From Arthrobacter sp. EM1 (GTDB lineage Bacteria > Actinomycetota > Actinomycetes > Actinomycetales > Micrococcaceae), in contig NZ_CP124836.1 of NCBI RefSeq assembly GCF_029964055.1, forward strand, positions 1,178,001-1,242,000: 64,000 bases of DNA, in the 5' to 3' direction. Shown one piece after another: positions 1 to 64,000 of this stretch (its first letter is position 1; each line of letters starts with the position of its first letter). The position numbers and the translations under genes are program-made. The notes beneath the pieces are model-generated. The model ran no database searches. It had not been told where the DNA came from and saw only the letters and a program-made list of their open reading frames with translations.

Positions 1-929
1 TGATTCCCGGCGAGGCCGCCATCCCCGGCCGGGACCGCACCGACCACGCCGTCTGGATCCGTTCATTGCGGATCGGCGCCGTCGTCGCCATGATTTCCTT
101 CGCCGGCACCGCCATCACCGGAGATCTGCAGGGGAAGCTGATGTTCGAGCAGCAGCCCATGAAGATGGCCGCCGCCGAGGCGGCCTGCCACGACGGCACC
201 GGGTTCTCCATCCTCAGCGTCGGAAACGTCGGCTCCAAAAACTGCGATGACGTAGTCGCCGTGATCGAGGTCCCCGGAATCCTGTCCTTCCTCGCCAAGG
301 GGGACTTCACCACCGAGGTCAAGGGCGTAAACAGCCTGCTTGACCAGTACAAGGCCGACTACGGGACCAATTTGCCGGACAACCCGATCTATGGGGACCG
401 CGCCGGCCAGGAGATCCAGTACGTTCCGGTCATGGAGGTTACCTACTGGGGCTTCCGGATGATGATCGGTTTCGGCGGAGCGGCGGCCCTGGCCGCCCTC
501 GCTGCACTGTGGATCACCCGCAAAGGGACAGTGCCCGCCTCCCGCGGCCTGATGCGGCTTGCCGTGTTCGGGATCCTGGCACCATTCGGGGCCAACGCCG
601 CCGGCTGGATCTTCACCGAAATGGGCCGCCAGCCTTTTGTTGTCGCCCCCAACCCGGATCCCAGCGGGATCGACCAGGTCTTTATGTTCACGGCCGCGGC
701 CGTCTCACCGGGCGTCTCTGCCGGTGAGCTCCTGACCTCGCTTGTGGTGCTGACCGCCGTGTACGCGGTGTTGCTGGTGGTGGAAGTCAAGCTGCTGGTC
801 ACGTATATCCGGGGCGGGGTGGTCTCGGCCATGCCCGAGCTCGCCCACGTTCCCGATGACCATGACTCGGCGCCGGGCGGCCCGGGCACGCCCGGGGATG
901 CCGACGACGTCCTGGCTTTCGCCTACTAA
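1..929 (+). CDS. cydA: Cytochrome bd quinol oxidase subunit I, C-terminal part
   Basis: The frame is open from the left edge, so the start and the N-terminal transmembrane and heme-ligand region lie outside the window; about 308 residues are visible. CydA oxidises quinol and carries the hemes of the high-affinity terminal oxidase in the cytoplasmic membrane. An extracytoplasmic stretch is followed by membrane segments and the conserved signature GWIFTEMGRQPF, which matches the family GWxxxExGRQPW motif except that Phe replaces the last Trp. cydB follows after 36 nt and cydDC after that, so this is the usual cydABDC operon. Assignment is firm; only the truncation by the window is uncertain. 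Confidence 0.95.
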   Translation, partial: IPGEAAIPGRDRTDHAVWIRSLRIGAVVAMISFAGTAITGDLQGKLMFEQQPMKMAAAEAACHDGTGFSILSVGNVGSKNCDDVVAVIEVPGILSFLAKGDFTTEVKGVNSLLDQYKADYGTNLPDNPIYGDRAGQEIQYVPVMEVTYWGFRMMIGFGGAAALAALAALWITRKGTVPASRGLMRLAVFGILAPFGANAAGWIFTEMGRQPFVVAPNPDPSGIDQVFMFTAAAVSPGVSAGELLTSLVVLTAVYAVLLVVEVKLLVTYIRGGVVSAMPELAHVPDDHDSAPGGPGTPGDADDVLAFAY

Positions 930-965
930 GCCTTCGCTCCCCAAGAAACGCAGAGGATACTCAGC

Positions 966-2015
<1,050 letters not shown>

Positions 2016-2021
2016 CACCTG

Positions 2022-5000
2022 ATGAGACCGCAGTTCCCCCGGGGGCGCGCCAACCGCACAGCCCTGTACCTGCTGGGCCTGCTCGCGGCCCTGAAGGCCT
2101 TGTCCCTCGTGCTGGTCGGCCAGGCGGTGGCATCCATGCTGGCCGGCCTGATGGCCGGCGACCCGGCCTGGAACGCTCAGCTGTACTGGGGGGTTGCCGG
2201 GGTGGTGCTGCGCTCCCTGACCGTCTGGGCGCAGGCGGCAGCGTCGCGCCGCGCTGCACTGGGTGTGAAGGAGGAACTGCGTTCGCAGCTGCTGGCGCGT
2301 GCGCTGCGCAGCGGCACCCGGTCCGCCGGGCCCGCCGACGGCGGCCTTGCCATTCTCGCGACCAGGGGACTGGATGCCTTGGACAGCTACTACACCCAGT
2401 ACCTCCCGGCCCTGGTGAACTGCGCTGCGCTCCCGCTGCTGCTGGGAGCCCGCATTCTGTTCGCCGACTGGATCAGTGCCGTTGTGATTGTGCTGACCGT
2501 CCCGCTGGTGCCGGTGTTTATGGTCCTGATCGGCCGGTACACCGATGAGCGCGTCCGGGAAGCCCGGTCGGCGCTGTCGCGGCTCTCCGGCCACATGCTG
2601 GAACTCGCCAAGGGCCTGCCCGTGCTCGTTGGGCTCGGCCGCGCCACTGCCCAGCGCAAGGCCCTTGAGGACCTCTCGGAGGAGTATCGACGGCGGACCA
2701 TGGGGACGTTGCGGACCGCCTTCCTGTCCGCGCTCGCGCTGGAGCTCATCGCCACCATCTCTGTGGCCGTCGTCGCGGTCTTTATCGGCGTCCGGCTGGT
2801 GCACGGTGACATGGCACTGGAAGCCGGGCTGCTGGCCCTGATCCTCGCCCCTGACTGTTACCTGCCGTTGCGGGAACTGGGCACTGCCCACCACGCCAGT
2901 GACGACGGCCGCGCCGCGCTCGCCGAAACCACCGCAGTCCTCGAGGCACCCGAATCCACGCCCCTTCGCCCCGTCCCGCCATCCGCTGCCGCGGTTGCCG
3001 GCACGGCAGGCCCGGCCGCCGGCCCCCCTGCCGTGGCAGTGGTCGGGCTGGTCGTCAGCTACCGAGGCAGCCTGGACTCCGCCGTCGGACCGCTCAGCTT
3101 CACCGCCGGCGCGGGCCGGATCACCGCCCTCGACGGAGCCAGCGGTGCCGGCAAGAGCACAGTACTCGGCGTCCTGGCCGGCACCATCGGCACCGGCGGA
3201 AAAACCACCGTCACCGGTCGGTTAGAAGGATTCACCCCGGCCGACCTGGCCTGGGTACCGCAGCATCCCGTGATGGTTGCACCGACAGTGCTGGACGAGG
3301 TGCGGCTCTATCTGGGCGCCGCACCGGACGGAGCCGCGTCCGGCGCCGGCGCGGCCACGGCCCTGCGTTGCCTGCGTGCCTGCGCCGCGGAGCACCTCGC
3401 CGCGAAACACCCGGCCGAACTCAGCCCGGGGGAGCTGCGCCGCGTCGCACTGGCGCGCGGCCTGGCCCGAGTGGAAGCGGGCGCTACGGTGCTGCTGCTC
3501 GATGAACCTACGGCACACCTGGACCGTGCCTCAGCAACAGCGGTCAGCCGCGCCGTTGCCGGGCTGCGGGGAAAGGTCACCATCGTGTTGGTGGCTCACG
3601 ACCAGGCGACCCGGGAGCTTGCCGATGAGCTGGTGGCGGTGGCCCCCGGGCGAGCGCCGGCAATCGGTGCAGCGCCGGCAATCGGTGCCGGCAGCTCGGT
3701 GGCGGCGGCCGCCGCGGCGGCCGTTTCCCCTGCCGCCGCATCCCGGCCGTCCAATGTGCAGCTGTCCGGAGTGCAGCTGTCCGGGCCCGTGCCTGCGGAG
3801 CCGGGAATGGGTGAGGGCCCGGAACACCGGGGCGCGCTTGGAGCGCCGGCCGGCCACGGTTCGACGGCGGCGCGGCTCCGCCGGCTGCTCGCACCGGTCC
3901 AGTTCGCGTTCGCCGCGGCCGGTGCTGTCGGCACCCTTGCCGCACTCTTTGCCGTCGCACTCTCCGGGCTCTCCGGCTGGCTGATCATTCGCGCCAGCGA
4001 GCAGCCGCCCATCTTGTACCTGCTCACCGCAATCGTGGGTGTACGTTTCTTCGGCATCGGCCGGGCGGCGCTGCGGTACCTTGAACGCCTGCTGTTGCAC
4101 GATGCTGTCTTTGCTGCCCTGACACGGCTCCGCGGCCGGCTCTGGGAATCGCTGAGCCGGCGCGCCCTCTCGCTGCGCCGGCTGCTGCAGGGCGGCAACG
4201 TCCTGGGTACCGTGGTGGACGACGTCGACACGATACGTGAGCTCCTGCCCCGTGTGGTCCTGCCGCCGCTGACGGCCCTGGCCGTCGCTGCCGCCGCCGT
4301 TACCGGCATCGCGCTGCTGGTGCCGGCAGCGCTCCCGGCCGTGATTGCCGCCGCCCTGCTAAGCCTGGTGGCAGCCCCGGCGCTGGCCCTGGCCGCGGAC
4401 CGGATGTCCGCCGGCACCGAACAAAGCCTCCGCTCCGGGGTCCTCCGCCAAGTGGCGGCGGCCCTCGATGCCCGCGCCGAGCTCCACGCCAACGGCGTAT
4501 GCGCACCGGTGCTCGACGCCATCACCGGCGCCGACGGCGCGGCGACTGCTGCTTCCCAGCGCTCGGCCTGGGCCGAGGGGCTCGGGCAGGGCCTGACCGT
4601 GCTGGCTTGCGGAAGCGCAGCCCTCGCCAGCGCGGTGCTGGCGGCTCCCTCGGTCCTCAGCGGTGCCGTCGCAGCCTCCACTGCCGCCGTCGTTGTACTG
4701 CTCCAACTCGCGCTGGTGGAGCCCTACGCGGGAATCACAACGGCCGTCCGGCAGTACCCGGCGTTGCGGGCCGTGCTTGAGCGAATCGGCGAAGCGGGCG
4801 TCCTCGATGACCACGACGCAAAGACTTCCGGCGGGCTGGTGCCGGTCGGGGCCAGGGCAGGCGGCCGGCCGGGCATCGAACTCCAGGACCTGGCCGCCGC
4901 CTGGCCCGGCGGGCTGCCGGTCTTCACTGCGCTCACGGCCACGGCCGAACCCGGCCGCTGGCTGTCTGTGACCGGGGCTTCCGGCTCCGGAAAATCCACC

Positions 5001-5537
5001 CTGCTTGCCGTGATCCTGGGTTTCCTGCCGGCAGCAGGCGGCCACGTCCTGTTGGGTGGGCGGGCGGCGTGGTGCCCGCAGGAGGCGCATCTGTTCGACT
5101 CGACCATCCGCGGCAACCTGCTCCTCGGGCTCCCCGAAGACCGGCGCCGGGGACAGGAAGAGCTGCTGCGCGCTGCCCTGGCTGACGTGGGCCTCGCTCC
5201 GCTGATCGGGCGGCTGGAGCACGGATTGGACACACGGATCGGGCCCGGGGGTGCGTTCCTCAGCGGCGGCGAACGGCAGCGGCTGGCCGTTGCCCGCACG
5301 CTCCTGACCGGGGCGGATATCATCCTGCTGGACGAACCCACGGCGCACCTTGACGCGGAGTCCGGCCGGCTGATGCTGGCGCAGCTCCGGCGCGGCCTGC
5401 GGGACCGCACAGTAGTGCTGGTGACTCACAACCCGGCGGATATTGCCGATGCGGACACCCGCCTGGATCTGGACCACGCGGCCGCCGGCCATGAGCTGCG
5501 TTCCGGGGCGCCAACGCCGTCGCTGGCGCGGGGGTAG
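2022..5537 (+). CDS. cydDC: Fused CydD-CydC ABC transporter for cytochrome bd assembly
   Basis: A single 1171-residue protein carries what are two subunits in E. coli. CydDC exports cysteine/glutathione or otherwise supports heme insertion into cytochrome bd. Order: membrane domain 1 (about 10-300), nucleotide-binding domain 1 with Walker A GASGAGKST near 372, signature LSPGELRR near 467 and Walker B LLLDEPTAHLD near 491; an Ala/Gly/Pro-rich linker (about 545-620); membrane domain 2 (about 625-920); nucleotide-binding domain 2 with Walker A GASGSGKST near 985, signature LSGGERQR near 1080 and LLDEPTAHLD. The first signature has Pro instead of the usual Gly, so site 1 may be weaker. The fusion is common in actinobacteria. 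The gene lies 6 nt after cydB. Confidence 0.95.
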   Translation: MRPQFPRGRANRTALYLLGLLAALKALSLVLVGQAVASMLAGLMAGDPAWNAQLYWGVAGVVLRSLTVWAQAAASRRAALGVKEELRSQLLARALRSGTRSAGPADGGLAILATRGLDALDSYYTQYLPALVNCAALPLLLGARILFADWISAVVIVLTVPLVPVFMVLIGRYTDERVREARSALSRLSGHMLELAKGLPVLVGLGRATAQRKALEDLSEEYRRRTMGTLRTAFLSALALELIATISVAVVAVFIGVRLVHGDMALEAGLLALILAPDCYLPLRELGTAHHASDDGRAALAETTAVLEAPESTPLRPVPPSAAAVAGTAGPAAGPPAVAVVGLVVSYRGSLDSAVGPLSFTAGAGRITALDGASGAGKSTVLGVLAGTIGTGGKTTVTGRLEGFTPADLAWVPQHPVMVAPTVLDEVRLYLGAAPDGAASGAGAATALRCLRACAAEHLAAKHPAELSPGELRRVALARGLARVEAGATVLLLDEPTAHLDRASATAVSRAVAGLRGKVTIVLVAHDQATRELADELVAVAPGRAPAIGAAPAIGAGSSVAAAAAAAVSPAAASRPSNVQLSGVQLSGPVPAEPGMGEGPEHRGALGAPAGHGSTAARLRRLLAPVQFAFAAAGAVGTLAALFAVALSGLSGWLIIRASEQPPILYLLTAIVGVRFFGIGRAALRYLERLLLHDAVFAALTRLRGRLWESLSRRALSLRRLLQGGNVLGTVVDDVDTIRELLPRVVLPPLTALAVAAAAVTGIALLVPAALPAVIAAALLSLVAAPALALAADRMSAGTEQSLRSGVLRQVAAALDARAELHANGVCAPVLDAITGADGAATAASQRSAWAEGLGQGLTVLACGSAALASAVLAAPSVLSGAVAASTAAVVVLLQLALVEPYAGITTAVRQYPALRAVLERIGEAGVLDDHDAKTSGGLVPVGARAGGRPGIELQDLAAAWPGGLPVFTALTATAEPGRWLSVTGASGSGKSTLLAVILGFLPAAGGHVLLGGRAAWCPQEAHLFDSTIRGNLLLGLPEDRRRGQEELLRAALADVGLAPLIGRLEHGLDTRIGPGGAFLSGGERQRLAVARTLLTGADIILLDEPTAHLDAESGRLMLAQLRRGLRDRTVVLVTHNPADIADADTRLDLDHAAAGHELRSGAPTPSLARG

Positions 5538-5546
5538 ACCGCAGGT

Positions 5547-5552
5547 TAACCT
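5547..5552 (+). promoter_or_regulatory. Predicted -10 element of a leaderless promoter (GNAT gene)
   Basis: TAACCT lies 6 nt before the ATG at 5559, which puts the transcription start at or next to the start codon. No Shine-Dalgarno sequence is present. The hexamer lies inside a perfect 12-bp palindrome CAGGTTAACCTG (5542-5553). No clear -35 element is seen. Confidence 0.45.
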
Positions 5553-5558
5553 GTTGCC

Positions 5559-6551
5559 ATGCACGGACACGCCGATCCCCGAACCAGCCTGGACCACCGC
5601 CTACAGTGGCGGGCCGGCCGGCCCGCGGACCTGGATGGCTGGGCCGCGCTGATCGCCCGGACCGCCGGCGTCGAACAGCCGGCCTGGTTCGAACGCCGTG
5701 CGGACCTGGAACAGGTCCTCGCCTCGACAATGAATCCTGCTGCCGCAAATACCATCCTCGGCATCGACGGGGAGGGCGTGGCCCGGGCTTACGGCCGGAT
5801 CACCAAGAACCCGGAAGGCGAGAAGGCGATCGGCTACGGCGCCGTCGATCCCGGATGGCAGGGAACCGGGATCGGCACCGGGTTGCTGGGCTGGATGGAA
5901 TCCGTGACCCGGCAGCGTTTTGCCGTGGACGCAATGCCGGGAGCCAGGCCCAAGCTGCGGCTCCAGGCGGAAGAGCAGCACACGCACCAGGCGGCGCTGT
6001 TCCAGGCCGCCGGCTACCGGATTGTCCGCTACTTTAACGAGATGCACCGCCCGCTAAAGGATGGCGTCCCCGAGGTTGTGCTTGACGCCGCCTTGGAGCT
6101 GGTGACCTTTGGCCCCGAGCTGCACGAGCCGGTGCGGCTTGCGCACAATGAAGCATTCCAGGACCACTGGGGCAGCGAGCCCCGGGACCATGAGGCGTGG
6201 GGCTTTGTGCTGAACGACCCGCTGGCCCGGCCGGATCTCAGCGCTGTGGTGCTGGAACGGGCCACCGGGAGGGTCGCCGGCTACCAGCTCGCCAGCCATG
6301 ACGCTGCCATCGCTGGGTCCAGGGGCTACACGGAGGGTTACACGGACCTGCTGGGCGTCCGGCGGGAGTTCCGCGGCCGCGGCGTGGCACAAGCCCTGCT
6401 GACCGACGCGATGCGCCGTTTCGCCGCGGCCGGGATGGACCAGGCCTCCCTCGACGTCGACTCGGAGAACCCGACCGGTGCCTTGGCCCTCTATACCAAG
6501 ATGGGCTATGTGGCCGTCAGCCGCAGCATGGCCTGGGACAAGGAACTGTAG
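5559..6551 (+). CDS. Tandem-GNAT acetyltransferase
   Basis: A 330-residue protein with two GNAT folds in tandem, like the Eis-independent double-GNAT acetyltransferases of actinobacteria. The N-terminal copy has a weak acetyl-CoA loop (GYGAVDPGWQGTGIGTGLL, about 90-108). The C-terminal copy has the classical motif A RREFRGRGVAQALL (about 267-281) followed by the motif B pair VDSENPTGALALYTKMGY. The substrate cannot be told from the sequence; small-molecule amines or protein N-termini are both possible. It starts 21 nt after cydDC but appears to have its own promoter. The DinB-like gene converges on its 3' end with a 43-nt gap. Confidence 0.85.
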   Translation: MHGHADPRTSLDHRLQWRAGRPADLDGWAALIARTAGVEQPAWFERRADLEQVLASTMNPAAANTILGIDGEGVARAYGRITKNPEGEKAIGYGAVDPGWQGTGIGTGLLGWMESVTRQRFAVDAMPGARPKLRLQAEEQHTHQAALFQAAGYRIVRYFNEMHRPLKDGVPEVVLDAALELVTFGPELHEPVRLAHNEAFQDHWGSEPRDHEAWGFVLNDPLARPDLSAVVLERATGRVAGYQLASHDAAIAGSRGYTEGYTDLLGVRREFRGRGVAQALLTDAMRRFAAAGMDQASLDVDSENPTGALALYTKMGYVAVSRSMAWDKEL

Positions 6552-6594
6552 CGGCCCGGACCCGCTGGTAGTTCACCAGCCAGCTGTCGGCGGG

Positions 6595-7113
6595 TTAGGC
6601 ATCCACATCGTGGAGATGGTGGATCACGTCGTGCAGGAAGTACTGCGAGAACGTCAGGACGGTGAACTCCGAGCCGTTGCTCCGGGTGCCCTTGCGGTCC
6701 CATTGGTCCTCCGGGACCCGGCCGAAGGACGCCGCGATCTGCTCGCCCTCAGCGGTAAGTTCCGCGCTGACCTTGGCCGGATCGGCGCTGGCATAGTCCT
6801 TCTCGACGGCGGTGAGGTCCTGGTCCCAATCTGCGAACCGGGCGTCCTCGCCGCTGACCATCAGATCCAGCCGGTAATCGAACAGGCTGAAGACGTCCCG
6901 GACATGGCAGGCGTACTCCAGCACCGACCAAGTGTTTACGTCCGGGCGTTCCGCCGCCTCCGGGCGACGCAGTGCCGCCCGCCAGCGGGGAAGCATGCTT
7001 GCCAGCTGCCCCGGCACCGTCGCCGGGGTGCTTGCTGTGACGTCGAAACCGCATTCCGGACAAGGCTGCGACAGCACCCAGGTCCAGTCCTTGTTGTCCG
7101 CGATGATAGGCAT
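6595..7113 (-). CDS. DinB-family (maleylpyruvate isomerase-like) protein
   Basis: 172 residues. The helical-bundle DinB_2 fold is suggested by TWSVLEYACHVRDVFSLF in the middle and YFLHDVIHHLHDV at the C-terminus, whose histidines correspond to the three-His metal site of this superfamily. Many actinobacterial members are thiol (mycothiol or bacillithiol)-dependent transferases, but the substrate of this one is unknown. An N-terminal CPECGFD segment adds a possible CxxC metal or thiol site. The gene lies 49 nt downstream of parC on the same strand and has its own TAGACT hexamer 6 nt before the ATG, so it may be transcribed separately. Confidence 0.75.
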   Translation of the reverse strand: MPIIADNKDWTWVLSQPCPECGFDVTASTPATVPGQLASMLPRWRAALRRPEAAERPDVNTWSVLEYACHVRDVFSLFDYRLDLMVSGEDARFADWDQDLTAVEKDYASADPAKVSAELTAEGEQIAASFGRVPEDQWDRKGTRSNGSEFTVLTFSQYFLHDVIHHLHDVDA

Positions 7114-7119
7114 GGGAGC

Positions 7120-7125
7120 AGTCTA
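7120..7125 (-). promoter_or_regulatory. Predicted -10 element of a leaderless promoter (DinB-like gene)
   Basis: Read on the minus strand, TAGACT is followed by 6 nt (gctccc) and then the ATG at 7113. There is no Shine-Dalgarno sequence. The gene can therefore be transcribed independently of parC. Confidence 0.45.
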
Positions 7126-7162
7126 AGCGTATTGTCCCGCCGCGGCATGCGCCGTTGCCGGC

Positions 7163-9682
7163 TTAGGAATCCGCACCGGGTTCCGGCTGCCAGGACATAC
7201 TCGGACCGATCGCGTCGATTGCCTGCGAGAGCGGAATGCCGGACCCGTCGCGGCGGCCGTGTTCACCGGGAAGGGAACGCGCCACACCGGCCAGCGAAGA
7301 GGCCTTTGCCGGGCCGTGGCCTGCCCACGCGAGGAGCAGGGTGTCCTCACCCTTGAGGAAACGGTGTGCCCGGACCCCGGCGGTGGCGCGGCCCTTGGCA
7401 GGGTATTCGGCCAGCGCCGTGACCTTGGCGGCACCAGGGGCCGTGCCCGGCAGGGCCCCCTCCGTGCCCGCGATGGTCACGACAACTGCGGCGCTGTCGT
7501 CCGGGCTCGCGGCGCCGAAGAACATCACCCGGTCCCCGGCGGCCAGCTTGATCCCTGCCATGCCGCCGGCGGTCCTGCCTTGCGGACGGACAGCGGAGGC
7601 GGCGAAGCGCAGCAGCTGGGACTGCCGGGTCACAAAAACGAGGTCGACGTCGTCGGACCCGGCGGGAGCCACCCCCACCACGGTGTCCTTGTCCTTGAGC
7701 GCGATGGCTTCCCAGTCCTCGCGGTTCAGCGGGTAGTCGGGCTGGACACGTTTCACGACGCCCTGGGCAGTGCCGATGGCGAGCACCTCATCCAGCGGCG
7801 CGAACGCCACAAGCGACTCGCCCTTGAGCAGGGTGATGAAGTCCTTGGCCGGGACGCCGCCGGCCATGTTCGGTGTACCGGAAGTCGGCGGCAATACCGG
7901 CATGTCCATCACCTGGAGCCGAAGCATACGGCCCTGGGAGGTGACGGCGGCGATCTCGCCGCGCGCCGAGGACTTCACCACCGAGGCGAACACATCGTGC
8001 CTGGTCCGCGGACCCGATTCGGCGAGGCTGTCCCGGTTGGTGGTCCGCGCAATTTGCCCGGACACCGTCAGGATCGCCCAGCAGGGGTCATCCGGGATTT
8101 CGAGGGCCAGCGGCGCAGCCTTGCCCCGGGTACCCGTCGCGGCGGCCAGCGCGGCGACAGTGGGGGAGACGGCCTCGGATTCCAGCAGCACGGTGCGGCG
8201 GGGTGTTCCATATTTTTCCGCGATCTCTGCCAGCTCGGCGGACACCAAGCCGCGGAGCCGCTCGCTGGAGCCGAGGATGGCCTCGAGCTCGGCAATCTCG
8301 CGGCGCAACTCGTCCTGTTCCTTCTCCAACTCGATTCGGGAGTACTTGGTCAGCTGCCGGAGCCGGAGTTCCAGGATGTAGTTGGCCTGGATCTCCGAGA
8401 GATCGTAGATGGACATCAGCCGGGTCCGGGCCGCGGCCGCCTCGTCCGAGGACCGGATGATCTGGATGACCTCGTCTATGTCCACGATGGCGATCAGGAG
8501 GCCCTCGACCAGGTGCAGGCGGTCCTTCTTCTTGCCGAGCCGGTAAGCGGTTCGCCGGCGCACCACGATGATGCGGTGTTCCACGTAGACGGAGAGCAAC
8601 TGCAGCAGGCCCAGGGTCTGCGGCTGGCCGTCGACGAGTGTGACGTTGTTGATGCCGAAGGAATCCTCCATCGGCGAGTAGCGGTAGAGCTGTTGGAGCA
8701 CGGCAGCGGGGTTAAAGCCGTTCTTCAGTTCGATCACGAGGCGCAGGCCGTGCTTGCGGTCCGTGAGGTCCACGATGTCGCTGATACCGGTCAGCTTCTT
8801 GCCGTTAACGGCGTCCTTGATCTTCTCGATCACCTTTTCCGGTCCCACCATGTACGGCAGTTCAGTGACCACCAGACCGGTGCGGCGGGCCGAGAGCTGC
8901 TCGACCTCCACCTTGGCGCGGGTCTTGAAGGAGCCGCGGCCGGTCGCGTACGCGTCGCGGATGCCGTCCAGGCCCACGATCCGTCCGCCGGTGGGCAGGT
9001 CAGGGCCGGGGACGAACTTCATGATGTCCTCGAGCGTGGCCTCCGGGTACTCGATCAGGTGCCGCGCGGCGGCAATCACTTCGACCAGGTTGTGCGGGGC
9101 CATGTTCGTGGCCATCCCGACGGCGATGCCCGTGGCGCCGTTGACCAGCAGATTCGGGAACGCCGCCGGCAGCACGTCCGGCTGGGTCAGCTGGTTGTCG
9201 TAGTTGGGGACGAAGTCCACCACGTCCTCGTCGAGGTGGTCGGTCAGCGTTAATGCCGCCGCCGCGAGCCGGGCCTCGGTGTACCGGGGTGCGGCGGGTC
9301 CGTCGTCGAGCGAGCCGAAGTTGCCGTGGCCGTCGATAAGCGGCAGCCGCAGCGAGAAGTCCTGCGCCATGCGCACCATCGCGTCGTAAATGGCGGTGTC
9401 ACCGTGGGGGTGAAGCTTACCCATCACCTCGCCCACCACGCGGGCGCTCTTGACGTGGCCGCGGTCCGGCCGGAGGCCCATTTCGCTCATCATGTACAGG
9501 ATGCGCCGCTGCACAGGTTTCAGCCCGTCGCGGGCATCCGGAAGGGCCCGCGAGTAAATCACCGAATAGGCGTACTCGAGGAACGATCCTTCCATCTCCG
9601 AGGTGACATCGATGTCGACGATGTTCTCGACGAAATCCTGGCTGCTTTCCCCTGCCGGGGACGGGCTTTGGCGGCGGGCCAT
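7163..9682 (-). CDS. parC: DNA topoisomerase IV (gyrase-like) subunit A
   Basis: 839 residues. This is the DNA breakage-reunion subunit of a type IIA topoisomerase. The catalytic tyrosine is Tyr134 in APRYTEARL. The quinolone-determining region reads [10 protein letters not shown] (91-100), with Thr96 at the position of E. coli GyrA Ser83 and Asp100 at Asp87. A coiled coil (about 420-480) and a beta-pinwheel C-terminal domain (about 510-800) follow. ParC is preferred to GyrA because no canonical QRRGGKG GyrA box is present (only RPQGRTAGG) and because the chromosomal neighbourhood lacks gyrB/dnaN; this stays an inference. Its partner parE is not in the window. It is divergent from the GNAT/acyl-CoA synthetase gene with 67 nt between them. 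Confidence 0.88.
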
Positions 9683-9737
9683 GAGGCTGGTGGGTCCTTC
9701 TGCGGGGTGCTGAGCGTGCGCTGCGTAACTTTATGAC

Positions 9738-9743
9738 TAGGCT
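9738..9743 (+). promoter_or_regulatory. Predicted -10 element of a leaderless promoter (acyl-CoA synthetase gene)
   Basis: TAGGCT lies 6 nt before the ATG at 9750 and there is no Shine-Dalgarno sequence. The element is half of a 13-bp inverted repeat TAGGCTAAGCCTA (9738-9750) that ends on the A of the start codon, so the same sequence could also act on the other strand towards parC. Confidence 0.5.
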
Positions 9744-9749
9744 AAGCCT

Positions 9750-12440
9750 ATGGTGGATCAGCCCGCGGAAGGCGTATATCCGGAATATTGGGAAGCCGAT
9801 GTTGTCCTGCGTGACGGCGGGACGGCCCATCTGCGCCCGATCCACCCGTCCGACTCGGACGCTGTCCAGGCTTTCCACGTGGGACAGTCGCAGAAGTCCA
9901 TCTACATGCGGTTCTTTGCCTTTAAGTCCAAGCTGTCCGCCAAGGAACTCAAACGGTTCACCGAAGTGGACTACAAGGACCGCGTGGCCCTGGTCATCAC
10001 AGTAGGCGGGGAAATCATGGGCATCGGCCGCTATGACCGGCTCGATGACCCCGCCGACGCCGAGGTGGCCTTTAACATCGCCGACGCGCACCAGGGCCGC
10101 GGCATCGGGTCCATTCTGCTTGAACACCTCGCCGCCGCCGCCCGCGAAAACGGGATCCGGAAATTCAGCGCCGAGGTCCTCCCGGAAAACCGCAAGATGC
10201 TGATGGTCTTCTCAGATGCCGGCTACGACGTCAAACGCCATTTCGACGACGGTGTGGTCAGCCTCGAATTCAATATCGACCCCACCGACAAGTCGCGCGC
10301 CGTGATGGAGTCACGGGAACACCGCGCCGAGGCCCGCAGCATCCAGGAACTGCTTGCGCCGTCCTCTGTCGCCGTGATCGGGGCCAGCCGCAAATGGGGC
10401 ACCGTGGGCTACCAGTTGCTGGAGCACATCATCGAGGGCGGCTTCACCGGCCCGGTCTATGCCATCAACCCGGAAGCCTTTGAGCTGGCCGGCATGCTCT
10501 CCTTTGCCCGGCTCGCCGAAGTGCCGGGCCCGGTTAAGTTGGCCATCATCGCAGTCCCCTATGCCGAGGTCCCCAAAATCGTGGCGGAGTGCGGCGCCGC
10601 CGGGGTCAAGGGAATTGTGGTGGCTACCTCCGGCTATGCCGACGACGGCGAACGCGGCCTGGCCCGGCAGCGCGAACTCGTCCGGCAGGCCCGTGCCAAC
10701 GGCATGCGGGTAATCGGGCCGGCCTCGCTGGGCATTGTGAACACCAACCCTGCTGTATCACTGAACGCCTCGATGGCGCCCACGCTGGCCGGCCGCGGCG
10801 GCCTGGGCCTGTTCAGCCAGTCAGCGGCGATCGGTGTCTCGCTCTACGCCGCCTCCAGCCGGCGCCGCGTCGGGATCTCCACGTTCCTCTCGGCCGGGAA
10901 CCGGGCCGACGTCTCCGGCAACGACATGATGCAGTTCTGGGAGGACGACGCCGACACCACCGCCGTTGGGCTCTATCTGGAATCGATCGGCAACCCGCGC
11001 AAATTTTCTCGCCTGGCCCGGCGCCTGGCCAGGACCAAGCCGGTCATCGTGGCCAAATCCGACGCGACGGGCCTGGGCCTGCCTCCCGGCCACGCGGTCC
11101 GCACCACCCTGGCCCCGCCCGAGGCACTTGACGCGATGATGCGCCAGGCCGGGGTGATCCGCGTTGAGACGATCGAGCAACTTATGGACGTCGCGCAGAT
11201 CGTCTCGAGCCAGCCGCTGCCGAAGGGGCCGGGTATCGCCGTCTTCAGCAATTCGCGGGCCCTTGGCAAGGTCGTTGCTGACAGTGCCGCGGCCCAGGGC
11301 CTCGGTGTGGAGCGGATCGTTACCGACGTCGACCTCGACGCCGGGATGTCCGTGGCGCTGCCCGCGCTGCGGCACAGCCTGCAGGAGATCCTCACGGCGG
11401 ACACCGTCCACACCGTGATGGTCGCCCTGCTCCCGGCCCACGGCCTGACCGTCGAGAAGATCGCCGAAGTGCTGGCCGAATGTTCGGTGGCGGCGGGCAA
11501 ACCCGTGGTCGCGGCGTTCAGCGGGCTCCTTGACCCCTCGATCTACGTTGAAGGGATGGTCGGAGCCGACGCGGGTCCGGCGGCGGTTCCCTGCTTCTCC
11601 AACCCCGGGACGGCAGTGGCGGCGCTTAGTGCCGTGGTCCGTTACGCCCAGTGGCTCGACCGGGACCAGGGATTGTTCACGGAGCCGGAGGGCTGCGACC
11701 CCGAAGGCACCCACGAGGAGCTCGAACGCCTGCTGGACGGGGTGGGCGGTGAGCAACTGCTCCGGCTGGACCCGGACACGGCCGCCAGCCTGCTGGCCCG
11801 CTACGGTATCCGGGTGGTGCCGTCGGTCGGCTTCGACACCGTCGAACAGGCCCTCGCGGCCGCGGACCGGCTTGGCTGGCCGGTGGCCCTGAAAACAACC
11901 GACCCTGCGCTGCGGCACCGGCTGGACCTGGGCGGGGTGCGCCTGGACATCCAGGATGCGGACTCGCTGCGCCGCAACGTACTGGAGATGCGCAAGTCGC
12001 TGGAACGCTACGGCTCGCCGTCGCTGGAGGTGCAGACCATGGCGCCGGTAGGCCAGGCGTGCACCTTCCGCGCCATCGAGGACCCGCTGCTGGGCCCCGT
12101 GGTTTCCTTTGGCCTGGCCGGCGATGCGGTCAACCTGCTGGACGACTGGGCCCACCGGGTGCCTCCGCTCTCCGGCTCCGACCTGCATGATTTCATCCGG
12201 TCCCCCCGTGCCTCGCGCAAGCTCTTCGGCTACCAGGGATTGCCGGCCGTGGATGCGCGGTCCCTGGAGGACCTCGCGGCGCGGCTGACCAAGCTCAAGG
12301 ACAACCACCCGGAAATCGCCTTGGTGGACTTCAACCCCGTGCTCGCCGGGCCGGACGGCGCGGCCATCCTCGCTGCCGACGTCCGGATCGCGAATGCTGC
12401 CCAGCGCACCGACAGCGCCCGGCGGGCCATGCGCAGCTGA
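9750..12440 (+). CDS. GNAT domain fused to NDP-forming acyl-CoA synthetase
   Basis: 896 residues. Domain order: GNAT acetyltransferase (about 25-180, acetyl-CoA loop HQGRGIGSILLEHL), CoA-binding Rossmann domain (about 205-320), two succinyl-CoA-ligase-like domains (about 330-640) and an ATP-grasp subdomain (about 660-890, KTTDPALRHRLDLGG). This matches the Pat/PatZ and acetate-CoA ligase (ADP-forming) families, but with GNAT at the N-terminus, opposite to E. coli PatZ. His448 (GHAVRTT) lies where the ligases have their phospho-histidine, although the usual SSHTG context is missing, so catalysis by the ligase part is unproven. The likely role is lysine acetylation or propionylation of acyl-CoA synthetases, or acyl-CoA synthesis itself. 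The gene stands alone. Confidence 0.88.
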   Translation: MVDQPAEGVYPEYWEADVVLRDGGTAHLRPIHPSDSDAVQAFHVGQSQKSIYMRFFAFKSKLSAKELKRFTEVDYKDRVALVITVGGEIMGIGRYDRLDDPADAEVAFNIADAHQGRGIGSILLEHLAAAARENGIRKFSAEVLPENRKMLMVFSDAGYDVKRHFDDGVVSLEFNIDPTDKSRAVMESREHRAEARSIQELLAPSSVAVIGASRKWGTVGYQLLEHIIEGGFTGPVYAINPEAFELAGMLSFARLAEVPGPVKLAIIAVPYAEVPKIVAECGAAGVKGIVVATSGYADDGERGLARQRELVRQARANGMRVIGPASLGIVNTNPAVSLNASMAPTLAGRGGLGLFSQSAAIGVSLYAASSRRRVGISTFLSAGNRADVSGNDMMQFWEDDADTTAVGLYLESIGNPRKFSRLARRLARTKPVIVAKSDATGLGLPPGHAVRTTLAPPEALDAMMRQAGVIRVETIEQLMDVAQIVSSQPLPKGPGIAVFSNSRALGKVVADSAAAQGLGVERIVTDVDLDAGMSVALPALRHSLQEILTADTVHTVMVALLPAHGLTVEKIAEVLAECSVAAGKPVVAAFSGLLDPSIYVEGMVGADAGPAAVPCFSNPGTAVAALSAVVRYAQWLDRDQGLFTEPEGCDPEGTHEELERLLDGVGGEQLLRLDPDTAASLLARYGIRVVPSVGFDTVEQALAAADRLGWPVALKTTDPALRHRLDLGGVRLDIQDADSLRRNVLEMRKSLERYGSPSLEVQTMAPVGQACTFRAIEDPLLGPVVSFGLAGDAVNLLDDWAHRVPPLSGSDLHDFIRSPRASRKLFGYQGLPAVDARSLEDLAARLTKLKDNHPEIALVDFNPVLAGPDGAAILAADVRIANAAQRTDSARRAMRS

Positions 12441-12543
12441 CGGCCCGGGAGCCGGTGCGGGGGAGTGCCGGCGCCACGGCGGCGGCGGCGCCCGGCCGGC
12501 AACGGGTTAGCATGTCCCCAGCCGATCTGTGAAAATGGGGACC

Positions 12544-13287
12544 ATGAGCTTTCAGTCTCCGACACCCAAGCCCCAGGCGGCAGTATCCGGACGTCCGGGC
12601 GCGCACCATCAAGGCCTGCATGATCACAGCGCGCAGGGTCAAAGCCTGGAAGGGGCACTGCAGCAGGCCGGTTTCTACCCCCGGCTGGTGGCCGACGTCG
12701 TCGCCGATGCACTTGACGGCCGTGACTGCGTGGCCCACCTGGTGCACCTGGAGACGCACTTCGACCGCGCCGAAGTGCGGCGCCACATTTCCGTGCTGGT
12801 CCTGACCGAGGACATGCTCGTCATCACCCATGTGGATGACCAGCAGCTGGACGAGGCCGGGGAACAGATCGTGGCCCAGGTCTCCACCGAATCCGTTCCG
12901 GTGACACAGATCCGTTCCGTGCTGCTCAGTTATGTGTACGCCCAGCCCCAGGACTACAAACCGTCGGATCCCGTGCGGGAGTTGACCCTGTCCATCGCCT
13001 GGTCCGGCGGCCAGCGCCTCGACATGGGACCGGCGAGCTGCGGCGACCCGCAGTGCGAGTCCGACCATGGCTACAGCGGCACCATCGCCCAGGAAGACAT
13101 TGTCCTCCGGATCAGCGCCGAGGCCGACGGCCTGCAGGCTGTCCAGGACGCCAAGCTGTTCGCCCGTGCCCTTCGCGCCGTGAATACCGGGTCCACGGCC
13201 CCGGTCCCGCACACCGGTTCGGGACTTCCGCCGCGCCCGCGTATGGGCGTGTTCGGCAGCCGCACCAGCCGCGGCCACCAGCGCTGA
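12544..13287 (+). CDS. DUF5998 family protein
   Basis: 247 residues from the ATG preceded by GGGGA; an in-frame ATG 15 nt upstream (12529) is less likely because it has no ribosome-binding site. The family is restricted to actinobacteria and has no known function. The central part is rich in alternating hydrophobics (RRHISVLVLTEDMLVITHVDD), consistent with a PH-like or beta-barrel fold, and there is an acidic motif with two cysteines (SCGDPQCESDHG, about 160-170) that might bind metal. The stop is 1 nt before the phosphatase gene, so the two form an operon, an arrangement also known in other Micrococcaceae. Confidence 0.82.
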   Translation: MSFQSPTPKPQAAVSGRPGAHHQGLHDHSAQGQSLEGALQQAGFYPRLVADVVADALDGRDCVAHLVHLETHFDRAEVRRHISVLVLTEDMLVITHVDDQQLDEAGEQIVAQVSTESVPVTQIRSVLLSYVYAQPQDYKPSDPVRELTLSIAWSGGQRLDMGPASCGDPQCESDHGYSGTIAQEDIVLRISAEADGLQAVQDAKLFARALRAVNTGSTAPVPHTGSGLPPRPRMGVFGSRTSRGHQR

Positions 13288-13288
13288 G

Positions 13289-14515
13289 ATGGCACCGGCC
13301 GGCACCCCCCAACCCCTGTCCTCCGCCGCGGCCCTTGCGCAGAACCTGCCCGCGGCCCCGGCGTTCGGTGAGCGTTCCATCGCCGAAGTGCTCACAAGTG
13401 CCGCCGCCAGCCTGGGCGTGCCGGGTTTCGAGAACCGGCTCAAGTTGCCGGCTGCGCAGCGTGTTTGCGTTGTTCTCGCCGACGGGCTGGGCCGAAACCT
13501 GCTGAAGCAGAAGTCGGCGCACACACCGTTCCTGCGCTCCGTCATGCAGTCCGGGCAAGGCGAGGTGCCGGTCTGGCTGGACTCCGCATTTCCGTCCACC
13601 ACCGCGGCGTCGCTGGCCAGCTTCGGCACCGGCCTGGCCGCCGGGCAGCACGGCATGGTGGGCTACGACGTGCTGGACCCGGATCAGGACCGGGTGGTCA
13701 ATATGCTTGGCGGCTGGGACGCCGGCGTCGACCCGCAGCGGTGGCAGCCGTTCCCGACGGTGTTCGAGCAGTCCGCGGACCATGTGGACGTCACCACAGT
13801 CAGCCTCCCGAAGTTCAGTGACTCGGCCATGACCCGCGCTGCCTTGCGTGGCGGCCGCTACGTCACTGCCACCACCGCGCAGGCCAGGACCGCTGCCGCC
13901 GCCGAGGCGATGGCCGGATCGGGACGGTCCCTGATGTACTTCTACGTCAACGAACTGGACAAGGCCGGGCACCGCTACGGCTGCCAGTCAGCGCAGTGGG
14001 AGCACCAGCTGGAGGAACTCGATGCCACCGTCAAACGGCTGAGCGCCACCCTGCCGGCAGGCACCACCATTGTGCTCACGGCGGACCACGGCATGCTTGA
14101 CGTGCCGCAGTCGCAGCGAATCGATTATTCCGCCGACCCCGAACTTGTGGCCGGTGTCCGGCACACGGCGGGGGAGCCGCGGATGGTCCACCTGTACCTG
14201 GACGACCAGGTGGGCGACGCCGGCCGGTTGCGGCTGGTTGAGGCCTGGCGGGCACGCTTCGGAGAGCGGATCTGGGCGTTTACCCGGGCGGAAGGCATCG
14301 CCGCGGGACTCTTTGGTGAGGTCCGGGCCGAGGTTGTTCCGCGGATCGGGGACGTGATGATCGCGGCCAGGGACGCCGTGGCCTTTTATGACACCCGGCG
14401 GGTCCGGCCAACGGCCCTTGAGGTGGTGGGCCAGCACGGTTCGCTGACAAAAGCCGAACGTGAAGTCCCGCTGCTGTGTTTCCAGGCGGACGGACGAAGG
14501 GCCCACCGCGGCTGA
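13289..14515 (+). CDS. Alkaline phosphatase superfamily hydrolase (nucleotide pyrophosphatase/phosphodiesterase-like)
   Basis: 408 residues. The metal-binding and nucleophile pattern of the superfamily is present: LADGLGRNLL (first metal Asp, about 64), the nucleophile region FPSTTAASLASFGTG (Thr, about 94-108), YFYVNELDKAGHRYG (Asp/His, about 215) and LTADHGMLDVP (Asp-His, about 265). No signal peptide is evident, so a cytoplasmic phosphodiesterase is likely. The physiological substrate is not known. It starts 1 nt after the DUF5998 stop and is translationally coupled to it. It converges with sepH; the 50 nt between them hold only two small hairpins. Confidence 0.88.
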   Translation: MAPAGTPQPLSSAAALAQNLPAAPAFGERSIAEVLTSAAASLGVPGFENRLKLPAAQRVCVVLADGLGRNLLKQKSAHTPFLRSVMQSGQGEVPVWLDSAFPSTTAASLASFGTGLAAGQHGMVGYDVLDPDQDRVVNMLGGWDAGVDPQRWQPFPTVFEQSADHVDVTTVSLPKFSDSAMTRAALRGGRYVTATTAQARTAAAAEAMAGSGRSLMYFYVNELDKAGHRYGCQSAQWEHQLEELDATVKRLSATLPAGTTIVLTADHGMLDVPQSQRIDYSADPELVAGVRHTAGEPRMVHLYLDDQVGDAGRLRLVEAWRARFGERIWAFTRAEGIAAGLFGEVRAEVVPRIGDVMIAARDAVAFYDTRRVRPTALEVVGQHGSLTKAEREVPLLCFQADGRRAHRG

Positions 14516-14565
14516 CTGCGCGGCCAGGGCCCCGCGCCGGGGGCACCGGATCTTCCGGAGAAGGC

Positions 14566-15906
14566 CTAGTCCCCGCGGGCACCGAAGACGATGTCATCCC
14601 AGCTCGGGATGCTGGAGCGTTTTGGCTTTGCCGGCTGGCGCTCCGGTTGCTCGGCGTCGCGGTCATCGCGGGCCGCCGCTGCGGGTTCCCGTTGCTGGCG
14701 CCGGGACGTTCCGCCGCCGAGGAGCTCATCGAGCCCCGGGCTGGAAACGGGCCCCTGCTTGCCGACCGGACGCAGCTGTGACGCCGCGATCGTGATCTCG
14801 CGCGTTTCGGTGCTGACGCCGTCGTGCAGCCGCAGGGCGTCATCCGGTGCGTCCTGGTGCCGGGGCGCCAAGGTGAGCCTGGACATGATCGAGGGCCGGC
14901 CGTCGCGGCGTCGTTCCCAGGGATTCGCGGCAGGAACCGGCTGTTCGGTGTCTTCCGGTTCCGGAGTGTTGCCCCCGGTCCCGGCGGGTTCCGGTTCGGC
15001 GGAGACCTCGGCAGGGACTTCGGAGGGCCGCGGGTGGGCGGCGGGGACCCCGTTCGTCAGCAGCGTGGCCAGGGCGTCGTCGGCGTCCTCGTCCACACCG
15101 AGGCGCTGGCCGCGGCGGGAGCGCAGCATGTCAAGCAGTCCGTCGGACTCTTGCTCCTGCTGCAATTGGAGCTGCTGGACGACCTGGAGCTGTGCGGTGG
15201 CGGTCCGCGCGGCGGCATCGGCGTCGGTTTCAAAATCGAAGGGCCGGTCGGAGACGGCAGCGAGCCGACGGGCCGGGACCGGACCGTCGAGGGGCTCAAG
15301 TTCACTGAGCTGCTGCGCCCAGCGGTTCGCGTTCTGCAGGGACTTCCGGGCCGGGCTGAAGGTCCACATGGCAGGGGGTTCCTCGCCGATGCCAGCGGGT
15401 CCGCCGGCCTTCGCCTCAAACCGGGCCACCACGTTCCAGCTGCCGTCGGGGCGCCGCCATGAGTCCCACTCCACAGTGGAGGCATCGATGCCGTGCGCGC
15501 TAAGCCGGTGGGCCACCATGTCGCCAAGCAGTGCCGGCTGGTCGCCAAACACGGAGCGGTACACGTCATGGCCTGGGGCCGGGGCAGCGACTTCCACCTT
15601 TTGGGCCTGCGCAGCCACGTGCTCGCGCTCGGCCAGGACCGGGCCCTCGTAGCGCTGCACTTTCGCGAGCGGAATGCCGGAGAGCTCAGCCACCTCGGCC
15701 GCCGTCGAGCCGCTGCGGATCCGCGCCTGGATATCGCGCGGAGACATGGCAATGGGCGCAGCGCCGGAGGCGGCCTTAGCCGCGGTCCTGCTGGCCGCCA
15801 CACGAAGCGCCTCATCGATCGGCAGCTGGAACATCTCGCCGCCGGTGCCGCTCAACAGGAGATGCTCCCCGTCGTCGTGGACGCCTACAAGCCGTAGATC
15901 CTGCAT
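14566..15906 (-). CDS. sepH: Septation protein SepH
   Basis: 446 residues. The start at 15906 (MQDLRLVGVHDDGEHL) has an AGGATTTGT ribosome-binding site; the open frame continues upstream but looks non-coding. SepH binds FtsZ and stabilises its filaments in Streptomyces and mycobacteria. The N-terminal DUF3071 domain (about 1-170) contains a helix-turn-helix-like part (SPRDIQARIRSGSTAAEVAE) and the tryptophan-rich segment VEWDSWRRPDGSW. A glutamine-rich stretch (about 265-280) and a long disordered Pro/Glu/Arg-rich tail end in the conserved C-terminal motif SSIPSWDDIVFG. Monocistronic and convergent with the phosphatase gene. Confidence 0.92.
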   Translation of the reverse strand: MQDLRLVGVHDDGEHLLLSGTGGEMFQLPIDEALRVAASRTAAKAASGAAPIAMSPRDIQARIRSGSTAAEVAELSGIPLAKVQRYEGPVLAEREHVAAQAQKVEVAAPAPGHDVYRSVFGDQPALLGDMVAHRLSAHGIDASTVEWDSWRRPDGSWNVVARFEAKAGGPAGIGEEPPAMWTFSPARKSLQNANRWAQQLSELEPLDGPVPARRLAAVSDRPFDFETDADAAARTATAQLQVVQQLQLQQEQESDGLLDMLRSRRGQRLGVDEDADDALATLLTNGVPAAHPRPSEVPAEVSAEPEPAGTGGNTPEPEDTEQPVPAANPWERRRDGRPSIMSRLTLAPRHQDAPDDALRLHDGVSTETREITIAASQLRPVGKQGPVSSPGLDELLGGGTSRRQQREPAAAARDDRDAEQPERQPAKPKRSSIPSWDDIVFGARGD

Positions 15907-16067
15907 ACAAATCCTCCACCCTGGCATTACTAACAATCGAAACTCTGCCATCGATGCGGGCGAATTCCGGTGAGGACGGAGGGCGCGCCGCAATTTTCCG
16001 CTACTTTCCAGGGCTTTTCGGTCCGCAGCCGGCCCCGTTCGCTCCCTTAATGCCGGGACTGTGCGGG

Positions 16068-16553
16068 CTAGGAGGCCAGGGCGGCGAGGAGTTGGTCCGG
16101 GTGCCGCGTGGAGGCCAGCCAGTACGGGGTCCGGTCGGAGGGGTCGGTGATCTCGACCCGGACCACTGGATCGATCCATCCACGGATGCACAGGAACGCC
16201 AGGCCGTTTAGGCGGGTGCCGCGTTCTGCCGTCGCTTCCTTGCCCTGGAACGCGGATGCGCTGCCAACAAAGCCGCGCTCGATCGTGGCCCGGCCGACGC
16301 GCAAGGTGGCGGCCGTGACCGTAATGGAAGGGGTCGACAGGACCAGCAACACCGAGATGATGGTAAAGAGGACCACCGCAGCGGTGATCCCTGCGAACAT
16401 GCTGATCGGGGCGAATACCAGAATCCCGGCGCCCGACAGTCCCGCGGCCACCAGCCAGATCCAAGCGTTCGGCCAGAGTTTCTCGTTGTACACAACTGTG
16501 GCGTCGCTGGGGGTGCTTATGGGGGCAGGCGTGGCTGCGCTGGATTCGGGCAT
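16068..16553 (-). CDS. DUF3093 membrane protein
   Basis: 161 residues with start MPESSAATPAP at 16553; a longer open frame exists but runs back over the dut promoter and start. Two adjacent hydrophobic helices (about 28-48 and 50-70, AWIWLVAAGLSGAGILV and GITAAVVLFTIISVLLVL) are followed by a beta-rich cytoplasmic or extracytoplasmic domain with a DPSDRTPYWLASTRHPDQLLAAL ending, the conserved C-terminal signature of DUF3093. The function is unknown. It is divergent from dut, the same pairing as in mycobacteria and other actinobacteria. Confidence 0.82.
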   Translation of the reverse strand: MPESSAATPAPISTPSDATVVYNEKLWPNAWIWLVAAGLSGAGILVFAPISMFAGITAAVVLFTIISVLLVLSTPSITVTAATLRVGRATIERGFVGSASAFQGKEATAERGTRLNGLAFLCIRGWIDPVVRVEITDPSDRTPYWLASTRHPDQLLAALAS

Positions 16554-16672
16554 AAGGCCAGCTTTCCACTTTTCCCGGGCTATTTCACCTTGGCGGCGGC
16601 AGCAGGTCCTGTATCCCGGCCGGCCGGACGCCGCGTGGCCGATCGTCGCCGCTGGCGTTAGAGTGAGGAACT

Positions 16673-17212
16673 GTGACTGAAGAAACGACTGCCGTGGACG
16701 CCACCGACGCAACGCCCGAAGATTTGCCGGAAACGCAGCCTGCGCCCGAATACGGAACCACCACCCTTACGGTCCAGCTGAAGATGCTCGACGACGGATT
16801 GGAACCGCCGTCGTATGCGCACCCCGGCGACGCCGGTGCGGATCTGCGGACCCGCGAGGACGTAGTGCTGGAACCGGGGGAGCGCAAACTGGTCCCTACC
16901 GGGGTTGCCATTGCCCTCCCCGACGGCTTTGTTGCCTTGATCCACCCGCGGTCCGGGCTGGCGACCAAACACGGGCTGACAGTAGTTAACGCCCCAGGAA
17001 CCGTCGACGCCGGCTACCGCGGAGAAATCGCGGTGACGCTGCTCAATACCGACCGGCACCAGGCGATCGAACTCTCGCGCGGCGATAGAATTGCACAAAT
17101 GGTAATTCAACGAGTGGAGTACGCCCGCTTCCTGCCGGTCCAGGAACTTAGTGGCTCGGTCCGCGGCGGCGCAGGCTTCGGGTCTACCGGAGGTTTTGGC
17201 GCGCCGGTCTAA
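16673..17212 (+). CDS. dut: dUTP diphosphatase
   Basis: 179 residues from a GTG start. Hydrolyses dUTP to dUMP and pyrophosphate, keeping uracil out of DNA and feeding dTMP synthesis. All five trimeric dUTPase motifs are seen: PGDAGADLR (about 50), HPRSGLA (about 90), GTVDAGYRGEI with the catalytic Asp (about 105-115), GDRIAQMVI (about 135) and the C-terminal P-loop-like RGGAGFGSTGGFG. The first 25 or so residues are an acidic extension not needed for the fold. GAGGAA precedes the GTG, and a TAGAGT hexamer 8 nt upstream (16659-16664) could be the -10. Confidence 0.96.
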   Translation: MTEETTAVDATDATPEDLPETQPAPEYGTTTLTVQLKMLDDGLEPPSYAHPGDAGADLRTREDVVLEPGERKLVPTGVAIALPDGFVALIHPRSGLATKHGLTVVNAPGTVDAGYRGEIAVTLLNTDRHQAIELSRGDRIAQMVIQRVEYARFLPVQELSGSVRGGAGFGSTGGFGAPV

Positions 17213-17281
17213 GCAAAGGCCTGCCGGGCCCGAACGGATGCCGCGAACTGGTCAGCAGGACCCGTTTGCAGGACGTACCAG

Positions 17282-17321
17282 CCGGCTTTTTTTGCTGCAT
17301 CAGCCAGCCTATAAAAGCCGG
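17282..17321. repeat. Inverted repeat between dut and the DUF3710 gene
   Basis: Perfect 9-bp arms CCGGCTTTT (17282-17290) and AAAAGCCGG (17313-17321) with a 22-nt loop. It lies 70 nt after dut and about 60 nt before the DUF3710 start. It could terminate dut or be a binding site in the leader of the next gene; the TATAAA at its right arm may also serve as a -10 element. Confidence 0.4.
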
Positions 17322-17379
17322 AGCCCCGCACGCGCAGTGTGGCGCGGCGGCACAGGATCACAATTAAGGAGACGACCCC

Positions 17380-18111
17380 ATGGTTTTTGGGCGTGGCAAG
17401 AAAGCCAAGCAGGAACAGGCGACGGAACCCGGGGAGTCCCCGAGGGCAGTTGCTGAAGCGTCCGCCGATGACTCGACCGGGACTGCAGCCGCCGCACCGC
17501 TTCGCGGCGGCACGGGTCCCTTCGACGTCTCGGAGATCGAGGACCAGGACGGCTACGTGGACCTCGGCGCCCTCCTGATTGCACCGGCGGAAGGCCTGCA
17601 ACTCCGGCTTGAGGTCGAAGAGGCCACGCAGCGCGTTGTCGCCGTCACCATGGACCTGAACGGCTCAAGCCTTCAGCTCCAGGCGTTCGCCGCTCCGCGT
17701 TCCGAAGGCCTGTGGGAGGAAATCCGTGAGCAGATCGGTCAGTCCGTCGGCAGCCAGGGTGGCCAGGTCGAGGAGGTCCAGGGCGGCTTCGGCGCCGAAC
17801 TCCTCGCCAAGCTTCCCGCTGGTGGTGCCGACGGCAGCCACGGCTACCGGGTGGCCCGCTTTATCGGCGTCGACGGCCCGCGCTGGTTCCTCCGCGGCGT
17901 GTTCGGCGGGGAGGCTGCTGTAGACCGCGACGCGGCCGCCGGACTCGAGGAACTGTTCCGGCAGCTCGTGGTGGTGCGCGGCGAGAGCCCGATGCCCCCG
18001 CGTGACCTCCTGCAGCTGCACTTGCCCAAGGAGAACGCCGTGCCCGCTCCACAGTCCGCCCCGGACATCGAGCGCCCCGAACGCGGACCGGAGACCACCC
18101 AGATTGGCTGA
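17380..18111 (+). CDS. DUF3710 family protein
   Basis: 243 residues, ATG with the strong ribosome-binding site AAGGAG. The actinobacterial family DUF3710 is of unknown function. The N-terminal 50 residues are basic then Ala/Glu-rich and probably disordered; the folded part (about 50-215) starts with GPFDVSEIEDQDGYVDLGAL and contains the conserved RFIGVDGPRWFLRGVFGG segment. It is followed with overlap by the OB-fold gene and then by DUF3159, an arrangement that is conserved downstream of dut in mycobacteria as well. That conservation suggests a shared but unidentified role. Confidence 0.88.
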   Translation: MVFGRGKKAKQEQATEPGESPRAVAEASADDSTGTAAAAPLRGGTGPFDVSEIEDQDGYVDLGALLIAPAEGLQLRLEVEEATQRVVAVTMDLNGSSLQLQAFAAPRSEGLWEEIREQIGQSVGSQGGQVEEVQGGFGAELLAKLPAGGADGSHGYRVARFIGVDGPRWFLRGVFGGEAAVDRDAAAGLEELFRQLVVVRGESPMPPRDLLQLHLPKENAVPAPQSAPDIERPERGPETTQIG

Positions 18112-18514
18112 TGCTGCCCGCCAGGACCCGGCTGCGTCGGTCTCCGTCCGGGAACTGCCGGACCGCGGCCGCGTGCTATGCCATGGCTTCATCGAATCGG
18201 TCACCTACGCACCGGCGAGCCAGGTCGCTGCCTTTACCGCGATCGTCGTCGACCACAACGTGCCGCCGGTCAAAAAACGCTCCGTCCCCGTGGCATCCGG
18301 CGCCGCAGCCGCCACGCCGGCCTCCGGCCTATGGCGCCAGCGGTCCGCCGTTCCCAAGGACCGGCTCCGGGTGGTCTGGCTGGGCCGCCGCCGTATACCC
18401 GGTGTCGATGCCGGCACCGAACTGCGCCTGCAGGGCATGGTCACAGTCCGGGACGGACTGCCGACCATGTTCAATCCCCGCTACGAAATACTCTCCCCGC
18501 AGGAGGAGCAATGA
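18104..18514 (+). CDS. OB-fold nucleic-acid-binding domain protein
   Basis: 136 residues if translation starts at TTG 18104, overlapping the DUF3710 stop by 8 nt; the frame is open further upstream but inside DUF3710, where codon use fits the other frame. The body (RVLCHGFIESVTYAPASQVAAF ... RLRVVWLGRRRIPGVD ... LRLQGMV) matches the tRNA-anticodon/RecG-like OB folds found next to DUF3159 in actinobacteria. A Ser/Ala-rich insertion (about 50-70) interrupts the barrel. Ligand unknown. The stop overlaps the next start as ATGA, so translation is coupled. The exact start is uncertain. Confidence 0.75.
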   Translation: MADAARQDPAASVSVRELPDRGRVLCHGFIESVTYAPASQVAAFTAIVVDHNVPPVKKRSVPVASGAAAATPASGLWRQRSAVPKDRLRVVWLGRRRIPGVDAGTELRLQGMVTVRDGLPTMFNPRYEILSPQEEQ

Positions 18515-19260
18515 CGGTTCCCGAAAATCCCGGCGCGGCAGGGCGGGAACCCGCTGAGCCGCTGCCAACAGCAGTTCAGCCAACAGCAGTTCAGCCAACG
18601 GCGGCGCAGCTCGCCGAAGGTTACGCCGCCAAGGCCGGTCTGCACCGGTCCGGCAACGGCAACATCGACGTGCTCAAGAGCGCGGGCGGCATTCAGGGCA
18701 TTGCCGAGAGCATCCTCCCCGGCCTGGTCTTCCTGGTCGCTTTCACCATCGCGCGCGAGCTGCCCCTGGCGCTGGTCTCCGCGCTGGCCGTGGCGGCGGC
18801 GTTTACCGTCGCCCGACTCATCCAGCGCAAGCCGCTGACGCAGGCGCTGGCGGGAATTGCCGGCGTCGGGCTGTCCGCGTGGCTGGCCAACACCACGGGC
18901 AAGGCCGAGGACTTCTACGTCCCCGGATTCTTCACCAACGCCGCCTACATCGTGGTGATGGCGATCTCGATCGCCGTTCGCTGGCCGTTTGCGGGGCTGC
19001 TCTTCGGCTTCATCCGGAACGAAGGACTGGACTGGCGGAAGCAGCCAGCCCGGGTCAGGGCCTACCGGATCGGCACCTGGGTGATCATCGGGGTCCTGGC
19101 CCTTCGCCTGCTGGTCCAGCTTCCGCTGTACTTTATGGGCGAGGCGGGCTTCGCGGCCCTCGCCACAACGCGGTTGCTGATGGGAGCACCGCTGTACATC
19201 CTGGGCATCTGGGTTGCCTGGCTGCTGACCCGGCCCGCCCCAGCCGCAACCCCCAACTGA
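18511..19260 (+). CDS. DUF3159 membrane protein
   Basis: 249 residues. ATG overlaps the OB-fold gene stop (ATGA) and has an AGGAGGA ribosome-binding site. A short disordered N-terminus contains a duplicated VQPTAVQPTA stretch (18-bp direct repeat in DNA). Six hydrophobic segments follow, beginning with ESILPGLVFLVAFTIA and including the family motif VRWPFAGLLFGFIRNEGLDWR between segments 4 and 5. It is an integral membrane protein, perhaps a transporter or scaffold; function unknown. It closes the dut-DUF3710-OB-DUF3159 run, with a strong hairpin 5 nt downstream. Confidence 0.85.
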   Translation: MTVPENPGAAGREPAEPLPTAVQPTAVQPTAAQLAEGYAAKAGLHRSGNGNIDVLKSAGGIQGIAESILPGLVFLVAFTIARELPLALVSALAVAAAFTVARLIQRKPLTQALAGIAGVGLSAWLANTTGKAEDFYVPGFFTNAAYIVVMAISIAVRWPFAGLLFGFIRNEGLDWRKQPARVRAYRIGTWVIIGVLALRLLVQLPLYFMGEAGFAALATTRLLMGAPLYILGIWVAWLLTRPAPAATPN

Positions 19261-19264
19261 ACCG

Positions 19265-19287
19265 GCCGGCAACCGGGGGTTGCCGGC
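19265..19287. terminator. Bidirectional terminator hairpin
   Basis: A perfect 10-bp stem GCCGGCAACC/GGTTGCCGGC with a 3-nt loop lies between the convergent DUF3159 and ceoC genes. There is no T-tract, as is common in high-GC actinobacteria. Confidence 0.7.
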
Positions 19288-19296
19288 AACAGCCGG

Positions 19297-20040
19297 TTAG
19301 CCGTCGAAGCCGTCGAAGCCGTCGAAGACTTCGTGGGCGTGCGAGTCTTCGCCCTGCGGTTCCGCCGGCAGCTCGCCCTGGGACTCCGGCGAGAGCAGGG
19401 CACGCAGCTCGTCCTCTGCTGCGATTGTCGTGACGAAAAACAGCTCGTCCCCGCCGTCAATCACGTCATCCCGGCTCGGCGTGATTGGTGCCTGATCCCG
19501 CAGGATTGCCACAAGGGTCGAATCCTCGGGCCATTCGATGCCGCCCACGGTCAGTCCGACGACGTGTGAATCGTGCGGGACCGTGAACTCGACCAGCGAT
19601 GACACCCCGGTCTGCAGGGTCAGCAGCCGGACGAGGTCGCCGATCTCCACGGCCTCCTCGACCAGGGCAGTCATCAGCTGCGGGGTGTTCACCGCAACGT
19701 CGACGCCCCAGGAATCGTCGAACATCCAGTCATTCTTGGGGTTGTTGACCCGGCCTACCGTGCGTCCGACGCCGAACTCGGTCTTCGCCAGCAGCGAGAC
19801 CACCAGGTTGACCTTGTCGTCACCGGTAGCTGAGACCACGACGTCGGCGTCTTCCAGTTTCGCGTCCTGGAGGGTGCTCAGTTCGCAGGCATCGCCAACC
19901 AGCCAGTGGGCGCCCCGCAGTCCGCTTCGCCCGATTACCTCGGGCTTGAGGTCGATCAGCAGGATCTCGTGTTTGTGGGCCAGCAGTTCGCGCGCGATCG
20001 AGGAACCGACGCTTCCCGCCCCGACAATAACGACTTTCAC
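19297..20040 (-). CDS. ceoC: TrkA-family potassium uptake regulatory protein, second of pair
   Basis: 247 residues, GTG start directly abutting the TAA of the upstream paralog, with AAGGAG upstream. An RCK_N Rossmann domain (VVIVGAGSVGSSIARELL, about 3-20; Asp after the second strand, LLIDLKPE) binds NAD(H)/nucleotides, and an RCK_C domain (about 135-225) follows. TrkA/KtrA-type proteins gate potassium channels or transporters from the cytoplasmic side. The C-terminus ends in FDGFDGFDG, encoded by three 9-bp repeats (19300-19326), beyond the folded domain. No TrkH/KtrB channel subunit is in the window; the divergent KimA-like permease is the nearest candidate partner. Confidence 0.9.
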   Translation of the reverse strand: MKVVIVGAGSVGSSIARELLAHKHEILLIDLKPEVIGRSGLRGAHWLVGDACELSTLQDAKLEDADVVVSATGDDKVNLVVSLLAKTEFGVGRTVGRVNNPKNDWMFDDSWGVDVAVNTPQLMTALVEEAVEIGDLVRLLTLQTGVSSLVEFTVPHDSHVVGLTVGGIEWPEDSTLVAILRDQAPITPSRDDVIDGGDELFFVTTIAAEDELRALLSPESQGELPAEPQGEDSHAHEVFDGFDGFDG

Positions 20041-20712
20041 TTAGGACTCCTTGGCGGGGGGCTGGGCAAGAACATGGCCGACTTCGCTGCTGCGGTCCAC
20101 GCCCAGCATGGCGTGCACGGTGTCGCCATCCTGGTACAGGGTTCCGGCCGCGGGCAGCATCCCCTCACCGAACCGTGTCAGGTACGCGACGCGGATCCCG
20201 GCGGCCTTCTCGATCGAGGTGACCGGGTGGCCGATCCACGCGGTGTTCAGGTCCACTTCGGCGAGCACAAGGCGGCCCGAGGGGTCGCGATAGTCGCCGG
20301 CCAGGTGCTGTTCGGGCAGGATCCGCCGGAGCACCTGGTCCGCGCTCCAGCGCACTGCGGCGACCGTGGGGATGCCGAGCCGCTGGTAGATCTCAGCCCG
20401 GCCCGGGTCGTAAATCCTGGCGACCACGTGCGGGACGTGGAAGGTTTCGCGTGCCACACGGGTGGCCAGGATATTTGAATTGTCGCCGCTGGAGACAGCC
20501 GCGAAGGCATAGGCCTCCGCAACGCCGGCCTGCTTGAGGGTCTCGCGGTCAAAGCCGACGCCGGTGACCTTGCGGCCGGTGAAGCCCGTTCGGAGCCGAC
20601 GGAAGGCGCGGTCGTCCTGGTCGATGATGGCCACGGAGTGGCCCGCATCCTCGAGCGTGTGCGCGAGGGTTGCCCCCACGCGGCCGCAACCCATAATCAC
20701 GAAGTGCGCCAA
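20041..20712 (-). CDS. ceoB: TrkA-family potassium uptake regulatory protein, first of pair
   Basis: 223 residues from a TTG start preceded by GGAGG at 5 nt; upstream in-frame starts would add 20 residues that do not align with the family. The RCK_N Rossmann motif HFVIMGCGRVGATLAHTLE (about 3-21) and Asp in IIDQDD show nucleotide binding; the RCK_C domain occupies about 140-220. It is the first gene of the ceoB-ceoC pair known from M. tuberculosis, and divergent from the KimA-like permease with 166 nt between the starts. It probably forms hetero-octameric or tetrameric RCK rings with CeoC (inference). Confidence 0.9.
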   Translation of the reverse strand: MAHFVIMGCGRVGATLAHTLEDAGHSVAIIDQDDRAFRRLRTGFTGRKVTGVGFDRETLKQAGVAEAYAFAAVSSGDNSNILATRVARETFHVPHVVARIYDPGRAEIYQRLGIPTVAAVRWSADQVLRRILPEQHLAGDYRDPSGRLVLAEVDLNTAWIGHPVTSIEKAAGIRVAYLTRFGEGMLPAAGTLYQDGDTVHAMLGVDRSSEVGHVLAQPPAKES

Positions 20713-20866
20713 CCGTGCCTCCTCAAGCTTTGTGACTGCTACTGCGGAAAACTCTACCGGCCACGGCGCCACCTGGAGCCAGCCCCGCCGCTGCCGCGCC
20801 CCGGCGACCTGGAGCCGCCGCCGCGCGGCGCCCGGTCGCCGTCATGACATCGGGTCCGAATGCGAC

Positions 20867-20872
20867 TAGCTT
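20867..20872 (+). promoter_or_regulatory. Predicted -10 element of a leaderless promoter (KimA-like gene)
   Basis: TAGCTT lies 6 nt before the GTG at 20879, and no Shine-Dalgarno sequence is placed properly. The 166-nt divergent region shows no sign of a ydaO-type c-di-AMP riboswitch. Confidence 0.4.
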
Positions 20873-20878
20873 TGTGGA

Positions 20879-22855
20879 GTGCCGACAATATTCAATGCCG
20901 TGAAGCGGGTGCTGGTAGGCAAGCCCTTCCGGAACGACAGCCTGGCCCACACCCTGCTGCCGAAGCGGATCGCGCTTCCCATCTTCGCCTCCGACGCGCT
21001 GTCCTCAGTGGCCTACGCGCCCGACGAAATCCTCCTGACCCTGGCCTTGGCCGGCGTCAGCGCCGTGGCGTTCTCGCCCTGGGTGGGGCTGGCCGTCATG
21101 GTGGTGCTGCTGACTGTTGTCGCCTCCTACCGGCAAAACGTCCATGCCTACCCCTCCGGCGGCGGCGACTACGAGATCGCAAACGAGAACCTGGGCAAAT
21201 ATGCCGGGCTCACCGTCGCCTCCGCGCTGCTGGTCGACTACGTGCTGACCGTTGCGGTGTCGATGTCCTCGGCCGCGACGTACCTGACCTCCGCGGTGCC
21301 CGCACTGCACGGCCAGCAGGCCGCCATCGCGGTGATCGGCGTCGTGATCCTGGCCCTCGTTAACCTGCGAGGCATCAAGGAAGCCGGCAGCGTCTTCGCC
21401 GTCCCCACCTACATCTTTATGGCCTCCATCCTGGGTATGACGGCCATCGGCATCTTCCAGGCGGCCACCGGCCAACTGGGCGAAGCGCCCTCGGCAGCCT
21501 TCACGATCGTGCCTGCGGCGGGCTTCGACGAGGGAATGGTCGGCCTCGCCGGCGCCTTCCTGCTGCTCCGGGCCTTCTCTTCCGGCGCAGCGGCGCTGAC
21601 CGGGATTGAAGCCATCAGCAACGGTGTGCCGAATTTCCAGAAGCCCAAGTCCAAGAATGCGGCCACCACCCTGCTGCTGCTCGGCGTGATCGCGGCGTCC
21701 ATGCTGGCCGGGATCATCTACCTGGCCAACGCCACGAAGGTGCACATTGTGCTGGACCCTGCCACCGAGTTCCTGCTCGATGGCAAGCCGCTGGCGGAGG
21801 GCTATATCCAGAGTCCGGCGATCAGCCAGATTGCGCAGACCATTTTTGGAGCCGGCTCCATCCCCTTCTTCATTGTGGTCGCCGCCACCGGCGTGATCCT
21901 CGTCTTCGCCTCCAACACGGCGTTCAACGGCTTCCCGGTGCTTGGCTCGATCCTGGCCCAGGACGGTTACCTGCCTCGGCAGCTGCGCACCCGCGGGGAC
22001 CGGCTCGCCTTCAGCAATGGCGTCCTGGCGCTGGCAGCCGGCGCGTTGGTGCTGATCATCGCCTTCAACGCCGACGTCACCAAGCTCATCCAGCTCTACA
22101 TTGTGGGTGTTTTCATCTCCTTCACGATCAGCCAGCTCGGCATGATCCGGCACTGGGGCCGGGAACTGAAGCTCGCGAAGGACCCCGCCGTCAAGCTGCG
22201 TATGCTCAAGTCGCGCACCATCAACACGATCGGCTTCGGCATGACCGCGCTGGTCCTGGTGATTGTGCTGATCACCAAGTTCCAGCAGGGCGCGTGGATC
22301 GCGCTGCTGGCAATGTTCGCGCTGTTCCTCATCATGTGGAGCATCCGGTCGCACTATGACAACGTGGCCAAGGAACTCGCAGTCGATGAGGATTCCTCGC
22401 CGCGGGCCCTGCCCACCCGGGTGCACGCAGTCCTCCTCGTCTCCCACGTGCGCAAGCCGGTCCTTCGCGCCCTCGCCTATGCACGCGCGTCACGGCCCTC
22501 CCGGCTGGACGCCATCACCGTGGACATCAGCAGCGAAGAGACCGAACAGACGGTCGCGGACTGGGAGAAACTGGAAATCCCGGTACCGTTGACCGTGCTG
22601 GCCAGTCCGTTCCGTGAAACGGTCACCCCCATCATGGAGTACATCAAGAACATGCGGCGCGATTCGCCCCGCGACCTGATTGTGGTCTACATCCCCGAGT
22701 ACGTCGTGGGTAAGTGGTGGGAGCAACTGGTGCACAACCAGACCGCACTTCGCATCAAAACCCGGTTGCATTTCGAGCCCGGCGTGATGGTGGCCAGTGT
22801 GCCGTGGCAGCTGAAATCCTCCGAAGAAGCCAAGAGACTGCAGGACATCCAATGA
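20879..22855 (+). CDS. KimA-like potassium transporter (APC superfamily)
   Basis: 658 residues, GTG start. About twelve transmembrane helices (30-470) of the APC/KUP superfamily are followed by a cytosolic domain (about 480-658). Motifs agree with B. subtilis KimA: DALSSVAYAPDEIL, SYRQNVHAYPSGGGDYEI, LLVDYVLTVAVSMS, LTGIEAISNGVPNF, VGVFISFTISQLGMIRHW, and near the end VHNQTALRIKTRLHF and MVASVPWQLK. KimA is a proton-coupled high-affinity potassium importer inhibited by c-di-AMP. Generic databases often call such genes amino-acid permeases; the C-terminal domain and location beside two RCK genes favour potassium. The ATGA overlap with the next gene means translational coupling to an RNA methyltransferase. 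Confidence 0.85.
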   Translation: MPTIFNAVKRVLVGKPFRNDSLAHTLLPKRIALPIFASDALSSVAYAPDEILLTLALAGVSAVAFSPWVGLAVMVVLLTVVASYRQNVHAYPSGGGDYEIANENLGKYAGLTVASALLVDYVLTVAVSMSSAATYLTSAVPALHGQQAAIAVIGVVILALVNLRGIKEAGSVFAVPTYIFMASILGMTAIGIFQAATGQLGEAPSAAFTIVPAAGFDEGMVGLAGAFLLLRAFSSGAAALTGIEAISNGVPNFQKPKSKNAATTLLLLGVIAASMLAGIIYLANATKVHIVLDPATEFLLDGKPLAEGYIQSPAISQIAQTIFGAGSIPFFIVVAATGVILVFASNTAFNGFPVLGSILAQDGYLPRQLRTRGDRLAFSNGVLALAAGALVLIIAFNADVTKLIQLYIVGVFISFTISQLGMIRHWGRELKLAKDPAVKLRMLKSRTINTIGFGMTALVLVIVLITKFQQGAWIALLAMFALFLIMWSIRSHYDNVAKELAVDEDSSPRALPTRVHAVLLVSHVRKPVLRALAYARASRPSRLDAITVDISSEETEQTVADWEKLEIPVPLTVLASPFRETVTPIMEYIKNMRRDSPRDLIVVYIPEYVVGKWWEQLVHNQTALRIKTRLHFEPGVMVASVPWQLKSSEEAKRLQDIQ

Positions 22856-24225
22856 ACTCCGACACCCAGGCCCCAAACCGCACCGATCTCATCGTCGACG
22901 TCGGGCCGGTCGCCCACGGCGGGCACTGCGTCGCCCGGCATGAGGGCCGGGTGGTCTTTGTCCGGCACGGCATTCCCGGCGAGAGAGTCAAGGTCCGTCT
23001 CACCGAGTCCGGCGCGGACGCCAAGTTCTGGCGCGGCGACGTCGTGGAAGTCCTTGACGCATCCCCGGACCGGGTGGCGCACTTCTGGGACCTGGCCGAT
23101 TCCGCGCGTTCCTGGTCGCACCGTCACCCGCCCGTCGGAGGCGCAGAACTCGGCCACATCGCACTGACACGCCAGCGCAGCCTCAAGGCCGAGGTGCTGG
23201 CCGAGCAGCTGCACCGCCTGGCCGGCGTCGAACTGCCGCTGGCAGGGACGGACACCGCCGCAGGCTCCTTGGTCGAAGCCGTGGGGGAGGAGGGAACGAC
23301 GGCGCCGGCCGGCCTGGGCTGGCGCACCCGCGCCGGTTTCGCCGTGACCCCGGCCGGCAAACTTGGAATGCACGCGCACCGCTCCGATACCGTCCTTCCG
23401 GTCCGGGAGATGCCGCTGGCCGTTGACGCCATCAACAACCTCCGGCTCTGGGACATCGACCTGCAGGGCATTGAACGCATTGAGGTCGCCGCACCGGCGA
23501 ACGGCTCCCGGCCGCTGGTGCTCCTGGTCCCGGCCGCGGGCACCCGGGCCAAGCGGCTCAGCGCGGTCCTGGCCCAGCTGCCCGACGATGTTTCGGTGGC
23601 GAGCTTTGATCCGGTCAAAGGCGAGGTACTGCGGCTGCGCGGCCGCACCTATGTGCAGGAGACCGCGGCGGGGCACGACTACCGTGTGACCGGCGACGGC
23701 TTCTGGCAGATCCACCGCGAGGCCCCCGCCGCCCTCGTGGGGGCCGTGACCGGATTCCTGCACAACGGCGGGTTCCTGGAACCGGGGGCCGTTGTTGCGG
23801 ATCTCTACGCCGGGGTGGGCCTGTTCACCGCCCCGCTCGCGGACGCCGTCGGCGCCACGGGTTCGGTGCTCTCAGTCGAAGGGGCTCCCGGGACCAGCCG
23901 GGACGCACGCAAGAACCTCCATGATGCACCGCAGGTTGAGATCGTCCAGGGCCGGGTGGAACGCGTCCTGCGTGAAAAGGCGCGCAATTTCGACGCGATC
24001 CTGCTGGACCCGCCCCGGGCCGGTGCCGGCAAGGCCGTGGTAAACCAGCTGATCGGAGCCGGCCCCCGCGCCGTTGCCTACGTGTCCTGCGATCCGGCGT
24101 CCTTTGCCCGCGATGTCGGCTACTTCCAGCAATCCGGCTGGGAGCTGGCAGGGCTGCGGGCCTTTGACCTGTACCCGCATACCCACCACATGGAGACTGT
24201 GGCGCTACTGACTCCGCGGGGCTGA
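22852..24225 (+). CDS. TrmA/RlmD-type class I SAM-dependent RNA (uracil-5-)methyltransferase
   Basis: 457 residues, ATG overlapping the permease stop. A TRAM RNA-binding domain (about 8-65, DVGPVAHGGHCVARHEGRVVFV) precedes a central RNA-recognition part and a Rossmann methyltransferase domain with SAM motif VADLYAGVGLFTAPLA (about 320), the motif LLDPPRAGAG (about 383) and the nucleophilic Cys in YVSCDPASFARD (about 410). The conserved base-catalyst Glu may be in the final TVALL segment region (HTHHMETVALL). No four-cysteine iron-sulfur cluster motif is seen, so it is not a typical RlmD. Target base (tRNA U54 or rRNA) cannot be decided from sequence. Confidence 0.88.
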   Translation: MNSDTQAPNRTDLIVDVGPVAHGGHCVARHEGRVVFVRHGIPGERVKVRLTESGADAKFWRGDVVEVLDASPDRVAHFWDLADSARSWSHRHPPVGGAELGHIALTRQRSLKAEVLAEQLHRLAGVELPLAGTDTAAGSLVEAVGEEGTTAPAGLGWRTRAGFAVTPAGKLGMHAHRSDTVLPVREMPLAVDAINNLRLWDIDLQGIERIEVAAPANGSRPLVLLVPAAGTRAKRLSAVLAQLPDDVSVASFDPVKGEVLRLRGRTYVQETAAGHDYRVTGDGFWQIHREAPAALVGAVTGFLHNGGFLEPGAVVADLYAGVGLFTAPLADAVGATGSVLSVEGAPGTSRDARKNLHDAPQVEIVQGRVERVLREKARNFDAILLDPPRAGAGKAVVNQLIGAGPRAVAYVSCDPASFARDVGYFQQSGWELAGLRAFDLYPHTHHMETVALLTPRG

Positions 24226-24323
24226 GGCCACTAGGATGGGCGAAGTAGTCCGACGTCGCGCTCCGTACCCACGGCTGACCTCCTGCACCCTGTACCGATC
24301 CTTGTGCGAGCAAGGCCAAGCAT

Positions 24324-24343
24324 TAGTTAGGGCCACCTAACTA
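24324..24343. promoter_or_regulatory. Perfect palindrome upstream of aconitase, IdeR/DmdR-like operator candidate
   Basis: TAGTTAGG-GCCA-CCTAACTA is a perfect 8-bp inverted repeat 54 nt before acnA. The overlapping 19-mer 24322-24340 agrees at 14 of 19 positions (hand count) with the DmdR/IdeR iron box recalled from Streptomyces (TTAGGTTAGGCTCACCTAA). An iron-dependent repressor is plausible for an iron-sulfur enzyme, but a TetR-type regulator such as AcnR cannot be excluded. Confidence 0.5.
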
Positions 24344-24396
24344 GCAAGGGGTCTGCGGCGCGACAAAGATGAAACTGTTGCGAGAGGAGTCCTGTG

Positions 24397-27222
24397 ATGA
24401 GCATTGTGGACAGCTTCGGTTCAAAAGGCAAACTTAATGTTGCCGGTACCGAATACGAAATTTTCCGGTTGAACTCCGTCGAAGGTGCAGAAAACCTTCC
24501 GTTCAGCCTCAAGGTATTGCTTGAAAACCTGTTGAGGACCGAGGACGGCGCGAACATTACGGCCGACCACGTCCGCGCTTTGGCCGGCTGGGACCCCAGC
24601 GCCGAGCCCGACACTGAAATCCAGTTCACGCCGGCGCGCGTGATCATGCAGGACTTCACTGGCGTGCCCTGCGTAGTGGACCTTGCCACCATGCGTGAGG
24701 CCGTCAAGGAACTTGGCGGGGACCCCAAGCGGGTCAACCCGTTGGCTCCCGCCGAGATGGTGATTGACCACTCCGTGCAGATCGACGCCTTCGGCAACTC
24801 CGGCGCACTGGAGCGCAACATGGAGATCGAGTACCAGCGCAACGGCGAGCGGTACCAGTTCCTGCGGTGGGGCCAGACCGCATTTGATGACTTCAAGGTT
24901 GTCCCGCCGGGGACCGGCATTGTGCACCAGGTCAACATCGAATACCTGGCCCGCACGGTCATGACCCGCGAGGTCGACACCGAGTCCGGCTCAGTCGTCC
25001 GGGCCTACCCGGACACCTGCGTCGGCACCGACTCGCACACCACCATGGTCAATGGCATGGGTGTGCTGGGCTGGGGCGTTGGCGGCATCGAAGCCGAGGC
25101 AGCCATGCTTGGCCAGCCCGTCTCCATGCTGATCCCGCGCGTTGTGGGCTTCAAGCTGACCGGGTCCATCCCGGCCGGCGCGACCGCCACCGACGTCGTC
25201 CTGACCATCACCGAGCAGCTGCGCAAGCACGGAGTGGTCGGCAAGTTTGTCGAGTTCTACGGCGAAGGCGTTGCGGCCGTGCCGCTGGCCAACCGCGCCA
25301 CCATCGGCAACATGAGCCCGGAGTTCGGCTCCACGGCCGCCATGTTCCCGATCGACGACGTTACCTTGGACTACCTGCGCCTCACCGGCCGCTCGGACGA
25401 GAACGTCGCCTTGGTGGAGTCCTACGCTAAGGAACAGGGCCTCTGGCACGATCCGTCACGTGAGATCAAGTTCTCCGAGTACCTCGAACTGGACCTGTCG
25501 ACGGTTGTTCCGTCGATTTCCGGCCCGAAGCGCCCCCAGGACCGCATCATCCTCACCGAGTCCAAGGCCCAGTTCCGCCAGGACCTGCGCAACTATGTGA
25601 AGGAAGACCTCGTCGGCGGCAGCGTCGATGAGGCCATTGACGAGAGCTTCCCGGCGTCCGATACCCCGTCCTTCACCGCCACCAAGACGCACCTGACAGA
25701 CGAGGCCCCGCACGCGCACGGGCCGAAGTCCAACGGCCGGCCGTCAAAGAAAGTCAGTGTCAAGACCGCTGACGGCCGCGAGTTCGAGCTGGACCACGGC
25801 GCAGTGTCGATCGCCTCGATCACTTCCTGCACCAACACGTCCAACCCGTCCGTGATGCTGGCCGCCGCGCTTTTGGCCCGCAACGCCGTCGACAAGGGCC
25901 TGACCTCGAAGCCGTGGGTCAAGACCTCCGTGGCTCCCGGTTCCAAGGTTGTCACCGACTACTACAACAAGTCGGGCCTGACCCCCTACCTGGAGAAGCT
26001 CGGCTTCTACATCGTCGGTTACGGCTGCGCGACCTGCATCGGAAACTCCGGCCCGCTCGACGCCGAAATCTCCGAGGCCATCGCGGCCAACGATCTTTCC
26101 GTTGCAGCTGTGCTGTCCGGTAACCGCAACTTCGAGGGCCGGATCAACCCGGACGTGAAGATGAACTACCTGGCGTCCCCGCCGCTGGTCATCGCCTACG
26201 CCCTCGCCGGCACCATGGACTTCGATTTTGATGCTGACCCGCTGGGCCAGGATGAGGCCGGCAACGACGTTTTCCTGAAGGACATCTGGCCGAACCCGGT
26301 TGAGGTCCAGCAGGTAATCGATTCCTCGATCGACAAGGAAATGTTCGCCCGCGGCTACGAGGGCGTCTTCGACGGCGACGACCGCTGGAAAGCTCTCTCC
26401 ACGCCGGCCGGCGACACATTCGCCTGGGACCCTAAGTCCACCTACGTCCGCAAGCCCCCGTACTTCGACGGCATGAAGGCGGAGCCGGAGCCCGTCAAGG
26501 ACATCACCGGCGCCCGGGTGCTGCTGAAGCTTGGCGATTCCGTCACCACCGACCACATCTCACCGGCGGGTTCCTTCAAGTCGGACACCCCTGCCGGTCA
26601 GTACCTGCTGGCCAACGGTGTGGAGCGCAAGGACTTCAACTCCTACGGCTCACGCCGTGGCAACCATGAGGTGATGATCCGCGGTACGTTCGCGAATATC
26701 CGGATCAAGAACCAGATCCTGGACGGCGTCGAAGGTGGCTTCACCCGTGACTTCACCCAGGCCGACGGCCCGCAGGCCTACGTCTACGACGCCGCGCAGA
26801 ACTACGAGGCGGCCGGCATCCCGCTGGTGGTCCTCGCCGGCAAGGAGTATGGCTCCGGCTCGTCGCGTGACTGGGCAGCCAAGGGAACTGCGCTGCTGGG
26901 CGTCAAGGCTGTAGTTGCCGAAAGCTACGAGCGCATCCACCGCTCCAACCTGATCGGCATGGGCGTCCTGCCCCTGCAGTACCCGGCCGGCCAGAACGCG
27001 GCCAGCCTCGGGTTGACCGGCATGGAAACCTTCGCCGTTGAGGGCGTCACAGCCCTTAACGAGGGCACCACACCCAAGACGCTGAAGGTCACTGCCACGG
27101 CCGAGGACGGTACCGTCACGAGCTTCGATGCGGTCCTGCGCATCGATACCCCGGGCGAGGCCGATTACTACCGCAACGGCGGCATCCTGCAGTACGTGCT
27201 GCGGCAGATCTCCGCGAACTAG
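24397..27222 (+). CDS. acnA: Aconitate hydratase A
   Basis: 941 residues from ATG 24397, 6 nt after GAGAGGAGT; a GTG one codon earlier is possible. Interconverts citrate and isocitrate in the TCA cycle using a [4Fe-4S] cluster. Cluster cysteines are in [13 protein letters not shown] (about 470) and [14 protein letters not shown] (about 540). Substrate motifs include [24 protein letters not shown] (about 210) and the C-terminal swivel domain [10 protein letters not shown] (about 825). Length and motifs are typical of the AcnA/IRP type. An inserted, acidic-to-basic segment (about 405-450, [14 protein letters not shown]) is a known actinobacterial feature. Monocistronic with a terminator downstream. 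Confidence 0.97.
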
Positions 27223-27245
27223 CCGCAGTCCGGAAGTATCAACCC

Positions 27246-27282
27246 GAAAGCCCCGGCCCGTTCCCGACGGACCGGGGCTTTC
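27246..27282 (+). terminator. Terminator of acnA
   Basis: An 11-bp perfect stem GAAAGCCCCGG/CCGGGGCTTTC with a 15-nt loop starts 24 nt after the acnA stop. Confidence 0.8.
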
Positions 27283-27314
27283 GTGGCCCGGCACCGGCGC
27301 CATGCCTGAGGCGT

Positions 27315-27320
27315 TAGAGT
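27315..27320 (+). promoter_or_regulatory. Predicted -10 element of dxs
   Basis: TAGAGT inside the 11-mer GGCGTTAGAGT (27310-27320). The identical 11-mer lies before dut (16654-16664). A start about 7 nt on would give a leader of about 30 nt that includes the strong ribosome-binding site AAGGAGGGG of dxs. Confidence 0.4.
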
Positions 27321-27354
27321 TAAAAGGCATGTCTACCACCCGAAGGAGGGGCCG

Positions 27355-29328
27355 TTGGGAATCTTGGAGACCGTCCGCAACCCGCAGGACCTGAGTAAGT
27401 TGTCCGAGGCGCAGCTGGACCGGCTGACAGCCGAGGTCCGGGACTTCCTGATCGCCAACGTCTCCCAGACCGGCGGCCACCTGGGCCCGAACCTTGGTGT
27501 GGTGGAGCTCACCATCGCTGTGCACCGGGTCTTCGATTCTCCCCGGGACAGCATCGTCTTTGACACCGGCCACCAGTCGTACGTGCACAAGCTCCTCACC
27601 GGACGCCAGGATTTCAGCACCCTGCGCCAGCAAGGCGGTCTGTCGGGCTACCCGGACCGCGCCGAATCAGAGCACGACATCGTCGAAAGCTCGCACGCAT
27701 CGTCCTCGCTGTCCTGGGCGGACGGGATCTCCCGGGCCCGGCAGCTCACCGGCGACGGGGACCGCTACGTTATCGCCGTGGTGGGTGACGGCGCGCTGAC
27801 CGGCGGAATGGCCTGGGAAGCCCTCAACAACATCGCGGCCGACAAAAAGCGCCGGGTGGTGATCGTCGTAAACGACAACGGCCGCTCCTACGCCCCGACC
27901 GTGGGCGGATTCGCTGACTACCTCGCCTCGCTGCGCCCCACCATCGATTCCTTCCGCGCCGCCCCTGCCTACGAAGGCACCTTGGACTGGTGGCGGCGCA
28001 AGCTGCAGAACGGCGGACCCGCGGGCCAGTTCACCTACCGCAGCCTGCACGCCATGAAGAAGGGCGTTAAGGACTGGTGGGCCCCGCAGGGTATGTTTGA
28101 GGACCTCGGGATGAAATACATCGGTCCGGTCGACGGCCACAACCTCCAGGCCATGGAGCACGCACTGTCCACCGCGAAGAATTACGCCGGGCCGGTGATT
28201 GTGCATGCCATGACCGAAAAGGGTCACGGCTACGCGCCCGCCCGCGCACACGAAGCGGACCAGTTCCACGCCGTCGGGATTATTGACCCGGAGACGGGAG
28301 CGCCAACCGAGGCCGGCGGAGCGAAATCCTGGACCGCCGTCTTCGCCGACGAGATCGCCGAGATCGCCGATGAGCGAAAGGACATCGTCGGCATCACCGG
28401 CGCCATGCTGATCCCGGTCGGCCTGCACAAGTTTGCTGCCCGGCACCCGGAGCGGGTGTTCGACGTCGGCATCGCCGAACAGCACGCTCTCACCTCCGCC
28501 GCCGGCATGGCGTTCGGGGGACTGCACCCGGTCGTCGCTGTCTACGCGACCTTCCTGAACCGCGCCTTCGACCAGCTCCTGATGGACGTCGCCCTGCACA
28601 AAGCCGGTGTCACAATCGTCCTGGACCGGGCCGGCGTTACCGGGCCCGACGGCGCCAGCCACCACGGCATGTGGGACATGGCCATGGTCCAAATCGTGCC
28701 AGGCCTGCACCTCGCCGCGCCCCGGGACGCCAACCGGTTGCGTGAGGAGCTGCGCGAGGCCGTCGCCATCGAAGACGCCCCCAGTGTGATCCGTTACTCC
28801 AAGGGCACTGTCGGGGCCGAAGTTGAGGCGGTCGAGCGGCTCAGCGACGGCGTGGACGTGCTGGCACGGCGCCCGGTCGGCTCCAGCGAGAACGACGTCC
28901 TGATCGTCAGCGTCGGGGCCATGTCCGAACTCGCCCTGGACGTCTCCAACCGCCTCGGGGCGCAAGGCATCAGCTCCACAGTGGTGGACCCCCGCTGGGT
29001 CCTGCCGGTCCGGAAATCCATCGTCGCCCTCGCCTCCCACCACCGGCTCGTCATCTGCATCGAGGACGGGGTCCGCGCCGGCGGGGTCGGGTCCCGGATC
29101 AGGCAGGAAATGCGCGCCGCCGGAGTGGACACCGCCCTGAACGAAGTGGGCCTGCCGGTGGAATTCCTGGACCATGGAACCCGCAGCCAGGTGCTCGAAC
29201 GGGTCGGCTTGACCGCCCAGCAGATCACCCATGACGTCGTGGCTCAGGTCCTGGGGACCAAGGTACCGTTCGCGCGTCCCCTCCCCGGCCAGGAACACCC
29301 CAGCACCGGCAGCCTGCCGATTCTGTGA
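27355..29328 (+). CDS. dxs: 1-deoxy-D-xylulose-5-phosphate synthase
   Basis: 657 residues, TTG start with AAGGAGGGG 4-5 nt upstream. Condenses pyruvate and glyceraldehyde 3-phosphate; the first step of the MEP isoprenoid pathway, using thiamine diphosphate. Seen are [17 protein letters not shown] with the catalytic His (about 40), [16 protein letters not shown], the ThDP motif [16 protein letters not shown] (about 145-160), the transketolase pyrimidine domain with Glu in [20 protein letters not shown] (about 375) and [11 protein letters not shown]. Length is normal. Its stop overlaps the DUF402 start (GTGA), so it leads an operon with that gene and the next. Confidence 0.96.
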
Positions 29329-29870
29329 GGACCCCCAAGGACCTGGTTCCGGGAGACCTGGTAGTCTCCCGGAACCGCAAATGGAACGGCAAGGCCCACT
29401 GGGTGGTGCCCGGTACCTACCTCGGCGAGGACGTCCACGGTTGGTGGATCTTCCAGGGAACCAACGAGTTCTGTTCGCGTCCGGGCGCCGCGTTCTACAC
29501 CGAATCGGACGCCGTGCTGCTGGTTCCGCGAAGCGGCGAGTACGTCGCCACCTTCTACGCAGCGGGCCATCCCGCCGGCGTCAGGGTGTACGTGGATCTC
29601 GCGACGGACCACGGCTGGCGAACCATCCGCCCCGGCGTCACCGAGTTCCACCTGATCGACATGGACCTGGACGTCATCCGTACCGCGGAGCGCGGAGTCT
29701 ACGTGGACGATGAGGACGAGTTTGCCGAGCACCGAGTGGAGATGGACTACCCCGAGGACGTGGCGGCCCGGATCAGCGCCGCATCGGATCAGCTTTACCA
29801 GGCCGTCAAGGCAGAACAGCCACCCTTCGACGGCACAGACCGCGAATGGTTCAGGAAAGGACGGGCATGA
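29325..29870 (+). CDS. DUF402 domain protein
   Basis: 181 residues, GTG start overlapping the dxs stop. The DUF402 fold (FomD-like) runs about 55-165, with the pattern [25 protein letters not shown] and the acidic [22 protein letters not shown], carrying Asp and Glu residues that bind divalent metal in related nucleoside phosphatases such as FomD and SAV/SACOL Ntdp proteins. Hydrolysis of nucleotides or nucleotide conjugates is therefore plausible but unproven. It sits between dxs and an unknown gene, overlapping both by 4 nt, which argues for tight co-expression. Confidence 0.8.
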
Positions 29871-30421
29871 GCGGAATTATCCGGGTTTACAAGCGCAACG
29901 ATGAGGGTGTCCTCGAATTCAGGGAGGCCTGGTTTGACGAGGACTACAGCCAATTTGTGATGAACCACGGCGTCGTCGGGCACCAGAGCAAAACCGATGA
30001 GACCGACGTCGCCGACGCCGGCGCTGCCGAGCGACTGATGGATGCCTTCGCCGTGCAGTGCGCCGAAGACGGTTTTGCCGAAATCCCCGAGGACGGGCAG
30101 TTCTGGGTCGTGGCCCAGTATGCACTGAAGACCAAGGGTGGCACGGATCGCGACCGTTACCTCGAGGAAAAGGCCAAGGACGCACTGATCAGCCACCTCG
30201 CGTGGCGGGGCCTCGGAATAGTGGACCGCTCGGAATTTTCCGATTCCAAGCTCAACATCTTTATCCTGACCCCGGACGTCAACAAGGCGGTTAATGCCAT
30301 CAAGGTCTGCATTCGGGGCGAGGACCTCGACTTCACCAAGTTGAGCATCGGCGCCGCTACCGACGGGTCCAGCTTTCGACTCAAGTACTCAGCCAAGCCG
30401 GCGAACAGCTTTAGCCTCTAG
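29867..30421 (+). CDS. Hypothetical protein in the dxs operon
   Basis: 184 residues from an ATG that overlaps the DUF402 stop (ATGA) and follows AGGAAAGGA. No known family is recognised. It starts with a beta-hairpin-like RVYKRNDEGVLEFREAWFDED, has an acidic middle (ETDVADAGAAERLMDAFAVQCAEDGF), no signal peptide and no membrane segment. Codon use matches its neighbours, so it is a real gene. A soluble cytoplasmic role linked to DUF402 or to dxs is suggested only by the overlap. Confidence 0.7.
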   Translation: MSGIIRVYKRNDEGVLEFREAWFDEDYSQFVMNHGVVGHQSKTDETDVADAGAAERLMDAFAVQCAEDGFAEIPEDGQFWVVAQYALKTKGGTDRDRYLEEKAKDALISHLAWRGLGIVDRSEFSDSKLNIFILTPDVNKAVNAIKVCIRGEDLDFTKLSIGAATDGSSFRLKYSAKPANSFSL

Positions 30422-30489
30422 TTCCGCGGGCCGCTCCACGGGCAGCTTGCAGACCATTTTTTGGGGACCCCGACGGAAAGGAATTCCAG

Positions 30490-30708
30490 ATGGCGGCGAA
30501 ATCCGTTGAACCGGGCCGTACCCCGCTGCCGCGGGGGATCTCGGCTCCGGCCCGCCGGGCCCTCGCACACGCCGGAGTCGAGTCACTCGAACAGGTGGCG
30601 GCACGCGGCGGGCGGGGACTTGCCCGAATGCACGGCATCTGTCCGCGGACCCTGGCCCAGCTCCAGGATGCCCTCGACGATCAAGGGCTGGAGCTGACCG
30701 CCGGATAA
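30490..30708 (+). CDS. Small helix-hairpin-helix protein
   Basis: 72 residues, ATG with GAAAGGA upstream. After a short basic tail, GISAPARRALAHAGVESLEQVAARG and LARMHGICPRTLAQLQDALDDQG form two helix-hairpin-helix elements similar to the C-terminal domain of the RNA polymerase alpha subunit and to stand-alone HhH proteins. Such domains bind DNA or proteins without sequence specificity. No enzyme part is present. It lies 68 nt after the preceding gene on the same strand, so it could be cotranscribed. Confidence 0.75.
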   Translation: MAAKSVEPGRTPLPRGISAPARRALAHAGVESLEQVAARGGRGLARMHGICPRTLAQLQDALDDQGLELTAG

Positions 30709-30779
30709 CCCTCCGCGGCCCCGGGCAGCACACCGGACGCCGGCCGCCGCAGCGGCCCGCGGACGGGCCCGGGCCGTTA

Positions 30780-30785
30780 TAGGCT
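30780..30785 (+). promoter_or_regulatory. Predicted -10 element of a leaderless promoter (aldo/keto reductase gene)
   Basis: TAGGCT (in TTATAGGCT) lies 7 nt before the ATG at 30793. No Shine-Dalgarno sequence is present. Confidence 0.5.
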
Positions 30786-30792
30786 GAAGTAC

Positions 30793-31770
30793 ATGACTGA
30801 ATACCGCCGCGTGGGAAATTCCGGACTGACCGTCTCCGTCGTTGGACTTGGCTGCAATAACCTTGGCCGGGCCAATACGGCGACCGAGTCGCAGGACGGG
30901 ACCGACGCCGTGGTGCATGCGGCGCTGGACTCCGGCATAACCTTCTTCGACGTCGCGGACACCTACGGCCGGGAACCGGGACTGAGCGAAACCATGCTGG
31001 GCAAGGCCCTGAACGGCCGCCGCGACGAGGCAGTGGTCGCCACGAAGTTCGGGATGGACATGGGCGGTGCCAACGGCAATGACTTTGGTGCCCGTGGCTC
31101 CCGCCGGTACATCATTAAGGCTGCGGAGGCCTCGCTCCGCCGGCTCGGGACGGACTGGATCGACCTTTACCAGTTCCACACACCCGACCCGCTGACCCCG
31201 ATCGAGGAGACCCTCGATGCCCTCGATGAGCTCGTCAGCAGCGGCAAGGTCCGCTACATCGGCCACTCCAACCGTGCCGGCTGGCAGATCGCCGAAGCCG
31301 AATTCGTGGCCCGTGCCCGCGGTGGAGCCCGGTTTATCTCCAGCCAGAACCACTACAACCTGCTTGACCGCCGCGCTGAGCTTGAGGTCACTCCGGCCGC
31401 GGACGCCTACGGCTTGGGCGTGCTGCCGTACTTCCCGCTGGCCAACGGCCTGCTGACCGGCAAATACGCCAGGGACACCGCACCTGAGGGTTCGCGCCTC
31501 AGCCACACCCGCACGAACCTGGTCCACGACGCCGACTGGGAACAGTTGGCGGCCCTGGGCGCCTTCGCAGCCGAGCGGGGCCTGAACGAGATCCAGGTGG
31601 CGTTCTCCTGGCTTGCGGCCCAGCGCTCGGTGAGCAGTGTTATCGCCGGAGCCACCCGGCCGGAGCAGGTCCGGCAAAACGCCGCCGCCGTGGCCTGGAT
31701 CCCCACCGCCGCGGAACGTGACGAACTCAACGACCTCTTCCCGCGAACGCCGAAAGTCGCGCTTTTCTAG
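30793..31770 (+). CDS. Aldo/keto reductase
   Basis: 325 residues with the AKR catalytic tetrad: Asp54 and Tyr58 (FFDVADTYG), Lys85 (VVATKFG) and His129 (LYQFHTPDP). NADPH-binding residues lie in the C-terminal SSVIAGATRPEQVRQN. It resembles the AKR11/12-like YhdN/YajO group that reduces a range of aldehydes and ketones; the natural substrate is unknown. Soluble and monocistronic, it converges with fadB, with a strong hairpin between. Confidence 0.9.
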   Translation: MTEYRRVGNSGLTVSVVGLGCNNLGRANTATESQDGTDAVVHAALDSGITFFDVADTYGREPGLSETMLGKALNGRRDEAVVATKFGMDMGGANGNDFGARGSRRYIIKAAEASLRRLGTDWIDLYQFHTPDPLTPIEETLDALDELVSSGKVRYIGHSNRAGWQIAEAEFVARARGGARFISSQNHYNLLDRRAELEVTPAADAYGLGVLPYFPLANGLLTGKYARDTAPEGSRLSHTRTNLVHDADWEQLAALGAFAAERGLNEIQVAFSWLAAQRSVSSVIAGATRPEQVRQNAAAVAWIPTAAERDELNDLFPRTPKVALF

Positions 31771-31912
31771 ATGGCCTCGCTGTCGCCCGGGAAACCGCTG
31801 CGCGTGCCCGCACGGCGTTGCGGGTTACTCACGACGCCGGCTAGGCAGCGGCCACTGCGCACCTTATCTGATCGCCCAGCGACCTGAACGCCCAGCGACC
31901 TTAACGCGCAGC

Positions 31913-31947
31913 GGCGGCGGGCTTCAGGAACTCTGATGCCCGCCGCC
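31913..31947. terminator. Bidirectional terminator between aldo/keto reductase gene and fadB
   Basis: GGCGGCGGGC/GCCCGCCGCC form a 10-bp stem, with an inner 4-bp stem TCAG/CTGA separated by one T-T mismatch. It lies 142 nt after the reductase stop and 60 nt after the fadB stop. The 236 nt between the genes hold no ORF; an imperfect direct repeat of CGCCCAGCGACC is also present (about 31873-31900). Confidence 0.6.
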
Positions 31948-32006
31948 GGGAGTGCCGCCGGCATGCGGGGTGTTAGGTCACTTCGACCGTCCGGCCGCTC
32001 CGGGCG

Positions 32007-34169
32007 TTAGGCCGGCTCGGACGCCACACCCGGCGCCAGGAACTTCCGGCCGGTGACACGCTCCGAGGCGCCGACCCGGTCCAGGTACGGGGTGATGCCG
32101 CCAAGGAACATCGGCCAGCCGGCACCGAGGATCATACAAAGGTCGATGTCCTCCGGACCGGCGACGACACCCTCGTCCAGCATCAGTCCGATTTCCTCGG
32201 CGAGGGCGTCCTGAGTGCGGCGCAGCACCTCCCCGGCGGTGGACGGCGAATCCCCAAAGGACATCAGGGCCTGGGTCTCGGCCGGAATGGTCGGCGTACC
32301 GGCCGTCACCGAGGCCGGGTCCCAGATGGACCGGACCCCGTGATCGATCAGGTTCTGCAGGTTCTGCGAGACGGTGAACCGGCCGGGGAACGCAGCGTGC
32401 AGGGACTCCTGGACGTGCTGCGCGACCGGCAGGCCCACCATGGCCCCGAGAACGAAAGGTGTCATCGGCAGGCCCATCGGGCGCAGCGCATTATCCGCCA
32501 CCCCGGCGGGGGTACCCTCGTCGAAGGCGGCCGTCACTTCTCCCATCAGGCGCAGCAGGATGCGGTTGACCACAAAAGCGGGGGCGTCCTTGACAAGTAC
32601 TGCGGACTTCTTCAGGCCCTTAGCCAGTTCGAACGCGGTAGCCAGTACGGCGTCGTCGGTCTTTGGGGCCCGGACAATCTCCAGCAAAGGCATCACTGCC
32701 ACCGGGTTGAAGAAATGGAAGCCGATGAGCCGCTCCGGATGCTCCAGGTCCTCAGCCATGGCGGTGACGGACAGCGAGGAGGTGTTGGTCGCCAGGATGC
32801 ACTCGGGCGAAATGATCGCCTCAAGTTCCTTGAAGACCTGTTTCTTGACGTTGAGTTCCTCGAAGACGGCCTCGATGACGAAGTCGGCGTCGGCGAAGGT
32901 TTCCTTCGAAACCGCGCCGCTGACCAGGGCCTTGGTCCGGTTGGCGGCATCCGCGCTGATCCGCTTTTTTGCCAGCAGCTTATCCACCTCCGCGTGCACG
33001 TAACCCACACCCTTGTCCACCCGGGCCTGGTCAATGTCCGTCATCACCACCGGCACCTTGAGCTGGCGGGCAAAGAGCAGCGCGAGCTGGCTGGCCATCA
33101 GGCCGGCCCCTACGACGCCGATTTTTGTGACCGGACGGGCGAGTTTGCGGTCCGGGGCGCCGGCGGGGCGCTTGGCTCGGCGCTGCACCAGATCCAGGAA
33201 GGCGTAGACAGTGGAACGGAACTCGTCGGTCTGCATAAGGTCCGCTAGGGTCCGGCACTCGAGCTCCGCCGACTCAGCCTGGGTCATGGTGCGGTTTGCT
33301 TCCAGCACGTCCAGCACCTTGGCCGGGGCCGGGGAGGCGTTCGACGTCTTGGTTTCGACAAAGGCGCGGCCCGCGGCGACGGCGCCGGCCCAGCGATCGG
33401 CCACCTCCGGCGCGGCGGGGTCGACGGCATTGGCGCGTTCGGGCGTGAGGGCACCCGCGATAACCCGCGCAGCCCAGGCGACTGACTGCTCGACAAAGTC
33501 GGCGGGCTCGAAGATGGCGTCCGCTACGCCGAGTTTGTAGGCCTGCGGTCCGGTCAGGGTGCGGTTGTTGCTCAGCGGGTTCTCGATCATCACCTTAACG
33601 GCGTTCTCCGGGCCGATCAGCCGCGGCAGGATGTAGACGCCGCCCCAACCCGGGATCAGGCCAATGAACGCCTCCGGCAGTGCCAGCGCACCGGCGCCGG
33701 TGGAGACGGTGCGGTAGGTGGACTGCAGGGCGATCTCCAGCCCGCCGCCGAGGGCCAGTCCGTTGATGAAGGCGAAGCTGGGAACCCCGAGGTTTGCCAG
33801 CGTGGCGTAGACATCGTGGCCGAGTTGGGCCATCCAGAGGCCCTGCTCGCGGCCGCTGACCGATTTGACCGTGGACAAGTCGGCGCCGGCGACCAGGAAG
33901 TACGGCTTGCCGGTGACGCCAACGCCGGCGATCTCGCCACGCGCGGCACGGTCCCGCAGCCCCTCCAGGGCGGTGCCGAGCTCGATCAGCGTGTTCGGGC
34001 CCAAGGTAGTGGGTTTGGAGTGGTCCAGGCCGTTGTCGAGCGTGAGCAGCGCGAAGGTGCCGGGGCTCTTGCCGTTGACAGCCGGCAGCGCGATGTCCTG
34101 GACGTAGGAGTGCGTTACCGTCTCGTTCGGGAACAGCTCGGCAAGCTTATGGAAATCGGCGGCGCTCAT
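32007..34169 (-). CDS. fadB: Multifunctional fatty acid oxidation protein (enoyl-CoA hydratase/3-hydroxyacyl-CoA dehydrogenase)
   Basis: 720 residues from ATG 34169, overlapping the fadA stop (ATGA). It hydrates enoyl-CoA and oxidises 3-hydroxyacyl-CoA with NAD in beta-oxidation. The N-terminal hydratase has the oxyanion and Glu motifs (LALGGGLEIAL and PEAFIGLIPGWGG, about 145 and 170). The dehydrogenase begins with the NAD motif IGVVGAGLMASQLALLFA (about 335), where the second-position residue is Met-Ala-Ser rather than the usual MGxGIA, and has the catalytic His in IGFHFFNPVAVMPLLEIV (about 475). The two C-terminal HCDH domains end the protein. It forms an alpha-beta complex with FadA. Confidence 0.93.
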   Translation of the reverse strand: MSAADFHKLAELFPNETVTHSYVQDIALPAVNGKSPGTFALLTLDNGLDHSKPTTLGPNTLIELGTALEGLRDRAARGEIAGVGVTGKPYFLVAGADLSTVKSVSGREQGLWMAQLGHDVYATLANLGVPSFAFINGLALGGGLEIALQSTYRTVSTGAGALALPEAFIGLIPGWGGVYILPRLIGPENAVKVMIENPLSNNRTLTGPQAYKLGVADAIFEPADFVEQSVAWAARVIAGALTPERANAVDPAAPEVADRWAGAVAAGRAFVETKTSNASPAPAKVLDVLEANRTMTQAESAELECRTLADLMQTDEFRSTVYAFLDLVQRRAKRPAGAPDRKLARPVTKIGVVGAGLMASQLALLFARQLKVPVVMTDIDQARVDKGVGYVHAEVDKLLAKKRISADAANRTKALVSGAVSKETFADADFVIEAVFEELNVKKQVFKELEAIISPECILATNTSSLSVTAMAEDLEHPERLIGFHFFNPVAVMPLLEIVRAPKTDDAVLATAFELAKGLKKSAVLVKDAPAFVVNRILLRLMGEVTAAFDEGTPAGVADNALRPMGLPMTPFVLGAMVGLPVAQHVQESLHAAFPGRFTVSQNLQNLIDHGVRSIWDPASVTAGTPTIPAETQALMSFGDSPSTAGEVLRRTQDALAEEIGLMLDEGVVAGPEDIDLCMILGAGWPMFLGGITPYLDRVGASERVTGRKFLAPGVASEPA

Positions 34170-35428
34170 GCTGCGGCTCCAGTCGTGGTGGTGGTGTAGT
34201 CGGTGCCGTAATCGGCGTGGTGCGGGTTTTCCCAGATGACGGTGGCCCCCATGCCCAGGCCAATGCACATCGTGGTCATTCCGAAGCGAACGCCCGGGTC
34301 CTCGGCAAACTGGCGGGCCAGCTGGTTCATCAGCCGGACGCCGGACGAAGCGAGCGGGTGCCCGACGGCGATCGCACCGCCGTAGCGGTTGACGCGGGGA
34401 TCGTCGTCGGCGATCCCGAAGTGGTCCAGGAAGCTGAGCACCTGGACGGCGAAGGCCTCGTTGATTTCGAACAGGCCGATGTCCTCGATGCCGAGTCCGG
34501 CGTTCTTCAGGGCCTTCTCGGTGGCCGGGACCGGGCCGATGCCCATAACTTCCGGCTCGACGCCGGCGAAGGCGTAGCTGACCAGGCGCATCTTCACCGG
34601 CAGGCCAAGTTCCTCGGCCGCCTCGGCGGAGGCCAGCAGTGCGGCGGTGGCGCCGTCGTTGAGGCCTGCTGCATTGCCTGCCGTGACCCGGCCGTGGGCG
34701 CGGAAGGGGGTTTTGAGCGTGGCGAGGTCCGCCACGGAGGTGCCCGGGCGCGGCGGCTCATCCACCGTGTTGACGGTCCAGCCCCGGCCCGGCTTTATGG
34801 TGGCCACGGGGACCAGGTCCGGCTGGATCTGGTCTTTCGCGTATGCTGCGGCAAGCTTGTCCTGGGAAGCGACGGCGTAGGCGTCGGTGCGTGCCTTGGT
34901 AATGGCGGGAAAGCGGTCGTGCAGGTTCTCTGCCGTGTTGCCCATGTTCAGGGCTGCCGGGTCCACAATCCGCTCGGACATAAAGCGCGGGTTGGGATCC
35001 GCACCGGCCCCCATCGGGTGGTTGCCCATGTGTTCCACGCCGCCGGCGATCACAACGTCGTAGGCACCGAAGCCGATACCGCTGGCGGTGGTGGTCACGG
35101 CCGTCATGGCGCCGGCGCACATCCGGTCAATCGCAAAGCCGGGTACGGTCCGCGGCAGTCCGGCCAGCAGGGCCGCGGTGCGGCCGATTGTCAGTCCCTG
35201 GTCACCGGTCTGTGTTGTCGCGGCGATGGCCACTTCGTCGATTCGTTCGGCCGGCAGGGACGGGTTGCGGCGCATCAGCTCGCGGATGCATTTCACTACG
35301 AGGTCATCGGCCCGTGTTCCGGCGTAGATGCCCTTCTCGCCGGCCCGGCCGAACGGGGTGCGGACGCCGTCGACGAAGACGACCTCACGGATGGTGCGCG
35401 GATTCGGGGTGCTCCGGGTGTGGCTCAC
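34166..35428 (-). CDS. fadA: Acetyl-CoA acyltransferase (3-ketoacyl-CoA thiolase)
   Basis: 420 residues, GTG start with GAGGAG upstream. Cleaves 3-ketoacyl-CoA with CoA in the last step of beta-oxidation. The nucleophile Cys104 is in DRMCAGAMTA, His357 in VGHPLASSG and the second Cys388 in TTMCIGLGMG, preceded by NEAFAVQ; all catalytic residues are present. The next gene fadB overlaps by 4 nt, so the pair forms a two-gene operon, and a perfect palindrome lies 90 nt upstream, the probable regulatory site. Confidence 0.95.
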   Translation of the reverse strand: MSHTRSTPNPRTIREVVFVDGVRTPFGRAGEKGIYAGTRADDLVVKCIRELMRRNPSLPAERIDEVAIAATTQTGDQGLTIGRTAALLAGLPRTVPGFAIDRMCAGAMTAVTTTASGIGFGAYDVVIAGGVEHMGNHPMGAGADPNPRFMSERIVDPAALNMGNTAENLHDRFPAITKARTDAYAVASQDKLAAAYAKDQIQPDLVPVATIKPGRGWTVNTVDEPPRPGTSVADLATLKTPFRAHGRVTAGNAAGLNDGATAALLASAEAAEELGLPVKMRLVSYAFAGVEPEVMGIGPVPATEKALKNAGLGIEDIGLFEINEAFAVQVLSFLDHFGIADDDPRVNRYGGAIAVGHPLASSGVRLMNQLARQFAEDPGVRFGMTTMCIGLGMGATVIWENPHHADYGTDYTTTTTGAAA

Positions 35429-35517
35429 GTGTTACTCCTCATCGAGACCTGGGTGCCGGACCCCTGCCCCGCGCGCAAACGCCGAGGACAGCAGGGAACC
35501 GGGCGACATCAGACAAC

Positions 35518-35537
35518 ATGTTACTTGTCAGTAACAT
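35518..35537. promoter_or_regulatory. Palindromic operator candidate upstream of fadAB
   Basis: ATGTTACT-TGTC-AGTAACAT is a perfect 8-bp inverted repeat in the 181-nt gap between rnd and fadA. It is AT-rich against a very GC-rich background. The size and half-site spacing suit a TetR-family acyl-CoA-responsive repressor; no such regulator gene is in the window. Confidence 0.6.
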
Positions 35538-35609
35538 AGCTGGCAAGGAGTAGGTGGCCGGGCCGCATGGAGGCGGGTTGGCAACGGGCCGGGAGGGCGG
35601 CTGCCGGGC

Positions 35610-36962
35610 TTAGCCTGCTTTGTCCGGGGCCGGCACGGTCTTGGCTTCCTTGACCGGCAGTGGCTGCGGGTTGCGGAAGGCTTCGGCGATGAGCGGGGTG
35701 ACCAGTTCGATCTGCCACCGCCGGGTCCCGAGGTTCGCCAGTTCCTCGGCGATTCCCTCTTCGCTGAACTCCACGGGCGGACGCCAGGAGACACGGCGCA
35801 GGTAGTCCGGGGTCAACAGGTTTTCCAAAGGCATGTTCAGTTCTTCGGCCTTGGCCTGCAGCAGCGGGCGGGCGGTGGCGAGCCGGGCGGCGGCCTCCGG
35901 GTCCCGGTCGGCCCAGACCCGCGGGGGCGGGGGAGCGTTGGTGGGCAGGTGCAGGGGAGGAAGGTCCTCGAGGGCGCGGGCGGCGGTGATGCAGCGCAGC
36001 CAGCGCGGTGCCTCGCGCTGGGCTGCGCGGCCGTGGAAGCCTTTGGTCCCCAGCAGCTGGGGCACGGTGCCGGGCATCGCCTTCGCCGCCGCGACCAGGG
36101 CGGAGTCGGGAATCAGCCGGCCGGGGGCGACGTCGCGGTTTTGCGCCAGCGAATCCCGTTCGAGCCATAGCTCGCGCACCGCGGCGAGCTGGCGCCGGTC
36201 GCGGATCTGGTGCAGTCCGGACGTTTTCCGCCACGGATCGACCCGGGGTGGTGCCTGGCCGGCGCCCAGGATGGCGGCGAACTCCTGTTCGGCGAAGTCC
36301 AGTTTGCCGTCGGCGGTGAGCAGTTCGATAAGCTCCTCGCGCAGTTCGGTAAGAACTTCGACATCCAGTGCCGCGTAGCGGAGCCACGGTTCCGGCAGCG
36401 GCCGGGTGGACCAGTCGGCCGCTGAGTGTTCCTTGGCGAGGCCAAAGCCCAGCAGCTGCTCGATCACCGCAGCGAGGCCCACCCGGGGAAGCCCGGCGAG
36501 GCGGGCGGCGAGTTCGGTGTCAAAGAGTCTGTCCGGCCACATGCCGAGTTCGGAGAGGCACGGCAGGTCCTGGCTGGCGGCGTGCAGGATCCATTCGACG
36601 CCGCGCAGGGCCTCGTTGATGATGCCAAGGTCGCCAAAGGGTTCCGGGTCGATCAGCCAGGTGCCGGAGCCCTCCCGGCGGATCTGCACCAGGAAGGCGC
36701 GCTGGCCGTAGCGGAAACCGGAAGCGCGTTCGGCGTCGACTCCGGCAGGGCCATGGCCTGCGGCGAGGGCAGCCGCGCAGCGTTCCAGCCCGGACATGGT
36801 TTCAATAACGAGCGGCACACCGTCGCGGGGGGCGTCAAGGTCGATCACCTCGGGAACCAGGCTGTCGAAGCCGTCCACGGCGATGTGGGCTGTGGCGTCA
36901 GCGGCCTCGGTCTGATGTTGTACGGTGCCTGCCGTGCTGATTTCCGGAATTTGAGGGGTCAT
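35610..36962 (-). CDS. rnd: Ribonuclease D
   Basis: 450 residues. A 3'-to-5' exoribonuclease that trims tRNA and other small RNA ends. The DEDDy catalytic residues are Asp76 and Glu78 (GVDAERASG), Asp132 (HAASQDLPCL) and Tyr196/Asp200 (YAALDVEVL). An HRDC domain follows (about 255-330, RDSLAQNRDVAPGRLIPD). There is an additional C-terminal helical part (about 340-450) typical of actinobacterial proteins. The ATG lacks a clear Shine-Dalgarno sequence. It follows the DUF3000 gene by 84 nt, a pairing conserved in actinobacteria including mycobacteria. Confidence 0.94.
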   Translation of the reverse strand: MTPQIPEISTAGTVQHQTEAADATAHIAVDGFDSLVPEVIDLDAPRDGVPLVIETMSGLERCAAALAAGHGPAGVDAERASGFRYGQRAFLVQIRREGSGTWLIDPEPFGDLGIINEALRGVEWILHAASQDLPCLSELGMWPDRLFDTELAARLAGLPRVGLAAVIEQLLGFGLAKEHSAADWSTRPLPEPWLRYAALDVEVLTELREELIELLTADGKLDFAEQEFAAILGAGQAPPRVDPWRKTSGLHQIRDRRQLAAVRELWLERDSLAQNRDVAPGRLIPDSALVAAAKAMPGTVPQLLGTKGFHGRAAQREAPRWLRCITAARALEDLPPLHLPTNAPPPPRVWADRDPEAAARLATARPLLQAKAEELNMPLENLLTPDYLRRVSWRPPVEFSEEGIAEELANLGTRRWQIELVTPLIAEAFRNPQPLPVKEAKTVPAPDKAG

Positions 36963-37046
36963 GATGGGTTTAGTTTACCGATAACACGGTGCTGCGGGCC
37001 GCGCATCCGCCAAAAGGAGTCGGTGTGCCCGTCCTTGCGGCCGATG

Positions 37047-37706
37047 TCAGCTTCCAAACCAGGCCCGTCCCCGGCGCCGGCGCGGCAGGGCTGTGACACC
37101 GTCGGGCAGCGGCGGCAGGCCGGCGAACGTGCAGACCATGTCGGACCAGGCTTCCAGATGCGAGGTGATGTCCGGGGTGGCCGGAGTCCAGGATGCCCTG
37201 AGCTCGATGTCGATCGAATTGGGTCGGCCTTCGAGGGTTCCGAAGCTTTCGGACAGTACCCTGGTCGCGGTGCCGCCGGCCGAGCGGTACGGTGCGGCAT
37301 GGTCCTGCAGGGCTTCGACGAGCCAGGTCCAGGCAACGGAACCCAGCAGTTCGTCATTGCCCATCTCCGGTTCCAGCTGCGCGCGGATGTAGGTAACGAT
37401 CCGGAATTCCCCCTCCCAGACCGCGGAGCCGTCGGGATCGTGCAGCAGGATAAAGCGGCCGGTGGCCAGTTCGATGTCCTCGCTCTCGGACGCTCGCGCC
37501 AGGGCGGCCGCCGCGGGTCCATGGACTGCGCCGGAAGACGTTGATGCGCCGGGCGCAACAACCTCCGCCCCGAGTGCCACAGCGAACGGTGCCAGCCGCG
37601 CCGGGGCCGGGATTTCTTCCAGGCGCAGTTCACCCCGGGTTCGTGCCTGCCGAAGGGTTCCCAGGGCAAAAAGAAAATCTGCCGGAACCTGGTCGAGTGC
37701 GTTCAC
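37047..37706 (-). CDS. DUF3000 family protein
   Basis: 219 residues, GTG start. DUF3000 is an actinobacterial family of unknown function that is regularly encoded just before RNase D. Seen: a globular domain with PAPARLAPFAVALGAEV (about 34-50), GRFILLHDPDGSAVWEGEFRIVTYIRAQLE (about 82-112), GSVAWTWLVEAL and IELRASWTP, all conserved in the family. No signal peptide. Promoter evidence (TAATCT, 6 nt before GTG) supports this start. A role in RNA turnover with RNase D is inferred from context only. Confidence 0.88.
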   Translation of the reverse strand: MNALDQVPADFLFALGTLRQARTRGELRLEEIPAPARLAPFAVALGAEVVAPGASTSSGAVHGPAAAALARASESEDIELATGRFILLHDPDGSAVWEGEFRIVTYIRAQLEPEMGNDELLGSVAWTWLVEALQDHAAPYRSAGGTATRVLSESFGTLEGRPNSIDIELRASWTPATPDITSHLEAWSDMVCTFAGLPPLPDGVTALPRRRRGRAWFGS

Positions 37707-37712
37707 AATGGA

Positions 37713-37718
37713 AGATTA
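37713..37718 (-). promoter_or_regulatory. Predicted -10 element of a leaderless promoter (DUF3000 gene)
   Basis: On the minus strand TAATCT is followed by 6 nt (tccatt) and the GTG at 37706. No Shine-Dalgarno sequence. Confidence 0.45.
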
Positions 37719-37749
37719 TGCACGGAGTGTGCACAAGCCCTGCAGGCTC

Positions 37750-37790
37750 GCCGCCGCTGCCCGCTCCGGCTTTGGGCGGGCGAGGGCGGC
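37750..37790 (-). terminator. Hairpin after the threonine-aldolase-like gene
   Basis: GCCGCC-GCT-GCCCGC pairs with GCGGGC-GAGG-GCGGC across an 11-nt loop (internal loop in the stem). It starts 17 nt downstream of the aldolase stop on the minus strand and precedes DUF3000. Confidence 0.5.
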
Positions 37791-37806
37791 GGGCGCACTG
37801 CCGGGA

Positions 37807-38907
37807 TCAACCGGCGGCGAGCTCGCGCTTGATGGCGGCGATAAAGGAATCAACATCGTCTTCGGTGGTGTCGAAGGAGCACATCCAGCGAACCTCGCCG
37901 GCTGCCTCGTTCCAGTCGTAAAAACGGAAGGACGCGCGCAGCCGGTCCGCCACGCCGGGCGGCAGGACCGCAAACACGCCGTTGGACTCCGTCTTCTGGC
38001 TTAGCTCGACGCCGGGGATGGATTCGACGCCGGCCCGAAGCCGGGCAGCCATGGCATTGGCGTGCGAGGCGGAGCGCAGCCACAAGTCCCCTTCGAGCAG
38101 GGCGATGAACTGCGCGGACATAAACCGCATCTTGGAGGCGAGCTGCATGTTCATCTTGCGCAGGTAGATCAGGCCCTGGGCCGCGGCCGGGTTCAGGGCG
38201 ATGACGACCTCACCGAAGAGCAAGCCGTTTTTGGTGCCGCCGAAGGAGAGGATGTCGACGCCGGCGTCGCGGGTGAACGCCCGCAGCGGCACATTCAGGT
38301 GGGCTGCAGCGTTCGCCAGCCGGGCGCCGTCCATGTGCAGCTTCATGCCCTTGGAGTGGACATGCTCGGCGATCGCCCGCACTTCGTCCGGCGTGTAGCA
38401 GGTGCCGAGTTCGGTGGTCTGGGTGATGGACACGGCCAGCGGCTGCGCGCGGTGCTCGTCGCCCCAGCCCCAGGCTTCCTTGTCGATTAGCTCCGGAGTC
38501 AGCTTGCCGTCCGCTGTGGGGACCTGGAGCAGTTTGATGCCACCGATCCGCTCAGGGGCGCCGTTCTCATCCATGTTGATGTGTGCGGTGGAGGCACAAA
38601 CCACGGCCCCCCAGCGAGGCAGCAGGGACTGCAGCGACAGCACGTTGGCGCCGGTGCCGTTGAAGACCGGGAAGCACTCGATCCCTGCGCCGAAGTAGCC
38701 CTCCATCAACTGCTGGAGCCGGGCGGTGTAGTCGTCCTCGCCGTAGGAAACCTGGTGGCCCTCGTTGGCGGCGGCCAGGGCCGCCAGTACCTCCGGATGT
38801 ACGCCGGAATAGTTATCCGAGGCAAAGCCGCGGACGGCGGGATCGTGGAGCCGCACCGCTGTGCTGGCGGGGGCAGTTTCAACTGTGCTTGTCATCGATT
38901 TGCTCAC
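37807..38907 (-). CDS. Low-specificity L-threonine aldolase-like PLP enzyme
   Basis: 366 residues from GTG 38907, the start supported by a TAGACT hexamer 6 nt upstream; ATG 38895 is an alternative. Fold type I PLP enzyme that splits L-threonine/allo-threonine to glycine and acetaldehyde, or a related beta-elimination enzyme. Visible: the N-terminal FASDNYSGVHPEVL, PVFNGTGANVLSL (about 80), the PLP-ring Asp193 in LHMDGARLAN and the Schiff-base Lys226 in LSFGGTKNGLLFGE. All key residues are present. It lies 51 nt after the SDR gene in an operon-like run with the DUF6421 gene, so its true substrate may be set by those partners. Confidence 0.9.
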   Translation of the reverse strand: MSKSMTSTVETAPASTAVRLHDPAVRGFASDNYSGVHPEVLAALAAANEGHQVSYGEDDYTARLQQLMEGYFGAGIECFPVFNGTGANVLSLQSLLPRWGAVVCASTAHINMDENGAPERIGGIKLLQVPTADGKLTPELIDKEAWGWGDEHRAQPLAVSITQTTELGTCYTPDEVRAIAEHVHSKGMKLHMDGARLANAAAHLNVPLRAFTRDAGVDILSFGGTKNGLLFGEVVIALNPAAAQGLIYLRKMNMQLASKMRFMSAQFIALLEGDLWLRSASHANAMAARLRAGVESIPGVELSQKTESNGVFAVLPPGVADRLRASFRFYDWNEAAGEVRWMCSFDTTEDDVDSFIAAIKRELAAG

Positions 38908-38913
38908 TCTTTC

Positions 38914-38919
38914 AGTCTA
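38914..38919 (-). promoter_or_regulatory. Predicted -10 element of a leaderless promoter (threonine-aldolase-like gene)
   Basis: On the minus strand TAGACT is followed by 6 nt (gaaaga) and the GTG at 38907. The gene could have its own promoter in addition to readthrough from the DUF6421-SDR pair. Confidence 0.45.
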
Positions 38920-38958
38920 AGGAGATCCGGGCCCCGGCACTAAGCCGCAAGGGGTCGG

Positions 38959-39732
38959 TCAGGGCTGCGGCACCTGCCCAAGCAGTACGCGCCGGCCGTT
39001 GAGTTCCGCCGCGGGGGAGGTGAAGAGCCCGACGGCGGCCGCAGCCAGTTCCGTCACGTCGGTGAATCCGGGGAAGGTGCGTTCCGGCGACTTCGCGCGC
39101 ATGGCGGCATCCACGAGGGCTTTCACCACAAAAATCACCGCCGCGCTTTGCTGTTCAACGGGGACGGCGGCACTGCCGGGACCGGCGGCCCCCGCCTGCC
39201 CGCGGTGGAAACCGTCGGCCACGGCCAGGGTCCACGCTTCGGCTGCCGCCTTGGCAGCCACGTAACTGGCACCGCCAGCCGTCGGCCGGCCCACGGCAGT
39301 GGAGGACACCATGGCGAAGCGGCCGGCGTCGGACGCCGCAAGATCGTCATAAAACACGCGCGAGACGTTGCGCAGCGTGGTGATTGCGCCGCGTTCCAGG
39401 AAGTCCCAGTCCTCGTCGCTCTGGTCGGTGATGCCCTTGGCGCCGCGCCAGCCGCCCACCAGATGAATGACGCCGTCGACGCCCCCGCCTTTTCCGGCCA
39501 GCATCGAGTGCACGGTGGAGTGCAGCGACCGGACTGCAGCGAGGTCCGCGAGGTCGCACACCAGTGGCGTGACTGCGCTTCCGGCTTCCGCGGCGGCCGC
39601 TTCAATCCGGGCCCGGTCCGAGCCCACGGTGAAGACCGTGTGCCCGGCCCCAGTCAGCGCGCGCGCCGCGGCGATTCCGGACGGGCCGCTGCCGCCGGTG
39701 ACCACCACGTTCAGGGGCCGTCCGGCGCTCAT
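38959..39732 (-). CDS. Short-chain dehydrogenase/reductase
   Basis: 257 residues, ATG overlapping the DUF6421 stop (ATGA). The cofactor motif is VVVTGGSGPSGIAAARAL (9-26), a variant of TGxxxGxG, and CDLADLAAV (about 59) binds the adenine. The catalytic triad is Ser in MVSSTAVG and the YVAAKAA motif (Tyr-x-x-x-Lys). The substrate is unknown. An HLVGGWRG stretch (about 91) is also seen in SDRs from the same neighbourhood in other actinobacteria (recollection, not searched). Soluble. Confidence 0.88.
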   Translation of the reverse strand: MSAGRPLNVVVTGGSGPSGIAAARALTGAGHTVFTVGSDRARIEAAAAEAGSAVTPLVCDLADLAAVRSLHSTVHSMLAGKGGGVDGVIHLVGGWRGAKGITDQSDEDWDFLERGAITTLRNVSRVFYDDLAASDAGRFAMVSSTAVGRPTAGGASYVAAKAAAEAWTLAVADGFHRGQAGAAGPGSAAVPVEQQSAAVIFVVKALVDAAMRAKSPERTFPGFTDVTELAAAAVGLFTSPAAELNGRRVLLGQVPQP

Positions 39733-41126
39733 GCGGCGTTCATGGCCGTGCTGGTATTTGAGGTCTCCGAGGTGCCCGTGATGCCGGCCGTGGATTCGAT
39801 GACCGGGCGCATTTTCTTCTCAAGTGCCTCGTAGAACATCGAGAGCGGGAACTCGTCGTCGAGGACCTGGTCGGTGAGTCCGCGCGGCGGGCCGGCCAGC
39901 GGCAGCGCATCCGGACCTTTGGCCCAGACGGACGACGGGTTGGGTGTGACGGTGCCGGAAATCAGCTCGTACGCGGCCAGCCAGTGCGCCATCTTCGGCC
40001 GGTCGATGGAGCGCCAGTAGAGCTCTTCGATCCTGGCGCCGAGTTCAACCACAACGTCGGCGGCCTCGTCCCAGTCGATGCTGAGTTTACTGTCGGTCCA
40101 GTGCAGGACGCGGTGCTGGTGCATCCAGGCAAAGAGCAGCTGGCCACCCAGACCGTCGTAGTTGCGCACCCGGCTGCCGGTAATGGCGAAGCGGAAGATC
40201 CGGTCGAAGATAACGGCGTACTGGACCAGCTTGGCGTGCCGGCGGGCCTCCGGATCGGCGTCCTCGTCCTTTTCGATTTTCACGGATTCGCGGAAGGCGG
40301 TCAGGTCGCAGCGCAATTCCTCGAGGGAGTACAGGAAAAACGGCATCCGCTGCTTGATCATAAAGGGGTCGAAGGGCAGGTCACCGCGCATGTGGGTGCG
40401 GTCGTGGATCAGGTCCCACATCACAAAGGTTTCCTGGGTCAGCTCCTGGTCCGTCAGCAGGGCTGCCGCGTCCTCCGGCAGCTGCAGCGAGGTGATGTCC
40501 GCGGCGGCGCTGAGCACGCGGCGGAAGCGGGCTGCTTCACGGTCGGCAAAGATGGCGCCCCAGGTGAAGGTAGGAGTCTGGCGGACCGCGACGGTTTCCG
40601 GGAACAGCACCGCGGAATTGGTGTTGTAACCGGGGGTGAAATCCAGGAAACGAATCGGCACGAAGAGCTTGTTGGAGTAGTCGCCCTCCTCCAGCCCGGC
40701 AATGAACTCGGGCCAGATGACCTCGATCAGGACGGCCTCGACCAGGCGGTTGCTGCTGCCGTTCTGCGTGTACATCGGAAAGACCACAAGGTGCTGCAGG
40801 CCGTTGACCCGGTGCTGCTGCGGCTGGAAGGCCTGCAGGGAGTCCAGGAAATCGGGCACGCCAAAGCCGCCGTCGGCCCAGCGGCCGAAGTCGGTCACAA
40901 GGAGGGTGAGGTAGTCGGCGTCGTGCGGAAAGGACGGCGCGAGAGCCGTGATGGACGACGAGATCGTCCGGACATATCCGCGGGCCGGTTCGTGGTTGGC
41001 GGTCTCCGGCACGGAGCCGTCCTGGACCTGGAGTGCCTGCAGCGCGGTGGCGGCGGCCTTGAGCTCCATCCACGCCGGGGAGTCGGCCGTGATCGGGGCA
41101 GTGGTGGTGACAGCAGTGGTAGTCAT
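39729..41126 (-). CDS. DUF6421 family protein
   Basis: 465 residues from ATG 41126; a longer open frame upstream looks non-coding. DUF6421 is a large uncharacterised family of actinobacteria. The sequence lacks membrane segments. Conserved-looking blocks are FPHDADYLTLLVTDFGRWADGGFG (about 65), FPMYTQNGSSNRLVEAVLIEVIWPEF (about 115), MWDLIHDRTHMRGDLPFDPFMIKQRMPFF (about 255, with His-x-x-x-His) and QLLFAWMHQHRVLHW (about 350). The HDRTHMRGD and MHQHRVLHW histidines are candidate metal or substrate ligands. It is the first gene of a run followed by the SDR gene (overlap) and the aldolase-like gene. Function unknown. Confidence 0.85.
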   Translation of the reverse strand: MTTTAVTTTAPITADSPAWMELKAAATALQALQVQDGSVPETANHEPARGYVRTISSSITALAPSFPHDADYLTLLVTDFGRWADGGFGVPDFLDSLQAFQPQQHRVNGLQHLVVFPMYTQNGSSNRLVEAVLIEVIWPEFIAGLEEGDYSNKLFVPIRFLDFTPGYNTNSAVLFPETVAVRQTPTFTWGAIFADREAARFRRVLSAAADITSLQLPEDAAALLTDQELTQETFVMWDLIHDRTHMRGDLPFDPFMIKQRMPFFLYSLEELRCDLTAFRESVKIEKDEDADPEARRHAKLVQYAVIFDRIFRFAITGSRVRNYDGLGGQLLFAWMHQHRVLHWTDSKLSIDWDEAADVVVELGARIEELYWRSIDRPKMAHWLAAYELISGTVTPNPSSVWAKGPDALPLAGPPRGLTDQVLDDEFPLSMFYEALEKKMRPVIESTAGITGTSETSNTSTAMNAA

Positions 41127-41160
41127 CGTCAGCTGGCGCCTTTCTGTTTGCTGGGAGCGT

Positions 41161-41185
41161 CGCTCGTCAGTAGCTGAAACGAGCG
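41161..41185. repeat. Hairpin-forming inverted repeat upstream of the DUF6421 gene
   Basis: CGCTCGT (41161-41167) and ACGAGCG (41179-41185) flank CAGTAGCTG, which can itself pair (CAG/CTG). It lies 35 nt upstream of the DUF6421 start and could be an operator or a leader hairpin. Confidence 0.35.
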
Positions 41186-41327
41186 TAGCAAGCAAACAGA
41201 GGTACTAACGCAAAACAAGCTTGAGCATAAGAAAGTCTGGGGCAAACCGCCCGCAGGACCCCGGCCAGCTCCAGCGGCCGCGGGGCTTCCCGGAGATTCG
41301 GGCGGGGCGAACCGGCGAGCACTGCAG

Positions 41328-41371
41328 AGGACCCCCGGCGGCGCCGCTGCTGCGGTGCCGCCGGGGGTCCT
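41328..41371 (-). terminator. Terminator downstream of msrB
   Basis: A perfect 15-bp stem (41328-41342 with 41357-41371, AGGACCCCCGGCGGC) with a 14-nt loop, 25 nt downstream of the msrB stop. It isolates msrB from the DUF6421 operon. Confidence 0.75.
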
Positions 41372-41395
41372 GGTCGCAGCCGTACCCGGTGCGGA

Positions 41396-41896
41396 CTACT
41401 GCCCGGCGTCGCCGGCCGAAACCAGCTTCAGGGAAACGGAGTTGATGCAGAAGCGCTGGTCGGTCGGGGTTCCGTACCCCTCGCCCTCAAACACGTGCCC
41501 CAGGTGCGAATCGCAGTGGGCGCAGCGGACTTCCACACGCTCCATGCCCTGGGTGCGGTCATGGATATACCGGACGGTGCCGTCCGCCAGCGGGGCCCAG
41601 AAGGAGGGCCAGCCGCAGTGCGAATCGAACTTCTCCTTGCTGGTGAAGAGCTCCGTGCCGCAGGCGCGGCACTGGTAAACGCCAGCGGTGTGGGAGTCCC
41701 AGTACTCGCCGGTGTACGGGCGCTCGGTCCCTGCCTGGCGGAGCACGCGGTACTCCTCCGGACTCAGTTCCTGGCGCCACTGCTCGTCGGATTTTTCCAC
41801 CGTCGGGCTGGCGTTGCCGGCATCGGATCCGCCCGCGCTTTCGGCGGCGGGATCCTTGACGGGCGTGACTTTTGGCCTGTTTGTAAAGATGCTCAT
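41396..41896 (-). CDS. msrB: Peptide-methionine (R)-S-oxide reductase
   Basis: 166 residues. Repairs methionine-R-sulfoxide in proteins. Zinc ligands Cys76/Cys79 (CRAC) and Cys125/Cys128 (CAHC), the nucleophile Cys150 (DQRFCINSVSL) and another Cys94 (SHCGWPSF) that may act as resolving residue. The first 35 residues are a disordered extension not found in short MsrB proteins. There is no signal peptide, so it acts in the cytoplasm. The hypothetical gene upstream on the same strand is 14 nt away, so the two are probably cotranscribed. Confidence 0.95.
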   Translation of the reverse strand: MSIFTNRPKVTPVKDPAAESAGGSDAGNASPTVEKSDEQWRQELSPEEYRVLRQAGTERPYTGEYWDSHTAGVYQCRACGTELFTSKEKFDSHCGWPSFWAPLADGTVRYIHDRTQGMERVEVRCAHCDSHLGHVFEGEGYGTPTDQRFCINSVSLKLVSAGDAGQ

Positions 41897-41910
41897 AGCC
41901 TCAGTAACGC

Positions 41911-42399
41911 TCAGGAGTCCCCGATAAATCCCGATCCGGCATAAAGATGCAGGACCGGAAGACCCAGCTTGTCCTGGGCTTTGGTGGCCCAGTCCGTGTG
42001 GAAGGTGTCTGCCACGGCATGCGGACGGGTGATGACAACTGCCTGCCCGGCGCCGAGTTCCTTGACCCGGGCGACCATTCCGTCGACGGCTTTGCCCTCA
42101 ACGATTTCGCCGGTCACGCCGCTGCCGAGTCCTGCCAGCGCTGCGAGCGAGGCGGCCAGGGTTTCCGCGGCTTCGGCGCGTTCCCCCGCAGGGTCGGAGT
42201 GTGCCGTCAGTTCACGGAAGGCCTTGGAAATTTCCAGCAAGGAGAGATTCTCCAGGAAATCCACCAGCAGGTGCCGCTCCGTGCTGGCCGGAACCAGGAC
42301 CACCAGCGGGGTATCACCTCCGGCGAGCAGTGTTTCAATGTTGACGCGGTCGTCCGCGCCGAGGGGCTCTTCTGTCAAAATGACGATTGGATCACTCAT
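41911..42399 (-). CDS. Hypothetical protein upstream of msrB
   Basis: 162 residues, ATG with a TAGGCT hexamer 6 nt upstream and no Shine-Dalgarno sequence. Alternating hydrophobic strands and helices (DPIVILTEEPLG, TPLVVLVPASTERHLLVDFLE, GQAVVITRPHAVADTFHTDWATKAQDKLGLPVLHLYAG) suggest a Rossmann-like alpha/beta fold of the universal-stress-protein type. No catalytic motif is recognised. The close link to msrB suggests a stress-related role (inference). Divergent from the alpha/beta hydrolase gene. Confidence 0.7.
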   Translation of the reverse strand: MSDPIVILTEEPLGADDRVNIETLLAGGDTPLVVLVPASTERHLLVDFLENLSLLEISKAFRELTAHSDPAGERAEAAETLAASLAALAGLGSGVTGEIVEGKAVDGMVARVKELGAGQAVVITRPHAVADTFHTDWATKAQDKLGLPVLHLYAGSGFIGDS

Positions 42400-42405
42400 G
42401 CCCCC

Positions 42406-42411
42406 AGCCTA
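42406..42411 (-). promoter_or_regulatory. Predicted -10 element of a leaderless promoter (hypothetical-msrB operon)
   Basis: On the minus strand TAGGCT is followed by 6 nt (gggggc) and the ATG at 42399. The C-rich complement gives no proper Shine-Dalgarno sequence. Confidence 0.5.
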
Positions 42412-42495
42412 GTCGCGCACCGGTACGCCCGCACGGTTTGCGGCCAGATGTCCCCGGATGCCGTGCCGGGCGCGGACTTCGGTAAGAATGGTGCC

Positions 42496-43827
42496 ATGGC
42501 TTCTTCCCTCCGCCTCCTGCCGGATCCGCACCGGATCCCCGCCGCCCGCGGCCGGGCCACCCGCTCCGCTGCTGCCACCGCAACCGACGCTTCGGCCCAG
42601 GGCATTGCTAAATGGGCCCTCGGCGGCATCATTGGCGGCAGTGCAGCGGCCGGGCTGCTGGCTGCCGGATCCTCCGCACTCGCCCTGTATTTCGCCCGCC
42701 GCGTGATCACCCCCGCCAAGGTCAAGGACGAGGACCAGGAAATTCTCGCCGTCATCCGGGCCGGACACGGGTTGCAGGTGATCCTCGCCGCGACGCCCGA
42801 GTCCACGGTCGAGGGCGTCTATGGATTGTTCTTCGACGGCGGACGCGGACACGCCCGGATCGGCCGGATCGTGTCCTATTCGCCGGCAGAGCGCACCGTG
42901 CAGCGGGAAGTCGAGGCTGTCTACAGCGGCGACCTCAGCACGGCCCGCCGCGGCTACTGGAGCGGAGCCGCGTTCCCGGATCCCGCCAGCATCGGCCTGC
43001 CCCCGGAAGACGTGGACATCGACGTCGACGGCGGAACAGCGCCGGCCTGGCTGGTCCGGGGCCCGCACGAGTCCGGGATCTGGGCGATCATGGTCCATGG
43101 CCGGGGGGCGAGCCGGCAGGAATGCCTCCGGGCCGTCCCGACTGCCCGGGAACTGGGCCTGACCAGCTTGCTGATTTCCTACCGCAATGACGGGCTGGCG
43201 CCTTCGGCGAACGACGGACGATACGGTCTGGGCTCCACCGAGTGGCGCGACGTTGAGGCCGCCATCGGCTTTGCCCTCAGCCACGGCGCCCGTGAAGTGG
43301 TGCTCTTTGGCTGGTCCATGGGCGGGGCCATCTGCCTCCAGACCGCCGATTTGTCCCGCTACCACCCCCTGATCCGCGCGATGGTGCTCGATGCCCCGGT
43401 CATTAACTGGGTGAATGTGTTGGCGCACCATGCAGAACTCAACAGGATTCCCTCTGCGGTCGGCCGCTACGGGCAGCTTATGATGAGCCACAAGCTGGGC
43501 CGGCGGCTGACCGGCCTCGCCGCCCCGGTGGACCTGAAGGCGATGGACTGGGTATCCCGTGCGGTGGAACTGCGGACGCCGACGCTGATCATCCACAGCG
43601 TCGACGACGAATACGTCCCCTACGGCCCGTCCGCGGCCCTGGCCGAGAAGAACCCGGAGATGGTTACCTTCGAGACCTTCGACCGCGCCCGCCACACCAA
43701 GGAATGGAACGTGGATCCGGAGCGCTGGGAGCGGCTGGTCACGGCTTGGCTGGGGCAGCAGATTGCGCCCCGCCCTAACCCTGGCCAGCCGAATCCGGAG
43801 CCGGAGCCCCGCCGGGTCGACAGTTGA
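42496..43827 (+). CDS. Membrane-anchored alpha/beta hydrolase
   Basis: 443 residues from ATG 42496; the open frame continues upstream antisense to the preceding gene but is not coding. A single hydrophobic segment (about 38-65, GGIIGGSAAAGLLAAGSSAL) is followed by a domain of unknown role (about 70-185) and the alpha/beta hydrolase fold: MVHGRGASRQECLRA, the nucleophile elbow GWSMGG (Ser274), the acid in HSVDDEYVPYG and the catalytic His in RARHTKEWN. The topology cannot be fixed from sequence alone. Substrate unknown (esterase or peptidase). The Pro-rich C-terminus is disordered. Confidence 0.85.
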   Translation: MASSLRLLPDPHRIPAARGRATRSAAATATDASAQGIAKWALGGIIGGSAAAGLLAAGSSALALYFARRVITPAKVKDEDQEILAVIRAGHGLQVILAATPESTVEGVYGLFFDGGRGHARIGRIVSYSPAERTVQREVEAVYSGDLSTARRGYWSGAAFPDPASIGLPPEDVDIDVDGGTAPAWLVRGPHESGIWAIMVHGRGASRQECLRAVPTARELGLTSLLISYRNDGLAPSANDGRYGLGSTEWRDVEAAIGFALSHGAREVVLFGWSMGGAICLQTADLSRYHPLIRAMVLDAPVINWVNVLAHHAELNRIPSAVGRYGQLMMSHKLGRRLTGLAAPVDLKAMDWVSRAVELRTPTLIIHSVDDEYVPYGPSAALAEKNPEMVTFETFDRARHTKEWNVDPERWERLVTAWLGQQIAPRPNPGQPNPEPEPRRVDS

Positions 43828-43884
43828 CGGCAATGTTTGCCGACAACATTGCTCTTTTCTGCACCCCCGGCGTGCGGAAGCCGG

Positions 43885-44382
43885 CTAGTTCCTGCCGGTG
43901 CCGATCCGGGCCGTGCGGGCGCCGGTAAGCCGGATCAATTCGGCCGGGCTTAGCTCAAGGTCCAGGCCGCGCCGACCGCCGGAGACAAATATCGTTTCCA
44001 GGGCCAGTGCGCTGGCGTCGACCACGGTGGGGGAGGGCTGCCGTTGTCCCAGCGGCGAGATGCCGCCCAAAACGTAGCCGGTGCGGCGTTCGGCCGCCGC
44101 GGGGTCCGCCATCGCCGCCTTCTTGCCGCCGAGGGCGGCCGCCATCGCCTTGAGGTCCAGGTTGCCGCTCACCGGCACAACACCGACGGCTAGCCGGCCG
44201 TCGACGTCGACCATCAGGGTTTTGAACACGCGTGCGGGATCGACGCCGAGTACCTCCGCGGCTTCCAGCCCGTAGCTGGCGGCGGCCGGGTCATGGCTGT
44301 AGGGGTGGACGAGGAAAGGAACCCCGGCAGCCGTTAGCGCGGCGGTCGCCGGGGTTCCCTGTGAAGCTTGCTTGCGTGCCAT
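43885..44382 (-). CDS. ybaK: YbaK/EbsC-type aminoacyl-tRNA deacylase
   Basis: 165 residues from ATG 44382. Hydrolyses Cys-tRNA(Pro) in trans as in Haemophilus/E. coli YbaK. Family motifs: FLVHPYSHDP (about 23-33), VFKTLMVDVDGRLAVGVVPVSG with the essential Lys (about 55), and GYVLGGISPLGQRQPSPTVVD (about 103). The catalytic Lys and GGISP loop are intact. It lies 16 nt downstream of sufE on the same strand, so the two may be coexpressed. Confidence 0.92.
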   Translation of the reverse strand: MARKQASQGTPATAALTAAGVPFLVHPYSHDPAAASYGLEAAEVLGVDPARVFKTLMVDVDGRLAVGVVPVSGNLDLKAMAAALGGKKAAMADPAAAERRTGYVLGGISPLGQRQPSPTVVDASALALETIFVSGGRRGLDLELSPAELIRLTGARTARIGTGRN

Positions 44383-44398
44383 ACGATCCGTGCGTCGG

Positions 44399-44857
44399 TC
44401 AGGGCTGCTGCGGAAGGGCAGCAACTTTGCGTTTGATCCGGCCCAGCATAGCGGTCATCCCGCGCATCCGAAGCGGCGTGATGGCGCGGGTGAGGCCCAG
44501 CAGTTCGGGCATGTCGTCCGGGACTGCCAGGATCTCGGCCGGGCTCAGGCCGTCAAGACCCGCATGCAGGACACTCGCAAAGCCGCGGGTGGTTGGGGCT
44601 TCGGGGGGAGCTTTGAAAAAGAGTTGTACGCGTTCTGCCGCGCCGCCGTCGGACTGCTCCGTTTCAATGGTCAGATACAGCGGCGACTGGCATTCCACCA
44701 CCTGCTCCATCAGCTCCGGGTGGTCCTTGAGCCGGTCCGGGAGTTCCGGAAGTTCGCGGGAGAACTCGAGGAGCAGCTGGAGCCGGTCGGGTTCCGTGAC
44801 GGCCTGGAAGTCGTCAACGATTTCGGCCAGTGCGGTGGGGAGGGCAGGAGTATTCAT
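44399..44857 (-). CDS. sufE: SufE-type cysteine desulfurase activator
   Basis: 152 residues from ATG 44857; an open extension upstream lacks coding character. SufE accepts persulfide sulfur from SufS for iron-sulfur cluster assembly. The acceptor Cys56 is in VVECQSPLYL, followed by VQLFFKAPPEAPTTRGFASVL (family AxxPxxRGxxxIL) and a C-terminal LTPLRMRGMTAML-like helix. Length is normal. It is downstream of the rhodanese gene on the same strand (76-nt gap), a frequent pairing, and has a TAAGCT hexamer 7 nt before the ATG. Confidence 0.93.
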   Translation of the reverse strand: MNTPALPTALAEIVDDFQAVTEPDRLQLLLEFSRELPELPDRLKDHPELMEQVVECQSPLYLTIETEQSDGGAAERVQLFFKAPPEAPTTRGFASVLHAGLDGLSPAEILAVPDDMPELLGLTRAITPLRMRGMTAMLGRIKRKVAALPQQP

Positions 44858-44864
44858 CTCGTCC

Positions 44865-44870
44865 AGCTTA
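44865..44870 (-). promoter_or_regulatory. Predicted -10 element of a leaderless promoter (sufE)
   Basis: On the minus strand TAAGCT is followed by 7 nt (ggacgag) and the ATG. The GGACGAG could also be read as a weak ribosome-binding site, so this case is less clear. Confidence 0.35.
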
Positions 44871-44933
44871 CGTCTTCCAGCTTCCGCACGCTCGGCGCCC
44901 GCATTCCGCCCGGAGCCCGGAGCAGCCTGCGGG

Positions 44934-45851
44934 CTACCCGGCAGCCGGCGCGCTGCCGCGTTCAGCGCCCTTGACGATCGGGGCGCGGACCGCGTTGCCC
45001 CATTCGGTCCAGGAGCCGTCGTAGTTGCGCACTGACTCAAAGCCCAGCAGGTACTTGAGTGCAAACCACGTGTGGCTGGAACGCTCGCCGATGCGGCAGT
45101 ACGCCACAACATCGTCTCCCGCCTTCAGCCCGGCCTCGCCAAGGTACAACGACTCAAGTTCGGCGCGGGTCCGGTAGGTGCCGTCCTCGGCGGCTGCCCG
45201 GGCCCAGGGAATGGACGCCGCAGTGGGGATGTGTCCGCCACGCAGGGCGCCTTCCTCGGGGTAGGCGGGCATATGCGTGCGCTGGCCGGTGTACTCCTCG
45301 GTGGAGCGGACGTCGATCAGGGGCTTGCCGAAGTGTGCCATGACGTCTTCCTTGAAGGCACGGATCGGAGCGTCGTTCCGCTCGACGACGGGGTACTCGC
45401 CCGGGGCGACGGCAGGCTTGTCCGTGGTGAGGTGCCGACCTTCGGCGACCCATTTGTCCCGGCCTCCGTCGAGCAGCCGGACGTCCTTGTGGCCAAAGAG
45501 CTCGAAGACCCAGAGGGCGTAGGCGGCCCACCAGTTTGATTTGTCGCCGTAGATGACAACTGTGCTGTCGCGGGAGATTCCCTTCGCCGCCGCGAGGGCA
45601 GCAAACGCCGCGCCGTCGACGTAGTCGCGGGTAACCTCGTCGTTCAAGTCCGTGTGCCAGTCGATTTTCACGGCTCCCGAAATGTGGCCGACCTCGTAGA
45701 GCAGGACGTCCTCGTCGGATTCCACCACCACCAGCCGGCCGTCGTTGAGGTCGCCGGATTCGATCGCGGCGGCCAGCCATTCGGTGGACACTAGGCGCTC
45801 GGGGTGGGCGTAGCCGGCGAACTTCTCATTCTGCTCAACGGGGTAGGGCAT
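44934..45851 (-). CDS. Thiosulfate sulfurtransferase (two-domain rhodanese)
   Basis: 305 residues with two rhodanese domains: an inactive N-terminal one (about 20-145; its active-site position is Asp-Lys-Ser, GDKSNWW) and an active C-terminal one with Cys252 in the loop CRIGERS, typical of thiosulfate-specific rhodaneses. It transfers sulfane sulfur from thiosulfate to a thiol or cyanide acceptor. [10 protein letters not shown] (about 180) is the family signature. The ATG has GAAAGG upstream. sufE follows, consistent with sulfur trafficking. The homologous actinobacterial enzymes are called SseA/CysA2 types. Confidence 0.92.
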
Positions 45852-46080
45852 TTGGTGGCCTTTCACTGAAACGGTCAGGAGGCCGGGCCGTTGCAGGATC
45901 GAGCACGGCGCCGGGCCTTCTCCAACACTAACCACGGCCCGCCGGGATTTCCTCCCCTGGTTCACGGACGGAAATATGGCCTTCGTCACGCGCCGTCCGG
46001 CTACACTCCTCGGGCCGACAGTCGGCGCGCGCTTTGCCGGTATTCTTTTTGGGGACAAGAGACCAGCAGAACGGACCACC

Positions 46081-47118
46081 TTGGTACAGATCGAACAGCT
46101 CACCGCCCGCACCCCGGCCGTTTCAGTGGACGAACTCCTTAACGGGTTTTATCCGTCGCCGCGCTTTGGTGAGGTGTCGTTTTCCAGCTACCGGCCGGAC
46201 CCGGCCCAACCCAGCCAAAGTGCCGCCGTCGGCGCGCTGGAAGCTTTTGCGGCCAACGTGGGGTCGCGCGATGGGGAGGGCCTCTTCAAACGATTCTTCG
46301 GCAAAAAGGACATCTCCCGGGCGGGGATCTACCTCGACGGCGGCTTCGGCGTCGGCAAGACCCACCTGCTCGCCTCGCTGTGGCACGCCGCCCCGGGGCC
46401 CAAGGCGTTTGGCACCTTTGTGGAATACACAAACCTGGTCGGGGCGCTTTCCTTCCGCAAAACCGTGGAGGCGCTGAGCCACTACAAGCTGGTCTGCATC
46501 GATGAATTTGAGCTCGATGATCCGGGCGACACCGTGCTGATGTCCCGGCTGATGCGCGAACTGGCCGACGCCGGGGTCAAGCTCGCGGCCACCTCAAACA
46601 CCCTGCCCGGTTCACTCGGCGACGGCCGGTTTGCCGCCGTCGATTTCGCCCGGGAAATCCAGGTCCTGGCGGACCAGTTCGACGTGGTCCGGATTGATGG
46701 TGAGGACTTCCGCCACCGAGGTCTGCCCGCCGCGCCGCAGCCGCTGCCCAACGAACAGCTGACGCACCGCATGCAGGCGGAGTTCCATGGAAAGACAGTG
46801 GCGCGCGATGAGTTCAGCACCCTGATCGACCATCTGGCCGGTGTCCACCCGAGCCGTTACCGTCAATTGCTCGACGGGATCGAAGGCGTGGTCTGGAAAA
46901 ACGTCCACACCATCACCGAGCAGGCAGTGGCGCTGCGGTTCGTGGTACTCGCGGACCGGCTCTACGACAAAGACGTGCCCATCCTTGCCAGCGGTGTGCC
47001 GTTCGACCAGCTTTTCACCGAAGAAATGATGACCGGCGGGTATACAAAGAAGTACTTCCGGGCCGTCTCACGCCTTACCGCACTGGCCAGGGAAGGCCAG
47101 AACCGCGAGCCCTCGTAG
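46081..47118 (+). CDS. zapE: ZapE/AFG1-like ATPase (cell division)
   Basis: 345 residues if translation starts at TTG 46081 ([12 protein letters not shown]), the position that agrees with homologous starts recalled from Arthrobacter; the frame is open to 45976 and the ribosome-binding site is weak, so the start is uncertain. P-loop GGFGVGKT (87-94), Walker [12 protein letters not shown] (Asp141, Glu142) and a sensor-like AATSNTLP (about 175) define the AFG1/ZapE family. In E. coli ZapE is an ATPase that acts on FtsZ at constriction. Here the role is inferred from homology. Divergent from the rhodanese gene. Confidence 0.87.
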
Positions 47119-47210
47119 CGAATCCTGCTCCGCAGCTGCGGCGAGTCATTCGCTGGCGTGCCGTAGGGGGCTCGCCTTGGCCAGTGGTTGGTCCGTGTAG
47201 TCGAGGCGCC

Positions 47211-47273
47211 GTTAAACGCCGGAGCCGTTAAACGCCGGAGCCGTTAAACGCCGGAGCCGTTAAACGCCGGAGG
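47211..47273. repeat. Four copies of a 16-bp tandem repeat
   Basis: GTTAAACGCCGGAGCC is repeated head-to-tail at 47211, 47227, 47243 and 47259 (last copy ends AGG). It lies between the zapE stop and the next hairpin. The 16-bp unit is not a multiple of 3, so it is not coding. It is contiguous and has no spacers, so it is not CRISPR. Confidence 0.9.
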
Positions 47274-47307
47274 TGCCGGCACCGCCTCTCGGCGGGACCG
47301 GCACCTC
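47270..47307. terminator. Bidirectional terminator between zapE and the antitoxin-like gene
   Basis: GAGGTGCCGG/CCGGCACCTC (10 bp) encloses a second stem CCGCC/GGCGG with a TCTC loop. It ends 15 nt after the antitoxin-like gene stop, and is separated from zapE by 151 nt that include the tandem repeat. Confidence 0.7.
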
Positions 47308-47322
47308 GCTGACGTATCTGGG

Positions 47323-47592
47323 TCAGAGGCCTGGCCGGCGGTCTTCGCCGGCGGCGGGCGGCTCATCGGCCACGGGAGTTCGATCGGCGACAGGAGCCGT
47401 ATTGGGCTTCTCGTTCGCCTTGTCCACGAAGCCGGAAGCGCCGCGCTGCATGGCATCGATCTTGTCGGCGTGCTTTCCGCCGGTCTTAGAGTCGACGAAG
47501 TCGCCGGCCTTTTCGATGCCGTCCTTGATGGCTCGTTCGTTGCCACCAATAACTTGCTGAGCCTTGCCCTTTAGATCGTCAAGTAATCCCAC
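47323..47592 (-). CDS. Rv0909/MT0933-type antitoxin-like protein
   Basis: 89 residues, GTG start preceded by GGGAGG. It begins LLDDLKGKAQQVIGGNERAIKDG and continues EKAGDFVDSKTGGKHADKIDAMQ, which matches the MT0933_antitox family (PF14013; type II antitoxin Rv0909 of M. tuberculosis). Charged, helical, probably largely unfolded alone. A Pro/Glu-rich tail follows. No adjacent toxin gene is present, so if the family role holds, it acts as an orphan; many actinobacterial copies are likewise solitary and may serve another role. Confidence 0.8.
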   Translation of the reverse strand: MGLLDDLKGKAQQVIGGNERAIKDGIEKAGDFVDSKTGGKHADKIDAMQRGASGFVDKANEKPNTAPVADRTPVADEPPAAGEDRRPGL

Positions 47593-47872
47593 GGGCACCT
47601 CCCTTCGGTCGTGGAGCCAGATCGCTCCTGCATTTTCTACCCTAACCGGAGCTGGCGGGGGTGCCAAGGGTGTCCGCTCACAGGGTAAGAGGCGATTCCT
47701 CCCAGCGTTCAGGCCAGCAGACCGGAGGGGCCGGACTCAGAGCTGACGAAGGGCTGTTGGCCAGAAGAGGATGGGCAGGACGCACCTGACGCGCCCGGCA
47801 TTGACACACATTTTGTCCTATAACCCGCATTTTGGCCGCTAACCCTATAACCCTGGACAAGGGGCCGGGCAC

Positions 47873-47903
47873 AAAAAAGAGCAGCTCCGGGGGAGCTGCT
47901 CTT
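47873..47903 (-). terminator. Intrinsic terminator of the tRNA operon
   Basis: On the minus strand AAGAGCAGCTCC and GGAGCTGCTCTT pair perfectly (12 bp, 3-nt loop CCC), followed by TTTTTT. It starts 2 nt after the encoded CCA of the last tRNA. Confidence 0.92.
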
Positions 47904-47904
47904 G

Positions 47905-47979
47905 TGGTGGGCGATACTGGGATCGAACCAGTGACCTCTTCCGTGTCAGGGAAGCGCGCTACCGCTGCGCCAATCGCCC
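47905..47979 (-). tRNA. tRNA-Val (GAC), copy 1, last of the operon
   Basis: 75 nt with encoded CCA. Acceptor GGGCGAT/ATCGCCC, anticodon loop CTGACAC and T-loop GTTCGATCC. Sequence identical to the copy at 48147. Confidence 0.96.
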
Positions 47980-48017
47980 GCAACCGGAAGTATCCGGAGT
48001 GGAATTGCAATGAAGAG

Positions 48018-48090
<73 letters not shown>

Positions 48091-48146
48091 ATTTTAGTCC
48101 ATGCCGGCTTGGCCGGTGGTACTGCATCAAGCAAGTTGCCTTGCTC

Positions 48147-48221
48147 TGGTGGGCGATACTGGGATCGAACCAGTGACCTCTTCCGTGTCAGGGAAGCGCG
48201 CTACCGCTGCGCCAATCGCCC
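48147..48221 (-). tRNA. tRNA-Val (GAC), copy 2
   Basis: 75 nt with encoded CCA, identical to the copy at 47905. It lies between tRNA-Gly and tRNA-Cys in the operon, with unrelated spacers of about 40-56 nt. Confidence 0.96.
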
Positions 48222-48260
48222 CTTGCATCCGATCTGCACCGGAAACCAGGGTTTTCACCG

Positions 48261-48331
48261 AGGTGGGTACGGGATTCGAACCCGTGTATACGGCTTTGCA
48301 GGCCGCTGCCTCGCCTCTCGGCCAACCCACC
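48261..48331 (-). tRNA. tRNA-Cys (GCA)
   Basis: 71 nt. Acceptor GGTGGGT/ACCCACC, U73 (characteristic of Cys), anticodon loop CTGCAAA and a G-T wobble in the anticodon stem. No encoded CCA. Confidence 0.95.
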
Positions 48332-48376
48332 GTGTAGATACGATTCCAAAGAACCTTACCGTGACAGTGTCCTGCG

Positions 48377-48449
<73 letters not shown>

Positions 48450-48509
48450 ATTATTGTCAGCAAATCCCCGCCGCAATCGGCAATTCCTCGCGTTCCAACG
48501 AGTAAGAAC

Positions 48510-48537
48510 TCTATAGGAGGTTCAGGGAACTTACAAA
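48510..48537 (-). promoter_or_regulatory. Candidate promoter of the tRNA operon
   Basis: On the minus strand TTTGTA and TATAGA are 16 nt apart, which gives a leader of about 55 nt before the first tRNA. The surrounding 317 nt (48450-48766) hold no gene and are AT-richer than the rest (gaattctagggtttttttcg). Confidence 0.4.
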
Positions 48538-48766
48538 TCGAGCCGACGATGACTGACTTCAAGACCGCTGCATCCCTGAATTCTAGGGTTTTTTTCGAAT
48601 TACAGCCATGTAATTAGGGAAGGCTTTTCCGGTCGCAGCCCGGTGGCCCTCCCAGCGGGCCGCAGTTCAGCAGGGCAGTGTTGAAGGACGCATACGGCGC
48701 CATCACGGTAGCGTGCCGCCCCGATTTCTAAATTTGCTCAGGGTGGGCTAGCATTCAATGGCATTG

Positions 48767-48838
48767 GGGCGATTGGCGCAGTGGTAGCGCGCTTCGTTCA
48801 CACCGAAGAGGTCACTGGTTCGAACCCAGTATCGCCCA
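48767..48838 (+). tRNA. tRNA-Val (CAC)
   Basis: 72 nt, opposite strand to the cluster. Acceptor GGGCGAT/ATCGCCC, anticodon loop TTCACAC, T-loop GTTCGAACC. No encoded CCA. It differs from the GAC copies mainly in the anticodon arm. Confidence 0.96.
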
Positions 48839-48845
48839 CGCACTA

Positions 48846-48882
48846 AATGGTCCGCCCCGCTCAGTGAGCGGGGCGGACCATT
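48846..48882 (+). terminator. Terminator of tRNA-Val (CAC)
   Basis: An 18-bp inverted repeat around a single G (AATGGTCCGCCCCGC ... GCGGGGCGGACCATT), 7 nt after the tRNA. No long T-tract, but very stable. Confidence 0.85.
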
Positions 48883-49013
48883 CAGTTAAATGCTGCGGGC
48901 TTCGTCCTGAGTTCCTGCCACCGGCGATCGTTCTGGTGAGCCGCATGGTGTGAGCCTCGGTTGAGCGGATCGCGGTGTTCTGCACTGTCTTACCCCCGTG
49001 AAAGAGTCTTGTT

Positions 49014-49859
49014 ATGACCGCCCCACTTCTTGCCCACGCCACGGATCACGGCCGGATGTATGCCCGGTCCACGTCGGAGCAGTTTTCCGTGCCCTCGATT
49101 ACCACAGTGATCGGCCAGCAGCCCCATGGCCTGGACGGCTGGTTTGGCTACATGGGCGCCAACAGCCTCGCCCAGGACCCCGGGTTGCCCGGTATTCTCG
49201 GCAGTCCGGCCAAGCTTCGCCAGGCGGTGAGCCGTGCCGCCAAAGCGGCCGGAACCTACCGCGACGATGCCGCGAAACGCGGAGACCGGGTGCACAACTA
49301 TTGTGAGCAAGTGGCTTTGCGTGCCTTGGGCCGGCCGCACCAGATGAAGGAAACCCGCGAGGCCCTCTCCGAGAACGGTGAGGAAGCTTTCGCGGCCAGG
49401 TTCGACGAGTGGTGGGAACTCTTCCAAGTGGAACCCGTTGCCCCGGAAATCACGGTCTGGAACAAGACCGTAGGCTATGCCGGGACCTTGGACCTTGTCG
49501 CCAGGATTAACGGCCGCACCTGCCTCATCGACTACAAAACCAAGGGCACCAGCCGAGATGGCACAGTCAAACCACTCGATGACAAAGTGGTGATGCAGCT
49601 CGTGGCCGGCATGAAGGCCGAGGAAAGCCTGGTGGATCCCGTGGCAGGGGAGTGGGAAGCCTGGCAGCACGGTGAATCCCCGATCCTGTTAGCGGTGGCG
49701 ATTGGGCAGACTGAAGTCCGTCCGCTGCGCGCCAACCCTGACGTCCTCAAGCACCATTGGTGGAAGTTCTGCGCCCTGCGGCGCGTCTGGGAAATGTCCG
49801 CCGACACCACAGCGGCCGGAACTGCCCTCCTGCCGATCGCGCCGCCGGTAGCCCGCTGA
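49014..49859 (+). CDS. PD-(D/E)XK nuclease superfamily protein (RecB/Cas4-like)
   Basis: 281 residues. The PD-(D/E)XK core is clear: GDRVHNYCEQV (His94, the RecB-type GxxxH motif), Glu145, GYAGTLDLVAR (Asp160) and CLIDYKT (Asp173, Lys175), followed by QLVAGMKAE, resembling the QxxxY motif of the RecB family with Gly in place of Tyr. It is a likely DNase or structure-specific nuclease. No partner helicase or cas gene is beside it. It starts 131 nt after the tRNA-Val terminator, and the ribosome-binding site (GAAAGAG) is weak. An alternative reading is a housekeeping exonuclease of unknown role. Confidence 0.8.
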   Translation: MTAPLLAHATDHGRMYARSTSEQFSVPSITTVIGQQPHGLDGWFGYMGANSLAQDPGLPGILGSPAKLRQAVSRAAKAAGTYRDDAAKRGDRVHNYCEQVALRALGRPHQMKETREALSENGEEAFAARFDEWWELFQVEPVAPEITVWNKTVGYAGTLDLVARINGRTCLIDYKTKGTSRDGTVKPLDDKVVMQLVAGMKAEESLVDPVAGEWEAWQHGESPILLAVAIGQTEVRPLRANPDVLKHHWWKFCALRRVWEMSADTTAAGTALLPIAPPVAR

Positions 49860-50003
49860 GGTGGCTCCGGGCGCCGTCACGTCAGCGTCATCGTTTCCAG
49901 GCGTCGCTGCGGAACTCCGCCACCTGGATGTCAGCAGAAACAGCGGTTCGGACGCAGCCAAGCGTGGCATTTCGCGGCGCCGCCTCGGAATACCCTGCTC
50001 GGA

Positions 50004-50330
50004 CTCTGGATCTAGGCCAGCCAGGGGTATCCGTACGTCACTGGGAGCGAAGACCGCTTTCTGCTCGCTTAAGTCATCAGGCGAGTAGTCAACAGGGGTC
50101 GGCGTTTCAAAAACGTTAATTCCCGGATCGGCGGAGCCGTGCAAAGGATATGCCGCGTCGTCGGCTAGGCGGTTCAGGATCTGCCAAAGAGGAACTTTAG
50201 TTGGGGGCCGAACCCAACCACCGCCAGCTGACTCGAGCCGAGCCTTGACTTCCCGGTAGTCGATGGGGTCTAGAAGGTGCGTGCCAGTGACAAACGTGGC
50301 AGCCAGTACCCCTGGATGCCAGGCATCGGC
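50004..50330 (-). pseudogene. Decayed gene fragment of unknown family
   Basis: A reading frame of 109 codons without stops runs from 50330 to 50004 and looks protein-like (HLLDPIDYREVKARLESAGG, PPTKVPLWQILNRLADDAAY, PLHGSADPGINVFETPTPVD, QKAVFAPSDVRIPLAGLDPE). It is preceded by an in-frame TAG (50331-50333), has no ATG or GTG in its first 62 codons, and loses coding character after GLDPE. Third positions are only about 60% G/C (38 of the first 63 codons by hand count), below that of neighbours, which suggests foreign origin. Most of the 587-nt gap 49860-50446 is otherwise without features. Confidence 0.6.
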
Positions 50331-50446
50331 CTACCCTAAAACATTCGGTCCCCGGTGGCAGGAACGCGGGGCACCAATCCGCATGCGCCGTGCATGGGCC
50401 AGCCGACACCGTGCTTGTGGCTATGCCGTGTATCTGCCTGGCAGAG

Positions 50447-52204
50447 CTAACTGGCGGTGAATTCTGTGCTTGCAAGGTGGAAGTAGGTGTTGCGCCGGGG
50501 TTGCTGGCGTGGGTCGACGTGCGGTGGCGGGATGAACCAGGGAACCCCGGTGCGGACCTGGATGGTCCATTGCTCCTTGTGGATTACATGGTGATGGTGC
50601 GAACACAGCAGGGTTCCGTTGTCAGTTCCGGTAGTGCCGCCGCGTGACCAGTAGTCGACATGGTGGGCCTCGCACCAGGACGCCGGGATTGTGCAGCCGG
50701 GGAACGCGCAGCCCTGGTCGCGGGCGATGAGGGCTTTGCGGATGTGCGGCGGGAATACCCGTGTGGCCCTGCCGATGTCGAGGACCCTGCCTTCGCTGCC
50801 GAGCAGCACCGGGATGATGTCCGCGTCGCAGGCGATCTTCCGTGCCGTGGCGGCGTTGACAGGCCCGGAGAAGAGCAGGGACCCGGTATGGGCCATCGTC
50901 CGGCCGGCGGAATCACTGGTGCCGGCCTGCCGGTTTGCACGGCTGGTCTGGTTTGAACGGCTGTCCTGGCTGGTTCGGAGCAGGGCCAGTAGCCCGCGGT
51001 AATCGATGGTGACCATAACCTGCGGCCTGAGTCCACCCGCGGCCGGCAGGGATCCCGTGGCGAGGGCGACCTTGCAGGCTCCGACCAGGCCGTCCAGCAG
51101 CCTCTGTGGGCGCGAACGAAGGTCCAACTGTGCTGCCGCGGCCCCTCCGAGACCCGGATCACCCGACGTTCCTGACGCACCCGACGATCCTGACGCATCC
51201 GATGCACCTGACGCTTCGGCGTACACTGCAGCGCTGGTCCGCGGGTTGGTGGCAGTGTTCATGACGGTGAGGAGGTGCTCGAACTGTTCGGTGGTCGCGA
51301 AGATTTCCAGGTGCGCGAGGCCTTGGCGGGGTTTGCGGATGAAGGCGCCCTGGAGTTGGCGGAGCAGTTCTTCGGAGGGTTCGGCGCCGTCCTGATCAAT
51401 CGCATCGGTCCAGCTTCGGGCCACGCGGGCGAGGAAGTCCGGGTCGTTGTCCGCGGCGGTGCGGGTCAGCGCGTGCTCCATCCGGGCGGCGGTTGCCTCG
51501 TCGCAGACGTGCCGCACCCGGTCCAGGGCCAGGGTGATGATGGTCGCGGACCGGGACGGGACCTCTCCGGCTGCCACCGTGGCACCAAGCTCGGCGCGCA
51601 GCGCAGGCAGGTCCTGCCCGGTGAATCCCTGCCGGGGCAACAGGGTTCCGGCGAGGCAGAGCCGGCGCCGGGCCTCCGCGGAGCTGATCCGCAACCGCGC
51701 CCTTAGGAACTCCGTGACGTTCCGGTACCCGTCGTCCACCGCAACAGCCGGGGCCGGCGCAGCGTCCAAGGATCGCCGTGCCGGTTCGCCCCAAGCCGCG
51801 CGCTCCAACCCGGCCGCGACCTCCCGGCCGGCAGCACGAACCTCGGGTTCTGCACCCGCACCCGCACCCGTGCCGCAGCCGGCCCCGGTGCCGGGGTCCT
51901 CCCGCCAGCCCGTGGTCCACGAGTTGCCAGCGACAATGCCTGCTGTTGTGGCCGCCGCCTGCTTCCGGGTCCGTTCCACCGCGCCGGTTGCCACAACCTG
52001 CAAATACTCCACGACCCGCGAGAGCTCCTCTACGGTGCCGGCGAAATCCGACGCTGACGCGAACCCGAGCCCCGCAGCAGCTTCGACTGCCGTCGAGCCC
52101 ACTGCGCGGAGTGTGGCAAGGGCATCATCCACTCCGGACTGCCCGGCCGGAGTTACGCGCCGGTCCGTGTCCCGGACGGTGATGAAATCCCTGCTGGCTT
52201 CCAT
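50447..52204 (-). CDS. DUF222-HNH endonuclease (13E12 repeat family)
   Basis: 585 residues. An N-terminal DUF222 helical domain (about 20-330) is followed by low-complexity Ala/Ser/Gly repeats (GASGASGTSG, about 290-310, encoded by imperfect 12- to 15-bp DNA repeats) and an HNH domain with GCAFPGCTIPASWCEAHHVD (zinc cysteines, HH), GTDNGTLLCSHHHHVIH. Such proteins are abundant in actinobacteria, are related to the 13E12 mobile repeat of M. tuberculosis and are suspected to be mobile nucleases. Monocistronic; CAGAAT lies 6 nt before the ATG. It marks an accessory stretch. Confidence 0.88.
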   Translation of the reverse strand: MEASRDFITVRDTDRRVTPAGQSGVDDALATLRAVGSTAVEAAAGLGFASASDFAGTVEELSRVVEYLQVVATGAVERTRKQAAATTAGIVAGNSWTTGWREDPGTGAGCGTGAGAGAEPEVRAAGREVAAGLERAAWGEPARRSLDAAPAPAVAVDDGYRNVTEFLRARLRISSAEARRRLCLAGTLLPRQGFTGQDLPALRAELGATVAAGEVPSRSATIITLALDRVRHVCDEATAARMEHALTRTAADNDPDFLARVARSWTDAIDQDGAEPSEELLRQLQGAFIRKPRQGLAHLEIFATTEQFEHLLTVMNTATNPRTSAAVYAEASGASDASGSSGASGTSGDPGLGGAAAAQLDLRSRPQRLLDGLVGACKVALATGSLPAAGGLRPQVMVTIDYRGLLALLRTSQDSRSNQTSRANRQAGTSDSAGRTMAHTGSLLFSGPVNAATARKIACDADIIPVLLGSEGRVLDIGRATRVFPPHIRKALIARDQGCAFPGCTIPASWCEAHHVDYWSRGGTTGTDNGTLLCSHHHHVIHKEQWTIQVRTGVPWFIPPPHVDPRQQPRRNTYFHLASTEFTAS

Positions 52205-52485
52205 ATAAACATTCTGCTCGGGGGGTCTGACATTTTGCGCGACACAGCCTTGGCGACTCCGTGCGGACCGCAGATCCCCGCCCTAATCCCGGCCCGCTTC
52301 CCTGCCCTCAGAACGGACCAGCCCCGGCATCCGGAAGCCACAGCCAGTCAAACCGGACACCTACACCGCGCGAGCAGACCATCGATCCACCCGGACGGAT
52401 TTGCTGGCCGCGTCCGGGTCAAGGGCTGATGTGCAACTAAACTGGACTGGATCCCATCGCCGCCCACTGTAAGGACAGACTGCAC

Positions 52486-53067
52486 ATGGCCATTTTGAAT
52501 ATCCGCATCATCGGGGATCCTGTGCTGCGCACAGTTGCCGATCCCGTGACGGAGTTCGGGCCTGAGCTGGCGAAGCTTGTTGCCGACATGACCGAAACCA
52601 TGGAAGACGTCGAAGGTGCGGGCCTGGCCGCACCCCAGGTCGGCGTCAGCCAGCGGGTCTTCACCTACCGGATCGGCGGCGTCGAGGGACACATCATCAA
52701 CCCTGTGCTGGAGAACAGTGCAGACTTCCAACCCGACGAAGTTGAGGGGTGCCTCTCCATCCCGGGTCTTGGTTTTCCGGTCCGCCGCCGGCGCCACACC
52801 CGTGTCACCGGCGTGGACCTGCACGGAAACCCGGTCACGGTGGAGGGCGAAGGAATGCTGGCGCGGGCCTTCCAGCACGAAACGGACCACCTGGACGGAA
52901 TCCTCTTCACCGACCGGCTGGAGGGCGAAGACCGCAAGAGCGCACTGCGCGCGATCCGGAACGCCAACTACGACTCCATTACGGAGCAGACCATGGCGAA
53001 ACGGGCCAGGACAGTCGGCACCAGCTTCGGTTCCAGCAGTTTCGGCGCTTTCGGCAACTCCCAGTGA
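52486..53067 (+). CDS. def: Peptide deformylase
   Basis: 193 residues. Removes the N-formyl group from new proteins. Motif 1 GAGLAAPQVG (45-54), motif 2 EGCLS with metal ligand Cys89, motif 3 QHETDHLDG with His131, Glu132 and His135. The C-terminal tail past about 165 is basic and longer than in E. coli. It is the first gene of def-fmt-rsmB; its stop overlaps the fmt GTG. A TAAACT hexamer 41 nt upstream (52437-52442) may be its -10. Confidence 0.96.
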   Translation: MAILNIRIIGDPVLRTVADPVTEFGPELAKLVADMTETMEDVEGAGLAAPQVGVSQRVFTYRIGGVEGHIINPVLENSADFQPDEVEGCLSIPGLGFPVRRRRHTRVTGVDLHGNPVTVEGEGMLARAFQHETDHLDGILFTDRLEGEDRKSALRAIRNANYDSITEQTMAKRARTVGTSFGSSSFGAFGNSQ

Positions 53068-53984
53068 GGGTCCTTTTCGCCGGAACACCGGCCGTGGCTG
53101 TGCCCTCCCTGGATGCGCTGGTGGCGGCGGGTTTTGACGTTGTCGCCGTCCTGACCCGGCCGGACGCGCCGCTCGGGCGCAAACGCGTGCTGACGCCGTC
53201 GCCAGTGGCTGCCCGCGCCGCGGAACTGGGCATCAAGATCATCCATGCCTCGAAAGTCGACGACGCCGTGACCGCAGAAATAGCGGCTGCCGCCCCGGAC
53301 GTCGCAGCAATTGTGGCCTACGGCGGGCTCATCCCGCGGGTGGCCTTGGACATTCCCCGCCATGGCTGGATCAACCTGCATTTCTCTCTGCTGCCGGCCT
53401 GGCGCGGCGCGGCTCCCGTGCAGCGGTCCCTGATCGCCGGCGACGACGTCACCGGCGCGGTCACCTTCCTGCTGGAGGAAGGCCTGGACACCGGCCCGGT
53501 GTTCGGTACCCTGACCGAAGCAGTCCTGCCGGAGGACACCGCCGGTGCCCTCCTCGAGCGGCTGTCCCACAGCGGCGCCGTGCTGCTGACCCAGACCCTG
53601 TCCGCGGTGGACGCAGGCCAAGCCGCCGCGGTGCCGCAGCAGGGCGACATCAGCGCAGCCCCCAAACTGACCCTCGACGACGGCCGGCTCGATTGGCAGC
53701 AACCGGCCCTGGCCATCGGACGACGGGCGCGCGGGGTCACCCCTGAACCCGGTGCGTGGACTACCCTCGGCGGCCAGCGGATCAAGCTGGAACCGGTATT
53801 GCTGCGGCCAGCGGGCCGCGACCTGGAACCGGGTCAGCTGGCACTGGCGGGTCAAGGAGTGCTGGTGGGCACCGGTTCGCACCCGGTGGAACTCACCCGG
53901 ATCCAGCCGTCAGGCAAAAAAATGATGACCGCCGCTGATTGGGCGCGCGGACAGGCAACACTGGAAAGCGTGGTATTCGAATGA
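53064..53984 (+). CDS. fmt: Methionyl-tRNA formyltransferase
   Basis: 306 residues from GTG 53064 (overlaps the def stop as GTGA). Formylates Met-tRNA(fMet). Catalytic residues Asn104, His106 and Asp142 are in WINLHFSLLPAWRG and EEGLDTGPVF; the SLLP motif for 10-formyl-THF is intact. The C-terminal tRNA-binding domain is present. The upstream open frame that reaches into def is not used. The gene overlaps the next, rsmB. Confidence 0.96.
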   Translation: MRVLFAGTPAVAVPSLDALVAAGFDVVAVLTRPDAPLGRKRVLTPSPVAARAAELGIKIIHASKVDDAVTAEIAAAAPDVAAIVAYGGLIPRVALDIPRHGWINLHFSLLPAWRGAAPVQRSLIAGDDVTGAVTFLLEEGLDTGPVFGTLTEAVLPEDTAGALLERLSHSGAVLLTQTLSAVDAGQAAAVPQQGDISAAPKLTLDDGRLDWQQPALAIGRRARGVTPEPGAWTTLGGQRIKLEPVLLRPAGRDLEPGQLALAGQGVLVGTGSHPVELTRIQPSGKKMMTAADWARGQATLESVVFE

Positions 53985-55606
53985 GTGAGTCCGGGACGAG
54001 CGGCCGGGGCAACGGCCCCCAGCGCGGCGGTTCAGGCGGCCAGCGCGGCGCCGGACAAAGCGGTGGCCAGGGCGGCCGCGGCCGCGACGGCAGCCATCGG
54101 AATGCTCAGGGCCGGGAACGGAACCGTGGTCCGCAGCGCGGTTTCACCGAGAACGCGCCGTCCCAGCGAACCCGCCGGGCGGACCCGGCCCGGCTTGTGG
54201 CCTTCGAAGTGCTGCGCGCGGTCGCAGCCGAGGACGCCTACGCGAACCTCGTCCTCCCCGCCCGGATCCGGCACCACGGCCTGGACAAGCGCGACGCCGG
54301 GTTTGCCACGGAACTGAGCTACGGGGCCCTGCGTGGCCAGGGAACCTATGACGCCATCCTGGCCCGCTGCGTGGACCGGCCCCTGGACCAGCTGGACCCG
54401 GCGATCCTTGATGCGCTGCGGATCGGGGCACACCAGTTGCTGGCCATGCGGGTCCCCGCCCACGCGGCGCTGGACCAGACAGTGGGCCTGGCCCGCGCGG
54501 TGATCGGCGCCGGGCCATCGACCCTGATTAACGCCGTGTTGCGCAAGGTGTCAGCCCGAAACTTTGAGGAGTGGCTGGAATTGCTGCTCAGCGATGAGAC
54601 GGATGAGACCAAAAAGGCAGCCATCCGCTACGCACACCCCGAATGGATTGTCCGGGCGCTCCGGCAGTCCCTGGTGGCCCACGGGCGTCCCGTCAGCGAA
54701 ATCGGTGACCTGCTTGAAGCGGACAATGCCGCTCCCGTGGTCAACCTTGTGGCGCTGCCCGGGCTCGGCAGCCTGGACGAGGCGCTCGAAGGCGGCGCCA
54801 CACCCGGGGAACTCGTCGAAGGCTCGGCGCTCTCCAGCGGCGGAGACCTCGGCCGGCTCGCGTCCGTGCGGGAAGGCACCACCCGTGTTCAGGACGTTGG
54901 CTCCCAGCTCGTGGCCCGGGCCCTGGCCGCCGTCGACCTTGGCGGCAGCACAACGAGGACCGGCGAGGGAGGAACCGGCGACAGCACCGCCGGGTCGGAA
55001 AGTCCGGCTGAACGATGGCTGGACATGTGCGCCGGACCCGGAGGCAAGGCAGCCCTGCTCGGCGCACTGGCCCGCGAACACGGGGCCACCCTGCTGGCCA
55101 ACGAGCCCGCCGCGCACCGCGCGAAGCTCGTCCGGCAGGCCCTCGCCGCGGTCCCGCACGAAGTCTGGCATGTGCGCACCGGGGACGGCCGCGAGGTGGG
55201 CACCGAGATGCCGGAAAGCTTCGACCGTGTCCTGGTTGATGCGCCCTGCACCGGCCTGGGCGCCCTGCGCCGCCGGCCGGAATCACGCTGGCGCCGGACC
55301 CCCAAGGACCTGACGGACCTCGGCCCGCTGCAACGGGAACTGCTCAAGTCCGCAGTGGACGCCGTGAAGCCCGGCGGCGTGGTGGCCTACGTGACGTGTT
55401 CGCCGCACCCGGCGGAAACGACCGCAGTTGTGAGCGATGTGCTGCGCAAACGCGACGACCTTGAACTGCTCGACGCCGGTGCGGTGCTGGACAGCGTCAG
55501 CCTCACCGGCCACCTCGACGCCGGACACGAGCTCACTGCCCAGCTGTGGCCCCACGTGCACCGGACCGACGCCATGTTCCTGGCGCTAATCCACAAATTA
55601 GCCTGA
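53981..55606 (+). CDS. rsmB: 16S rRNA m5C967 methyltransferase (RsmB/Sun)
   Basis: 541 residues, ATG overlapping the fmt stop. A Gly/Arg/Gln-rich disordered N-terminal tail (about 1-60) precedes a NusB-like domain (about 70-200) and the methyltransferase: SAM motif LDMCAGPGGKAALL (about 346), DAPCTGLGALRRRPESRWR (motif IV PC, about 423) and VTCSPHPAET with the catalytic Cys (about 467). The RGG-like tail, up to GQGGRGRDGSHR, is an actinobacterial feature. An insertion of Gly/Thr/Ser-rich linker (about 320-340) lies just before the SAM motif. Confidence 0.94.
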   Translation: MSESGTSGRGNGPQRGGSGGQRGAGQSGGQGGRGRDGSHRNAQGRERNRGPQRGFTENAPSQRTRRADPARLVAFEVLRAVAAEDAYANLVLPARIRHHGLDKRDAGFATELSYGALRGQGTYDAILARCVDRPLDQLDPAILDALRIGAHQLLAMRVPAHAALDQTVGLARAVIGAGPSTLINAVLRKVSARNFEEWLELLLSDETDETKKAAIRYAHPEWIVRALRQSLVAHGRPVSEIGDLLEADNAAPVVNLVALPGLGSLDEALEGGATPGELVEGSALSSGGDLGRLASVREGTTRVQDVGSQLVARALAAVDLGGSTTRTGEGGTGDSTAGSESPAERWLDMCAGPGGKAALLGALAREHGATLLANEPAAHRAKLVRQALAAVPHEVWHVRTGDGREVGTEMPESFDRVLVDAPCTGLGALRRRPESRWRRTPKDLTDLGPLQRELLKSAVDAVKPGGVVAYVTCSPHPAETTAVVSDVLRKRDDLELLDAGAVLDSVSLTGHLDAGHELTAQLWPHVHRTDAMFLALIHKLA

Positions 55607-55682
55607 GCAACACGAAATACTGAAGCACTAAAGAGCAGCGACCCGCACCGGGACATCCGAGCAGAATGACAAGGAATTCCAC

Positions 55683-56339
55683 ATGGCCACGTGCTGTATC
55701 AACCCGAGCATTCTTTCCGCCGACTTCGCGAACCTCGAAGGAGAACTGCGCCGGATCGGCAACGCGGATGCGGTCCATGTCGATGTGATGGACAACCACT
55801 TTGTGCCCAACCTCACGCTGGGCTTACCTGTCGTTGCACGGCTGCAGGAGGTCAGCCCGGTGCCGTTGGATGCCCACCTGATGATTAACGATGCGGACCG
55901 CTGGGCTCCGGCGTACGCGGAGGCCGGGGTCGCGTCGGTGACTTTCCACGCCGAAGCCTCCATCGCGCCGATCAAGCTCGCGCGTGAGCTCCGGGCCCGC
56001 GGCGCGAAGGCCGGGATGGCCCTTCGGCCGGGCAGCGCCGTCGAACCATACCTTGACATGCTCGGGGAACTGGACATGCTGCTGATCATGACTGTGGAGC
56101 CGGGCTTCGGTGGCCAGGCCTTCCTGGACCTCACGCTCCCCAAGATCCGCCGGGCCCGCGCGGCGATCGACGCGTCCGGCCTCCAGGTGGCGTTGCAGGT
56201 CGACGGCGGAATCACCGAGGACACCATCCGCCGCGCCGCGGACGCCGGTGCCAACGTGTTCGTCGCCGGCTCCGCCGTCTACGGTGCCGAGGATCCGGGA
56301 GAGGCCATCGAACGGCTTCGGGCCGCCGGGCAACGCTAA
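55683..56339 (+). CDS. rpe: Ribulose-phosphate 3-epimerase
   Basis: 218 residues, ATG with AAGGAA upstream. Interconverts ribulose 5-phosphate and xylulose 5-phosphate in the pentose phosphate pathway, supplying the ribulose 5-phosphate used by RibB. TIM-barrel motifs: [25 protein letters not shown] (metal Asp and His; the usual Gly of MDGHFVPN is Asn), [12 protein letters not shown] and QVDGGI. All metal ligands are present. It lies about 100 nt before the FMN riboswitch. Confidence 0.96.
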
Positions 56340-56440
56340 CGCTGAGGCCGGCAACGCGGGCGCCAAGGACCAACGCCGTAACATCCGGTCGGGGGAATAC
56401 CCGCGGCTGCCCGGCGGTTGTGCCAGAATAGCTACACACA

Positions 56441-56589
56441 TACGTGCTCCGGGGTCGGTGTAAGTCCGAACCGGCGGTTATAGTCCGCGACCCGCGCGCC
56501 GGCGCCTCCCTCGGGAAGATAGCCGGCAAACGGTTGAACCGGTGGAACTCCGGTACCGACAGTTAAAGTCTGGATGAGAGAAGCACGTA
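56441..56589 (+). promoter_or_regulatory. FMN riboswitch (RFN element)
   Basis: The closing stem TACGTGCT/AGCACGTA and conserved blocks CCGGGGTCGGTGTAAGTCC, CCGGCGGTTATAGTCCGCGA and GGTGGAACTCCGGTACCGACAGT match the RFN consensus. It represses the ribD-ribE-ribB-ribA-ribH operon when FMN is plentiful, either through the ribosome-binding site or by termination; no clear terminator hairpin with a T-tract follows, so translational control is favoured. Confidence 0.95.
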
Positions 56590-56683
56590 CAGCTGTTACT
56601 GCGGAGCCCTGCCGGCGCCGCGGAATGTTGCTGTCGTATGCCCCCGGAGCCATCGCGCTTTTGAGGGAAGGAACGGCAACCAG

Positions 56684-56746
56684 ATGTACTCTCTGCGATG
56701 GCTCTTGACCACCACCACGGTTTGCGAAAGCCCGGTGAGGTGTTGA
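56684..56746 (+). CDS. Short upstream ORF (20 codons) between the FMN riboswitch and ribD
   Basis: MYSLRWLLTTTTVCESPVRC, with a good ribosome-binding site (GGGAAGGA, about 56665-56672). Its TGA overlaps the ribD ATG by one nucleotide (TGATG), so ribD translation could depend on ribosomes from this ORF. The same DNA also holds ATG 56698 in the ribD frame, which would lengthen RibD by 16 residues instead. Translation is unproven. Confidence 0.4.
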   Translation: MYSLRWLLTTTTVCESPVRC

Positions 56747-57975
56747 TGAGCGTCCTGAATACCACGCCCGATACGACGGTCGAGGCGCTGGCCGCTGCAG
56801 GCTTCAGTACCGCCGAGCTTGCCGCCATGGACGCCGCCCTGGCTGCGGCGCTGCAGGGGCCGCGCGGCGCGAACCCGCTGGTTGGCGCGGTCGTGATTTC
56901 CGCCGCGGGAACCCCCATCGTCACCGGCTACCACCGCGGGGCGGGCACCGCGCACGCCGAAGCGGACGCCATTGACCAAGCCAAAGCCGCCGGCATCGAC
57001 CTCAGTGGCACCACGATGGTGGTCACACTGGAACCGTGTGACCACCGCGGGCGCACCGGGCCGTGCACCCAGGCGATCATTGAAGCCGGTATTACCGACG
57101 TCGTCTACGCGGTAGATGACCCACACGACCCGGCGGCCGGTGGTGCGGCCACGCTACGCGGAGCGGACGTCCGCGTCCGCTCCGGGCTCTGCGCCGAGGC
57201 CTCGCTGGACATGAACCGGCGCTGGTTCGACGCCGTTGCTGCCGCCCGGCCCTTTGTCACCCTGCACATCGCCCAGACCCTCGACAGCCGGATCGCCGCC
57301 AGCGACGGCACCAGCCAATGGATTTCGAGCCCCGAATCGCTGGCGGACAACCATGCCCTCCGTGGCCGGATCGACGCAATCCTGGTCGGCACACAAACGG
57401 TCCTGGTCGACAACCCACGGCTCACTGCCCGGGGACCGGACGGGAAACCCGCCGGCCGGCAACCGTTGCGCGCTGTGATGGGTTTGCGGGGGATCCCCGA
57501 AGACGCCGCCGTTCACGGCTCCGACGGCAAGGTGCTGCACTTGCCCACCCGTGAGCCGTTGGAGGCCCTGGAGTCGTTGTTTTCCACCGGTGTCCGCCAC
57601 CTTATGGTCGAAGGCGGCTCCCGGATCCTGAGTGCTTTCCTGGCCGCCGGGCTCGTGGATGAACTGATCGTCTACCTGGCCCCAACCCTGCTCGGTTCCG
57701 GAACTCCGGCCCTGGACGACCTGGGCATCTCCACTTTGGCGAACGCCCAGAGGTGGGACTGGGATCCGGCGTCCGGCGGCGCGGTTCAGCTGCTTGGCAG
57801 AGACCTGCGGCTGCACTTGAGCCCCACGCCAACCGGCCCCACGCCAACCGGCCCCACGCCAACCACCCCGGCGGGGACCGGCAACGCGCCGGCTGCAGTG
57901 CCGGCCGCCCACAACTCTTCAGCCGATTCAACCCCGTCCCGCGCAGGCGCGGACACCGCCGCAGGAGGCAACTGA
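56746..57975 (+). CDS. ribD: Bifunctional diaminohydroxyphosphoribosylaminopyrimidine deaminase/5-amino-6-(5-phosphoribosylamino)uracil reductase
   Basis: 409 residues from ATG 56746; ATG 56698 is the alternative. Catalyses steps 2 and 3 of riboflavin synthesis. The deaminase has GTAHAEADAI (His, Glu) and VTLEPCDHRGRTGPCTQAI (zinc Cys pair); the reductase has FVTLHIAQTLDSRIA, LVGTQTVLVDNP and LMVEGGSRILSAF. The normal protein ends near residue 355; the extra 55 residues form a Pro/Thr/Ala-rich tail with three TPTGP-like units encoded by 15-bp repeats (about 57822-57870). The stop overlaps ribE (TGATG). Confidence 0.95.
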   Translation: MSVLNTTPDTTVEALAAAGFSTAELAAMDAALAAALQGPRGANPLVGAVVISAAGTPIVTGYHRGAGTAHAEADAIDQAKAAGIDLSGTTMVVTLEPCDHRGRTGPCTQAIIEAGITDVVYAVDDPHDPAAGGAATLRGADVRVRSGLCAEASLDMNRRWFDAVAAARPFVTLHIAQTLDSRIAASDGTSQWISSPESLADNHALRGRIDAILVGTQTVLVDNPRLTARGPDGKPAGRQPLRAVMGLRGIPEDAAVHGSDGKVLHLPTREPLEALESLFSTGVRHLMVEGGSRILSAFLAAGLVDELIVYLAPTLLGSGTPALDDLGISTLANAQRWDWDPASGGAVQLLGRDLRLHLSPTPTGPTPTGPTPTTPAGTGNAPAAVPAAHNSSADSTPSRAGADTAAGGN

Positions 57976-58631
57976 TGTTCACCGGAATTATTGCCGAGCA
58001 GGGGGAGGTGTTGTCCGTTGAACGCAATGGTGACATCAGCGCCACCGTCCGGCTGCACGCTCCCGCCAGCACCGAGGGGCTGGCCCTAGGCGGATCCATC
58101 GCCGTCAACGGCGTCTGCCTCACGGCCACGGCGATCGACGGCCGGGACTTCAGCGTAGACGTGATGGGCGAGACGCTCACCCGCAGCACAGTAGGCGAGC
58201 TTGCCCCCGGGGACCCCGTTAATCTCGAGCGCTGCGTGCCGGCCGGCGGCCGGCTCGACGGGCATGTTGTCCAGGGCCACGTCGACGGCGTCGGGCAACT
58301 GCTCGAACGCGAGTCGCTGGGCAATTGGGACCGGCTGCGCTTCGGTGTTCCGGTGGGGTTGGCCCGCTATATCGCGGAGAAGGGCTCGATTGCCGTCGAC
58401 GGCGTGTCGCTAACCGTGACGGCGGTGAGCCCGGCCGCCGAACCGGCCCCGTGGTTCGAAGTGGGGCTGATCCCCACCACACTCTCCGACACCGGACTGG
58501 GCGCCAAAGCACTTGGCGGGCGCGTGAACCTCGAAGTTGACGTGCTGGCGAAGTACACTGAGCGCCTGCTCGCCTTTTCCGGCGCTGCAGCCGGGGGAGC
58601 AGCAGTACGCGCGGAGGGGGCAACAGCGTGA
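57975..58631 (+). CDS. ribE: Riboflavin synthase alpha subunit
   Basis: 218 residues, ATG overlapping the ribD stop, with GGAGG upstream. Dismutates two 6,7-dimethyl-8-ribityllumazine molecules to riboflavin. It starts with the hallmark MFTGII, and contains two homologous barrels: VNGVCLTAT (Cys48 position) with GETLTRSTVG, and IAVDGVSLTVTAV with GLIPTTLSDT. Length is normal. The longer open frame upstream lies inside ribD and is not used. GTGA overlap with ribB. Confidence 0.95.
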   Translation: MFTGIIAEQGEVLSVERNGDISATVRLHAPASTEGLALGGSIAVNGVCLTATAIDGRDFSVDVMGETLTRSTVGELAPGDPVNLERCVPAGGRLDGHVVQGHVDGVGQLLERESLGNWDRLRFGVPVGLARYIAEKGSIAVDGVSLTVTAVSPAAEPAPWFEVGLIPTTLSDTGLGAKALGGRVNLEVDVLAKYTERLLAFSGAAAGGAAVRAEGATA

Positions 58632-59353
58632 ACACCGTCAAGGACATTCCTGCCCGTCAAGGCATCCTTAGCCAAGCCGGCGACGCGGCCGGGCCCGCAC
58701 CCGTTACCGCGCCGGCCGGGCTCGACCTGATTGAAGACGCCGTCCGCGCAATTGCCGCCGGCCGTCCCGTCCTGGTGGTGGACAACGAGGACCGCGAAAA
58801 CGAAGGCGACATCATCTTCGCCGCGCAGCATGCCACGCCGTCGCTGATGGGGTGGACCATCAGGTACAGCTCCGGTGTGATCTGCGTGCCGCTCGAGGGC
58901 GGCCGGGCCGAGGCCCTCGCGCTGCCTCCGATGGTTGACATCAACGAGGATGCCAAGGGCACCGCCTACACAGTGTCCTGCGACGCCGCGCTGGGCGTGA
59001 GCACCGGGATCTCCGCCACGGACCGCGCCCTGACAGCCCGGATCCTTGCCGATCCCGGGAGCCAGCCGGCGGCTCTGACCCGCCCCGGGCATGTTTTTCC
59101 GCTCCGGGCCGTTAACGGGGGAGTGCGGGAACGCGCCGGGCACACCGAAGCGGCTGTAGAACTGTGCAAGCTGGCCGGACTCGAGCCCGTGGGTGTGATT
59201 GCAGAAGTGGTGTATGACAACGGAGAGATGATGCGGCTGGACGGACTTCGCGGCTTCGCCCTTGAGCACGGCTGCCCGCTGATCTCGATTGCGGATCTGG
59301 TGGCCTACCTCGAGGCGGCGCAGCCCGCCAGTCATCCAACGGACCCCGTTTAA
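58628..59353 (+). CDS. ribB: 3,4-dihydroxy-2-butanone-4-phosphate synthase
   Basis: 241 residues, GTG overlapping the ribE stop. Converts ribulose 5-phosphate to DHBP and formate. The acidic loop VVDNEDRENEGDIIFAA and the metal-binding His/Glu in RAGHTEAAVELCKLAG are present, and the C-terminus ends just after this domain. In many actinobacteria this enzyme is fused to GTP cyclohydrolase II (RibBA); here a TAA ends it and ribA starts 13 nt later with its own ribosome-binding site. Confidence 0.95.
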   Translation: MNTVKDIPARQGILSQAGDAAGPAPVTAPAGLDLIEDAVRAIAAGRPVLVVDNEDRENEGDIIFAAQHATPSLMGWTIRYSSGVICVPLEGGRAEALALPPMVDINEDAKGTAYTVSCDAALGVSTGISATDRALTARILADPGSQPAALTRPGHVFPLRAVNGGVRERAGHTEAAVELCKLAGLEPVGVIAEVVYDNGEMMRLDGLRGFALEHGCPLISIADLVAYLEAAQPASHPTDPV

Positions 59354-59366
59354 TGGAGGAGAAACG

Positions 59367-60065
59367 ATGACGACGTCTGAAGCACAAGAACAGCTGGCGG
59401 CCGAACACCTGCCGCATCCGGTCAGCGCAGGCCCGATCGTCCAGCTGCCCACGGCCTTCGGCAACTTTGTGGCGCAAGCCTGGACCGATCAGGCCACCGG
59501 CGCCGAGCACCTGGCCGTCAGCTCCCCGCTGCCACCGGTCGACGGGCAGGCTCCGCTGGTCCGCTTGCACTCTGAGTGCCTCACCGGAGATGTCTTCGGC
59601 TCGTACCGCTGCGACTGCGGCGAGCAACTCGCGTATGCCCTCGAGATGATCAACGAGTTCGGCGGAACCCTGCTGTACCTTCGCGGCCAGGAGGGCCGGG
59701 GAATCGGCTTGGCGAACAAAATGAAGGCCTACGCCCTGCAGGAGGCAGGCTTCGACACGGTCGAGGCCAACGAACAGCTCGGACTGCCCGTGGATGCCCG
59801 CAGCTACCAGGCCGCGGCACAGATCCTCGCGGACATGGGCCTCCACGAGGTCCGCCTGCTGAGCAACAACCCGGACAAACAGGACCGGCTGGCGCAGGCC
59901 GGGGTCCGTGTTGTGGAGATGGTGCCCACCGAAGTTCCATCCCGCGAGCAGAACATCCGGTACCTGCAGACGAAAAAGGACCGGATGGACCACCGGCTGG
60001 TCCTGGACGTGCAGCCGGTGGCGCCGGCATCGGGTCCGGGCGGCTTCGAGAACAGCCACGACTGA
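59367..60065 (+). CDS. ribA: GTP cyclohydrolase II
   Basis: 232 residues, ATG with GGAGGA. Opens GTP, the first step of riboflavin synthesis. The zinc cysteines are in SECLTGDVFGSYRCDCG, the GTP motif is RGQEGRGIGL, and NEQLGLPVDARSY and LLSNNPDK are typical. An independent, complete enzyme. The first 30 residues are a non-conserved extension (TTSEAQEQLAAEHLPHPVS), which may be what remains of the linker in fused forms. Confidence 0.95.
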   Translation: MTTSEAQEQLAAEHLPHPVSAGPIVQLPTAFGNFVAQAWTDQATGAEHLAVSSPLPPVDGQAPLVRLHSECLTGDVFGSYRCDCGEQLAYALEMINEFGGTLLYLRGQEGRGIGLANKMKAYALQEAGFDTVEANEQLGLPVDARSYQAAAQILADMGLHEVRLLSNNPDKQDRLAQAGVRVVEMVPTEVPSREQNIRYLQTKKDRMDHRLVLDVQPVAPASGPGGFENSHD

Positions 60066-60144
60066 CTAACCGGCAGCAGCCCGCCACGGGCCGCTCCCAC
60101 GTTTTGACACGCACACCACAACTGAGCAGAACAAGGATTCCCAG

Positions 60145-60630
60145 ATGAGCGGACACGGCGCACCACAGATTGACCTCAGCACCTTTCAGCCGGAGGAGAC
60201 CTCCCGGCTGAAACTGGCCATTGTGGCAGCGAGCTGGCACACCCGGATCATGGACGGGCTTCTGGAGGGCGCCCTGCGCGCAGCGAAAGACGCCGGCATC
60301 GACGAGCCGACAGTGCTTCGGGTCCCCGGCACCTTCGAACTCCCCGTCGCCGCCGCCCGGCTGGCACCGCACTTCGACGCGGTGGCCGCGCTCGGCGTCG
60401 TAATCCGCGGCGGCACCCCGCACTTCGAGTACGTCTGCGAAGCAGCCACGCTCGGACTGACGGAAGTCTCCGTGCGCACCGGCGTTCCGGTCGGCTTCGG
60501 TGTGCTGACCTGTGACACGGAACAGCAGGGTATTGACCGGGCGGGGCTGCCCGGCTCAACCGAGGACAAGGGCCACGAGGCCGTCACCGCCGCACTGGCG
60601 ACAGCGGTGACGCTCAAACAATTCAGCTAA
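60145..60630 (+). CDS. ribH: 6,7-dimethyl-8-ribityllumazine synthase
   Basis: 161 residues. Condenses DHBP with the pyrimidinedione product of RibD. Motifs: [14 protein letters not shown] (substrate Trp), [14 protein letters not shown], and [14 protein letters not shown] with catalytic His (about 92), and [17 protein letters not shown]. The ATG is 80 nt after ribA, preceded by AAGGA. Last gene of the riboflavin operon; a hairpin follows. Confidence 0.95.
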
Positions 60631-60644
60631 GCCGCGGCGGTTGG

Positions 60645-60700
60645 GGTCCGGCCGTACCCCGGGCAGCGCCGGCCGTACCCCGGGCAGCGCCGGCCGGACC
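60645..60700 (+). terminator. Hairpin and 21-bp direct repeat after ribH
   Basis: GGTCCGGCC/GGCCGGACC (9 bp) encloses two copies of GGCCGTACCCCGGGCAGCGCC (60650-60670 and 60671-60691). It is 15 nt after the ribH stop and may terminate the riboflavin operon before hisE. Confidence 0.5.
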
Positions 60701-60774
60701 TTGCGGACTGTGTCATCGCCCACATCCCGCCCGTCACGGAACGGCCCGGCAGGCACCCTCCCCCCTCGAGGAAG

Positions 60775-60780
60775 TAGGCT
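60775..60780 (+). promoter_or_regulatory. Predicted -10 element of a leaderless promoter (hisE)
   Basis: TAGGCT lies 7 nt before the GTG at 60788. GAGGAAG further upstream overlaps the hexamer and is too far for a ribosome-binding site. Confidence 0.45.
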
Positions 60781-60787
60781 TGCGGGT

Positions 60788-61051
60788 GTGAAGAATTTCG
60801 AATCGCTGTTCGCAGAACTGAGTGAAAAGGCAGCCGTCCGTCCGGAGGGTTCCCGCACCGTCGCCGAACTGGATTCCGGAGTCCACGGCATTGGAAAAAA
60901 GGTCGTGGAGGAAGCAGCCGAGGTCTGGATGGCTGCCGAGTACGAATCCGATGAAGCCGCCGCTGAAGAAATCTCCCAGCTGCTCTATCACCTGCAGGTT
61001 CTGATGCTGGCCAAGGGACTCAGCCTGGAAGACGTCTACAAGCATCTCTAG
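60788..61051 (+). CDS. hisE: Phosphoribosyl-ATP diphosphatase
   Basis: 87 residues, GTG start. Second step of histidine synthesis. MazG-like fold: [25 protein letters not shown] (starting helices), [15 protein letters not shown] (metal Glu cluster) and [15 protein letters not shown]. Length is normal. The upstream open frame is antisense-type noise. It leads hisG after 134 nt. Confidence 0.94.
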
Positions 61052-61185
61052 CCACGTCCGCTCCGGGAACCGGCAGGCCGTGCCTGCGAACCCGGTGTAC
61101 TGCGTGGCCCGCTGTGCCTGAACCGACAATTCCCGGACGGACTGTTTCTGAACGGACTTCGTCCCAACCAAGAGAGACCTTCCCC

Positions 61186-62028
61186 ATGCTCAGAGTTGCC
61201 GTCCCGAACAAGGGATCCCTGTCCGAAGCTGCCTCCGCCATGCTCGCCGAGGCCGGCTACCGCCAGCGCCGCGACACCCGCGAACTGGTCATGGTTGACC
61301 CGGACAACGACATTGAATTCTTCTTCCTCCGTCCGCGTGACATTGCCGTCTACGTCGGCCAGGGAACGCTCGACGTCGGCATCACCGGCCGCGACCTGCT
61401 CCTGGACGCCGAAGTTGAAGCCGCGGAACTGCTTCCGCTCGGCTTCGCCGCCTCCACCTTCCGCTTCGCCGGCCCGGTCGGCGACTTCACCGCCGTCGAA
61501 GAGCTTGAAGGCAAACGCCTCGCCACCAGCTACGACGGACTGCTCCGCGGCTACCTTGCCGAGCGCGGCATCAACGCCCGGGTGGTCCGCCTTGACGGCG
61601 CCGTTGAGTCCTCCGTCCGGCTCGGCGTCGCGGACGCGATCGCCGACGTCGTTGAAACCGGCAACACCCTCAAAGCAGCAGGCATGGAGATTTTCGGCCA
61701 GCCGATCCTGCGCTCCGAAGCCGTGCTGATCGGCCGCGCCGGCGAGCGGAACGCCGCCGCCGAGGTACTGATCCGGCGCCTGCAGGGTGTTCTCGTGGCG
61801 CGGCAGTACGTTTTGATGGACTACGACATCCGCAAGGAGCTGGTGGAAGCAGCAGCAGCCCTGACCCCTGGCCTGGAATCGCCCACAGTGTCGCCGCTGC
61901 GCGATTCGGACTGGGTTGCCGTCCGCTCGATGGTGCCGAAGAAACAGACAAACGCGATCATGGACGAACTATACGACCTGGGTGCCCGCGCCATTCTGGT
62001 GAGCACCATCCACGCCTGCCGCATCTGA
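61186..62028 (+). CDS. hisG: ATP phosphoribosyltransferase (long form)
   Basis: 280 residues from ATG 61186 with AGAGAGA upstream. First and feedback-regulated step of histidine synthesis: ATP + PRPP to phosphoribosyl-ATP. [14 protein letters not shown], the periplasmic-binding-like [15 protein letters not shown], the PRPP loop [18 protein letters not shown] and the C-terminal regulatory ACT-like domain (about 205-280) are all present, so the protein is the long, HisZ-independent type inhibited by histidine. Confidence 0.96.
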
Positions 62029-62071
62029 GCGGCGTCGGAAATTTTTTCGTGAGCCAATACCAGGAGAAGTC

Positions 62072-62848
62072 ATGGCTGTAGCTGTCCGCGTTATCCCGTG
62101 CCTGGACGTCGATGCCGGCCGCGTCGTCAAGGGCATCAACTTTGAAGGGCTTCGCGACGCCGGCGACCCTGTCGAACTCGCGCACCGGTATGACAACGGC
62201 AGCGCGGACGAGCTGACCTTCCTGGACGTCACGGCCTCATCGGGTAACCGGGAGACCACGTTCGACGTCGTCAGGCGGACCGCGGAGGAAGTCTTTATTC
62301 CACTGACCGTCGGCGGCGGCGTCCGTGGTGTTGCAGAAGTGGACAGGCTCCTGCGCTGCGGCGCGGACAAGGCCGCCATAAACACCGCTGCCGTCGCGCG
62401 TCCCGGGGTGATCGATGAGATTACCCGGCACTTCGGCTCCCAGGTCCTCGTCCTGTCCCTCGACGCCCGGCGCACCCGCCCCGGCTCGCAGCCCACCCCC
62501 TCCGGCTTCGAGGTGACCACACACGGCGGCCGGCAAGGCACCGGGATCGACGCAATCGCATGGGCCCGTGAAGCTGCCGACCGCGGGGTCGGCGAAATCC
62601 TGCTGAACTCGATCGACGCCGACGGCACCAAGGACGGCTTCGACCTGGAGCTCATCCGCTTGGCGCGGGCAGCAGTCAAGGTTCCGCTCATTGCCTCCGG
62701 CGGAGCCGGGAAACCTGAGCACTTCCCGCCGGCGGTGGCGGCCGGCGCGGACGCTGTCCTCGCCGCGTCGGTCTTCCACTTCGGACCGCTGGACATGATC
62801 GCCCAGGTCAAGGCAGCCATCCGGGCAGCAGGGTTCGACGTCCGCTAA
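62072..62848 (+). CDS. hisF: Imidazole glycerol phosphate synthase subunit HisF
   Basis: 258 residues, ATG with AGGAG. Cyclase that uses ammonia from HisH; acts in the HisF-HisH complex. Catalytic Asp12 ([14 protein letters not shown]) and Asp131 (LSLDARR) are present. The TIM barrel has phosphate-binding VGGGVR and ASGGAGK. A short insertion [12 protein letters not shown] (about 135-146) after the second Asp is larger than in E. coli. It follows hisG by 43 nt. Confidence 0.96.
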
Positions 62849-62939
62849 GCGCAATTACGCAAAAAGAAGGTTGGTCGCGCCTGGGCCACGCCCGCAGGGT
62901 CCGCTGGCCGAGCTTGCGGGGTGAGGGCGTTTGCGCGGC

Positions 62940-63584
62940 CTAGAGCCCGACTTCGGCTGACTGCAGGAGCGCGACGGCGTCCGGCTGGCCTTCGAAGGTT
63001 ACGAGCGAATGTCGGGTCCGGCCGTGGGCGTGCATCAGGAGCTCGCCCGGCTCGCCAACGATCGCCACGGATACCGGTGCGCGCTTGGCGACGTGCCGGG
63101 GGCCAGAAGGGCGCACCAGCACAATGCCCAGGTCCACGCCGCGGTACAAGATGGCGGCGCGCTTGATCAGATCGTCCCAGAGGGCGTCGGAGTAGTCCTC
63201 GTCCAGGGCACGGGGCGCCCAGCGGTCGACGGCACGGCGGACGTCTTCCGTGTGGACGAAGTATTCGATCAGGTTGGCGCTTTCGTCCAGGGCCTTGATC
63301 TTCATTGGCGAGAACGCGGAGGGACCGGCACGGAATAACCTCACCAGCTTGGTGTACTCCTCCGGCGCCGTGAGCTTCGCTGCCAGTGCGGCCGTGGCCT
63401 GGTCCGATGCCTTGGCCAGCCGCTTCACCAGCAGCCCCAGACCAACGGCGGCCTTCCGCTCGCGCAGGTACAAGTGCGCGGCAAGGTCCCGGGTTTGCCA
63501 CCCGGCACAGAGCGTGGGGGAGTCAGGGCCGGCCGCGAGCAGGGTTTCGGCCAAGAATTCTCGGGAGGGATCGACGAAATGCAT
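62940..63584 (-). CDS. TIGR03085-type metal-binding protein (DinB-like superfamily)
   Basis: 214 residues from ATG 63584; a GTG one codon upstream is equally possible because a TAGTTT hexamer (63593-63598) lies 5-8 nt before these starts. The N-terminal maleylpyruvate isomerase/DinB-like helical bundle (LCAGWQTRDLAAHLYLRE, about 27-45, with His) is followed by IEYFVHTEDVRRA (His, about 105) and a C-terminal domain (FEGQPDAVALLQSA). Function unknown, perhaps thiol-dependent. It is inverted between hisF and hisI, a placement conserved in related genomes. Confidence 0.82.
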   Translation of the reverse strand: MHFVDPSREFLAETLLAAGPDSPTLCAGWQTRDLAAHLYLRERKAAVGLGLLVKRLAKASDQATAALAAKLTAPEEYTKLVRLFRAGPSAFSPMKIKALDESANLIEYFVHTEDVRRAVDRWAPRALDEDYSDALWDDLIKRAAILYRGVDLGIVLVRPSGPRHVAKRAPVSVAIVGEPGELLMHAHGRTRHSLVTFEGQPDAVALLQSAEVGL

Positions 63585-63742
63585 CACTTGTGAAACTAGC
63601 ACGAGACAGCGGCTCGTGTGCACTTGAATTGCCGTAGTTTTGGCATTAGCGGCCCCGATCTTATCGCGGTGGCGCCGATCCTCGGCGGACCGCGCTGCAA
63701 GCGGACCGCGGGCCAACTGGGCGCCGGCCCGAGTGAAGGCAC

Positions 63743-63748
63743 TAGACT
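63743..63748 (+). promoter_or_regulatory. Predicted -10 element of a leaderless promoter (hisI)
   Basis: TAGACT lies 7 nt before the ATG at 63756. No Shine-Dalgarno sequence. Confidence 0.45.
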
Positions 63749-63755
63749 TGAGCTG

Positions 63756-64000
63756 ATGTCTGAGCAGCCCGCCCCCGCCCTTGGTAGTGCCCACCCGCTT
63801 GATGGATCTCCGGATAACGGGGACGCCGTCGCCGCGACCGTTCCTGCCGCGCCTGCGGGCCCGCTCCCCGCAGGGCTCGCCGAAGCGTTAAAACGCGACA
63901 GCGCCGGGCTGGTCGCAGCGATTGTGCAGCAGTTTGACACCCATGAAGTGCTGATGCTGGGCTGGATGGACGACGAGGCACTTAGCCGCACCATGACCAG
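63756..64000 (+). CDS. hisI: Phosphoribosyl-AMP cyclohydrolase, N-terminal part
   Basis: 81 complete codons are visible before the right edge. Third step of histidine synthesis. The first 45 residues are a disordered Ala/Pro-rich extension; the enzyme then begins with VAAIVQQFDTHEVLMLGWMDDEALSRTM, which matches the HisI N-terminus (AVVQDxxTxEVLMxAxMNxEAL). The zinc and substrate motifs lie outside. Own leaderless promoter predicted, so it is not cotranscribed with the TIGR03085 gene, which points the other way. Confidence 0.9.
   Translation, partial: MSEQPAPALGSAHPLDGSPDNGDAVAATVPAAPAGPLPAGLAEALKRDSAGLVAAIVQQFDTHEVLMLGWMDDEALSRTMT

Follow-up and report, generated by a model that had tools for sequence, protein, structure and literature searches.

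Three genes on the minus strand of the window (the whole 64,000-nucleotide stretch of Arthrobacter sp. EM1 DNA analysed here) form a real operon: a DUF6421/PolE-family gene (39729..41126, stop included; 465 aa; ATG at 41126), an SDR gene (38959..39732; 257 aa; PF00106, E 2.1e-18), and a gene for an L-threonine-aldolase-like, PLP-dependent enzyme (37807..38907; 366 aa; PF01212, E 1.9e-49), read from GTG at 38907 with an alternative in-frame ATG possible at 38895. The SDR start lies inside the DUF6421 stop (ATGA, a 4-nt overlap) and the aldolase gene follows the SDR after 51 nt, as described in an earlier, sequence-only reading of this DNA. MsrB (upstream), DUF3000 and RNase D (both downstream) are encoded on the operon's strand. 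A consensus scan, near chance level, gave no convincing promoter or terminator within the three genes or at their flanks, so the operon may extend beyond them. The same MsrB, DUF3000 and RNase D genes surround it in Arthrobacter relatives, a housekeeping setting that is conserved.

The three-gene neighbourhood is conserved across many soil actinobacteria. The locus set mixes further genome stretches with 80 named loci (the best 80 of 591 relatives), is weighted to Arthrobacter and its neighbours with some species present twice, and leaves out the window's own locus; five of 20 further stretches (L249, L253, L255, L256, L258) were viewed. Counts were made on the 159 loci of L064-L223 with a DUF6421 tblastn match, minus four with 4.5 kb or less downstream (n=155), leaving out the short loci L001-L063, the loci of a wider LysP-like sample, and L083, a PolE-like second copy with no DUF6421 tblastn match. 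Partners were counted on the same strand, at 1.0-3.5 kb (SDR) and 1.0-7.0 kb (aldolase) from the start of the DUF6421 match. We looked for the genes being unlinked in most genomes with DUF6421 and found all three together on one strand in 127/155 loci and at least one partner in 154/155, which bears out the earlier view of a single functional unit. An SDR without a nearby aldolase was seen at 19 loci and an aldolase without an SDR at eight, the SDR being absent at 9/155; in 62 of 78 named loci the end of DUF6421 and the start of the SDR overlap (start codons chosen by the analyst). Both partners are present at 14 of 15 loci of a large-genome actinobacterial family (most 6-10 Mb), with L220 having the aldolase only; we infer that this family is the Streptomycetaceae, in agreement with the earlier reading, which named the same neighbours in Streptomyces. 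DUF6421 is near-universal in that family (149/150 genomes) and common in the window's own (66/100), yet a literature search found no described function for the DUF6421-SDR-aldolase operon and no assayed enzyme from this operon type.

DUF6421 is no longer a family of unknown function, given PolE, a DUF6421-family Fe(II)/tetrahydropterin-dependent L-isoleucine desaturase whose report, of October 2025, links the family to Fe/pterin chemistry (PMC12614342). Amino-acid oxidation by PolE was demonstrated to depend strictly on Fe, O2 and BH4 and is 2-3 times faster with quinonoid dihydropteridine reductase (QDPR) in vitro, and PolE has no sequence or structural homology to earlier Fe/pterin enzymes (PMC12614342). 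The window protein is a full-length match to PF19985 (E 1.1e-244; 812 bits, cut-off 25; profile 2-437 of 437) and a phmmer match to SmPolE 9j3g (E 3.3e-10). Structure prediction and a fold search, suggested by the sequence-only reading, returned the PolE fold: the AlphaFold2 model (pLDDT 82) aligned over 364 residues with SnPolE crystal structures 9j30_B/9j2r_A (VIA Z 30.3, rmsd 3.5), Foldseek against the PolE fold gave E 1.5e-12, and the next fold was DPP III at Z 17.5. The predicted iron-ligand motif, H241-D-R-T-H245-X23-E269 (40320..40406, minus strand), was placed by sequence and by HE/DxxH X(21-23) E, the metal-ligand motif given for the PolE/DUF6421 family (PMC12614342), and H241, H245 and E269 are identical in all 158 aligned relatives that have a residue at these places (1 gap). 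Of two histidine-rich blocks previously called conserved, HDRTHMRGD is strongly so (H241, D242, R243 and H245 identical in 158/158 with a letter, 1 gap), and MHQHRVLHW is less conserved, only H336 and W343 being invariant in the diverse alignment A3. F175 and Y323, the equivalents of SnPolE F140 and Y280 by a correspondence counted by hand, are likewise identical in 158/158 relatives with a letter.

The window protein thus shares with PolE of the polyoxin pathway (DUF6421, PF19985; PDB 9J2E, 9J2R, 9J3G) the fold, the 2-His-1-Glu ligands and the F140/Y280 equivalents, whereas identity over the fold alignment is only about 15%, HDxxH stands in place of HExxH, and SnPolE Y157 is replaced by I192 (counted by hand). 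The partners also differ, an SDR and an aldolase for the window protein and the diiron enzyme PolF for PolE, and PolE desaturates rather than hydroxylates, unlike the C-beta hydroxylation proposed below. Judging from sequence and model, the window's DUF6421 protein is most likely a mononuclear Fe(II)/tetrahydropterin-dependent amino-acid oxidase. The earlier suggestion that DUF6421 is a third enzyme is supported, but with its PolE-family Fe/pterin chemistry it most likely acts at the start, as the oxidase, and not as an accessory.

By fold (model pLDDT 94.5) and profile alike, the SDR belongs with the classical SDRs, and it keeps the Ser-Tyr-Lys set (S143, Y157, K161). Where other SDRs carry NNAG it has LVGGWRG (residues 91-97; 39442..39462, minus strand), in register with GGWAGG of human QDPR. 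GGW is present in 147/147 operon SDRs and the full LVGGWRG in 143; W stands at this position in none of the 21 further SDRs from the window's genome that could be aligned. Scored against human QDPR, the 147 operon SDRs reached a median of 17.4 bits (max 38.7) vs 1.3 bits (max 21.8) for 44 other actinobacterial SDRs, in rows that are not independent and with some of the 44 being fragments; the best solved structure other than QDPR reached 32.8 bits. A profile of the operon SDRs gave other SDRs of the same genome 24-81 bits vs 39 for QDPR. QDPR was not among the 50 structural neighbours listed by either fold search with the SDR model, nor among the best 60 of 874 PDB matches of the profile (E <= 10), and a short fragment around GGW gave no QDPR match in the PDB, its best hit (E 0.1) being another SDR. 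S143 is invariant in alignment A2 and at least 90% conserved in A4, at a place where QDPR reads LAGA, and because this serine is kept the protein is filed as QDPR-like only, not as QDPR. The QDPR-like C-terminal pattern R..P..F..T occurs in 25/147 operon SDRs (that stretch is absent from seven of the operon SDRs in one alignment) and 0/44 others, and its presence in QDPR and in some operon SDRs is suggestive only. In sum, QDPR (1HDR) and the operon SDR have in common GGW at the same place, YxxxK, and a closer likeness than other SDRs compared, and differ in the retained serine and the classical SDR character of the operon protein, with a similarity that is weak (at most 39 bits).

The role first given to the SDR, that of a reductase acting on what the aldolase makes, is probably not the right one; the SDR looks more like a candidate QDPR-like enzyme that recycles the pterin for DUF6421. 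An SDR without a nearby aldolase (19 loci) is commoner than the reverse (8), and it is with DUF6421 that the SDR gene is tightly coupled in translation. The SDR could instead act on the carbon path, reducing the aldolase's aldehyde or oxidising the beta-hydroxy amino acid while another reductase recycles the pterin; the fold and profile searches place it among ordinary carbonyl reductases and the catalytic S143, Y157 and K161 are kept, but we regard this role as somewhat unlikely given the loci that have the SDR and no nearby aldolase, the GGW found in every operon SDR sampled, the closer likeness to QDPR than that of the 44 other SDRs, and the aldehyde dehydrogenase beside some operons, which would oppose an aldehyde reductase. 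A plain FabG or alcohol dehydrogenase, with which the fold is compatible, was ranked second given GGW and the QDPR similarity. What is new here is a translationally coupled SDR that is unusual in having LVGGWRG for NNAG and more QDPR-like than the other actinobacterial SDRs compared.

The aldolase matches the L-threonine aldolase of PDB 5vye over its full length (E 4.6e-85) and is the only match in its own genome at E <= 1e-5. Alignment to 5vye and 7yvr, which have TKNG in common with it, placed the predicted PLP lysine at K226 (SFGGTKNG; 38230..38232, minus strand), and the TKNG string is present in 129/136 aldolases found; K226 of TKNG is presumably the PLP-binding lysine. The window enzyme thus resembles L-threonine aldolase (PDB 5VYE, 7YVR) in its full-length match and PLP lysine block, and unlike it shares an operon with a predicted oxidase, from which a beta-hydroxy substrate other than threonine could come. 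By sequence an L-threonine aldolase of fold type I, it is expected to use a beta-hydroxy amino acid. The original idea of beta-hydroxy-amino-acid metabolism survives.

A reading in which DUF6421 and the SDR make up a separate two-gene oxidase, and the third gene is for a plain threonine aldolase that the operon includes for convenience, would suit the 19 DUF6421-SDR loci with no aldolase nearby and the aldolase matches at E <= 1e-60 (the search's own threshold) in 20/34 genomes without DUF6421 in the window's family. We consider it highly unlikely, as both partners accompany DUF6421 in most loci (127/155), several paralogous second operons have their own aldolase copy, and, with an identity cut chosen after the list was seen and 2x2 counts read off by hand, an aldolase at least 60% identical to the window's tracks DUF6421 across 100 genomes (65/66 with DUF6421 vs 6/34 without). 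Where no aldolase lies near a DUF6421 locus, a homologue was found elsewhere in the genome (54-76% identity) in 8/8 genomes tested.

We propose an oxidise-then-cleave amino-acid pathway in which oxidation by DUF6421, with pterin recycling by the SDR, is followed by cleavage by the aldolase, most likely on a long cationic substrate, and give it as a whole an even chance of being correct. DUF6421, with O2 and tetrahydropterin, would oxidise C-beta of a free L-amino acid; hydroxylation there is suggested by the aldolase partner, the known chemistry of the family being the L-Ile desaturation of PolE. Using NAD(P)H, the co-translated SDR would reduce the quinonoid dihydropterin formed in this step, the part that QDPR plays for phenylalanine hydroxylase, and the PLP aldolase, going by its family, would convert the beta-hydroxy amino acid to glycine and an aldehyde in a retro-aldol reaction. 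In some lineages an adjacent aldehyde dehydrogenase may then oxidise the aldehyde. If true, this would be a type of bacterial pathway that applies pterins to non-aromatic amino acids and has its own reductase for recycling them.

Carnitine biosynthesis proceeds by trimethyllysine beta-hydroxylation, aldol cleavage and aldehyde oxidation, its hydroxylase being a 2-oxoglutarate enzyme. The reaction order proposed here is the same (C-beta hydroxylation, release of glycine, aldehyde oxidation), with a predicted Fe/pterin DUF6421 enzyme in place of the 2-oxoglutarate hydroxylase and with trimethyllysine a speculative substrate. Phenylalanine hydroxylase, too, works with pterin recycling, and both systems would pair an Fe/tetrahydropterin oxidase with a recycling reductase. 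They differ in that the phenylalanine hydroxylase fold is unrelated to PolE/DUF6421 (PMC12614342) and in that no pterin-4a-carbinolamine dehydratase was found in the window's own genome by a search positive in 7/14 control genomes.

Threonine aldolases are reversible, and the operon might run in the building direction, the aldolase joining glycine and an aldehyde into a beta-hydroxy amino acid and DUF6421 desaturating or further oxidising this product; an unusual amino acid would result, in the manner of PolE in the polyoxin pathway. PolE sits in a biosynthetic cluster and its authors propose unusual-amino-acid pathways for DUF6421 neighbours, in a paper whose main text does not contain the word "aldolase" (PMC12614342). 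We judge this direction quite unlikely, since the housekeeping neighbourhood in Arthrobacter relatives and the near-universal presence of DUF6421 in one large-genome family are unlike variable biosynthetic clusters, and the permease and aldehyde dehydrogenase partners at some loci suggest breakdown.

The substrate is the weakest part of the oxidise-then-cleave proposal; the likeliest candidates are lysine or an N-methylated lysine, which would give 4-aminobutanal-type products. A LysP-like permease adjoins the operon in 12/119 loci tested (on L064-L183 only) in three lineages, which points weakly to lysine or another cationic amino acid. The NCBIfam scan covered three of the 12 LysP-like neighbours (L085, L087, L097) plus L144, and the permease and the operon-adjacent dehydrogenase score below the curated cut-offs. 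In 16 genomes searched, close LysP-like copies (>60% identical) lay beside the DUF6421 locus in 9/9 genomes with one, and no LysP-like match was found in the window's own genome. That such permeases occur only beside DUF6421 was overturned by a 100-genome sample, in which 36 genomes have a LysP-like gene, 17 of these also have DUF6421, and the two are adjacent in 4/17. The specific form of the pathway, a tetrahydropterin-driven bacterial breakdown of lysine or N-methyl-lysine by C-beta hydroxylation, QDPR-like recycling and a retro-aldol split into glycine plus 4-aminobutanal (or 4-trimethylaminobutanal), which would lead on to GABA or butyrobetaine, is on present evidence a rather doubtful prospect. 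Were it true, one large actinobacterial family and many Micrococcaceae would have as a core trait a route not described before, one that parallels the phenylalanine hydroxylase system for a non-aromatic substrate.

An aldehyde dehydrogenase gene lies directly behind the SDR or aldolase, on the operon strand, in L096, L100, L201 and L202, and a different one lies upstream and divergent in L213-L215. Matches in L097, L121, L134, L192, L193 and L204 (27-34% identity, at least 1.9 kb upstream) were not counted, nor were second matches in L213 and L214 counted as partners. Near DUF6421 in L213-L215 are genes for an aminobutyraldehyde dehydrogenase, an aminotransferase, and PotA-like and carboxynorspermidine-synthase-like proteins; these polyamine/GABA genes are in keeping with 4-aminobutanal as a product, but may just belong to a neighbouring putrescine cluster, and L211 and L212, of the same family and viewed by eye, did not show them. 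A polar-amino-acid ABC transporter follows three loci without an aldolase, and a regulator cluster is divergent to the operon in six loci, the one member checked being Lrp-type.

Three minus-strand genes of the window make up the operon: DUF6421 (41126..39729), a short-chain dehydrogenase/reductase (SDR; 39732..38959) and one that resembles L-threonine aldolase (38907..37807). The layout proposed in the sequence-only reading was borne out: the first two genes share 4 nt, and 51 nt separate the SDR gene from that of the aldolase. A consensus scan found no clear promoter or terminator around the operon. The flanking genes share its strand: MsrB (41396-41896) on the upstream side and, on the downstream side, DUF3000 (37047-37706) and then a gene resembling RNase D (35610-36962). 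DUF3000, a family of unknown function, starts 100 nt 3' of the operon, and this order is conserved in many Arthrobacter relatives.

The operon is conserved. The named set comprised 80 loci from one genome scan (the best 80 of 591 relatives), 78 of them with room downstream; on the same strand and within 5 kb, the SDR was present in all 78 and the aldolase in 69. Among 155 DUF6421 loci with more than 4.5 kb of downstream sequence each, 127 carry both partners, 19 the SDR only, 8 the aldolase only and one neither. By these counts the genes are not mostly unlinked, and the three-gene association suggested earlier holds. An aldolase homologue (54-76% identity) was found elsewhere in 8/8 tested genomes whose sampled DUF6421 locus has no nearby aldolase. 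DUF6421 is present in 66 of 100 genomes of the window's family, where an aldolase match at E <= 1e-60 occurs in 65/66 DUF6421 genomes vs 20/34 others, and one of at least 60% identity in 65/66 vs 6/34. It was detected in 37/198 genomes of the order, 22/396 sampled across the phylum, and 149/150 of one large-genome family, presumably Streptomycetaceae, in which 14 of 15 loci examined have both partners and one (L220) the aldolase only. In 13 loci (L069-L078, L097, L193, L219), most of them from the large-genome family, DUF6421 has a divergent upstream neighbour that, judged by eye, resembles a glycerophosphodiester phosphodiesterase gene. One sampled locus (L166, WNZI01000002.1), deposited under the name Vibrio cholerae strain 35D, is an Arthrobacter-type stretch with the window's neighbours (MsrB, DUF6421, SDR, aldolase, DUF3000, RNase D); the deposit appears to be either wrongly labelled or contaminated.

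The window DUF6421 is a PolE-family enzyme and, from its sequence and structural model, a predicted Fe/pterin oxidase. It matches PF19985 with 812 bits, and a single-sequence search retrieved the solved PolE structures of the polyoxin pathway (SmPolE, E 3.3e-10). Its AlphaFold2 model (pLDDT 82) superposes on SnPolE over 364 residues (Z 30.3, rmsd 3.5), the second-best fold being dipeptidyl-peptidase III (Z 17.5). Its closest named relatives, among the best 80 of 591, belong to Arthrobacter and Pseudarthrobacter (88-92% identity). The putative metal-ligand motif is H241-D-R-T-H245-X23-E269, and H241, H245 and E269, as well as F175 and Y323, are invariant in 158/158 relatives with a residue there (1 gap). 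By hand count on alignments, F175 and Y323 are the counterparts of SnPolE F140 and Y280. Since the SnPolE Y157 position is taken by I192, invariant in the same 158 relatives, the substrate pocket may differ from that of SnPolE.

The Fe/pterin chemistry of this enzyme family is already known, having been published in 2025 (PMC12614342). That paper, the only one naming DUF6421 among the open-licence papers searched, puts forward a new Fe/pterin family and describes PolE as an L-isoleucine desaturase that needs Fe(II), O2 and tetrahydrobiopterin; those HExxHxnE-motif mutants that remained soluble were inactive, and quinonoid dihydropteridine reductase (QDPR) boosts activity 2-3 times in vitro. 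Many family members are described there as colocalising with amino-acid-modifying enzymes; the word 'aldolase' is nowhere in the main text. Searches of the main text of open-licence papers turned up none that describes this operon, its pathway or a pterin-recycling role for the SDR.

Two DUF6421 proteins of one family (L079:7093-9192 and L081:6391-8550) have an extra N-terminal domain of ~250 residues with weak Pfam matches to DUF4350 and IFT52 GIFT, and also ThuA (L079); such a domain was seen by eye in another family (L211-L215). The large-genome strain G207 encodes, in addition to an operon-type DUF6421, a 373-aa PolE-like second copy (L083:6956-8077) that is 21% identical to the window's DUF6421.

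The operon SDR is unusual and, at the sequence level, resembles QDPR. It has LVGGWRG at the site of an NNAG-type sequence in the genome's other SDRs; GGW occurs in 147/147 sampled operon SDRs (LVGGWRG in 143), and tryptophan at that site in 0/21 other SDRs of the genome (23 found, 2 unaligned there). Human QDPR aligns with the operon-SDR profile over nearly its full length, placing GGWAGG exactly at the GGW site, and scores 38.8 bits vs 5.6 for the best of 300 shuffles. Scored against QDPR, the operon SDRs have a median of 17.4 bits (n=147; max 38.7; 85 above 15) and the remaining SDRs of these loci and of the window's genome 1.3 bits (n=44; max 21.8; 3 above 15), a comparison of indicative significance only since rows are interrelated and the 44 include fragments. 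The best non-QDPR match of QDPR among solved structures reaches 32.8 bits. The SDR is termed QDPR-like, and not assigned as QDPR, because it retains the S143 serine, which counts against that identity, the fold neighbours of its model (pLDDT 94.5) are classical SDRs, and ordinary SDRs of the genome reach 24-81 bits against the operon-SDR profile.

Such an SDR could act on the aldolase product or serve DUF6421. Its start overlaps the DUF6421 stop in 62/78 named loci, most commonly by exactly 4 nt (48), and the aldolase is placed more loosely, at a median of 35 nt after the SDR and more than 1 kb off in 9/68 (script-chosen start codons in both counts). An SDR without a nearby aldolase is also commoner than an aldolase without an SDR. 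Reduction of the aldolase product thus fits less well, and this pattern better suits an SDR that would serve DUF6421, as QDPR does for PolE in vitro.

The third gene encodes, by sequence, a normal fold-type-I L-threonine aldolase (PDB 5vye, E 4.6e-85) with a putative PLP lysine block, and is the sole match in its own genome at E <= 1e-5. In two second-copy-type operons (L085, L140) the aldolase is apparently truncated, as if decaying, and in another locus an opposite-strand sulfatase-family gene (PF00884; L154:10124-11740) lies between SDR and aldolase.

We propose, with about an even chance of being right, a three-step scheme in which DUF6421 would hydroxylate an amino acid at C-beta, rather than desaturate it, the SDR would recycle the pterin, and the aldolase would cleave the product by retro-aldol reaction. 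Clues to the substrate come from neighbouring genes. A LysP-like permease adjoins the operon in 12/119 loci tested, divergent in ten Arthrobacter-type loci and downstream in two other genera (L097, L100). The four neighbours scanned against NCBIfam (L085, L087, L097, L144) all match NF008094/PRK10836 best; this model, which we take to be LysP, gives 641-708 bits, below its cut-off of 735, and the next model 459-466 bits. Of the 100 genomes of the window's family, 36 have a LysP-like gene, and 17 of these also have DUF6421. The two genes adjoin in 4 of the 17; a simple estimate from length gives an expectation of ~0.07 for 21 genes. A search of the window's own genome found no LysP-like permease. 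In L131, L135 and L136, none of which has an aldolase close by, the locus is followed by a polar-amino-acid ABC transporter; the L131 binding protein scores 118 bits with a Lys/Arg/Orn model, above other substrate-binding-protein models, and higher still with a kinase model, all below cut-off.

An aldehyde dehydrogenase directly follows the SDR or aldolase in L100, giving the order DUF6421-SDR-aldolase-dehydrogenase-LysP-like permease, and in three loci without a nearby aldolase (L096, L201, L202). A different one is divergent upstream in L213-L215, and within a few kb L213 also encodes two proteins that score above cut-off, an aminobutyraldehyde dehydrogenase and an aminotransferase. Six loci have a divergent regulator cluster, of which the one member checked is Lrp-type. 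Taken together, these neighbours suggest that a cationic amino acid is imported and degraded via an aldehyde intermediate. The substrate may be lysine or a relative; the lysine version, which would yield glycine and 4-aminobutanal, is rather unlikely. With trimethyllysine the product would be a carnitine-type aldehyde, and the osmoprotectant-type ABC transporter-like genes behind the dehydrogenase in L096, L201 and L202 (translations read by eye) would suit a quaternary amine.
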